Part shown: in pieces, positions 1 through 33,935 of the stretch
Position numbering within the stretch: the stretch's first letter is position 1
Layout of the letters: every line of letters begins with the position of its first letter
Assembly (NCBI RefSeq): GCF_913046405.1
Contig: NZ_CAJWRQ010000019.1
Location: forward strand, 1 to 33,935
DNA from: an uncultured Christiangramia sp.
GTDB taxonomy: Bacteria; Bacteroidota; Bacteroidia; Flavobacteriales; Flavobacteriaceae
DNA length: 33,935 bases
Direction: 5' to 3'
The notes under the pieces: model-generated
Databases searched by the model: none
What the model was told of the DNA's origin: nothing
Seen by the model: only the letters and a program-made list of their open reading frames with translations
Translations under genes and position numbers: made by a program

Positions 1-202
1 CTGGTGTCATCAATAGCCTCCGTTCAGCAGATGCTATCGCGCTGTGTATCCTATCAAATACCTGTAACCCAACAGGCATTTGCTGGATATAAGGACTTCT
101 AGGAGGAATCAATGGCAGTCCAGGAGGCATGTTCAAGAAATGATTATCAGATGTTCTATTTACACGGTATCTTCTCTCTCTTACATCGTCACTAAATTGC
201 AT
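1..202 (-). CDS. Unrecognised protein, N-terminal fragment cut by the window edge
   Basis: An open frame starts at an ATG (positions 202-200, minus strand) and runs off the left edge without a stop, giving 67 residues. The visible part begins MQFSDDVRERRYRVNR. It then has a proline-rich stretch (MPPGLPLIPPRSPY) and a more helical segment (VFDRIHSAIASAERRL). There is no signal peptide, membrane segment or familiar motif. I do not recognise the family and assign no function. The small membrane-protein gene lies 31 bases upstream in the same direction, so the two could be co-transcribed. Coding status is inferred only from the open frame and reasonable composition. Confidence 0.45.
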   Translation of the reverse strand, partial: MQFSDDVRERRYRVNRTSDNHFLNMPPGLPLIPPRSPYIQQMPVGLQVFDRIHSAIASAERRLLMTP

Positions 203-233
203 GTTTTATAATAATAAATTCACTCTTATAGTG

Positions 234-410
234 CTACTCGCTCTTTGAACGTGTACGATTCGCAGTCGCACTGAACACCGTTTTATCTGACATTGCAATA
301 TCGTATATAAAATCTTTAAGTTTTGTAGATGTTTCTTTAACATTAGGGAATAAGGGAGATTCCTGAGCAACGTAAACGCCAAAAATAAAACCAACGAAAA
401 ACCAGAGCAT
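234..410 (-). CDS. Small single-pass membrane protein, hypothetical (58 aa)
   Basis: The 58-residue protein starts MLWFFVGFIFGVYVAQ, a clear N-terminal transmembrane helix. A hydrophilic tail of about 40 residues follows (KETSTKLKDFIYDIAMSDK and a basic, Ser/Arg-rich end). Short proteins with a glycine-containing N-terminal helix and an amphipathic tail are common, mostly uncharacterised, in Flavobacteriia. The frame stays open upstream to position 509. That extension reads through a strong hairpin and the fabG promoter region and has poor composition, so I chose the ATG at 410. No Shine-Dalgarno sequence precedes it, which is normal for this phylum. Function unknown. Confidence 0.55.
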   Translation of the reverse strand: MLWFFVGFIFGVYVAQESPLFPNVKETSTKLKDFIYDIAMSDKTVFSATANRTRSKSE

Positions 411-424
411 TTTAATACAATCCC

Positions 425-456
425 AACCCTTCTTATACTCTAAGAAGGGTTTTTTT
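425..456 (+). terminator. Rho-independent terminator, plus-strand orientation, in a divergent intergenic region
   Basis: A perfect 11-bp inverted repeat (AACCCTTCTTA / TAAGAAGGGTT) with the 5-base loop TACTC is followed directly by a run of T on the plus strand (450-456). The U-tract polarity fits a plus-strand transcript, yet no plus-strand gene lies upstream in the window. On the minus strand the same hairpin would sit in the 5' leader of the 58-aa gene, without a U-tract. Confidence 0.7.
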
Positions 457-460
457 ATGC

Positions 461-475
461 AAAGCCTTAGGCTTT
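461..475. promoter_or_regulatory. Perfect palindrome, candidate operator in the fabG promoter
   Basis: AAAGCCT-T-AGGCTTT is a perfect 15-bp dyad with 7-bp arms. It lies immediately upstream of the predicted -7 element of fabG (479-486), in the place where the spacer between the -33 and -7 elements would be. A repressor bound here could block polymerase. The operator role is inference; only the symmetry and position are seen. Confidence 0.35.
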
Positions 476-478
476 TGC

Positions 479-486
479 TATATTTG
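479..486 (+). promoter_or_regulatory. Predicted -7 promoter element for fabG
   Basis: TATATTTG matches the Bacteroidota consensus TAnnTTTG exactly. It lies 28 bases before the fabG ATG, giving a predicted transcription start near 492 and a leader of about 20 bases. No clear -33 TTG/TTTG was found at the expected distance. Confidence 0.5.
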
Positions 487-514
487 GAAAGACAATTAAC
501 CAAGATCAAGTTAT

Positions 515-1261
515 ATGAAATTACTACAAGGAAAGAATGCCATCATCACAGGTGGTAGTAGAGGTATTGGAAAAGGAATCGCTCAGGTTTTTGCCGAGCA
601 TGGAGCCAATGTCGCATTCACCTATAATTCTTCGGCACAGTCTGCTGAAGATCTTGCAAAAGAATTAGAAGCTAAAGGTGTAAAAGCTAAAGCCTATCAA
701 TCTAATGCTGCCAGTTTTGAAGAAGCACAGAAATTGATCGATGATGTAAATGCTGAATTTGGATCTATAGATATCGTGATTAACAACGCTGGTATTACAA
801 AGGATAACCTTTTAATGCGAATGAGCGAAGCAGATTTTGACAAGGTGATCGAGGTTAACCTGAAGTCTATATTTAATATGACCAAAGCCGTACAAAGAAC
901 CATGCTTAAGCAACGTTCTGGTAGTATCATTAATATGAGTTCTGTAGTAGGAGTGACTGGAAATGCCGGACAATCAAACTACGCAGCATCTAAAGCCGGT
1001 ATTATTGGGTTTTCAAAATCGATGGCTCAGGAACTTGGTTCCAGAAATATTAGAACAAACGTCGTAGCTCCAGGATTTATCGAAACCGAAATGACCGAAA
1101 AGCTGGATGAAAAAACAGTACAAGGCTGGAGAGATTCTATTCCTTTAAAACGTGGAGGAAAGCCTGTAGATATCGCGAATACATGTGTGTATCTTGGTAG
1201 TGACTTAAGTTCTTACGTAACCGGACAGGTGATCCATGTAGATGGCGGAATGCATACTTAA
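515..1261 (+). CDS. fabG: 3-oxoacyl-[acyl-carrier-protein] reductase
   Basis: A 248-residue short-chain dehydrogenase/reductase of normal FabG length. It catalyses NADPH-dependent reduction of 3-oxoacyl-ACP in type II fatty-acid elongation in the cytoplasm. Visible motifs are the Rossmann glycine pattern TGGSRGIG (12-19), NNAG (90-93), the structural Asn of EVNLKS (about 115), and the catalytic Ser-Tyr-Lys triad in SSVVG (Ser143) and NYAASK (Tyr156, Lys160). The C-terminus VDGGM is typical of FabG. The gene has its own predicted promoter and is followed by a small membrane-protein gene 12 bases after its stop. Other SDR enzymes share the fold, but the NYAASKAGIIGFSKS block strongly favours FabG. 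Confidence 0.93.
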   Translation: MKLLQGKNAIITGGSRGIGKGIAQVFAEHGANVAFTYNSSAQSAEDLAKELEAKGVKAKAYQSNAASFEEAQKLIDDVNAEFGSIDIVINNAGITKDNLLMRMSEADFDKVIEVNLKSIFNMTKAVQRTMLKQRSGSIINMSSVVGVTGNAGQSNYAASKAGIIGFSKSMAQELGSRNIRTNVVAPGFIETEMTEKLDEKTVQGWRDSIPLKRGGKPVDIANTCVYLGSDLSSYVTGQVIHVDGGMHT

Positions 1262-1273
1262 TTGAATAATCTT

Positions 1274-1474
1274 ATGAATTTAAATTTGAATTGGAGTCAG
1301 TGGAAGGGACTTGCAGTAATGGTCCTATCTGGAATCGCTACATATTTGTTGCCTCAGGATTCTCTATTTCAGACTCTTGCCGGGGCATTAATGGGAGTGG
1401 GACTGGCTATTCTTTTGAAATTTATTCCGTTTAAATGGAGTGAATTAAATTTTAAAAGAAGATCTGCGAATTAA
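1274..1474 (+). CDS. Small two-helix membrane protein, hypothetical
   Basis: A 66-residue protein from the ATG at 1274. It has two hydrophobic segments (about 13-28, GLAVMVLSGIATYLLP, and about 37-54, TLAGALMGVGLAILLKF) and a basic C-terminal tail (KRRSAN). The frame is also open to a TTG at 1262, directly after the fabG stop, but the ATG start is more natural. The gene lies 12 bases downstream of fabG, so it is probably co-transcribed with it. No recognised domain. It is probably an inner-membrane protein, possibly with both ends in the cytoplasm. Confidence 0.65.
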   Translation: MNLNLNWSQWKGLAVMVLSGIATYLLPQDSLFQTLAGALMGVGLAILLKFIPFKWSELNFKRRSAN

Positions 1475-1572
1475 GTGTAGTAAACTCAAGATTTAGAATT
1501 AATCGAGCTTTGTGGGCTATAGATAATTTAATCAGACTATAATTTGTATTTTCACTAGACCAACGTGAATTA

Positions 1573-3609
1573 ATGAACTTTCAAATCATATTATTAATTA
1601 CCCTGGCGCTTTTGATAGCTCTGGGGTTTTCTTTTTTTCAGAATCTTCATAAAAACCGAAAAACTTCCGGGAATTTAGCACTTTTCGGACTTCGTAGTTT
1701 TTCTATATTTCTAATTCTTTTACTACTTATCAATCTCGAGATCACTCACACTGAAAGCTCCCAGGTGAAAGTGAATCTGGTAATACTATCAGATGCTTCA
1801 GAGTCTATTAAAATTCTTCAGAAGGATTCTGTGCTTCAGAATTTTCAAAACAAGATTCTTTCTTCAGAAAAACTGAATGACAAATTTGATATTATCAATT
1901 ATCACTTCGGAAGGGAACTTATCACTTCAGATATTACTTCAAACTTCAGTGAAGAACTCACCAATATTCAGCAGTCTTTAAAACAGGCTGAAGATCTCAT
2001 GGATAACAATAAGGGTGTAGTTGTTTTACTTAGTGATGGAAATCAAAATACTGGCAGAGACTTTCGATATCATAAATCTTCTGGATCTACTGAAATACTA
2101 CCTGTGATCATAGGGGATACAAGTAGTTTTGAAGATGTAGCTATTCAGCGAATCAATGTAAACAGGTATGCCTTTTTAAATAATAAATTTGCTGTTGAAG
2201 TTTTCCTGAACTATTCCGGATCTAACGAACGCAATACGAAACTGCATATTTTAAATTCAGGAAAAGTTGTTTTTCAGAAGGATATGGAATTTTCTGAAAA
2301 GAATAGATCATTGATTGTAAACGCGGAACTGGAAGCTAAAAGTATCGGACTCAAAAACTATACTGCCAGGCTTAGCAAATTACCAGAGGAGAAGAATGTC
2401 AGAAACAATACCGAAAACTTCTCCGTGGAAATTGTAGACGAAAGCTCTAAGATCATGATTTTAAGTCCAGGTCCTCATCCAGATCTGGGAGCTTTGAAGG
2501 CTGCTATAGAATCGAACTCACAACGTATGGTTGAGATACAATATGTTCGTAATTTTAATAATCTTGAATTAACTGATATACAGTTATTTATACTACATAA
2601 TGTAAATCGAAACTTTCAAAAAACTATAGAGTCAATTTCTGGTCTTGAGGCAGGAAAGTTGTTCATTACAGGTCCCGAAACGGACTGGCAATTTCTGAAC
2701 GAACTCCAATTAGGATTTTCCAAGAACAGTATTGATCAGCCACAGGATGTCTTTGCTGTAAAGAATGACAACTTTGCCATTTATCAGCCAAAACATTTAG
2801 CCTACGAAGATCTACCGCCCTTACAAATTGCATTTGGCGAAACGGAAATCGATGCAAATCGTTACGCAGTACAATTATATCAAGTAATACAGGGGGTCGA
2901 AACTGATAGTCCGCTTCTTGCTGTTTCCAGAGTCCATCCAAAAATCGGTTTGCTTACCGGTGAAAATATTTGGCGCTGGAGAGCAGCAAGTTTTCGAAAA
3001 GATCAGAATTTTCAGCAGTTCAATGGGTTTATTGGAGATCTGGTACAGAATTTAAGCGCTGTGAAATCGAACGAAAGATTGATCGCAGAGCATCCTCAAA
3101 CATTTCTGGAGAATGAACTTGTAGAAATAAGTGCTGCTTATTACGACGAGAATTACAGCTTCGATTCAGGAGCTAATCTTAATATCAGTATTTCGGATAG
3201 TCTTGGAAATACTGTTTTAAAAACCAATCTGGTAGCTAGGAACCTGAAATATGTGGCAGAGATCGGGAATCTTGCACCTGGGAATTACACCTATAAATTA
3301 CAGGCTGAAAATCCAAATTTGCTCAAAAATGGAGCTTTCAACGTGCTCGATTATAATGCGGAAGAGCAACAACAAACAGCAAATCTGGCAGCAATGCAAT
3401 TCCTGGCTGCGAATAATAATTCAACCGTTTTTTACGAAGATCAGTTTAAAACTTTTGAAGACTACTTATTGAAGAATGATAGTCACAGGCCAGTTCTTAA
3501 AAGCGAACAAAAAACCGTACCTTTGATAGACTGGTACTACCTGCTATTTCTTCTTGTGTTTGCCCTAGCCCTGGAATGGTTTTACCGAAAATATAAGGGT
3601 CTAATTTAA
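1573..3609 (+). CDS. Membrane-anchored von Willebrand factor A (VWA) domain protein
   Basis: A 678-residue protein with two N-terminal transmembrane helices (about 4-22 and 37-55) and one near the C-terminus (about 652-671, WYYLLFLLVFALALEW). Between them is a large extracytoplasmic region. A VWA domain starts just after the second helix. It has an intact metal-ion adhesion site, DASES (Asp74, Ser76, Ser78; the DxSxS pattern), and LLSDGNQNTG further on. The long central part (about 290-470) resembles the GATase-like/BatA-type membrane proteins of Bacteroidota, and Ig-like beta-rich sequence follows (about 530-620). The SPFH-protein gene begins 14 bases downstream, so the two are probably co-transcribed. 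Exact role unknown; envelope stress or assembly of surface complexes is plausible from family context. Confidence 0.75.
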   Translation: MNFQIILLITLALLIALGFSFFQNLHKNRKTSGNLALFGLRSFSIFLILLLLINLEITHTESSQVKVNLVILSDASESIKILQKDSVLQNFQNKILSSEKLNDKFDIINYHFGRELITSDITSNFSEELTNIQQSLKQAEDLMDNNKGVVVLLSDGNQNTGRDFRYHKSSGSTEILPVIIGDTSSFEDVAIQRINVNRYAFLNNKFAVEVFLNYSGSNERNTKLHILNSGKVVFQKDMEFSEKNRSLIVNAELEAKSIGLKNYTARLSKLPEEKNVRNNTENFSVEIVDESSKIMILSPGPHPDLGALKAAIESNSQRMVEIQYVRNFNNLELTDIQLFILHNVNRNFQKTIESISGLEAGKLFITGPETDWQFLNELQLGFSKNSIDQPQDVFAVKNDNFAIYQPKHLAYEDLPPLQIAFGETEIDANRYAVQLYQVIQGVETDSPLLAVSRVHPKIGLLTGENIWRWRAASFRKDQNFQQFNGFIGDLVQNLSAVKSNERLIAEHPQTFLENELVEISAAYYDENYSFDSGANLNISISDSLGNTVLKTNLVARNLKYVAEIGNLAPGNYTYKLQAENPNLLKNGAFNVLDYNAEEQQQTANLAAMQFLAANNNSTVFYEDQFKTFEDYLLKNDSHRPVLKSEQKTVPLIDWYYLLFLLVFALALEWFYRKYKGLI

Positions 3610-3623
3610 GTTCAAAAATTTAT

Positions 3624-4439
3624 ATGGAAAGATTACCTAAAATTGGTATCCCGTTATTTATCGGGTTAGTCATTGTAATAATTTTATTAGCAAAATCTAC
3701 TGTAACTATTGATTCCGGAGAAGCCGGGGTTCTTTACAAAACATTTGGTGGTGGTGTTGTAACTGAAGGAAGTCCTCTTTCTGAAGGATTTCACGTAGTT
3801 GCACCCTGGAACAAAGTTTTTGTTTACGAAGTACGTCAGCAATCCATCGATGAAGAAATGACTGTATTATCTTCTAACGGTTTGGAAATTAGCCTCGATG
3901 CTTCCGTCTGGTTTCAGCCAGAATACGAAGCTCTTGGTAAATTGCACCAGGAAAAAGGAGAAGCGTACATTCAACGTTTACTTCAGCCAGCGATAAGATC
4001 TGCAACAAGGGCTGTGGTAGGACGTTACAATCCAGAGCAACTTTATGCCAGTAAAAGGGAAGCAATTCAGAAGGAAATCTTTGATGAAACAAACCTGCTT
4101 CTGGAAGATCAATATGTTCAGGTAAATGAAGTTTTAGTAAGAGATGTTTCCTTGCCGTCTACGATCAAAGATGCGATTGAACGTAAGCTTAGACAGGAAC
4201 AGGAATCACTTGAGTACGAATTCCGACTTTCAAAAGCAGAGCAAGAGGCAGAAAGACAAAGAATTGATGCTGAAGGTAAAGCCCGTGCGAATACTATTCT
4301 TAGCGAATCACTTACAGATAAGGTATTACAGGAAAAAGGAATTCAGGCTACCGTGGAACTAGCAAAATCACCAAATAGCAAGGTAATTGTTATAGGTTCC
4401 GGTGAAGGTGGAATGCCAATTATTCTTGGTGACAACTAA
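3624..4439 (+). CDS. SPFH/Band 7 (prohibitin-like) membrane protein
   Basis: A 271-residue protein with an N-terminal membrane helix (about 7-24, IGIPLFIGLVIVIILLA). An SPFH domain follows (VTIDSGEAGVLYKTFGGG through NEVLVRDVSLP). After it comes an Ala/Glu/Arg-rich coiled coil (about 190-235, RQEQESLEYEFRLSKAEQEAERQ) of the kind that drives ring assembly in prohibitins and stomatins. Such proteins form large membrane-bound oligomers that scaffold proteases or membrane microdomains. The gene is 14 bases behind the VWA gene, suggesting a joint role at the membrane. Length and order of parts match bacterial prohibitin-family proteins. The specific partner is not evident. Confidence 0.88.
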   Translation: MERLPKIGIPLFIGLVIVIILLAKSTVTIDSGEAGVLYKTFGGGVVTEGSPLSEGFHVVAPWNKVFVYEVRQQSIDEEMTVLSSNGLEISLDASVWFQPEYEALGKLHQEKGEAYIQRLLQPAIRSATRAVVGRYNPEQLYASKREAIQKEIFDETNLLLEDQYVQVNEVLVRDVSLPSTIKDAIERKLRQEQESLEYEFRLSKAEQEAERQRIDAEGKARANTILSESLTDKVLQEKGIQATVELAKSPNSKVIVIGSGEGGMPIILGDN

Positions 4440-4490
4440 TAAACAAATATTTAAAATTAAAAAACTGGTTTTATAATTCAGATTTTTATT

Positions 4491-4498
4491 TAGCTTTG
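4491..4498 (+). promoter_or_regulatory. Predicted -7 promoter element of the histidine operon
   Basis: TAGCTTTG matches TAnnTTTG exactly. The expected transcription start is about 4503-4506, only a few bases before the leader-peptide ATG at 4507. No good -33 TTG was seen at 17-23 bases. It is the only well-placed consensus element between the SPFH gene and the leader peptide. Confidence 0.55.
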
Positions 4499-4506
4499 GC
4501 ATCACA

Positions 4507-4563
4507 ATGACGAATTTTAATGTACATCACCATCATTTTTTACCCCACGCTCAAGCGAGGTAA
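4507..4563 (+). CDS. Histidine operon leader peptide
   Basis: An 18-codon open frame, MTNFNVHHHHFLPHAQAR, ends in TAA at 4561-4563. Five of 18 codons are His: four consecutive (CAT CAC CAT CAT, 4525-4536) and one more at 4546-4548. It ends 34 bases before a strong terminator hairpin in front of hisG. This is the arrangement known for transcription attenuation of amino-acid operons: ribosomes stall on His codons when charged tRNA-His is scarce. The peptide itself needs no function. It is short, but its composition and position make it convincing. Confidence 0.87.
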   Translation: MTNFNVHHHHFLPHAQAR

Positions 4564-4628
4564 ATTTGATATGTTGTAACACTAACTATAATATCATAAC
4601 CCGTTTGAGAAATCAAGCGGGTTTTTTT
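4550..4628 (+). promoter_or_regulatory. Histidine attenuator: antiterminator and terminator hairpins
   Basis: The terminator pairs AACCCGTTTGA (4598-4608) with TCAAGCGGGTT (4613-4623) around a GAAA loop, with one G-U pair, and is followed by seven T (4622-4628). The segment CTCAAGCG (4550-4557), inside the last codons of the leader peptide, can instead pair with CGTTTGAG (4602-4609) over 8 bp with one G-U pair, consuming the 5' arm of the terminator. A ribosome stalled at the His codons (4525-4536) would leave 4550-4557 free and allow the antiterminator. A ribosome reaching the stop codon (4561-4563) would cover it and let the terminator form. Confidence 0.87.
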
Positions 4629-4649
4629 ATTCCTAATATTAACTAAATT

Positions 4650-5513
4650 ATGAGTCAGCAAAAATTAAGAATCGCAGTACAGAAGTCAGGAAGACTTTTT
4701 GAAGATTCTATCAAAGTTTTAAAAGATGCAGGTATTTCCATCGATAATGGAAAAGAGCAGCTAAAAGCATCATCCCGAAATTTTCCATTGGAAGTGATGT
4801 ATTTACGTAATGGTGATATACCTCAATATTTAAGAGATGGAGTGGTAGACGTTGCAATCATCGGGGAGAATGTGCTTATTGAGAAAGGAAAAGATATTAT
4901 TAGAGGAGAGAAACTTGGTTTTTCAAAGTGTAAAGTTTCCCTCGCGGTGCCTAAGTCCTTCAAATACAACAGTATTAATGACCTTGACGGACTCAAAATT
5001 GCCACTTCCTATCCAAACACCGTGAAAGACTATCTGCAGGAGAAAGGTATCTCTGCCGATCTTCATATCATTAATGGTTCTGTTGAAATTGCTCCAAATA
5101 TTGGACTTGCAGATGCTATTTGCGATATTGTGTCCAGCGGAAGTACACTTTTCAAAAACGGACTTAAGGAAGTTGAAGTAATGCTGAAAAGTGAAGCGGT
5201 ACTGGCTATCTCTCCTAAAATTTCTGAAGAACGCAAGCAGATCCTTGAAAAACTGCAATTCAGATTAAAATCTGTATTAAACGCACGAACTTCAAAGTAT
5301 ATTCTACTGAATGCTCCTGATGATAAAATAGAAAAGATTATTAGTCTGCTTCCCGGGATGAGAAGTCCAACTGTTTTACCTTTGGCAGAGAAAGGATGGA
5401 GTTCGATCCATACAGTGATCAATGAAGATAGATTTTGGGAAGTTCTGGACGAACTGAAAAGTAATGGTGCTGAAGGAATTCTGGTAGCACCAATAGAAAC
5501 TATGGTACTTTAA
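4650..5513 (+). CDS. hisG: ATP phosphoribosyltransferase, long form
   Basis: The first enzyme of histidine synthesis, condensing ATP with PRPP to give N1-(5-phosphoribosyl)-ATP. At 287 residues it is the long (HisG-L) form, which is homohexameric and does not need HisZ. The N-terminal catalytic domains show LRIAVQKSGRLFEDS and the PRPP-binding DIVSSGSTL segment (about 159-167). The C-terminal ACT-like regulatory domain (about 215-287, LPGMRSPTVLPLAEKGWSSIHTVI) is where histidine feedback inhibition occurs in this family. The gene is first after the attenuator, and its start ATG is 21 bases after the terminator U-tract. hisD follows after 6 bases. Confidence 0.97.
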   Translation: MSQQKLRIAVQKSGRLFEDSIKVLKDAGISIDNGKEQLKASSRNFPLEVMYLRNGDIPQYLRDGVVDVAIIGENVLIEKGKDIIRGEKLGFSKCKVSLAVPKSFKYNSINDLDGLKIATSYPNTVKDYLQEKGISADLHIINGSVEIAPNIGLADAICDIVSSGSTLFKNGLKEVEVMLKSEAVLAISPKISEERKQILEKLQFRLKSVLNARTSKYILLNAPDDKIEKIISLLPGMRSPTVLPLAEKGWSSIHTVINEDRFWEVLDELKSNGAEGILVAPIETMVL

Positions 5514-5519
5514 TTTACA

Positions 5520-6809
5520 ATGATGAACACGATCAACAATCCTGACAGATCTAAGTGGAGCGAAATTTTAAAGCGACCAACTCAAACGGTTGCCGATATT
5601 GAGCAAACAGTGCATAAGGTTTTTGATGAGATCAGGCTTACAGGCGATGCTGCAGTTAGACACTATACCAAAGCTTTCGACGGAATCGATCTGGATACAT
5701 TCAAGGTTTCTGCTGCTGAACTGGATGCAGCTTCCGCTGAAATTTCTCAGGAATTAAAAGAGGCGATAGCACTGGCTAAAAAGAACATCGAAATATTTCA
5801 TGCAGCCCAGAGAACTGATACAGTTGTTGTGGAAACCATGAATGGAGTAAATTGCTGGCAGGAAAAAAAGGCGATACAGAAGGTGGGGCTTTATATTCCC
5901 GGAGGAACTGCACCTTTGTTTTCCTCTATTTTGATGCTGGCAACTCCAGCAAATATTGCCGGTTGCGAGGAGATCGTACTTTGTACACCGCCAGATAAGA
6001 ATGGAAACGTGAATCCTGCAGTTTTATATACGGCGAAATTATGCGGAGTAACCCAGGTTTTCAAAATTGGTGGAATCCAGGCGATTGGAGCAATGACCTT
6101 TGGTACCGAAAGTGTACCCAAAGTTTATAAGATCTTTGGGCCAGGGAATCAATTTGTTACTGTGGCAAAACAGCTGGCCACGAGATATCAGGTAGCGATA
6201 GATATGCCTGCAGGACCATCAGAATTACTAGTGTATGCAGATGATTCAGCTAACCCGGCTTTTGTTGCATCAGATTTGTTGAGTCAGGCGGAGCACGGCG
6301 TAGATAGCCAGGTGATCATGGTAAGTACTTCAGAAAAAATGCTAGAGCTAGTAAGTGATGAAGTAGAAAAGCAGCTCGATGAACTGCCTCGAAAGGCCAT
6401 TGCGCAACAGGCGATCGAAAACTCGAAACTTATTCTGGTAGAGACGGAAGAGACCGCTCTGGAACTAATTAATGAGTATGGGCCGGAGCATTTTATAGTA
6501 TGTTCAGAAAATGAGGATTATTTTGTGGATAATATTATGAATGCGGGATCTGTTTTTATTGGAAATTATGCTCCCGAAAGTGCCGGTGATTATGCTTCTG
6601 GTACCAACCACACCTTGCCAACCAATGGTTATGCGAAACAATATAGCGGGGTGAATCTGGATAGTTTTATGAAGCAGATCACCTATCAGAAAGTTTCAGA
6701 AGAAGGAATTAAAAATATAGGTCCTGCAATCGAATTAATGGCAGAAGCTGAAGGATTACAGGCTCATAAGAACGCTGTAACCTTAAGATTAAAATCACTG
6801 AACCAATAA
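5520..6809 (+). CDS. hisD: Histidinol dehydrogenase
   Basis: A 429-residue zinc enzyme for the last two steps of the pathway, the NAD-dependent oxidation of L-histidinol to L-histidine. Visible features are the NAD-binding region (KVGLYIPGGTAPLFSS), GPGNQFVTVAKQ, the zinc ligands Gln256 and His259 in SQAEHG, the YGPEHF catalytic Glu-His, and GTNHTLPTNGYAKQYSGV near the C-terminus. Normal length. Two adjacent ATGs (5520, 5523) could serve as start. The stop codon overlaps the hisC start (TAATG), implying translational coupling. Confidence 0.97.
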   Translation: MMNTINNPDRSKWSEILKRPTQTVADIEQTVHKVFDEIRLTGDAAVRHYTKAFDGIDLDTFKVSAAELDAASAEISQELKEAIALAKKNIEIFHAAQRTDTVVVETMNGVNCWQEKKAIQKVGLYIPGGTAPLFSSILMLATPANIAGCEEIVLCTPPDKNGNVNPAVLYTAKLCGVTQVFKIGGIQAIGAMTFGTESVPKVYKIFGPGNQFVTVAKQLATRYQVAIDMPAGPSELLVYADDSANPAFVASDLLSQAEHGVDSQVIMVSTSEKMLELVSDEVEKQLDELPRKAIAQQAIENSKLILVETEETALELINEYGPEHFIVCSENEDYFVDNIMNAGSVFIGNYAPESAGDYASGTNHTLPTNGYAKQYSGVNLDSFMKQITYQKVSEEGIKNIGPAIELMAEAEGLQAHKNAVTLRLKSLNQ

Positions 6810-7855
6810 TGAATTTCGATCTGAATAATCTCGTAAGGGATAACGTGAAAAGTCTTCTGCCATATTCATCTGCCAGGGATGAATATAAAACTGATGGTGA
6901 AGCAATGATATTTCTGGATGCGAATGAAAATCCGTTTGAGAACGGACTGAATCGATATCCAGATCCACAGCAAATGCTTTTAAAATCAAAAATTTCAGAA
7001 ATTAAGCAGGTTCCTGAAAAGCAAATATTACTTGGGAATGGAAGTGATGAAGTTCTGGACCTCATTTTCAGGGCATTTTGTGAACCCGGGAAGGATAATA
7101 TTATAAGTTTGCCACCAACTTACGGAATGTATAAGGTACTTTCTGGAATTAATAATATTGAAAATCGGGAAGTGCTATTAACTTCAGAATTTGAACCTGA
7201 TGTAGATGCAATATTGGAAGCTGTAGATGCCAATACCAAATTACTGTTTCTGTGTTCCCCGAATAATCCATCCGGGAATTCTTTTAATGCTGAAACTATA
7301 AAGAAGCTTTTGAAATCATTTAATGGTCTGGTCGTAATCGATGAAGCCTATATAGACTTTTCAGACGATGCAGGATGGTCGCAATCACTTGATAAATATC
7401 CAAATCTTATCATTACTCAAACTTTCTCTAAAGCCTTCGGGATGGCCGGGATCAGGTTGGGAATGCTATTCGCTTCAGCAGAGATCATTAAAATTCTGAA
7501 CAGGATCAAGCCTCCATACAATGTAAATGAATTAACGCAGCAAAGAGCAATCAAAGGTCTTCAGAATTATTCTGAGATAAAACAGCAAGTAATTGATATT
7601 AAGAGTGAAAGGGATAATTTATCTAAACAATTACTTCAGCTAAATTATGTTGCAAAGATATTTCCTTCAGATGCTAATTTTCTACTCATAAAGGTGGATG
7701 ATGCAGATCAAAGATATATGGAATTGATCGGTAAAGGTATTGTCGTTAGAAATAGAAGCAAGCAACCTCTTTGCGAAAATTGTCTTCGAATTACAGTAGG
7801 AACAGCATTAGAAAATCAGAATTTACTCAAGGCCTTCAAAGAATTAGAATCATGA
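6809..7855 (+). CDS. hisC: Histidinol-phosphate aminotransferase
   Basis: A 348-residue fold-type I PLP enzyme converting imidazole-acetol phosphate and glutamate to histidinol phosphate. Visible are LDANENPF (substrate/PLP region), [20 protein letters not shown] (150-157), DEAYIDF (178-184) and the Schiff-base lysine in [14 protein letters not shown] (Lys208). The start overlaps the hisD stop by one base and the end overlaps hisB by four bases (ATGA), typical of a coupled operon. Length is normal for the family. Confidence 0.96.
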
Positions 7856-8991
7856 AAAAAGTATTGTTTATAGATCGCGATGGAACTCTTATCCACGAAC
7901 CTGAAGATTTCCAGATCGACAGTATCGATAAGCTTGTGTTTTATCCCCAGGCGATCACTTACCTGAATAAAATTGCCAAAGAACTGGATTATGAACTGGT
8001 GATGGTCACCAATCAGGACGGACTCGGAACCGACAGTTTTCCTGAATCAGATTTCTGGCCTTATCAAAATTTTATTACCAGAACTTTTGAAAGCGAAGGC
8101 GTAAAATTTTCAGAACAATTGATCGATCGTACGTTTGCAAGAGACAATGCTAAAACCCGCAAACCCAATACCGGACTGCTGGAAGAGAAATATTTAAATA
8201 ATAAAGATTATGATCTTCAGCAATCATTTATGATCGGGGACAGGCTTACAGATATGGAGTTTGCCATGAACTTTGGAGGAAAAGGCATCTTTATAGATAC
8301 GCATGAAGATCTGGCTGCAGACGAAATTTCGAAAGATAAAGAAGAAGTAACTCAGAATATTGCCTTAAAAACGGCTTCCTGGAAGGAAATTTATGAATTT
8401 TTAAAACTTAAGGATCGTACAGCCGGGATCGAGAGAAAAACGAACGAGACAGATATTAAGATCGATCTAAACCTCGATGGTACCGGGAAAAGCGATATTA
8501 GTACCGGTATTGACTTTTTCGATCATATGCTGGATCAATTAGCCAGGCATGGACAAATGGACCTTACGATCAAAGTAAAGGGTGATCTGGAAGTGGATGA
8601 ACACCACACCATTGAGGATACGGCCATTGCTCTTGGTGAAGTGTTCAATAAAGCGCTTGGAAATAAGCTCGGAATGGAACGATATGGCTTCTGTTTACCA
8701 ATGGACGATTGTCTTGCCCAGGTAGCCATTGATTTTGGTGGTAGAAACTGGCTGGTTTGGGAAACAGATTTCAGACGCGAAATGATCGGTAAAATGCCTA
8801 CGGAAATGTTCTTTCACTTCTTTAAGTCTTTTACAGATGGTGCCAGAGCTAATTTAAATATCAAAGCTGAAGGATCGAACGAACATCATAAGATCGAGGC
8901 AATATTTAAAGCCTTTGCCAAAGCGATAAAAATGTCGGTTAAACGAGATACAGAAAAAATGATCCTTCCATCTACAAAAGGAATGCTATAA
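7852..8991 (+). CDS. hisB: Bifunctional histidinol-phosphatase / imidazoleglycerol-phosphate dehydratase
   Basis: A 379-residue fusion. The N-terminal HAD phosphatase (1-165) has the nucleophile motif DRDGT (Asp8, Asp10), the VTNQDG segment and GDRLTD. It removes phosphate from histidinol phosphate. The C-terminal dehydratase (about 190-379) has the repeated manganese-binding motifs DEHHTIED and NEHHKIEA plus [13 protein letters not shown]. The frame is open further upstream to 7771, but the ATG at 7852 overlaps the hisC stop (ATGA) and begins the conserved [11 protein letters not shown], so I chose it. The loop that carries zinc-binding Cys/His in enterobacterial HisB reads [14 protein letters not shown] (92-105) and has no Cys or His. 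The stop overlaps hisH (TAATG). Confidence 0.96.
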
Positions 8992-9572
8992 TGAAAATTG
9001 CAATTATCGATTACGGGGCAGGAAACATCCAATCCATTAAGTTTGCTGTTCAGAGACTGGGTTTTGAAGCTGTCCTTTCCAGCAATGCCGAAGAAATTCA
9101 GAATGCTGATAAGGTGATTTTTCCGGGGGTTGGAGAAGCTGGTAGCGCCATGAGAATGTTGCGATCCACTGGTTTAGACAAGCTTATTCCAGATTTGAAG
9201 CAACCGGTACTTGGAATTTGCCTGGGAATGCAATTAATGTGCAAATCTTCGGAAGAAGGAAACACTACTGGTTTAGGTATCTTCGATGCTGAAGTGATGA
9301 AATTTAATACAGATCTAAAAGTGCCACAAATAGGCTGGAATACGATCACCGAACTTCAAGGCAAACTTTTTGAAAATGTGTCTGCAGAAGAATATGTTTA
9401 TCTGGTGCATAGCTTCTATGTCCCGGAATGCAGCGATGAAATTGCCAGAACAAATTACGGAGTTGATTATTCCACTGCATTAAACAGGGATAATTTTTAT
9501 GGTGTACAATTTCACCCTGAAAAAAGCAGTAAAACCGGAGAACAGATTTTAAAGAACTTTTTGGACTTATAA
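8991..9572 (+). CDS. hisH: Imidazole glycerol phosphate synthase, glutamine amidotransferase subunit
   Basis: A 193-residue class I glutamine amidotransferase that hydrolyses glutamine and channels ammonia to HisF. The nucleophile Cys77 lies in GICLGMQL, and the His-Glu pair in GVQFHPEKS (His175, Glu177). The N-terminal [10 protein letters not shown] is typical of HisH. It overlaps the hisB stop by one base and is followed by hisA after one base. hisF lies two genes downstream, so both synthase subunits come from the same transcript. Confidence 0.96.
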
Positions 9573-9573
9573 T

Positions 9574-10302
9574 ATGCGAATTATCCCTGCGATAGATATT
9601 ATCGACGGCAAGTGCGTAAGACTCTCTAAAGGAGATTACAACACAAAGAAAATATACAACGAAGATCCTCTGGAAGTGGCTAAATCTTTTGAAGCACATG
9701 GTATCAAATACCTTCACCTGGTAGATCTCGATGGAGCTAAATCCAGTCATATCGTTAACCATAAAATTCTGGAATCCATTGCCTCAAAAACTTCTTTAAA
9801 TATGGATTTTGGTGGCGGACTTAAAACAGATAAGGATCTGGAGATTGCTTTTGAATGTGGAGCGAACCAGATCACGGGCGGCAGTATTGCAGTAAAGAAT
9901 CCAGAGATCTTCAAATCCTGGCTTACTAAATTTGGAGCTGAAAAGATCATTCTTGGAGCAGATGCCAGGAACAAAAAGATTGCAGTTTCAGGTTGGCTGG
10001 AAGAATCCAAACAGGAGGTAATTCCTTTTATTCAGAATTTTGAAACTGAAGGTATCAAATATGTGATCTGTACAGATATTAGCAAGGACGGAATGCTTGA
10101 AGGTCCATCTTTTGATCTTTATGCTGAGATTCTGGACGAAACTAAAGATATTAAATTGATCGCTTCTGGTGGAATATCACAGTTTGATGAACTTCCGAAA
10201 TTGCAGGAACTTGGTTGCGAAGGTGTGATCATAGGAAAAGCGATCTATGAGAATCGTATTAGTCTGAAGCAACTTGAAAATTATATTTTAGAAAACGAAT
10301 AG
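9574..10302 (+). CDS. hisA: ProFAR isomerase (phosphoribosylformimino-AICAR-P isomerase)
   Basis: A 242-residue (beta/alpha)8-barrel that isomerises ProFAR to PRFAR. Visible are the catalytic Asp8 in [13 protein letters not shown], the DLDGAK segment, the half-barrel phosphate-binding motif [14 protein letters not shown] and the second phosphate site ASGGIS. The half-barrel sequence symmetry with HisF is evident. It starts one base after the hisH stop. The stop codon (TAG, 10300-10302) lies in the 5' arm of a small perfect inverted repeat, and hisF begins 51 bases later. Confidence 0.95.
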
Positions 10303-10315
10303 GAGTAGACCTATT
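10298..10315 (+). repeat. Small inverted repeat over the hisA stop codon
   Basis: AATAGG-AGTAGA-CCTATT is a perfect 6-bp stem with a 6-base loop that includes the hisA TAG. It lies in the only sizeable gap (51 bases) between his genes. No T-run follows, so it is not a terminator. It could be an RNA-processing or stability element, or chance. Confidence 0.3.
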
Positions 10316-10353
10316 AAATAAGAACTACTTAGAAACCTTGAAATTCAAGACCT

Positions 10354-11109
10354 GTGCTTACAAAAAGAATAATTCCCTGTCTGGATATTAAAAATGGCAG
10401 AACGGTTAAGGGCGTCAATTTCGTTGACTTGCGTGATGCCGGTGATCCGGTAGAACTTGCCGCTGCTTATGCTGAAAAAGGAGCAGACGAATTGGTATTT
10501 CTTGATATTTCAGCTACTGAAGAAAAAAGAAGAACGCTGGCAAAACTAGTTCTTGACGTAGCAGAACAACTTAATATTCCATTTACCGTTGGTGGCGGAA
10601 TTTGTTCCGTAGAAGATGTAGACATACTTCTGAAGAATGGTGCAGATAAAGTGTCTATAAACTCTTCCGCAGTAAAGAACCCCGATCTTATTAATCAATT
10701 ATCAGAAAAATTTGGGAGTCAGTGTGTGGTGGTTGCTATTGATGCGAAAAATATTGATGGCAAATGGACGGTTCACCTGGTTGGAGGAAAAGTTCCAACA
10801 GAACTGGATCTTTTTGAATGGGCCAAAGAAGTAGAAAGTCGTGGGGCTGGAGAGATCCTGTTCACTTCCATGGATCACGATGGTACCAAGAATGGTTTTG
10901 CGAATGAAGCCTTAGCCAGGCTTTCAGAAGAATTGAATATACCGATCATTGCCTCTGGAGGTGCGGGGAATATTCAGCATTTTGAAGATACCTTTAAGGA
11001 AGGTAAGGCAGATGCCGCGCTGGCTGCAAGCGTCTTTCACTTTAAAGAAATTGAAATTTCAGATCTAAAAAACAGTCTTAAAAATTCCGGAATTCCGGTA
11101 AGAATATAA
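10354..11109 (+). CDS. hisF: Imidazole glycerol phosphate synthase, cyclase subunit
   Basis: A 251-residue (beta/alpha)8-barrel partner of HisH. It uses ammonia and PRFAR to make imidazole glycerol phosphate and AICAR. The catalytic aspartates are Asp11 ([11 protein letters not shown]) and Asp130 (VVAIDAKN). The phosphate-binding motifs are TVGGGI and IASGGAGN. The start codon is GTG at 10354, encoding the canonical N-terminus [12 protein letters not shown]. No ATG in frame fits, so the GTG start is well supported. hisIE follows after four bases. Confidence 0.96.
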
Positions 11110-11113
11110 TATT

Positions 11114-11734
11114 ATGGATATCGATTTTAATAAAAATAATGACGGACTCGTTCCTGCGATCATTCAGGATCAGGATACTGGAAAGGTATTGATGCTTGGC
11201 TATATGAATGAGGAAGCTTACCTGAAAACCAACGAATCCAAAAAAGTTACCTTCTTCAGTAGAACCAAACAGAGACTGTGGACTAAAGGTGAGGAAAGTG
11301 GAAATTTTCTGAACCTGGTTTCTATAAAACTTGATTGTGATAAGGATACTTTACTCATCAAAGTTCGTCCTGAAGGACCTGTTTGCCATAGAGGAACAGA
11401 CACTTGCTGGGCTGAGGAAAACTCGGCAGAATACGGTTTTCTTTCAGAATTGGAAGGCATCATCGCCAGCAGGAAAAAGCTGAGTGAGACACCTAAGGAA
11501 AACAGACAGGAAAACGAGAATAGTTATGTTGTTTCATTGTTCGATAAAGGGCTTAATAAGATCGCACAGAAAGTTGGTGAAGAAGCTGTAGAAGTAGTGA
11601 TTGAAGCCAAAGATCATGACGAAAACCTTTTCCTAAATGAAAGTGCAGATCTGTTGTTTCATTATATGATTCTTTTAAAAGCCAAAGGTTACGGACTTGA
11701 GGATATTGTAAAAGTTCTCAAAAAGAGACATTAA
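11114..11734 (+). CDS. hisIE: Bifunctional phosphoribosyl-AMP cyclohydrolase / phosphoribosyl-ATP pyrophosphatase
   Basis: A 206-residue fusion catalysing steps 2 and 3 of the pathway. The HisI part (about 1-110) has the metal-binding LDCDKD (74-78) and zinc ligands Cys91 and Cys98 in CHRGTDTCW. The HisE part (about 118-206) has GEEAVEVVIEAK and ESADLLFHYMILL, the Glu/Asp-rich all-alpha pyrophosphohydrolase signature. It is the last his gene, so all pathway activities except PRPP synthesis are encoded between 4650 and 11734. No terminator is visible before the next gene, 19 bases on. Confidence 0.96.
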   Translation: MDIDFNKNNDGLVPAIIQDQDTGKVLMLGYMNEEAYLKTNESKKVTFFSRTKQRLWTKGEESGNFLNLVSIKLDCDKDTLLIKVRPEGPVCHRGTDTCWAEENSAEYGFLSELEGIIASRKKLSETPKENRQENENSYVVSLFDKGLNKIAQKVGEEAVEVVIEAKDHDENLFLNESADLLFHYMILLKAKGYGLEDIVKVLKKRH

Positions 11735-11753
11735 GAGTTAGTTCAAGGCTTTC

Positions 11754-14042
11754 ATGAGAAAATTGATCCTGCTAATGTTACTGCCTGCACTGAGTTTCTC
11801 TCAGAGCATTCAGGTCGATCAGGATCGATATACTGCACAGGAACTTATCGAAGAAGTGCTCATACAAAGTGACTGCATTACAGATGTTGTGGTGACCAAT
11901 GTTTCCGGAGCAAATTTTACCGATGGCAGTAAAAGTTTCGGGTATTTTGATGCAGCTGGCACAGGATTTCCAATTAGTAATGGATTGGTTTTAAGCACGG
12001 GAAAACTTGAAACGATTTCAGAGCCCACTTCCAGTCTGGCAAATGACTTTCATTCCGGCTGGGACGGTGATAGTCAGTTAGAGGAAGAACTTAATATCGA
12101 CTCCTATAACGCCACGGTTATAGAATTTGATTTCGTACCCAATGTTGCCGGCATTAGTTTTCGCTATCTATTTGCTTCTGAAGAATATCAGTTTGATAAT
12201 TCGGTGACATGTTATTTTTCTGATGCTTTTGCTTTTTTCATTCGGAAAGCAGATGAAACCACTTACAAAAACCTTGCAGTCGTCCCGGGTACTCAAACTC
12301 CCATTTTGAATACGACCGTTCATCCTTTTATATCTGATAATTGTCCGGCCGTGAACGAAGCTTATTTTGATCGCTTTAATTTTGATGCTGAAACGATATT
12401 CGATGGTCAGACGAAAGTTCTGAATGCTGTCGCAGATGTCATCCCAGGAGAAACATATCATGTTAAGCTTGTAATCGCTGATGATCTCAATGATAAATAT
12501 GATTCTGCAGTATTCCTGGAAGCTGGAAGTTTTCAATCCAGTGCAGATCTTGGGCCAGATCGGCTGGTTCAGAATAATGATGCTATTTGCTATGGTGAAA
12601 GTGTATTACTTAAACCGGCTATTGCATCAGGAGATCAGGTGGAATGGTACAGAAACGGTGTTCTGCTGCAGGATGAGACAGGTGATCAACTACGTGTAAA
12701 CACACCTGGTGAATACTCAATTGAATTAACTTCTACGGAAGGCTGCATTGCCCAGGGTAACGTGATCATAGAATATTATCCTGTAATAGATTATAGCACG
12801 GCAGAACTTGTCGCATGTGGTTTTGCTGATACTGAAACTGTACGCTTCAACTTGCTTGAAAGTGCTTCCCAAATTTTGAATCCGAATCAGAGAACGGTGG
12901 TAGAAGAGTTTTTTATAAATAGATCAGATGCCGAAAACGGAGTTAATCAGATCACCGATCCTGAAAATTACAGTTCTGGTACGGCAATCGTTTACGGGAC
13001 TGTTCATGATGGTTTTGGATGTTCTGAAATCACAGAGATAAAACTTACTATAACTTCTGAAACCATTTTGGACGTATTTTCAATTTGTTCAGCTGAAGGA
13101 TCTGGTAGTAATGACATAGAAATCAGCGATCTTAGAGATCATCTTTTTGAAGAAAACAATAATGCTTCCGACTTCCAGATTTACTTAAGTAAAAACGATG
13201 CCTTAAATGAGGAATCTGAAATACTAACAGACATTTCATTTTCTGAAATACAACAGGAAAAGCTATATGTGAAACTTCTTGATCAGGAAGTTTGTCTAGG
13301 CTTTGCCGTTTTACCAATTCAAAATGCTGGTGTGGCTGAACTTCCGGAAGATTTGGTATTAAGTTTATGCAATGGTAATGATGAACAATTGTTGCTTGAC
13401 TCTGGTCTGGACTCGAATGCTTCAGAAGATTTGTTAATTCAATGGTTTTACGAAGAGGAGCAACTTCCACAGTCATCCTCGAAAATTTACGTTTCAGCAC
13501 CTGGGAGTTATAGAGTAGAAGTAACCAATCAAAATTCATGCATAAGTTCAAGAAATTTCCAAGTTAATCTTATAGAAACAGCTATCATTCAGGAGGTGAA
13601 TATAAGGAACCTTACTAATGGATATGAGGTGGAGATTGATATCACTGGAAATGCAACCTATGAATTTTCGCTGGACGATATCGGGCAATTTCAGCCGAGT
13701 TCGATTTTTAGTAATGTCCCGCCTGGAATTCATACAGTATATGTTCGGGATACCAAGGCTTGCGACGTGATTTCAAAAGAAATATCCATATTTGGATATG
13801 ATCTTTTCTTTACTCCAAACGGTGATGGTATTAATGATACCTGGACCGTTCATGGTATTGCTTCAGATTATATTGTACAGATCTATAGCAGGTATGGTAA
13901 ATTATATACTGTGCTGGATGCTAAGAATGCCAGGTGGAACGGTAAATTTGAAAATGTAGATCTACCTGCTGGAGAATACTGGTTTAGTCTGATCCAAAAC
14001 GGAGAAAAGACATTAACCGGACACTTCAGCTTAATAAGATAA
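11754..14042 (+). CDS. Secreted choice-of-anchor L protein with type IX secretion (type B) sorting domain
   Basis: A 762-residue protein with a Sec signal peptide (MRKLILLMLLPALSFSQS, about 17 residues). A choice-of-anchor L domain follows (about 35-260, with TGFPISNGLVLSTGK, YLFASEEYQF and VKLVIADDLNDKYDSAVFLEAGSF). Ig/PKD-like beta-rich regions come next. The C-terminal gliding-motility-type domain (about 675-762, FFTPNGDGINDTW ... YSRYGKLY ... LPAGEYWFSL) is the CHU_C/type B signal that routes proteins through the type IX secretion system. It is probably surface-exposed or released, and adhesion is a reasonable inference. It starts 19 bases after hisIE without a visible terminator or promoter, so read-through from the his operon is possible. 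Confidence 0.88.
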   Translation: MRKLILLMLLPALSFSQSIQVDQDRYTAQELIEEVLIQSDCITDVVVTNVSGANFTDGSKSFGYFDAAGTGFPISNGLVLSTGKLETISEPTSSLANDFHSGWDGDSQLEEELNIDSYNATVIEFDFVPNVAGISFRYLFASEEYQFDNSVTCYFSDAFAFFIRKADETTYKNLAVVPGTQTPILNTTVHPFISDNCPAVNEAYFDRFNFDAETIFDGQTKVLNAVADVIPGETYHVKLVIADDLNDKYDSAVFLEAGSFQSSADLGPDRLVQNNDAICYGESVLLKPAIASGDQVEWYRNGVLLQDETGDQLRVNTPGEYSIELTSTEGCIAQGNVIIEYYPVIDYSTAELVACGFADTETVRFNLLESASQILNPNQRTVVEEFFINRSDAENGVNQITDPENYSSGTAIVYGTVHDGFGCSEITEIKLTITSETILDVFSICSAEGSGSNDIEISDLRDHLFEENNNASDFQIYLSKNDALNEESEILTDISFSEIQQEKLYVKLLDQEVCLGFAVLPIQNAGVAELPEDLVLSLCNGNDEQLLLDSGLDSNASEDLLIQWFYEEEQLPQSSSKIYVSAPGSYRVEVTNQNSCISSRNFQVNLIETAIIQEVNIRNLTNGYEVEIDITGNATYEFSLDDIGQFQPSSIFSNVPPGIHTVYVRDTKACDVISKEISIFGYDLFFTPNGDGINDTWTVHGIASDYIVQIYSRYGKLYTVLDAKNARWNGKFENVDLPAGEYWFSLIQNGEKTLTGHFSLIR

Positions 14043-14067
14043 ATGACTGAAAGAATTTTTAAGATGA

Positions 14068-14925
14068 CTAATCCCAGCTACCCATCTTTCCAGAGTGAAA
14101 ATCATCGTAGGCCTGCCTGATTTCATCTTCAGAATTCATGACGAAAGGTCCTCCAAAAACAACATTTTCCTTTAGTGGTTTAGCATGACCAATCAATAGT
14201 TTGCTATCTACTGAAGCCTTGATATTCAGAATTTCAGAGTTATTGGAAAATTCAGCCACATGTAAGGCAGGCACCAGAATATCGTTTACATTTAGTTCTC
14301 CAGAAATTACATAAAAGAAGATCGTTTCGTCCCTGGGAATTTCCAGTTCCAGAAATGTATTAGCAATAAAGTGTACCACAGCCAGATCCACTGATGTTGG
14401 AGTATCAAAAGCCCCGCGTATCCCTTTAAAGTTCCCTGAAACGACCTGGGCTTTTATAGATCTTTCCTCATTTTCCCAGACGGAGATCTGCTCCTTTTGA
14501 AGTCCTTTATACTGTGGTTGCATCATCTTCAGTCTTTTTGGAAGATTCACCCACAATTGGAGGATCTCGAGGTCACCACCATTCTTTTTAAATTCTTCAG
14601 AAGAGACTTCCGCATGTAAAAGTCCGCTTCCCGCAGTCATCCACTGCACGCCTCCGGCTTCAATTACACTAGTATGTCCACCAGTATCCTTATGCGTGAT
14701 ATCACCTTCAATGATAAAAGTGACCGTTTCCATACCTCGATGTGGATGCGGGCCGAACGGTAATCCCTGATTGTTCGCATCATAGGTTTGCGGACCGTGA
14801 TGATTTAAGAACAGAAATGGATCGAGCATTTGTAATTCTCTGGTTGGCATAGGAGACCAGGTCTTCAAATCCCCGATAGGGCGATATTCAGCTTTATGTA
14901 GTTTTTTGATATTCCGCATTAGCAT
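14068..14925 (-). CDS. Pirin family protein
   Basis: A 285-residue bicupin of pirin type. The metal-binding residues His60 and His62 (GPHPHRGMETVT) and His104 and Glu106 (GLLHAEV) are intact in the N-terminal cupin. The C-terminal cupin (about 170-285) is less conserved, as usual. Bacterial pirins act as quercetin dioxygenases or as regulators, and the substrate cannot be told from sequence. The start ATG at 14925 is directly next to the stop of the NYN gene; a second ATG six bases further in is possible. The two genes are probably co-transcribed. It converges on the type IX cargo gene with only 25 bases between and no visible terminator. Confidence 0.9.
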   Translation of the reverse strand: MLMRNIKKLHKAEYRPIGDLKTWSPMPTRELQMLDPFLFLNHHGPQTYDANNQGLPFGPHPHRGMETVTFIIEGDITHKDTGGHTSVIEAGGVQWMTAGSGLLHAEVSSEEFKKNGGDLEILQLWVNLPKRLKMMQPQYKGLQKEQISVWENEERSIKAQVVSGNFKGIRGAFDTPTSVDLAVVHFIANTFLELEIPRDETIFFYVISGELNVNDILVPALHVAEFSNNSEILNIKASVDSKLLIGHAKPLKENVVFGGPFVMNSEDEIRQAYDDFHSGKMGSWD

Positions 14926-15666
14926 TTATTTATTTCGAACATAGATAAGTTTAAATCGAGAATTAGAATTCTCTCTGGATTCTATTTCAAACTTTTCAAT
15001 AGAATCTATCATTGGAGTTAGCTTCTGGAAACCGTAGTTACGTGAATCAAAATTCGGTTGTTTTTTCTGAAGTAAACTTCCAACATCCCCAAGGAATGCC
15101 CAGCCATCTTCATCGGCAACATCAGAAATGGTTTGTGAAATTAATCGGACCACCTTTGGAGTGATCTTGTCTACATTCTGTTTTCTACTCTCCTTGGTTT
15201 TTGCCTTATCATTCTCATTTTCATTCTCCTTGGAATTATTCTTCAGAATTTCAATATAGATGAACTTATCGCAGGCGACAATGAATGGATCTGGAGTCTT
15301 TTTTTCACCAATACCAATAACTTTCATGCTAGCTTCACGAAGTCTGGTAGCAAGACGTGTAAAGTCGGAGTCACTTGAAACCAGGCAGAAGCCATCAACT
15401 TTATTAGAGTAGAGAATGTCCATGGCATCAATGATCATTGCAGAATCTGTAGCGTTCTTTCCCTGGGTATATCCATATTGCTGAATTGGCTGAATGGCAT
15501 TTTCAAGAAGCACACTTTTCCACTTGTTCAAGTGAGGTTTGGTCCAATCTCCGTATATTCTTTTGATCGTAGGATTACCATATTTGGCAATCTCTTCCAT
15601 CATTTCTTTTATATGTGCTGAAGGAATATTGTCTCCATCAATGAGCACGGCTAAGTTTGTATCCAT
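14926..15666 (-). CDS. NYN domain ribonuclease-like protein with C-terminal OST-HTH/LOTUS domain
   Basis: 246 residues in two domains. The N-terminal NYN (PIN-like, LabA/DUF88) domain spans about 1-145. Its acidic residues fit a metal-dependent nuclease centre: Asp10 in LIDGDN, Asp74 in NATDSAMIIDAMD, and Asp99/Asp101 in SSDSDF. A charged linker (about 146-165, rich in Lys, Glu and Asn) leads to a C-terminal OST-HTH/LOTUS domain (about 166-246, with GWAFLGDVGSLL and FDSRNYGFQKL), a known RNA-binding module. The likely role is RNA binding and cleavage in the cytoplasm; targets are unknown. The pirin gene abuts downstream. The upstream baeRF gene ends in its own terminator, so this gene needs its own promoter, which I could not identify. 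Confidence 0.88.
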   Translation of the reverse strand: MDTNLAVLIDGDNIPSAHIKEMMEEIAKYGNPTIKRIYGDWTKPHLNKWKSVLLENAIQPIQQYGYTQGKNATDSAMIIDAMDILYSNKVDGFCLVSSDSDFTRLATRLREASMKVIGIGEKKTPDPFIVACDKFIYIEILKNNSKENENENDKAKTKESRKQNVDKITPKVVRLISQTISDVADEDGWAFLGDVGSLLQKKQPNFDSRNYGFQKLTPMIDSIEKFEIESRENSNSRFKLIYVRNK

Positions 15667-15725
15667 TTTTCTGGTTTGGTTGGATAAAGTTAAGGTTAAA
15701 TTCAGTTTTTGCTAAGAAGAGGGAA

Positions 15726-15755
15726 TAAAAAAAGCCCGGAAAATATTTCCGGGCT
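15726..15755 (-). terminator. Rho-independent terminator after the baeRF gene
   Basis: A perfect 10-bp inverted repeat (AGCCCGGAAA / TTTCCGGGCT) with a 3-base loop. On the minus strand it is followed by seven U, complementary to the A run 15727-15733. It lies 20 bases after the baeRF stop and before the NYN start, so it ends the baeRF transcript. Confidence 0.9.
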
Positions 15756-15774
15756 CCTTGAACTTTTAAAAATA

Positions 15775-16929
15775 TTAGAACCTGAATAGTGCATTCATTT
15801 TAGATTCTTTTTCAGGCATTAAATAATCCTGAATTAAATAAACGTTTCCGCCCATTTCGATAGTTTTCTTCGCCGCCAGATTCATAAGAGAGCTGTTTTC
15901 ACTGGTTTGCTCATCGTCGATCTCAGTTTTCATTTGATCTTCGTCGTAAGTTCCCCATATCTCGGCTCTATTTTCGACAAATAATGTATCGATTCTTCCA
16001 TGATGGATTGCCGCCATAATATCACTTGGTGCAGAAGAGGTATTCTCTGTTTGACTTTGCTCTTTATATTTCTCAAGCTTGCTGTCGCGATCCTTATCCA
16101 GAAATTTTTCCGCGATCTTCAGAGACTTTTCATGCACTCCCAGTAGATCTGAGTCATTTGGATTACCGTCCACAACTTCATCTACAAGGTGATTGTAAGT
16201 ATTAGCCTCTTTGTAAATTGGAAATAGATAATCCTGACAGTAAACGATCAATGGTAACTTTTCTTTGTTTAAATAATTTTGAAGTCCTTGATCTACCGCG
16301 CGAAAGAATTGTTTGATCTCATCTTTTTCATCTCTTTCACTACCACCGTGACCGTGAAACTGAGTTTTTTCTCCTCCAGCTCCCTGCGTTCTAAATTGCA
16401 GTGCTTTTTCTTTATAATCGTACCCTACACGTTCTTCAAGTTCTGAAGGTGTAAGATCATCGATATCGATTGGAGTTATAGAATATTTACTGGCCTCATA
16501 TAACTGCACATCACTTATCTGTAATGATAATACATGAAATTTGCCATCACCATTCATTGCTGGTATTAATGGCTTCACATAAAATTCTTCGGAAATATAA
16601 GTGTAAGCTTCAAAATTTACGGGAAGACTGAAAGTTTTGAAATAATCTGGAGCAGCGAAAACTGCCAGTCCATCTGACTGGTGTCTCCAGAAATCTTTAT
16701 CATCCAGAAGTTCTTCAAACTTCTTAGACATCGTATCTAACGTACTTTTCTCAATTCCCTTGGTTGAAAGTTTTTTACTTGCCTCAGTCCAAAATGAATG
16801 TAAGTGCTTAAGGTTTTTCTGTTCTAAAACTTCTTTTCCACCACGTTGTGTTGGAATAAAAATAGACACACAAGTGTCATTTTTATAGCTAGCTAGTTCT
16901 TTAAATTCCTTTTCATTTATCATAGACAT
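15775..16929 (-). CDS. baeRF-family (bacterial eRF1-like) protein
   Basis: About 384 residues from the ATG at 16929. Other possible starts are 16923 and 16980; the upstream extension has poor composition. The N-terminal part (NDTCVSIFIPTQRGGKE), the central core (FHVLSLQISDVQLYEAS) and the C-terminal part (SDIMAAIHHGRIDTLFVENRAEIWGTYD, KKTIEMGGNVYLI) match the bacterial archaeo-eukaryotic release-factor (baeRF) superfamily, related to eRF1 and Pelota. In the position of the eRF1 GGQ loop is a Gly/His-rich segment, GAGGEKTQFHGHGG (183-196). A role in ribosome rescue or peptidyl-tRNA handling is inferred from homology only. It is flanked by a strong terminator and by a NYN-LOTUS RNA-metabolism gene. 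Confidence 0.75.
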   Translation of the reverse strand: MSMINEKEFKELASYKNDTCVSIFIPTQRGGKEVLEQKNLKHLHSFWTEASKKLSTKGIEKSTLDTMSKKFEELLDDKDFWRHQSDGLAVFAAPDYFKTFSLPVNFEAYTYISEEFYVKPLIPAMNGDGKFHVLSLQISDVQLYEASKYSITPIDIDDLTPSELEERVGYDYKEKALQFRTQGAGGEKTQFHGHGGSERDEKDEIKQFFRAVDQGLQNYLNKEKLPLIVYCQDYLFPIYKEANTYNHLVDEVVDGNPNDSDLLGVHEKSLKIAEKFLDKDRDSKLEKYKEQSQTENTSSAPSDIMAAIHHGRIDTLFVENRAEIWGTYDEDQMKTEIDDEQTSENSSLMNLAAKKTIEMGGNVYLIQDYLMPEKESKMNALFRF

Positions 16930-17043
16930 ATCTTTAATTTTTTGGTAGTTAAAAGGTAAGTCTATTATGAAACACTTCAAAGCGAAAGCCCCGTGCTTAC
17001 TACTAAATCTTTCTTAATAAGTCTCAAAATATTGTGAACTGGC

Positions 17044-17922
17044 TTAAAGTTCGTCGTCTGGTTCAACATGGATCAGCACATCTGCGACTTGGGGAACATT
17101 TTCCAGCACCTGGTCTTTGACTTCATGTGCAATATCATGACCCTCTTTAACCGTGATATTTGCATCCACTGCAATGCGTAGATCTATGTGGTAAGTCATA
17201 CCTGTTTTGCGTACGTAACATTTCTCTGTTTCTACCACTCCAGGAACTCCCAGGGCGGCACTTCTAATATCCATTTCTATATCTTCGTATCGATGCTCAT
17301 CCATTACTTCTCCCAGAGCCGGTCTAAGGATCAGGTAGGCATTAAACAGAATAAAACCTGAAGCGAAAAGTGCTGCCCAGTCATCAGCATTTTCATATCC
17401 ATCACCCATCACGAGGGCTATACTTATGCCTACAAAGGCCATAAATGATGTAATAGCGTCACTTCTATGGTGCCAAGCATCTGCTTTGAGAACAGAACTA
17501 TCTGTCTCATCGCTTTTTTTAGATACGAACCTATAGGATAACTCTTTAATAATAATGATGACCGCGAGAACGATGAGTGTATAGGGTTCAGGAACTTCGT
17601 GAGGGGTCTGTATATTTTCAATACTCTCATAGGCAATGATCGTGGCTGATACAATCAGAAAACCCACAACCATGAACGTAATAAGTGGTTCTGCCTTCCC
17701 ATGGCCGTAAGGATGATTTTCGTCTGCAGGTTTGTTGGCATAACGAATCCCTAAAAGAACAAGGAAAGAAGAAAAAACATCGGTGGTGGATTCTATTGCA
17801 TCTGCGATCAAAGCATAAGAGTTCCCAAAGATTCCAGTAATTGCTTTAGCTATTGCTAACAAAGCATTTCCCGCGATACTAAAATAGGATGCTTTAACTG
17901 CCTCTTTGTATTCGGGACGCAT
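17044..17922 (-). CDS. Cation diffusion facilitator family transporter
   Basis: A 292-residue inner-membrane divalent-metal efflux protein. Six helices precede a cytoplasmic C-terminal domain (about 210-292, MDEHRYEDIEMDIRSAALGVPGVVETEKCYVRKTG and HVEPDD). The metal site of helix 5 is intact (ADAWHHRSD, HxxxD). In helix 2 the usual H/DxxxD reads ADAIESTTD (Asp41, Glu44, Asp48). Metal choice (Zn, Fe, Mn or Co) cannot be decided by eye. It has its own predicted promoter (17940-17947), although the TauE/SafE gene lies only 35 bases upstream in the same direction. Confidence 0.92.
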   Translation of the reverse strand: MRPEYKEAVKASYFSIAGNALLAIAKAITGIFGNSYALIADAIESTTDVFSSFLVLLGIRYANKPADENHPYGHGKAEPLITFMVVGFLIVSATIIAYESIENIQTPHEVPEPYTLIVLAVIIIIKELSYRFVSKKSDETDSSVLKADAWHHRSDAITSFMAFVGISIALVMGDGYENADDWAALFASGFILFNAYLILRPALGEVMDEHRYEDIEMDIRSAALGVPGVVETEKCYVRKTGMTYHIDLRIAVDANITVKEGHDIAHEVKDQVLENVPQVADVLIHVEPDDEL

Positions 17923-17939
17923 AGAAGTGAATTGAGCTG

Positions 17940-17947
17940 CAAAGCTA
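17940..17947 (-). promoter_or_regulatory. Predicted -7 promoter element for the cation transporter
   Basis: On the minus strand this reads TAGCTTTG, an exact TAnnTTTG match and identical to the his operon element. It lies 17 bases before the transporter ATG, giving a predicted leader of about 11 bases. No convincing -33 element was seen. Confidence 0.45.
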
Positions 17948-17957
17948 GTAATTTTAA

Positions 17958-18722
17958 TTATTTCAGCTGATTGTAGATCAATAAAATCCCACTAACAACC
18001 ATTAGAATGATCAGTAGCTTGCGAAAGCTTGAACTCTTCATACTACTCAGGAATTTTTTACCAATGATATTTCCTAATACCGCTCCAAGACCTAAGGCAA
18101 TTCCGTAAATCCATAATTCGGTATAAAGAAGTCCGAAGAACGTATAACTACCAATTTGTGCGATTCCAAGGAAGAATGAGTTCGCGGTTTTTGTCGCAAT
18201 TAACTCTTCTTTATCCAGACCCAGATTGAGATAAAAAGGGTTGAGAACTGGTCCTAAAGCTCCAATTACAGTTCCCAGGATAGAAACTCTAAACCCTAGT
18301 GGTATGAAGTACCATAGTTTTACAGGAAATGATCGTTCCTTCTTTCCGAAGCGATATTGAAATACTGTGCTTATCAAGAATATTCCAACCAGAATTTGTA
18401 GCCAGCCCGCATTGATTCGTGTAAAGAACCAGCCGGCGAGTAAGGCTCCAAGCAAAGCAGGAGGAACGTAATACCAGAAAACCTGCCAGTTGATATGTTT
18501 CCAGAAAATTATGAGTCGGGCCGGTCTGCCAATAAAAGTTCCCAGATTCAAAACGGGTGGTGTTTGCGGAGTTCCAATTAGAAAGCTAAGAAACGGTACA
18601 AGAACTAGTGCGCCACCACCACCAGAGATCGTTGAAATAATAAATGCTACAATTCCTGCTAGCAAAAGAATAAGCAGATTGAACAGATCTATATTTTCAA
18701 ACATGTTAGAAGCCAGTATCAT
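17958..18722 (-). CDS. Sulfite exporter TauE/SafE (TSUP) family permease
   Basis: About 254 residues, strongly hydrophobic, with about eight predicted helices. The N-terminal glycine-rich motif IVAFIISTISGGGGALVLVPFL and the second-half repeat (LGFRVSILGTVIGALGPVLNPF) are typical of TSUP transporters, which move sulfite, sulfoacetate or other small organosulfur anions across the inner membrane. The ATG at 18722 overlaps the stop of the DUF1853 gene (ATGA), so I chose it over 18731; a start at 18704 is also possible. Substrate is not predictable. Confidence 0.88.
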   Translation of the reverse strand: MILASNMFENIDLFNLLILLLAGIVAFIISTISGGGGALVLVPFLSFLIGTPQTPPVLNLGTFIGRPARLIIFWKHINWQVFWYYVPPALLGALLAGWFFTRINAGWLQILVGIFLISTVFQYRFGKKERSFPVKLWYFIPLGFRVSILGTVIGALGPVLNPFYLNLGLDKEELIATKTANSFFLGIAQIGSYTFFGLLYTELWIYGIALGLGAVLGNIIGKKFLSSMKSSSFRKLLIILMVVSGILLIYNQLK

Positions 18723-19537
18723 TTCCACCAAACTACAAAAAACCTTGAAAAGCTATGCTTATGCTTCATCCATATAAGTGGTGATTTTTTCTTCTGAAAA
18801 AGTTTAGCAATTTCTTCCATTATTTCAGCATATGAATGCCAGTATTTACAGGATTCCGGCTTTGAGCTCCATAAATTTTTCTTAGGAGCATAGAATTCTG
18901 CACCATTCTTGTTCAGTTTCTGAAATTCCTGAAGGCTAAGATATTTACCAATTTGCAATGTTGTATCAGGATCATTGGAATACAACTGAGCTTTAAAGCA
19001 TATTTGCTGCTCCATTTCTTCCAGATCCAGATCGTATTTTTTCAGATAACCTTGAGTTTCCGGATGTTTTAGTAGCGGTAATTGCTTCGTAGTGATCTTC
19101 TCCATTTTTTCCAGAAAAGAATCTTTCCTGTTGGGACCTATGAACATCTTCTCATCCTGACCTACTTCTGGGTCCAGAATATAGATCTTATAAACCAGCT
19201 CCACATGTAAAGGTCTATTATTTTGAAAATCGTAAAGTAAAAAGTCTAGTTCACCCAGAGTGATCTTTTGTTGATTGACCTGGATATTGGAAGCAATAAG
19301 TTTGTAACGTTTGGAAAATTTGATGGCTATTTCAAAAAAACTTTCCATCCTTTTGCCCAAAACAGAATTCCTAGGGTGATCAATTTTTTTAAGTTCAGCT
19401 ATTAATTCCTCAGTGATATCTACTTCGGGAAATTCGAAAACAGGAATTTCAGAACGGTATTTTTTTCTAATATCTGGCGTTTCTAAAAATCCTTTAAACT
19501 GACTTATAAGATCGACTTCCGAAGAATGAGATAGCAT
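18719..19537 (-). CDS. DUF1853 family protein, PD-(D/E)XK nuclease-like
   Basis: 272 residues matching the DUF1853 family of uncharacterised bacterial proteins. A restriction-endonuclease-like core is visible. GKRMESFFE (about 61-69) gives a helix glutamate, GELDFLLYD (95-103) the aspartate, and HVELVYKIYI (111-120) a glutamate with a lysine four residues on (Glu113, Lys117). These spacings fit a PD-(D/E)XK nuclease fold, though activity is not shown. Trp-rich segments near the C-terminus (NLWSSKPESCKYWHSY, SPLIWMKHKH) are also family-like. The gene lies between the GyrI-like gene (11 bases) and the TauE/SafE gene (ATGA overlap), so it is probably part of one transcript with them. Confidence 0.8.
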   Translation of the reverse strand: MLSHSSEVDLISQFKGFLETPDIRKKYRSEIPVFEFPEVDITEELIAELKKIDHPRNSVLGKRMESFFEIAIKFSKRYKLIASNIQVNQQKITLGELDFLLYDFQNNRPLHVELVYKIYILDPEVGQDEKMFIGPNRKDSFLEKMEKITTKQLPLLKHPETQGYLKKYDLDLEEMEQQICFKAQLYSNDPDTTLQIGKYLSLQEFQKLNKNGAEFYAPKKNLWSSKPESCKYWHSYAEIMEEIAKLFQKKKSPLIWMKHKHSFSRFFVVWWK

Positions 19538-19548
19538 ATAACGTTTGA

Positions 19549-20034
19549 CTATTTTGGACTTATCGGAATATAAATATCTTCCAGAGATTCAGGATCATCG
19601 GGTCCTTTATAATCACTTCCCATGATCTCAAAATGAGGGCGATGTGCAAGCTGATATTCAGATTTTGGAAGCCAGTCCTCAAAAATATACTTCGCGGTTC
19701 CGGCAAAGTTCTGTGCCGTTCCGCGATGTCTGAAAACCGCATACAATCCGCCTTCCAACTCAAGTTTTTCAAGACCTTCTGGAAGGTCTGCATAATCGTC
19801 TACCTCAACTGCGGCCCATTTTTCAAATTTGGTTTGAGGATCAAATTCTCCCTTTAGAAATGCTTTTTTATACTGTTCTACAGAATATAAGTCTCGATTG
19901 GCCAGGGATGGTGTCTTTACCTTAATACTCATAAAACGTTTCCAAAGCACTTCTGTTTTATCATTTGCCATACTGGTTTCCTTACTTATACCTGCAAGTT
20001 TAACAGCTTCAATTTCCTTTATCTTTGGTTGCAT
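19549..20034 (-). CDS. GyrI-like / AraC effector-binding domain protein
   Basis: A 161-residue stand-alone GyrI-like (SOUL/BacTR effector-binding) domain. Recognisable blocks are KLAGISKETSM, KWAAVEVDDYADLPEGLEKLELEGGLYAVFRHRG, IFEDWLPKSEYQLAHRPHFEIMG and the C-terminal DIYIPI. These domains bind small hydrophobic molecules or, in GyrI itself, DNA gyrase. There is no DNA-binding domain, so it is not an AraC regulator. It starts three bases after the dipeptidyl peptidase stop and precedes DUF1853 by 11 bases, consistent with one operon. Confidence 0.85.
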   Translation of the reverse strand: MQPKIKEIEAVKLAGISKETSMANDKTEVLWKRFMSIKVKTPSLANRDLYSVEQYKKAFLKGEFDPQTKFEKWAAVEVDDYADLPEGLEKLELEGGLYAVFRHRGTAQNFAGTAKYIFEDWLPKSEYQLAHRPHFEIMGSDYKGPDDPESLEDIYIPISPK

Positions 20035-20037
20035 TTT

Positions 20038-22206
20038 TTAAGATTTCGGTCCTAATTCATAATTCTGAGGGGGAGTGGCTTTCATTAAATGTTCCACAAA
20101 ATAATCCCAGCGTCTTCGCATCATATAATACGAATCTTTTCCGAAGCCATGGCGCGCATGAGGGAAAATTATCAGATCAAAATCCTTATTGGCTTCAATA
20201 AGGGCATCAACTACCAGATATGTATTATATGGTGGTACATTATCATCCATGGCTCCGTGGGCCAGAAGCAATTTACCTTCCAGGTTCACCGCCAAGTTCT
20301 GGTTGGCTTGTTTAGCATAATTTGAAGTACCATCTTCGTCTTTGCGCAATAAACCTATATAACGCTCTCCCCAGTCATCCTCATAATTGCGGTTATCATG
20401 GTTTCCAGATTCAGAAATACCAACCTTATAGAATTCAGGGTAATTAAAAAGTGCGGCAGCAGTAGCGAATCCACCACCTGAATGTCCCCAGATCCCAACT
20501 CGATCCAGATCCATATAAGGATACTTTTTAGCTAATTGCTTAAGTCCGCTGATCTGATCTTCCAGGGTGTTATCGGCCATATTACCGTAGCAGGCATCAT
20601 GAAAGGATTTTGATCGATTCGGGTTGCAGGTACCGTCAATAATTACCACTATAAAACCTAGTTCGGCGAGTGCCTGATGATCACTCCGGCTTGGATAAAA
20701 TGAACGGGAACCAACTCCACCTCCCTGAGGTCCTGGATAAATATAATTCACCACGGGATAGGATTTATTCTCATCCAGGTGTGTTGGCGTAAACATAAGG
20801 CCGTAAAGGTCCCAATCTCCATTCCTGGACTTCACGCTAATTCGCCTGGCCGGTTTCCAGCCTTCAGCCTCCAGATCTTTAATATCTGCCTGCTCCAGCA
20901 TAGCGATTTGTTTACCATTCATTTTTTTCAGGACAGTCTTGTTAGGAGTGTCTGGTTTGGAATAATTGTCTACAAAGTATCTACTGTCTGGAGAGATACT
21001 AATTCTGTGATTTGCATCTTCAGGAGTAAGGCTTTGCAGCTTTTTGCCATCAAAGCGAATGCTGTAAAACTGAGCGAAGTAGGGATCCATTGACTGATCC
21101 TTCCCATTTGCCATAAAATAGATCATGCGATCTTCAGGATTGAACTTTAAAACTTCAGTTACAACAAATTCTCCTTGGGTAATCTGATTTTTAAGTTCTC
21201 CGGTTCTGGAATTATAAAGATATAAGTGACCCCAATCATCTCTTTCAGAATACCAGATGATCTCATTGCTTTCAGGGAAATATTTCCAGTTAATGCTACC
21301 TTGTCCAGATTCATACTGAGTATTTACTTTCTCCTCAAAAACTTCACGAACTTCTCCAGTAGTTGCATCTGCAATTCTGAACTTTGCTACTTTATGGTCT
21401 CTTGAAGTTGAAACAAAGGCCAGCTCCTTAGAATCCTCACTCCACTGATTATCATCGAATGCACCTGAACAACTAATATCATCGCACAGAGTTCCTCTTC
21501 TTGGATCCTGCGGAATTTTTAGCGGAATGATCTCTGAATTTTCTGTATCTATAATAATACGCTCGATCTGAATCACCTTTTCATCCCCCGGAAGCGGATA
21601 TTTCCACTGCTGAAGTTCTGGAGCCCCAACTTTAGTTGAAGCAAGGTACATATCACTTACATGACGCTGGTCCTGTCTAAAAGTGGCGATCTTTTTTGAA
21701 TCTGGAGACCATAACAGGATTGGCTTGTCACTTTTTCTCCAACCAGCATTATCTGTAGCATAACCATAATTTTCGATTCCGTCTTTGGTTAGTTGCGTCT
21801 CCCCACCAGTGGCAGCATCTTTGATCCATAAATTCCAATCCTTGATATAAGGCAATTTATTTCCATCTGGTGAAGCAACTTCTATACGCGAATACCTTCC
21901 ATTTTCTTGGGACTCTGATTCAATGTTTGCTAGCAATTCCTCTTTGGAAGTAAAGGTAGTTTTGTCACCAGTTTTACTTTTGACCAGAACAAATTCGGAA
22001 TCATCCCGGGTGGTAATTCGATACCAAAAATCTCCATTATCCAGCCATTGAGGATAGACGTAACTCCGGTAAATTTTACTATTTGTATTATAACTTAAGA
22101 ACTTTTCTGCGTTTGCGTAATCTTCGGCAGTGATGCTATCCCGGTTTTGGGAATTCACCTTGTAGAACGTAAGAAAAGCAATAATAACTAAAAGGTATTT
22201 TTTCAT
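20038..22206 (-). CDS. Secreted S9 family dipeptidyl peptidase IV-type serine peptidase
   Basis: 722 residues with a Sec signal peptide (MKKYLLVIIAFLTFYKVNSQ). An eight-bladed beta-propeller (DPP IV N-terminal domain, about 90-460) is followed by an alpha/beta-hydrolase peptidase domain (about 490-722). The catalytic triad is visible: Ser576 in GHSGGGFA, Asp654 in HGAMDDNVP and His686 in HARHGFG. Enzymes of this type remove N-terminal dipeptides, often X-Pro, in the periplasm or at the surface. Length is normal. It is the first gene of a run of four or five minus-strand genes. The 241-bp divergent region upstream holds a perfect palindrome (22333-22347). Confidence 0.93.
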   Translation of the reverse strand: MKKYLLVIIAFLTFYKVNSQNRDSITAEDYANAEKFLSYNTNSKIYRSYVYPQWLDNGDFWYRITTRDDSEFVLVKSKTGDKTTFTSKEELLANIESESQENGRYSRIEVASPDGNKLPYIKDWNLWIKDAATGGETQLTKDGIENYGYATDNAGWRKSDKPILLWSPDSKKIATFRQDQRHVSDMYLASTKVGAPELQQWKYPLPGDEKVIQIERIIIDTENSEIIPLKIPQDPRRGTLCDDISCSGAFDDNQWSEDSKELAFVSTSRDHKVAKFRIADATTGEVREVFEEKVNTQYESGQGSINWKYFPESNEIIWYSERDDWGHLYLYNSRTGELKNQITQGEFVVTEVLKFNPEDRMIYFMANGKDQSMDPYFAQFYSIRFDGKKLQSLTPEDANHRISISPDSRYFVDNYSKPDTPNKTVLKKMNGKQIAMLEQADIKDLEAEGWKPARRISVKSRNGDWDLYGLMFTPTHLDENKSYPVVNYIYPGPQGGGVGSRSFYPSRSDHQALAELGFIVVIIDGTCNPNRSKSFHDACYGNMADNTLEDQISGLKQLAKKYPYMDLDRVGIWGHSGGGFATAAALFNYPEFYKVGISESGNHDNRNYEDDWGERYIGLLRKDEDGTSNYAKQANQNLAVNLEGKLLLAHGAMDDNVPPYNTYLVVDALIEANKDFDLIIFPHARHGFGKDSYYMMRRRWDYFVEHLMKATPPQNYELGPKS

Positions 22207-22332
22207 ATTCTATACTTTGAGGACTGGTTTAATTTCAATGTTGATCTTCAGGTTATTTTAGCACATTTACTCCTTTTAAATTCTTCCGAAGGTATTAGAT
22301 GCCAAAAAATTTTTGATAGGTTTATTCTGAAA

Positions 22333-22347
22333 ACTCCTGTCAGGAGT
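22333..22347. promoter_or_regulatory. Perfect palindrome in the divergent region, candidate operator
   Basis: ACTCCTG-T-CAGGAGT is a perfect 15-bp dyad between the divergent peptidase and TruA-family genes. It is 127 bases from the peptidase start and 83 bases before the predicted -7 element of the TruA-family gene. There is no T-run, so it is not a terminator. A regulator-binding role is inferred from symmetry and position only. The rest of 22207-22447 shows no gene. Confidence 0.3.
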
Positions 22348-22429
22348 ACAATTTAAATATAATTACTGAAATCTCTGAAACCTGAAGCTCTTGAATCTTT
22401 GAGTAACTAGGAATGCGGTTCAATTTGGA

Positions 22430-22437
22430 TATCTTTG
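22430..22437 (+). promoter_or_regulatory. Predicted -7 promoter element for the TruA-family gene
   Basis: TATCTTTG matches TAnnTTTG exactly and lies 10 bases before the ATG at 22448. The predicted transcript would carry a leader of only a few bases. No -33 TTG was seen at 17-23 bases. Confidence 0.5.
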
Positions 22438-22447
22438 CCGGAAAATC

Positions 22448-23242
22448 ATGCGTTTGTTCAGGAAAAGATTCTTCTATTTTATCAAAGTACAGTATTTAGG
22501 ATACCGTTTACATGGGTGGCAAAAACAGCCTGATGTGAAAACGGTTGAAGGTTTGATCACTAAAACCTTTGGCTGGATCATGCCCGGCGCAAAATACAAG
22601 ATCCTTGGAACCAGCCGTACAGATGCCATGGTATCTGCGGAAGAGTCGGCTTTTGAATTATTTCTTGATCATGAACCACTGGAAAATTTGCAGGAATTCC
22701 TCAAACTATTAAATAAAAATCTACCACAGGATATTCGAGCTTTAAGTATTGAAGAAGTAGATGATAAATTTAATATCATACAGGATTCGAAAACAAAGGA
22801 ATATGCCTATTTATTTAGCGTTGATGACAAATTTCATCCATTTTGTGCACCTTTTATGGCTAATTTTCAGGAAGACCTTGACATTGAAAAAATGAAAGAA
22901 GCCGCTAAGCTCTATAAAGGCAAGCATAACTTTAAGAATTACTGCGTGCGGGTATCTGAGAAAAGCACTTTTGAGCGTGAGATGCTAAGATCTCAACTTG
23001 TTGAGAATACGCTATATACTGCAAATTTCTTCCCTGAAAGATCCTATATATTTCACATTCACGCATCAGGTTTTTTACGGCACCAGGTTCGCTTAATGAT
23101 GGGAACACTTATACAGGTAGGACGCGGAGAATTAAGTCTTGATGAAATTGAAGAAAGCCTAAGACCAGATACCCCGCATTTACAAATGGACTTTATCGCC
23201 CCGGCATCTGGATTGATCCTGAGAAAACTGGAATTTGATTAG
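22448..23242 (+). CDS. TruA-family pseudouridine synthase, divergent
   Basis: 264 residues with TruA architecture: the N-terminal FIKVQYLGYRLHGWQKQP, the catalytic motif SRTDAMVSAEES (catalytic Asp59) and the C-terminal GFLRHQVRLMMGTLIQVGRG. TruA converts uridines 38-40 of tRNA anticodon arms to pseudouridine. Several usually invariant positions differ: GRTDAGVHA reads SRTDAMVSA, YDGT reads YLGY, and FLRNMVR reads FLRHQVR. The Asp and Arg of the active site are kept, so activity is likely. It may be a paralogue with other target sites rather than the housekeeping TruA, so I leave the symbol empty. It converges on recQ with four bases between the stops. Confidence 0.82.
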   Translation: MRLFRKRFFYFIKVQYLGYRLHGWQKQPDVKTVEGLITKTFGWIMPGAKYKILGTSRTDAMVSAEESAFELFLDHEPLENLQEFLKLLNKNLPQDIRALSIEEVDDKFNIIQDSKTKEYAYLFSVDDKFHPFCAPFMANFQEDLDIEKMKEAAKLYKGKHNFKNYCVRVSEKSTFEREMLRSQLVENTLYTANFFPERSYIFHIHASGFLRHQVRLMMGTLIQVGRGELSLDEIEESLRPDTPHLQMDFIAPASGLILRKLEFD

Positions 23243-23246
23243 CAAT

Positions 23247-25352
23247 CTATTTATCAGCAATGATCTTAAGACCTAGCTTGATCGTCTCATAAGGGATGGC
23301 TCCTTCAAAATGTTCGAAGTATGCTTTCAATGAATTAGGATCGTTAAGATCAGATTTTGCTTTTTTGATCGCTTTTAGATCAGATTTTGGAACGAACTGA
23401 TGCAGGTTGATCTCCTCTTCCTCGTCATAAAGTTTGATCAGGTGCGCGTAGATCGTATTGGTTGAAACGCCTTTTTCTTTTGCCATCTCCTCTATACTCA
23501 ATCCACGATCATATAATTCCAGTGTTTCCTTAAAGGTGTTAGATTTTTTAGAGCGCTTCTTTTTCGGTTTTTTCTCCCTTTTATCTTTACTGAAGGCAAT
23601 GATCTCTTTGATAAAGCGATACCCATAGTCTTCCATTTTCTTACGACCAACTCCATCGATCAGCAGGAATTCTGCATCAGACATTGGACGTTGTTTTTCC
23701 ATATCCTTTAATGCAGCATCGTTGAAAATAAGGTAGGCAGGAATATCTTCTTCTTTTGCGATGGAAAGTCTTAACTGTCTTAGTTTCTCGAACAGCGAAT
23801 TAGAAGCTGACTCTTTTTTATCCTTTTCAGCTTTCTCTACCTGTTGTTTAACATCTGCCAGAAAAACCTTCTCCTTGCTGAATAGAACTGACTTAGCATT
23901 TTCAGTTAACTGAAGATGATTGTTTTTATCGAAAGCGATTTCCAGCAAACCAAGGTTGATCAATTGTATAATATACTGCTGCCAGTTTTGCCAGGAAATA
24001 TCTTTCCCGATACCATAGGTAGAAAGCTCCTGGTAATTGTTCTTACGAACCACTTCATTTTGTGAACCCCTTAGAACATCAATCACTACGGAAATTGGTT
24101 CAGACGCTTTAAGTCGGTAGATACATGACAGTGCTTTTTGTGCGATGATCGTACCATCAAAGAATTCCGGTGGATTCCGGCAAATATCACAATTACCGCA
24201 ATCTTTCTGAAGGTACTCTCCAAAATACCCAAGCAGGATCTTCCTTCTGCAGGAAAGTGCTTCAGAATATTGCTTCATTCTATCAAGCTTTGCCAATTGT
24301 ACTTCTTCATTCTTCGCATTCGAGGCAAATTTCTGAAGCTGGATCACATCAGCATAAGAATGAAACAAAAGTGTTTCAGATTCCAGTCCATCTCTACCGG
24401 CACGTCCAATTTCCTGGTAATATCCTTCAAGGTTCTTTGGCATGTTATAATGAATGACCCAACGGATATTAGATTTATCGATACCCATTCCAAAAGCGAT
24501 GGTTGCACAGATGATCTGTTTTTCATCATTGATAAAGTCATCCTGTATCTGCGAACGTTGATCATGATCGATTCCTGCATGATAGGCTTCAGCTTTGAAT
24601 CCTTTTGCCTTCAGTTTGGCAGCAAGCTCTTCAGTAGTTTTTCGGCTAAGACAATAGACGATTCCACTTTCAGAAGTACGATTTTTGAGAAATTTTGCAA
24701 TCTGCTCAAATCGCTTGATACCAGGTTTTACTTCCAGGCTTAGATTCTTCCGGTCGAAAGATGCAATATGTTTTTTGGCAGAAGGAATATTCAGCTGTCG
24801 GCAAATATCATTTCTAGTGGCTTTATCTGCAGTTGCGGTAAGCGCCAGGATTGGAGTTGAAGGCAACCTGTTCTTAAGATATCCAAGTTGTGTATAGGCC
24901 GGGCGAAAATCATGTCCCCAACTCGAGATACAGTGTGCTTCATCGATGGCGATTAGACTAACTTTTCCATCCACCAGGAAACGATCAACGATTTGAAGAC
25001 TTTCCGGAGCAACATAAATAAGTTTAAGCTCTTTATTCTCAATTTTCTTGAAAATAGCTTCACGTTGATCTTCGGTCTGGCTACTGTTGAGGTAAGCGGC
25101 GGGAACACCATTGGCGTTCAAACCGTCTACCTGGTCCTTCATGAGAGCTATAAGTGGTGAAATTACGAGAGTAATTTCAGGTAATAAGATTGCGGGAAGC
25201 TGGTAACAAATAGATTTCCCACCGCCGGTTGGCATGATCACCATGTTATCTTTTCCATCGAATACAGATTGTATGATCTTCTTCTGTAAGGGTCTAAACT
25301 TCTCATATCCAAAATACTCCTTCAGAGTATCCAGCAGCTTAACTTCATTCAT
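23247..25352 (-). CDS. recQ: ATP-dependent DNA helicase RecQ
   Basis: A 701-residue superfamily 2, 3'-5' DNA helicase for recombination and fork repair. The helicase core has FRPLQ (Q-motif region), Walker A PTGGGKS (Lys46), DEAH (137-140), TATAD, and motif VI IGRAGRDG. The RecQ zinc site is visible (SCRRKILLGYFGE, DCGNCDIC). The winged-helix region follows, then an HRDC domain (about 530-595, LFEKLRQLRLSIA ... LLIDGVGRKKMEDYG). A C-terminal helix-turn-helix extension (about 620-701, LSIEEMAKEKGVSTNTIYAHL) is usual in Bacteroidota RecQ. The predicted -7 element begins four bases before the ATG, implying a nearly leaderless mRNA. Confidence 0.96.
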   Translation of the reverse strand: MNEVKLLDTLKEYFGYEKFRPLQKKIIQSVFDGKDNMVIMPTGGGKSICYQLPAILLPEITLVISPLIALMKDQVDGLNANGVPAAYLNSSQTEDQREAIFKKIENKELKLIYVAPESLQIVDRFLVDGKVSLIAIDEAHCISSWGHDFRPAYTQLGYLKNRLPSTPILALTATADKATRNDICRQLNIPSAKKHIASFDRKNLSLEVKPGIKRFEQIAKFLKNRTSESGIVYCLSRKTTEELAAKLKAKGFKAEAYHAGIDHDQRSQIQDDFINDEKQIICATIAFGMGIDKSNIRWVIHYNMPKNLEGYYQEIGRAGRDGLESETLLFHSYADVIQLQKFASNAKNEEVQLAKLDRMKQYSEALSCRRKILLGYFGEYLQKDCGNCDICRNPPEFFDGTIIAQKALSCIYRLKASEPISVVIDVLRGSQNEVVRKNNYQELSTYGIGKDISWQNWQQYIIQLINLGLLEIAFDKNNHLQLTENAKSVLFSKEKVFLADVKQQVEKAEKDKKESASNSLFEKLRQLRLSIAKEEDIPAYLIFNDAALKDMEKQRPMSDAEFLLIDGVGRKKMEDYGYRFIKEIIAFSKDKREKKPKKKRSKKSNTFKETLELYDRGLSIEEMAKEKGVSTNTIYAHLIKLYDEEEEINLHQFVPKSDLKAIKKAKSDLNDPNSLKAYFEHFEGAIPYETIKLGLKIIADK

Positions 25353-25356
25353 GGGA

Positions 25357-25384
25357 CAAAGGTAAAATTAAAGGTTCAGAACAA
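25357..25384 (-). promoter_or_regulatory. Predicted recQ promoter
   Basis: On the minus strand TTG (25384-25382) is followed after 17 bases by TACCTTTG (25364-25357), a full -33/-7 match for Bacteroidota promoters. The -7 element ends four bases before the recQ ATG, so transcription should start at or next to the start codon. Confidence 0.55.
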
Positions 25385-25488
25385 CCAGCTGCAAGGTCAA
25401 TTTTCAGCAGGAATAAATAGTCCCTTAGCGAATGTGTAATCAAGAGTATTGACAGATTATTCCTATTTTTATGGAAATTAAAGTTTAT

Positions 25489-26568
25489 ATGGCGAAACGA
25501 AGAAAGCTGTTGCTAAGGCGTCCCAAACATACTAAGACGGTAAACCAGGTGCCTGGAACGATGACCTACGTGGGTCACAAGGAATCTTCAGAAACCAAAC
25601 TGGAAGTAATCGATTATAATGCCGATCAGTACGAAAGGTATACTTCCAATTCGCCAGATGATGCATTTAATTATGTAGATGAAAAAAGTGTTACCTGGTT
25701 CAATATTGACGGACTAAATAATATTGGTGAGATCGAAAAACTTGGGGATTACTATGAATTGCATCCCCTGGTCATGGAAGATATTGTAAATACCGGGCAA
25801 CGACCTAAAATTGAAGAATACCAGGATTATCTTTTTATTGTTGCGAAAATGCTTTACCACAAGGATGGTGAAATAGAAAATGAGCATATTAGTATGATCG
25901 TTGGTAAAAACTATGTCATCACCTTTCAGGAATCTGATGGTGATGTTTTTGATCCTATCCGTGAACGTTTGGAAACATCAAAAGGAAGAATAAGAGGAAA
26001 GGGAGCAGATTATCTAATGTTTGCGCTTCTGGATGCCATTATAGATAATTATTTCCTAGTGATCGATGATATGAGCGATCGTATCGAACTGCTGGAGGAA
26101 AGCCTTTTTACTAACAGACCAAGTGATGATATTGTTTACGAGATACAGGATCTTAAAAGAAACATTCTAAGAATTAGACGTGCTGTTTTTCCTCTGCGGG
26201 AAGTGATAAGCCGACTGGAAAAACTGGAAAACGAGATTATAGATCCACACACAGGGAATTACATCAGGGATCTATATGATCATATAATTCAGATTTCAGA
26301 GAATATCGAAATTTATCGGGAAATGATCTGGGGTCTTATGGATATGTATATGACCACAATTAGTAACAAAATGAACGAGGTCATGAAAGTACTTACCATC
26401 ATGGCGAGTATTTTTATTCCGCTTACCTTTATCGCTGGAATCTACGGAATGAATTTCGAATATATTCCGGAATTGCAATGGAAGTATAGTTACTTTGTAC
26501 TTTGGGGAGTAATGATCATCATATTCCTTTTAATGCTTTATTATTTTAAACGAAAAAAATGGCTTTAA
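25489..26568 (+). CDS. corA: Magnesium/cobalt transporter CorA
   Basis: A 359-residue CorA from the ATG at 25489; an upstream in-frame ATG at 25471 would add six residues. I prefer 25489 because the product begins with the basic MAKRRKLLLRR. The large cytoplasmic alpha/beta domain and long stalk helix (about 30-300) lead to two C-terminal membrane helices. The first ends in the signature selectivity motif GMN (IPLTFIAGIYGMNFEYIPEL), and the second is followed by a basic tail (KRKKW). The protein forms pentameric Mg2+ channels in the inner membrane. Its last 10 bases overlap the lactonase gene, so the two are coupled. Confidence 0.95.
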   Translation: MAKRRKLLLRRPKHTKTVNQVPGTMTYVGHKESSETKLEVIDYNADQYERYTSNSPDDAFNYVDEKSVTWFNIDGLNNIGEIEKLGDYYELHPLVMEDIVNTGQRPKIEEYQDYLFIVAKMLYHKDGEIENEHISMIVGKNYVITFQESDGDVFDPIRERLETSKGRIRGKGADYLMFALLDAIIDNYFLVIDDMSDRIELLEESLFTNRPSDDIVYEIQDLKRNILRIRRAVFPLREVISRLEKLENEIIDPHTGNYIRDLYDHIIQISENIEIYREMIWGLMDMYMTTISNKMNEVMKVLTIMASIFIPLTFIAGIYGMNFEYIPELQWKYSYFVLWGVMIIIFLLMLYYFKRKKWL

Positions 26569-27716
26569 AATTCACTAAGATCGCTAAGATTACTGCCTGC
26601 AGTGTATTTATTCTGATAAGTTCTAATACTTCAGCTCAATCTGAAGCTGATGCGGACAAGAAAATGAATAAGATGTATGTAGGAACTTATACAAAGAAAG
26701 AAGGCCATGTAGATGGCAAAGCTGAAGGGATCTACCTGCTACATCAGGATCCTGATAATGGCAGTCTCACTAACTGCGGTACACAGGCTAAGATCGTTAA
26801 TCCTTCGTTCGTAAAAACAGGAAGACAAGGAAAGTTTCTTTTTGCGGTTAGTGAACTGGGACCGGGAGACGATAAGTCTGGTTATGTATATTCCTACCAA
26901 ATCCAGGAGAATGGAAACCTTAAGGAAATTAGTAAACTTTCTACCGGAGGCCATGCTCCCTGTCATATCGCCCTGGACAGATCTGGAAAGTTTGTATTCG
27001 TTAGTAATTACATGGGTGGGGTAGTAGCTACTTATAAAGTTAAGTCTGATGGAGCCCTTGAAAAGGTGAGTGAATTAAAACTTCCTGAAGCTGAAACCGC
27101 TCACGCACATACAGTTAAAATAAGTGGTGACAATAGAACTGCATATGTTGCAGACCTTGGGAATGATCGAATTTTAGTATACGACTTTGATGTTGCCAGT
27201 GGAACACTTTCAAAACATGAAAATTTCCAGGTACAACTTCCTGAAGGTGCTGGCCCAAGACATTTAAGTTTGAGTAGAAATGGTAATTTCGTGTATAGCA
27301 TGAATGAGCTGAATTCTACTGTGACCACCTATAAGGTTTTAAAGGGTGGCGCACTTGAAATTGTACAGACTCTCAGTTCATTGCCGGAAAGTTACCTGGA
27401 CAAAAATTCTGGAGCCGATATTCATATAGGCAAGGAAGGAAAATTTCTTTATACCAGTAATCGAGGTCATAATAGTATCGCTATATTTAGTATAGATCAG
27501 GTGAACGGAACACTAAAGAATGTTGATTTTGTTCCAGTAGCTGGAAAGACACCACGAAATTTTGCCATATCACCTTTCGGAAAATACTTATATGCTGCCA
27601 GCCAGGATACTGGAAATATAACAACTTACACGATCAATCCTGAAAGCGGAAAATTAAAGATTCAGGAACCCATTTTTGAAATTAAAACTCCGGTATGTCT
27701 GGAGTTTCAGAAATAA
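26559..27716 (+). CDS. Exported lactonase family (7-bladed beta-propeller) protein
   Basis: 385 residues with an N-terminal signal peptide (KITACSVFILISSNTSAQ, cleavage about residue 27), so it acts in the periplasm. The rest is a seven-bladed propeller of the 6-phosphogluconolactonase (Pgl/YbhE) family, with repeats such as SKLSTGGHAPCHIALDRSG, LPEGAGPRHLSLSRNG and VAGKTPRNFAISPFGKYL. Because it is exported, its substrate is unlikely to be cytoplasmic 6-phosphogluconolactone; another sugar lactone is more plausible, by inference. It overlaps corA by 10 bases and ends at a strong shared terminator. Confidence 0.87.
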   Translation: MALKFTKIAKITACSVFILISSNTSAQSEADADKKMNKMYVGTYTKKEGHVDGKAEGIYLLHQDPDNGSLTNCGTQAKIVNPSFVKTGRQGKFLFAVSELGPGDDKSGYVYSYQIQENGNLKEISKLSTGGHAPCHIALDRSGKFVFVSNYMGGVVATYKVKSDGALEKVSELKLPEAETAHAHTVKISGDNRTAYVADLGNDRILVYDFDVASGTLSKHENFQVQLPEGAGPRHLSLSRNGNFVYSMNELNSTVTTYKVLKGGALEIVQTLSSLPESYLDKNSGADIHIGKEGKFLYTSNRGHNSIAIFSIDQVNGTLKNVDFVPVAGKTPRNFAISPFGKYLYAASQDTGNITTYTINPESGKLKIQEPIFEIKTPVCLEFQK

Positions 27717-27745
27717 AAAAAAGCAGCCATTTGGCTGCTTTTTTT
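27717..27745. terminator. Bidirectional rho-independent terminator between convergent genes
   Basis: The stem AAGCAGCC / GGCTGCTT with loop ATTT (27721-27740) is flanked by an A run on the left and a T run on the right. It therefore works for the plus-strand corA-lactonase transcript and for the minus-strand DUF1704/ATP-grasp/M14 operon, whose stops lie directly on either side. Confidence 0.9.
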
Positions 27746-28657
27746 CTATACGTCCTGCACGACAAAGAAACCATCGTTTCCCTGTGACTGGTATAGCGGC
27801 ATGAAAATATAAGCATCCCATTCGCTATAAACTTTCTCGCCGTTCTGTTCGGCTAAAAGTTCGCCTTTTTCAATTTTCTGAAAATTCTCATATCCTTCCT
27901 TCATTTTGAAAGTATCTCCATCCTCCAGGCCATGGCGATGAATTATTTCGAAAGTCTTTTGATCTGGAGCATTTTTTTTACTGAACCTTTCCACACATTC
28001 CGGATAGGTAGAGATTTCAGAAAGATCTAATTTATTTGCTTCCCTCAGAGCTAACCAGATCACCCCTTCGTGATTTTCTTCAGAAGTATCATCTGTATGT
28101 TGACCAGCTTCGAATACAAACCCAGTCATTCCAGTTCGGCTTAAATAATGGTCGATGTCTCCCGTAATGATATCACTGAAACCTCTAATGATATAAGTCG
28201 GGAAATTATGCGCCCATTCATCATTGTCGTTCACTTCCTGTACCGAGACATAAGGCAAACTTGCCGATGAGGTGGTATGGCAATCTAGAAAATACCTTTT
28301 CGTATGGTCCTTTTCAGAATAATTGTTTAGTACCTTAATGATCTCGAGCATTTCTTTTTGCTCATGTGTTTGAGGATCATTTTTCTGAATATTTTTTTTT
28401 GTCCAGGTTCTGTTGAGGTCCTCGTCTATATAACGTTTGTTCTCATTAAGTGCTTTCTGGTTCCCGGAAACTCCAACAATTTTACCCTCAATCTCAGGTT
28501 TGGTTTTATCCAGTTGTTTAAAAACTTCCTTCAGGGCGAACACACCACTTGGTTCGTTTCCATGAATTCCAGCTGTCACGAATAATAACGGGCCGGGTTT
28601 TCCTGAAGAATATTCTCCTATGATCCTGTCTACGTTCTCTTCTAGCTTCTCTTTCAT
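27746..28657 (-). CDS. Succinylglutamate desuccinylase/aspartoacylase (M14-like) family zinc hydrolase
   Basis: 303 residues of the AstE/ASPA branch of the M14 carboxypeptidase fold. The zinc ligands are His32 and Glu35 in TAGIHGNEPSG and His127 in FLDCHTT. DLNR (80-83) is the substrate-binding arginine, and FEAGQH holds the catalytic Glu183. The C-terminal part (about 215-303) contains a small beta-barrel-like extension (HGLEDGDTFKMKEGYENFQKIEKGE). The fold hydrolyses amide bonds at the carboxylate end of N-acylated amino acids or peptides. It is the last gene of a three-gene operon, four bases after the ATP-grasp ligase gene. The operon context suggests it trims a product of that ligase. 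No arginine-succinyltransferase genes are present, so AstE itself is unlikely. Confidence 0.86.
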   Translation of the reverse strand: MKEKLEENVDRIIGEYSSGKPGPLLFVTAGIHGNEPSGVFALKEVFKQLDKTKPEIEGKIVGVSGNQKALNENKRYIDEDLNRTWTKKNIQKNDPQTHEQKEMLEIIKVLNNYSEKDHTKRYFLDCHTTSSASLPYVSVQEVNDNDEWAHNFPTYIIRGFSDIITGDIDHYLSRTGMTGFVFEAGQHTDDTSEENHEGVIWLALREANKLDLSEISTYPECVERFSKKNAPDQKTFEIIHRHGLEDGDTFKMKEGYENFQKIEKGELLAEQNGEKVYSEWDAYIFMPLYQSQGNDGFFVVQDV

Positions 28658-28661
28658 AAAA

Positions 28662-29708
28662 TTAATCCATTGTGGCCAGAGTCCTGTTGCTTAACTGACC
28701 TTTATACATATTCTTATACTCAACTTTTCTTTCGATCGCCTCGATAATATAATCTGTAAAAGGCGAAAGTCCGATATCCTTAAAATGTTCCATTCCACCC
28801 GGGCTTAGTACATTGATCTCGATCAATTTATCCTTGACGATATCAAGTCCCACGAAAAATAATCCGTCACGAATTAATTTAGGTGCTGTAAGATCAACGA
28901 TACGTTGCATTTCCGGAGTTAGCTCACTACTATCTGCAGTAGCTCCTAGGCTGAAATTACTACGGAATTCTCCATCACCGGCAACACGTCGTATAATCGC
29001 TTTTTCACCGTCTCTTTCCATTACTTTCCCATTTAGCAATAGTACCCGAACATCACCATCTTTGACGGCAGGTAGAAATTCCTGTGCGATCACGTATCCC
29101 TGAGAGCTTAAATGATCGATGATCTGGTTTACATTCTTCTCGTGTTCATCTATAAGATATACATCCTGTCCTCCTGAACCTTCCAGAGGTTTCAAAACCA
29201 TTTTTTTATTCTGTTTCTCCCAGAAATCTAAAAGTTGGTCTTTGTCTCTGGTAATGATAGATGCTGGTTTGATTTCCTGAGGTAACTCTTCGAAATATAA
29301 TTTATCAATAAAGGCATGGGATAGGGCATAGGCATCGTTTAGAACCAGAACATCCAGTTGCTGGATCATTCTTCCAAATGCGACACCAGCCTGCTCGGCC
29401 CATTGTCTTCCTTCTTCTTCGGTAGGATTGTTTCTAATAAAAAGAACATCCAGTATCGTACAGTCAATTTGCTTTTTTATAGCCTTTGGACCCTGCAAAG
29501 CTTCCAGAAACTTCTTAGTAGACTTGGTTTTAGTATCCTTTGGTAATTGAGTAGAATTTATAGTGATAGGTTTATCATGGTGGAAGTTAAAATCTCCAAC
29601 ACCCATTGCATAAACTTCATGACCTCTTTGATGAGCCATCTGCATTAGCGCGTTCGATGTACCATCTTTCTCTGTTGCGACATCATTTAATACAAAACAT
29701 ATTTTCAT
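28662..29708 (-). CDS. GshB-like ATP-grasp amide ligase
   Basis: A 348-residue ATP-grasp enzyme most like glutathione synthetase (GshB). The N-terminal domain has VLFIRNNPTEEEG. The ATP-binding part has VLKPLEGSGGQDVYLI (Lys173, glycine loop 177-180), DGDVRVLLLNGKVM, RRVAGDGEFRSNFSLGA, and the metal-binding GLDIVKDKLIEINVLSPGG (Asp289, Glu297, Asn299). Such enzymes join a carboxylate, via acyl phosphate, to an amine of an amino acid. No gamma-glutamylcysteine synthetase gene is nearby. Its tight operon with two zinc hydrolases (ATGA overlap with DUF1704, four-base gap to the M14 gene) suggests a peptide-tagging or small-peptide role rather than classical glutathione synthesis. It may still be annotated as glutathione synthase. 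Confidence 0.85.
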   Translation of the reverse strand: MKICFVLNDVATEKDGTSNALMQMAHQRGHEVYAMGVGDFNFHHDKPITINSTQLPKDTKTKSTKKFLEALQGPKAIKKQIDCTILDVLFIRNNPTEEEGRQWAEQAGVAFGRMIQQLDVLVLNDAYALSHAFIDKLYFEELPQEIKPASIITRDKDQLLDFWEKQNKKMVLKPLEGSGGQDVYLIDEHEKNVNQIIDHLSSQGYVIAQEFLPAVKDGDVRVLLLNGKVMERDGEKAIIRRVAGDGEFRSNFSLGATADSSELTPEMQRIVDLTAPKLIRDGLFFVGLDIVKDKLIEINVLSPGGMEHFKDIGLSPFTDYIIEAIERKVEYKNMYKGQLSNRTLATMD

Positions 29709-31555
29709 TTACATACCATTTGTGGAAGGCTTAAACCATTCCTGATTAATTTCAATTTTTCGAACATTTGTTCACTATGTAGAAACCGGGGTTTTATCCT
29801 AAGCGGTTCCAAAACTTTTCTGTCTGTTAATTCCCGGATTATATTTGTGTGCTTAATTCCGTATTTACCGGCTAGCAGAATCTCATAATCATCATTATTC
29901 TTAAGGTGCTCTTTAAGTAGAACAAGTCCCTTTAAATAAATAATGTCTTTAATAAATCCACCGCCCTGCATAATTCGGGAAGTGATATTAAAGGCTCTTT
30001 CCGCAGAAAAACCATAATCTATTTTTAATAATCTGAATATTTCCTGGAAATTCGCACCTTCTAAAACTGCCTGTCCTGCCAGTACTCTTCCGGCTAGGAT
30101 TCTAAGTCTGTTTGCTGTAAGGCCATCAACCATAAATTCAGACATTACAGCCAGACCTTCCTGTAGGGGATCATAATCTGCCAGGCCAATGCTTAATTGT
30201 TTTAAAGGTTGCCTGCTTCCATTGTAATAAGTGAGAACATGCGTTCCAACTTCGTGCTGAATAAGTGCTTCTGCCTCGATACGACTCATTTCATAATCTG
30301 CAGGAATGTATAATTCTCCATGAGAAACCATCATTACGTTCACATCTTTTCGAATATGGACTTTGCAATTAAAGTTTGCATCCTGTTGCTTGAAATAATC
30401 AAATTCTTTTCGTGCAAGGCTGCTAAATTCTTTCGCATCAATAATATCATTCGACTCGTTATAGGTTTCTTCCGGTACTTCGTTGAGAATATTCTGAGCC
30501 TCTTCGCATAATTGTCGATCCACGCCCTTGTAAAGCCGAATGCTATCGTACATAAAGTTGCTGGACCCACGTTCGCCCAGCATGGTGATTTGCATATCAA
30601 GTTCTTCACGCTTTTCGCGGAATAAATAGGACATCGCAGGATCGTCAATATCTTCGATCTTTAAATTATACAGTCTGCGCTTTAAAATATCAGGATCAAC
30701 CGGCAGTAGGCGATAATGATAGTCCAGAACATTTTGATATTTACTTTTAAAGAATTCTTCCTTGATTTCATGAATATTGGCAGGGGAAACCAGCCAGAGG
30801 AATTGATATGATTTTTCAATATCTGCAAGCTGCTTATCAATATCAAATACGACTTGCTTTAAATATTTTCGTCCCAATGCATTGAAGCTGGCGACGCCGC
30901 CTGTGGTTTGTACCCTGATAAAGTCAAAGAACGACCTATGCATGGCCTTGATCAGGAAGTCTTTAAAATTTCTGAAAAAGACTGGGTATAACTTATTATT
31001 CTCATTCCTGTAAACTGGAGGAATTTCTAGGCTTACCAGAACAGCACCGCAATTCTTAGCCTCCTCAATACTCATAAGATCTTCGGAATCTTCCGCACGC
31101 CTATGTATCGTATCTACAATTTCTGTATCCAGATACAGGCCGGTAAAAACTTCATTTATGGTTAATAGATCCTTCTGAAGGGTTTCCAGACTGGTAGGAA
31201 GTTTTTCAGCAGGACCTTTAATACGCAATTTTTGAGATTCCTCATTTCCTGCATAAATTTCGAACAGTAAATATGATTTCATTTCTACTGATAGCAAATT
31301 AGAAATAGCGATCAGTAATTTTTGATAACCGGCAAAATCGCGATTTCCGATAATCATATAAGAAGATTCACTGGTAATAAACCTTTTGGTGCCTTTATCA
31401 TTTGACTTTTTACGGTAGATGACCAGATATGGTAATTCTTTTTCAATATGCAAAATCCCCATGCCGGGAAGCATACAGCTTATCTCCTTATTTTCTTTAA
31501 GAATTGTTAAGATTTGTTGAATGGAATTTTCAGATAGATCAGGTATTTCCTGCAT
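29705..31555 (-). CDS. DUF1704 / flavohemoglobin expression-modulating QEGLA motif metallopeptidase
   Basis: 616 residues. The zinc site HEVGTH (434-439, HExxxH) and the signature QEGLA (465-469) are both intact, placing it in DUF1704. This family includes the vertebrate tubulin tyrosine carboxypeptidases MATCAP/TMCP, and in bacteria it is named after an effect on flavohemoglobin expression. The N-terminal half (about 1-270) is an extra domain that I do not recognise. The C-terminal half includes the catalytic core and a helical end with GGGFIKDIIYLKG. There is no signal peptide, so it is cytoplasmic. It is first in an operon; its stop overlaps the ATP-grasp start (ATGA). Peptidase activity in bacteria is inferred from the intact motif. 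Confidence 0.87.
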   Translation of the reverse strand: MQEIPDLSENSIQQILTILKENKEISCMLPGMGILHIEKELPYLVIYRKKSNDKGTKRFITSESSYMIIGNRDFAGYQKLLIAISNLLSVEMKSYLLFEIYAGNEESQKLRIKGPAEKLPTSLETLQKDLLTINEVFTGLYLDTEIVDTIHRRAEDSEDLMSIEEAKNCGAVLVSLEIPPVYRNENNKLYPVFFRNFKDFLIKAMHRSFFDFIRVQTTGGVASFNALGRKYLKQVVFDIDKQLADIEKSYQFLWLVSPANIHEIKEEFFKSKYQNVLDYHYRLLPVDPDILKRRLYNLKIEDIDDPAMSYLFREKREELDMQITMLGERGSSNFMYDSIRLYKGVDRQLCEEAQNILNEVPEETYNESNDIIDAKEFSSLARKEFDYFKQQDANFNCKVHIRKDVNVMMVSHGELYIPADYEMSRIEAEALIQHEVGTHVLTYYNGSRQPLKQLSIGLADYDPLQEGLAVMSEFMVDGLTANRLRILAGRVLAGQAVLEGANFQEIFRLLKIDYGFSAERAFNITSRIMQGGGFIKDIIYLKGLVLLKEHLKNNDDYEILLAGKYGIKHTNIIRELTDRKVLEPLRIKPRFLHSEQMFEKLKLIRNGLSLPQMVCK

Positions 31556-31592
31556 AATTTGAAAACTTATAATTTAATCTTCTCTAAACGCT

Positions 31593-31715
31593 ATGTTTAA
31601 AGAGGATCTGGTTGATTTTATAACATTAGCTTATTCCAATTTAGGAAGAATTAGCCGTTCAAAACCTGTCTGCGATCTTTTGACAAATTTTTATGACGGA
31701 CTTAATATAAATTAG
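31593..31715 (+). CDS. Possible small protein (40 aa)
   Basis: An ATG-to-TAG frame encodes MFKEDLVDFITLAYSNLGRI and 20 further residues ending in GLNIN. Composition and codon choice resemble the neighbours, and it could form two short helices. It lies divergently from DUF1704 (37 bases apart) and ends before the tRNA terminator. No promoter or Shine-Dalgarno sequence is evident. Function unknown; it may be chance. Confidence 0.3.
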   Translation: MFKEDLVDFITLAYSNLGRISRSKPVCDLLTNFYDGLNIN

Positions 31716-31741
31716 TAAATGGCGAGGAGACTATTAAAAAC

Positions 31742-31769
31742 AAAAAAGCCTTCCATAAGGAAGGCTTTT
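31742..31769 (-). terminator. Rho-independent terminator of tRNA-Arg
   Basis: An 11-bp perfect stem (AAAAGCCTTCC / GGAAGGCTTTT) with loop ATAA. On the minus strand it is followed by U residues complementary to the A run 31742-31747. It begins three bases after the tRNA 3' end. Confidence 0.88.
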
Positions 31770-31771
31770 CG

Positions 31772-31845
<74 letters not shown>

Positions 31846-31857
31846 GATTTGCGGTTG

Positions 31858-31887
31858 CAAATATAAGCCACTTTATAAATTAAACAA
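31858..31887 (-). promoter_or_regulatory. Predicted tRNA-Arg promoter
   Basis: On the minus strand TTG (31887-31885) and TATATTTG (31865-31858) are separated by 19 bases, an ideal Bacteroidota promoter. The -7 element ends 12 bases before the mature tRNA 5' end, leaving a very short 5' trailer to be removed. Confidence 0.65.
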
Positions 31888-31917
31888 TGCTTTTTTTGGG
31901 AAAAATTCAGGTAAGTT

Positions 31918-31950
31918 TAAAAAAATAAAAACTCCCAATCGGAAGTTTTT
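31918..31950 (-). terminator. Probable terminator after the 92-aa gene
   Basis: An imperfect stem AAAAACTCCC / GGAAGTTTTT (one mismatch) with a 4-base loop (31927-31950). On the minus strand it is followed by a U-rich stretch. It lies 30 bases after the stop of the 92-aa protein gene. Confidence 0.55.
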
Positions 31951-31980
31951 GATTTTCAGTATAGATACGGTTTTAAAAAT

Positions 31981-32259
31981 TTAGCTTTCTCTGATCAATT
32001 TTTCTTCCAGACCACTTGCAGCAACTACTAGTTGGTGTAGTAAACTTGGATTTTGATCCATTTTTTCAAAAACCTGTATGTATAAATGATTAAATCTTCT
32101 TATCAATTCAAGTGTTTGAAGTGAAACACTGAAAAAATTTCCCGATTCGCGAAGCTCTTCAATAGAACCCTTTACAGACTCGATATGAGATATTTCTTCA
32201 TCGGTACTTTGGATGTAATGTTCTTGCTGTAGCATACCATTAATTATTTGGTTAGCCAA
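31981..32259 (-). CDS. Hypothetical helical protein (92 aa)
   Basis: A 92-residue acidic, predominantly helical protein (MANQIINGMLQQEHYIQST ... LQTLELIRRFNHLYIQVFEK ... LHQLVVAASGLEEKLIRES). It has no signal peptide or membrane helix. It has a predicted promoter 30 bases upstream (32289-32296) and a probable terminator downstream, so it looks like an independent one-gene transcript. I recognise no family. Helices with regularly spaced hydrophobic residues suggest a small helical bundle or oligomer. Confidence 0.6.
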   Translation of the reverse strand: MANQIINGMLQQEHYIQSTDEEISHIESVKGSIEELRESGNFFSVSLQTLELIRRFNHLYIQVFEKMDQNPSLLHQLVVAASGLEEKLIRES

Positions 32260-32288
32260 GGCAGGTGCATTCTAATAGATTCGGTATT

Positions 32289-32296
32289 CAAATATA
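32289..32296 (-). promoter_or_regulatory. Predicted -7 promoter element for the 92-aa gene
   Basis: On the minus strand this reads TATATTTG, an exact TAnnTTTG match, 29 bases before the ATG at 32259. No clear -33 TTG was seen at the usual distance. Confidence 0.42.
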
Positions 32297-32395
32297 ATTT
32301 GATAATTTAATTTAAATCTGAGCTACTGGCACTTTTAGTTGAAGTATGAGAAAAAATCGGTAAGAGGTAAAAAAACTATAATTCGAATATTATTT

Positions 32396-32403
32396 TACAT
32401 TTG
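32396..32403 (+). promoter_or_regulatory. Predicted -7 promoter element for the LAB_N/GT39 genes
   Basis: TACATTTG matches TAnnTTTG. It would give a leader of about 90 bases before the ATG at 32501. Apart from this and the opposite-facing element at 32289, the stretch 32260-32500 shows no gene or hairpin of note. Confidence 0.4.
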
Positions 32404-32500
32404 TGGTATCGACCAAAAATATTCCAGATTATTCATCAAACTACAGTTTACCATTGCATACCAACTCAAATAATTTCCTAAAATCGCGATACACAGAAGT

Positions 32501-33127
32501 ATGAACGATTGGATAATTTATCTTCTGGGCTTTATCGCTCAACTACTTTTTTCAGGGAGGATGATCGCACAATGGCTGCTTTCAGAAAAGAATAAACGAG
32601 TGGTTACACCTCAATTCTTCTGGCATATTAGCTTGCTAGCATCTTTCTTATTATTCATATATGGATACCTGAGGGACGATTTTGCCATTATGCTGGGTCA
32701 GACGCTTACCTATTTTATATACATCAGGAATTTACAGTTACAGGGAGACTGGAATAAGATAAATAGGTTAATCAGAGTTTTTCTCTGGATATTTCCTTTG
32801 TTCGTGGTGATCTATGGGTTTAATAACAATCAGTATGACGCTGCAGCTTTATTTAGAAATGTGGATATTCCAATGTGGTTATTGATCGTGGGAACTGCAG
32901 GACAACTTATATTCACCCTTAGGTTTATCTATCAATGGGCTTATTCTGAAAGAAGAAAATCTTCTTCCTTACCACTTGGCTTCTGGATACTTAGCTTACT
33001 GGGATCATCTTTGATCATCTACTATGCGATCCTTCGAGAAGACCCTGTGTTACTTGCAGGTCATAGTTTTGGTGTTATTATGTATCTTAGAAATATCTAT
33101 ATTCAGAAGAATGAAGTTAAAGGATAA
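32501..33127 (+). CDS. Membrane protein with two lipid-A-disaccharide synthase N-terminal (LAB_N) domains
   Basis: 208 residues, mostly membrane-embedded, made of two copies of the same three-helix unit. Copy 1 (about 8-80) has FIAQLLFSGRMIAQWLLSEK, FFWHISLLAS and YFIYIRNLQLQ. Copy 2 (about 127-203) has GTAGQLIFTLRFIYQWAYSE, GFWILSLLGSS and VIMYLRNIYIQ. Shared positions are Gln-Leu-x-Phe, Arg-x-Ile-x-Gln-Trp, Ser-Glu, Phe-Trp, Ser-Leu-Leu and Arg-Asn. LAB_N is named from a domain in front of some LpxB enzymes, but no LpxB catalytic domain is present. The next gene, a GT39 glycosyltransferase, overlaps by 17 bases, which suggests a joint envelope lipid or sugar modification role. Confidence 0.85.
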   Translation: MNDWIIYLLGFIAQLLFSGRMIAQWLLSEKNKRVVTPQFFWHISLLASFLLFIYGYLRDDFAIMLGQTLTYFIYIRNLQLQGDWNKINRLIRVFLWIFPLFVVIYGFNNNQYDAAALFRNVDIPMWLLIVGTAGQLIFTLRFIYQWAYSERRKSSSLPLGFWILSLLGSSLIIYYAILREDPVLLAGHSFGVIMYLRNIYIQKNEVKG

Positions 33128-33692
33128 TTACTTTCTGCTATTACTATTTGTTTGCTTCGCGATATTCTTTGTGAATCTCGATGCCATTTTTGTAAATATC
33201 ATGGAAGCAAGGAATTTTGCTACCGCTCGGGAAATGATCAATCTTGATCACTGGATCTTTACAACCCTTAATAATGAACCACGCTACGAGAAACCGCCTT
33301 TACCTACGTGGCTAACTGCGGTATCCATGATGTTATTTGGAATGAAGAACCTGATCGCAGCGAGGTTACCAGCCGCTGTCATGGGCAGCATCGTAAGTAT
33401 CTTTCTTTATAGACTTGGTCTCAAATTCACTAATAATAATAAGTATGCGTTCATTAGCGGACTTATAGGCGCTACCAGTTTCTATATACTCTTTTCAGGA
33501 AGGGACGGGCAATGGGACATTCATACTCATGGCTGGATGATCATGGCGATTTACTTTCTGTTCCAGATCTTTCAGGATACCGGGAATTCCATGAAAAATG
33601 CTGTTTTAAGCGGAATCTTTATTGGATGTTCTTTTCTAAGTAAAGGTCCGGTATCGATGTATGCGCTTCTTTTACCATTTTTGATCTCTTTA
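33111..33692 (+). CDS. GT39/ArnT-like membrane glycosyltransferase, 3' end lost at a junction
   Basis: An N-terminal fragment of about 190 residues from the ATG at 33111. The first helix (NYFLLLLFVCFAIFFVNL) is followed by the family's acidic loop (DAIFVNIMEARNFATAREM) and YEKPPLPTWL, then several helices and FLSKGPVSMYALLLPFLIS. GT39/ArnT enzymes transfer sugars from polyprenyl-phosphate carriers to lipid A or proteins on the periplasmic face and are normally about 500-550 residues. After about residue 193 the frame stays open to 33842 but encodes non-membrane, unrelated residues that are the antisense of yaaA. The gene is therefore truncated at about 33670-33692. A longer frame starting at 33024 lies within the LAB_N gene and is not the true start. 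Confidence 0.8.
33668..33692. other. Chimeric junction between GT39 and yaaA sequence
   Basis: Left of this point the plus strand encodes a good GT39 protein. Right of it the minus strand encodes a good YaaA protein. Within about 20-25 bases both readings fit their families: LLPFLIS on plus and KEIKNGKR on minus. This is short shared sequence at the join. Neither gene continues on the other side. Either a genomic rearrangement or an assembly or library chimera would produce this. Confidence 0.75.
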
Positions 33693-33935
33693 AATACGGG
33701 CGTAATAACGCTGGCCTCAAGTTCAGGGTTATCCAAAGCTTTAAAATATTCAACAGAAGCACAATTAATAATTTTCGAATCTATATGGGACTCTAATTCT
33801 AACATCAGCGCTTTAGATAACTGGTGTCCCCAGAAGTCATAGAGAGACTTACCAGATTTGGTTGCCAGTTTTGTACCCATTTCAAGTCTATAAGGCATAA
33901 TTAGATCCAGAGGTTTCAAAATGCCATAGAGCCCT
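33671..33935 (-). CDS. yaaA: YaaA family (peroxide stress, DUF328) protein, internal fragment
   Basis: The minus strand from the window edge reads GLYGILKPLDLIMPYRLEMG, YDFWGHQLSKAL, INCASVEYFKAL and VITPVFKEIKNGK, which follow the conserved middle of E. coli YaaA closely. YaaA lowers free iron during peroxide stress and has a DNA-binding fold. The N-terminal part lies outside the window. The C-terminal part, about 75 residues beginning with the conserved ISFYAKKARG, is missing, and the frame runs into antisense GT39 sequence before stopping at 33572. The fragment is thus broken at the junction. Confidence 0.82.

Follow-up and report, generated by a model that had tools for sequence, protein, structure and literature searches.

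The window, a 33,935-nucleotide stretch of DNA from an uncultured Christiangramia sp. (contig NZ_CAJWRQ010000019.1), carries three tightly packed genes on its minus strand. These code for a MATCAP/DUF1704 (QEGLA) metallopeptidase (29705 to 31555; 616 aa), a GshB-like ATP-grasp ligase of the PRK12458 subfamily (28662 to 29708; 348 aa), and an AstE/AspA-type (M14-like) zinc amidohydrolase (27746 to 28657; 303 aa). The peptidase and ligase genes share a 4-base ATGA overlap and a 4-base gap (28658 to 28661) separates the latter from the AstE-type gene, confirming the packing described in a first-pass annotation; the three genes form a real operon. Of the single shared terminator described there, a hairpin (GCAGCC/GGCTGC, with A and T runs on either side; 27723 to 27738, no strand assigned) was seen by eye and could terminate both the operon and the facing lactonase gene, but it was not among the results of a consensus terminator scan. 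PADLOC returned no match for any of the three proteins, and we dropped an anti-phage defense reading on that ground.

Profile searches identified the peptidase as a member of the MATCAP family (PF08014; 266 bits against a cut-off of 27), and its score with the QEGLA equivalog TIGR02421 (303.1 bits) lies below the cut-off of 338.65. Human MATCAP is its best match both by sequence and in Foldseek, at 20% identity in the structural match. The metal-binding/catalytic HEVGTH (HExxxH) motif (residues 434 to 439; 30239 to 30256, minus strand) and the QEGLA motif (residues 465 to 469; 30149 to 30163, minus strand) are both retained, with H434, E435, H439, Q465, E466, and G467 invariant in all 35 aligned sequences; Glu466 is presumed to be the third metal ligand. 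The kinship with MATCAP/TMCP (KIAA0895L, KIAA0895) proposed earlier was thus upheld for the PF08014 catalytic domain with its HExxxH motif, whereas the window protein differs in being bacterial and operonic, in having no tubulin, and in its extra FGase-like N-terminal part. This part (residues 1 to 240; 30836 to 31555, minus strand), in which Pfam recovered no match, is probably a decayed FGase-type (N-formylglutamate amidohydrolase) domain. Comparison in hhalign with an FGase profile devoid of fusions gave 93.5% (E = 2.4e-7), against 0.4% for a reversed control and a maximum of 0.7% for 20 permuted ones; a smaller, first pair of profiles had given only 56.6%, and larger FGase profiles gave 96.1% with fusions included and 97.7% with fusions alone. 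Foldseek also matched the peptidase to YndL (E = 1.1e-3, aligned range not displayed), a match that we infer to belong to the same N-terminal part. FGase-MATCAP fusion proteins occur six times among 138 loci; in Photobacterium sp. DA100 the fusion gene follows and overlaps the ligase gene, and in Vibrio sp. HDW18 it stands with no ligase in the stretch examined.

The third protein was recovered with PF24827 (AstE_AspA_cat; 74 bits, cut-off 25) and keeps the HxxE, H, and E residues H32, E35, H127, and E183, invariant in 17 of 17 aligned sequences; it scored 61.8 bits with TIGR03242 (AstE proper), below the cut-off of 305.65. Its closest solved relatives act, going by their names, on N-succinyl-glutamate and N-acetyl-aspartate. 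It is nearer AstE/aspartoacylase, relatives of which deacylate amino acids, than the cytosolic carboxypeptidases with which it was compared earlier. The relatives of both AstE and FGase are deacylases, with no known tag removers among them. Homology between AstE and FGase was undetectable by profile with the alignments used (0.8% and 3.1%), so their equivalence in this system is one of position only.

The ligase belongs to NF009110 (PRK12458; 436.4 bits, above the cut-off of 408) and is nearer GshB (PF02955, 163 bits) than RimK (PF08443, 66 bits). It falls below the cut-offs of the GshB equivalogs TIGR01380 (178.1 against 299.05 bits) and NF003573 (192.3 against 272 bits) and of the RimK family TIGR00768 (72.8 against 143.4 bits). 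The closest PDB structure to its predicted model (pLDDT 89.9) is GshB (1gsa; TM 0.79/0.87, 27% identity), followed by RimK, although the ligase itself lies in a well-separated subfamily. The resemblance to tubulin tyrosine and glutamate ligases that had been pointed out earlier therefore stands at the level of the fold but not of the closest relatives; TTL is absent among the best 50 structure matches, and TTL-like tyrosine ligation was dropped for this reason. Alignments locate a nucleotide-site motif, EFRSN (28956 to 28970, minus strand), that matches the one in RimK and reads ETRGN in E. coli GshB; its R249, S250, and N251 do not vary across the 35 aligned sequences. By eye, the N-terminal glutamate contacts of RimK are absent.

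Searches across genomes established that the operon is a widely shared set and not local to the window genome, bearing out the co-occurrence for which the first-pass annotation had proposed a check. Peptidase and ligase are found together in 78 of the 80 named loci, accompanied by AstE in 52, by FGase in 20, and by neither in 6; within the flanks covered, none of the 78 has both. All three genes in the order seen in the window are present in 22 of 30 relatives' loci, the window itself being one of the 22. Among 395 Bacteroidota genomes, all 18 with a strong ligase are included in the 19 with MATCAP (hypergeometric 3e-30, uncorrected for relatedness), the two genes lying within 2,160 bp in every case. 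Among 299 Proteobacteria, a strong ligase occurs in 8, MATCAP in 29, and both in 7; in the eighth genome, the one without MATCAP, the contig holding the strong ligase has the gene beginning at base 48. MATCAP occurs without the ligase in 22 of these 29 proteobacterial genomes and in 1 of the 19 from Bacteroidota. The named loci contain 77 cases of peptidase and ligase genes on one strand and no more than 400 bases apart, of which 71 overlap or are separated by at most 50 bases. The joint encoding of one ligase with two hydrolases is likewise borne out: the ligase and two zinc-hydrolase families remain together across phyla, six fusions occur, and the catalytic residues are retained. We found no discussion of the MATCAP/ATP-grasp/AstE triad among the open-licence papers listed, subscription papers being outside the search. 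The peptidase-ligase pair has been published without comment, as the V. vulnificus genes VV2_1203 (COG3930) and VV2_1204 (glutathione synthetase) in a table of genotype-specific genes.

If the ligase were simply GshB, making ordinary glutathione beside incidental neighbors, its best structure match and the NCBI name of its subfamily, glutathione synthetase, would be accounted for, and a published screen indeed counts PRK12458 as GshB. The earlier remark that gshA is missing holds for the operon, but the window genome, which lacks PF04262, has one GCS2 homologue elsewhere, in a separate ATP-grasp/GCS2/FGase operon. This reading is nevertheless highly improbable, because 12 of the 18 Bacteroidota genomes with a strong ligase have no match to a gamma-glutamylcysteine ligase of either type (GCS2 in 6, PF04262 in none). 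Moreover, among the matches listed, at least two proteobacterial genomes with a strong ligase (G450 and G696; 433 and 476 bits) have a second protein in the ordinary GshB range (194 and 237 bits), and the pairing with MATCAP would be left unexplained. We rejected glutathione synthesis as the main reading on these second proteins and the undetected gamma-glutamylcysteine ligase. Two outcomes that the first-pass annotation had named as refuting its proposal, a gene order confined to this genome and ordinary glutathione synthesis, thus find little support.

Gene neighborhoods supplied further context. SDF-family (Na:dicarboxylate) symporter genes are present at 13 of the 138 loci, all of them flavobacterial and 10 of the short-MATCAP type; in 11 of the 13 such a gene lies 14 to 458 bases before a same-strand ligase gene. 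None is found beside the window operon. Two neighbor clusters (3 and 4), which by position and length we take to be CorA and lactonase genes, adjoin the operon in 18 loci each, in related flavobacteria; they lie on the opposite strand and were not counted as operon members. MscS-like genes occur in 3 of 138 loci, only one of them beside the ligase, and rloA-, rloB-, and rloC-like genes follow the ligase in 2 of 138 (L212 and L215), with no background rate for either count. In P. damselae, A0J47_RS17020 (GshB) and RS17025 (QEGLA) are up 38.4-fold and 27.5-fold, respectively, at 1% versus 3% NaCl; we assigned this pair to the system by annotation, consecutive tags, and a Photobacterium relative, rather than by its own sequence. 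In Pseudomonas aeruginosa, the three RloA proteases are required to grow at low osmolarity, and deletion of rloB or rloC rescues their loss. The low-salt rise and the rlo-like neighbors together suggest an osmotic theme: at least one lineage appears to raise expression of the system when salinity is low, and the system may have an osmotic role. The module might alternatively feed or edit an envelope peptide, as the rlo genes may do; the rloABC-like genes after the ligase would fit this, as would the defects in biofilm, antibiotic tolerance, and morphology described for rlo mutants. We regard this as improbable, since such neighbors are confined to 2 of 138 loci and, judged by eye, none of the three window proteins has a signal peptide or membrane segment.

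The genes with their conserved catalytic residues, the near-constant ligase-MATCAP pairing, the exchange of AstE and FGase, and the FGase-MATCAP fusions are established, and the decayed FGase domain has good support; beyond these, we infer a single product shared by ligase and hydrolases and containing glutamate. The glutamate theme comes from the relatives of the third protein, from human TMCPs, which shorten glutamate chains, from RimK, which ligates glutamate, and from the SDF symporter genes. The reading to which we tentatively lean, at a little under an even chance, is a cytosolic ligation-and-trimming module resembling RimK/RimB, perhaps centered on glutamate and osmotically regulated. 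The ligase would activate a peptide or protein carboxylate, either terminal or in a side chain, and couple an amino acid to it, glutamate or a different acidic one being the likeliest. Residues at the C-terminus would be trimmed by the MATCAP-type enzyme, a predicted metallocarboxypeptidase, and the amide that is left, e.g., that of an N-acyl- or branch-linked acidic residue, might be opened by the AstE- or FGase-type hydrolase. Jointly, they could control how much of a glutamate-rich modification or oligopeptide is present, as RimK and RimB do. Points against this reading are the ligase's closeness to GshB, the deacylase character of AstE and FGase relatives, the scarcity of rlo- and MscS-like neighbors, the restriction of SDF genes to flavobacterial loci, and the occurrence of MATCAP without the ligase. 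The reversible tagging cycle first envisaged for this operon is partly supported. A rather less likely possibility is the biosynthesis of a small-peptide metabolite, in which two amino acids or peptides are linked by the ligase while the hydrolases deacylate or trim precursors, with neither a protein target nor reversal. GshB-type enzymes do produce small peptides, AstE and FGase relatives use N-acyl amino acids, and ligase genes stand in tandem at some loci (three at L107). However, the induction came at low salt and not at high, which is a poor fit for a compatible solute; none of the larger neighbor clusters identified corresponds to a recurrent export or acyltransferase gene; and the MATCAP family members tested so far act on protein tails.

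The proposed ligation-and-trimming module has several partial parallels. RimK-RimB (RimABK, S6 glutamylation) likewise couples an ATP-grasp ligase, with the same EFRSN motif, to a product-trimming peptidase, but here the ligase is nearer GshB and a MATCAP enzyme takes the place of the retropepsin; a separate RimB-RimK-AstE operon lies elsewhere in the window genome. The P. aeruginosa rlo operon (RloA retropepsin, RloB inactive transglutaminase-7TM, RloC ATP-grasp) also ties ligase and peptidase genes to low osmolarity, but it has a secreted peptidase and a membrane protein and is without MATCAP, AstE, or FGase. The RLAN-RimK/GCS2/FGase operon of the window genome (contig C28) combines an ATP-grasp protein with FGase but contains GCS2 and no MATCAP. 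A 2009 amidoligase survey by Iyer et al. (Mol Biosyst) reportedly predicted ATP-grasp/peptidase systems.

A bolder and distinctly unlikely extension is that bacterial MATCAP enzymes belong to an old reversible cycle of glutamylation, or of addition of another acidic residue, in which an ATP-grasp enzyme writes and two zinc enzymes erase and through which cells adapt to low salinity; the tubulin detyrosinase/deglutamylase of eukaryotes would have branched off from its erasing half. Our results suggest that "glutathione synthetase" annotations of the PRK12458 type are often wrong, perhaps including that of the GshB gene in the low-salt transcriptome. The bacterial relatives of MATCAP, now named just for "flavohemoglobin expression," gain regular partners and a condition under which their function can be studied, and what may be a bacterial equivalent of the editing of tubulin tails becomes open to testing in laboratory strains.

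By its sequence, the window derives from a flavobacterium close to Christiangramia, and the best named match of its peptidase is the C. portivictoriae protein (93% identity). The three-gene operon described in the first-pass annotation is borne out by coordinates, spacing, and family matches. On the minus strand, Pfam and NCBIfam recover a peptidase of the MATCAP/QEGLA family (PF08014; 29705-31555), a ligase of the PRK12458 (NF009110) subfamily of GshB-like ATP-grasp enzymes (28662-29708), and an amidohydrolase of the AstE/AspA catalytic family (AstE; 27746-28657), with a 4-base overlap between the first two genes and a 4-base gap between the last two. A further minus-strand gene of the window (15775-16980) encodes a bacterial archaeo-eukaryotic release factor (baeRF) family protein.

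MATCAP was present in 28 of 59 genomes of relatives, and 30 loci were taken (L003-L032). Peptidase, ligase, and AstE keep their order in 22 of these, the window included; five more have the peptidase and ligase without the full triad, and three have, within short flanks, the peptidase alone. A scan of named genomes, covering the best 80 of 574 relatives and hence biased to close ones, recovered peptidase and ligase in 78 loci; L080 and L104 are cut off by the end of their contig, within the peptidase or directly beyond it. Within the flanks of these 80 loci, AstE occurs in 52 (at L084 and L092 on the opposite strand only), an N-formylglutamate amidohydrolase (FGase) in 20, neither in six (L095, L096, L100, L101, L108, and L109), and both together in none. 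The taxa named in the record titles include Bacteroidota, Balneolaceae, Gemmatimonadetes, Planctomycetota, Poribacteria, Calditrichaeota, and Proteobacteria, the non-Bacteroidota records being metagenome bins. The order FGase-MATCAP-ligase is found on plasmid records of S. meliloti 2011 (pSymB), Aminobacter, and Shinella, and one Ensifer plasmid has the ligase without MATCAP in the 11 kb examined. Other variations include two tandem ligase copies (L052, L054, L056, L078, and L096), three such copies followed by an overlapping mechanosensitive-channel gene (L107:7893-13446), and, shortly 3' of the ligase, an MgtE-type magnesium transporter (L211) or MgtE_N-domain protein (L110). A protein of ~275 aa and/or one of ~110 aa with no family assignment lies between ligase and FGase in L121, L122, L123, L222, L223, and L098; the ~275-aa protein tested (L121) is a rhodanese.

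The ligase is nearly always accompanied by MATCAP, and the converse does not hold. Among 395 genomes of the phylum Bacteroidota, counting that of the window, MATCAP occurs in 19 and a strong ligase match in 18, namely, 17 above the 408-bit cut-off and G060 at 396.5, admitted by a threshold chosen after the gap in scores was seen (next score, 214.8). Every one of these 18 genomes also has MATCAP, with the two genes ≤2,160 bp apart by listed coordinates; the nineteenth (G241) has a short solitary MATCAP. Among 299 genomes of the phylum of the proteobacterial genome G450, 29 have MATCAP, eight a strong ligase, and seven both, the eighth ligase beginning at base 48 of its contig. The pairing is seen in 18/18 strong-ligase genomes of Bacteroidota and 7/8 of Proteobacteria, and 22 MATCAP genomes of the latter phylum are without a strong ligase. 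Thirty loci were compared from 27 of its 29 MATCAP genomes, 21 of which are without a strong ligase; in these 21, the MATCAP proteins are mostly 425 to 484 aa, with no PRK12458-type ligase nearby. Two loci in which the ligase was not detected have other neighbors: MATCAP overlaps an AstE of the RimK-operon type in L210:5058-8010 and adjoins a DUF2652/polyketide-cyclase-like protein in L117:5668-8855.

Six proteins of the 138 loci compared (L118, L119, L209, L227, L230, and L231) join an FGase domain to a following MATCAP domain, and Pfam concurs for both that were tested. The fusion gene of Photobacterium sp. DA100 overlaps the ligase gene; in Vibrio sp. HDW18, the fusion is present and the ligase was not found in the stretch examined. 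A DUF413 (MaoP-like) gene adjoins the ligase or the fusion in L209, L230, and L231. Residues 1 to 240 of the window peptidase gave no match in Pfam. A profile of 96 such N-termini matched FGase profiles, fusions excluded, with 93.5% probability (E = 2.4e-7; reversed control, 0.4%; 20 permuted controls, ≤0.7%), and a smaller profile pair reached only 56.6%. In a separate profile alignment, an Asp-x-His that is invariant among FGases corresponds to Glu-Ile-Tyr of the window peptidase, so that the histidine is lost there; the FGase amino-terminal motif falls outside the aligned part. Foldseek searches with the peptidase model (pLDDT 90.7) placed human MATCAP first, followed by the poly-gamma-glutamate hydrolase YndL (E = 1.1e-3, matched range not given).

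The ligase might simply make glutathione, as GshB is its nearest solved structure and the window genome has a homologue of the gamma-glutamylcysteine ligase profile GCS2. That single homologue lies in a separate operon, whose other genes encode an RLAN-type ATP-grasp protein and an FGase. GCS2 occurs in six of the 18 strong-ligase Bacteroidota genomes versus 214 of the 377 others, and profile searches with PF04262, another gamma-glutamylcysteine ligase family, found it in none of the 18; a PF08886 search carries no information, its controls having given no response. The proteobacterial genomes G450 and G696 encode, besides the strong ligase, a second protein scoring in the ordinary GshB range. 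Glutathione synthesis is probably not the role of the ligase. The window genome has two other ligase/hydrolase modules, one of them the GCS2 operon just described: an RLAN-RimK-type ATP-grasp gene, GCS2, and FGase tightly in a row (L114:5326-8686, contig C28) and a RimB-type retropepsin, RimK, and an AstE-type hydrolase in a row (L115:6008-8300, contig C7).

Several leads concern salt and glutamate. In expression data for P. damselae at 1% versus 3% NaCl (PMC10308900), two genes with consecutive tags on chromosome II, RS17020 ("GshB") and RS17025 (QEGLA), are up 38.4- and 27.5-fold, and the authors regard RS17020 as a glutathione synthetase; because of the DA100 gene pair, we infer that they are the ligase and the FGase-MATCAP fusion, respectively. 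The same low-salt response includes another ATP-grasp ligase, A0J47_RS00405, annotated as RimK and up 52-fold (PMC10308900). A V. vulnificus genotype-specific gene list (PMC3091676) has VV2_1203 (COG3930) adjoining VV2_1204 (glutathione synthetase), which fits joint gain or loss. PMC12239564 states that growth at low osmolarity requires three RloA proteases, that RloA cleaves polyglutamate, and that deletion of rloB or rloC rescues RloA loss; the same-strand genes directly after the ligase in L212 (by Pfam) and L215 (by similarity) are RloA/RimB-, RloB-, and RloC-like. PMC11957791 describes removal of RpsF glutamates by RimB and discusses polyglutamate synthesis as a drain on the glutamate pool, and PMC10499314 reports TMCPs as enzymes that trim the tails of tubulin and also shorten chains of glutamate, E281A being inactive. 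An SDF symporter gene occurs in 13 of the 138 loci, 11 times directly before a ligase gene, the ligase itself being found in 108. These leads suggest, short of proof, a link to acidic amino acids and to regulation by osmolarity.

ATP-grasp ligases with peptidases are a known kind of association, and Iyer et al. (2009) may have listed the MATCAP/ligase neighborhood; provisionally, what looks new is that MATCAP, ligase, and hydrolase are combined, that AstE and FGase replace each other, that FGase and MATCAP are fused, and that the peptidase N-terminus is probably a decayed FGase domain. The main rival reading, that the three enzymes belong to a small-peptide pathway, seems less likely than the one favored here. 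We tentatively favor, at a little under even chances, a module in which peptidase, ligase, and amidohydrolase would carry out ligation and trimming; going only by family resemblance and neighboring genes, the residue ligated would most likely be glutamate.
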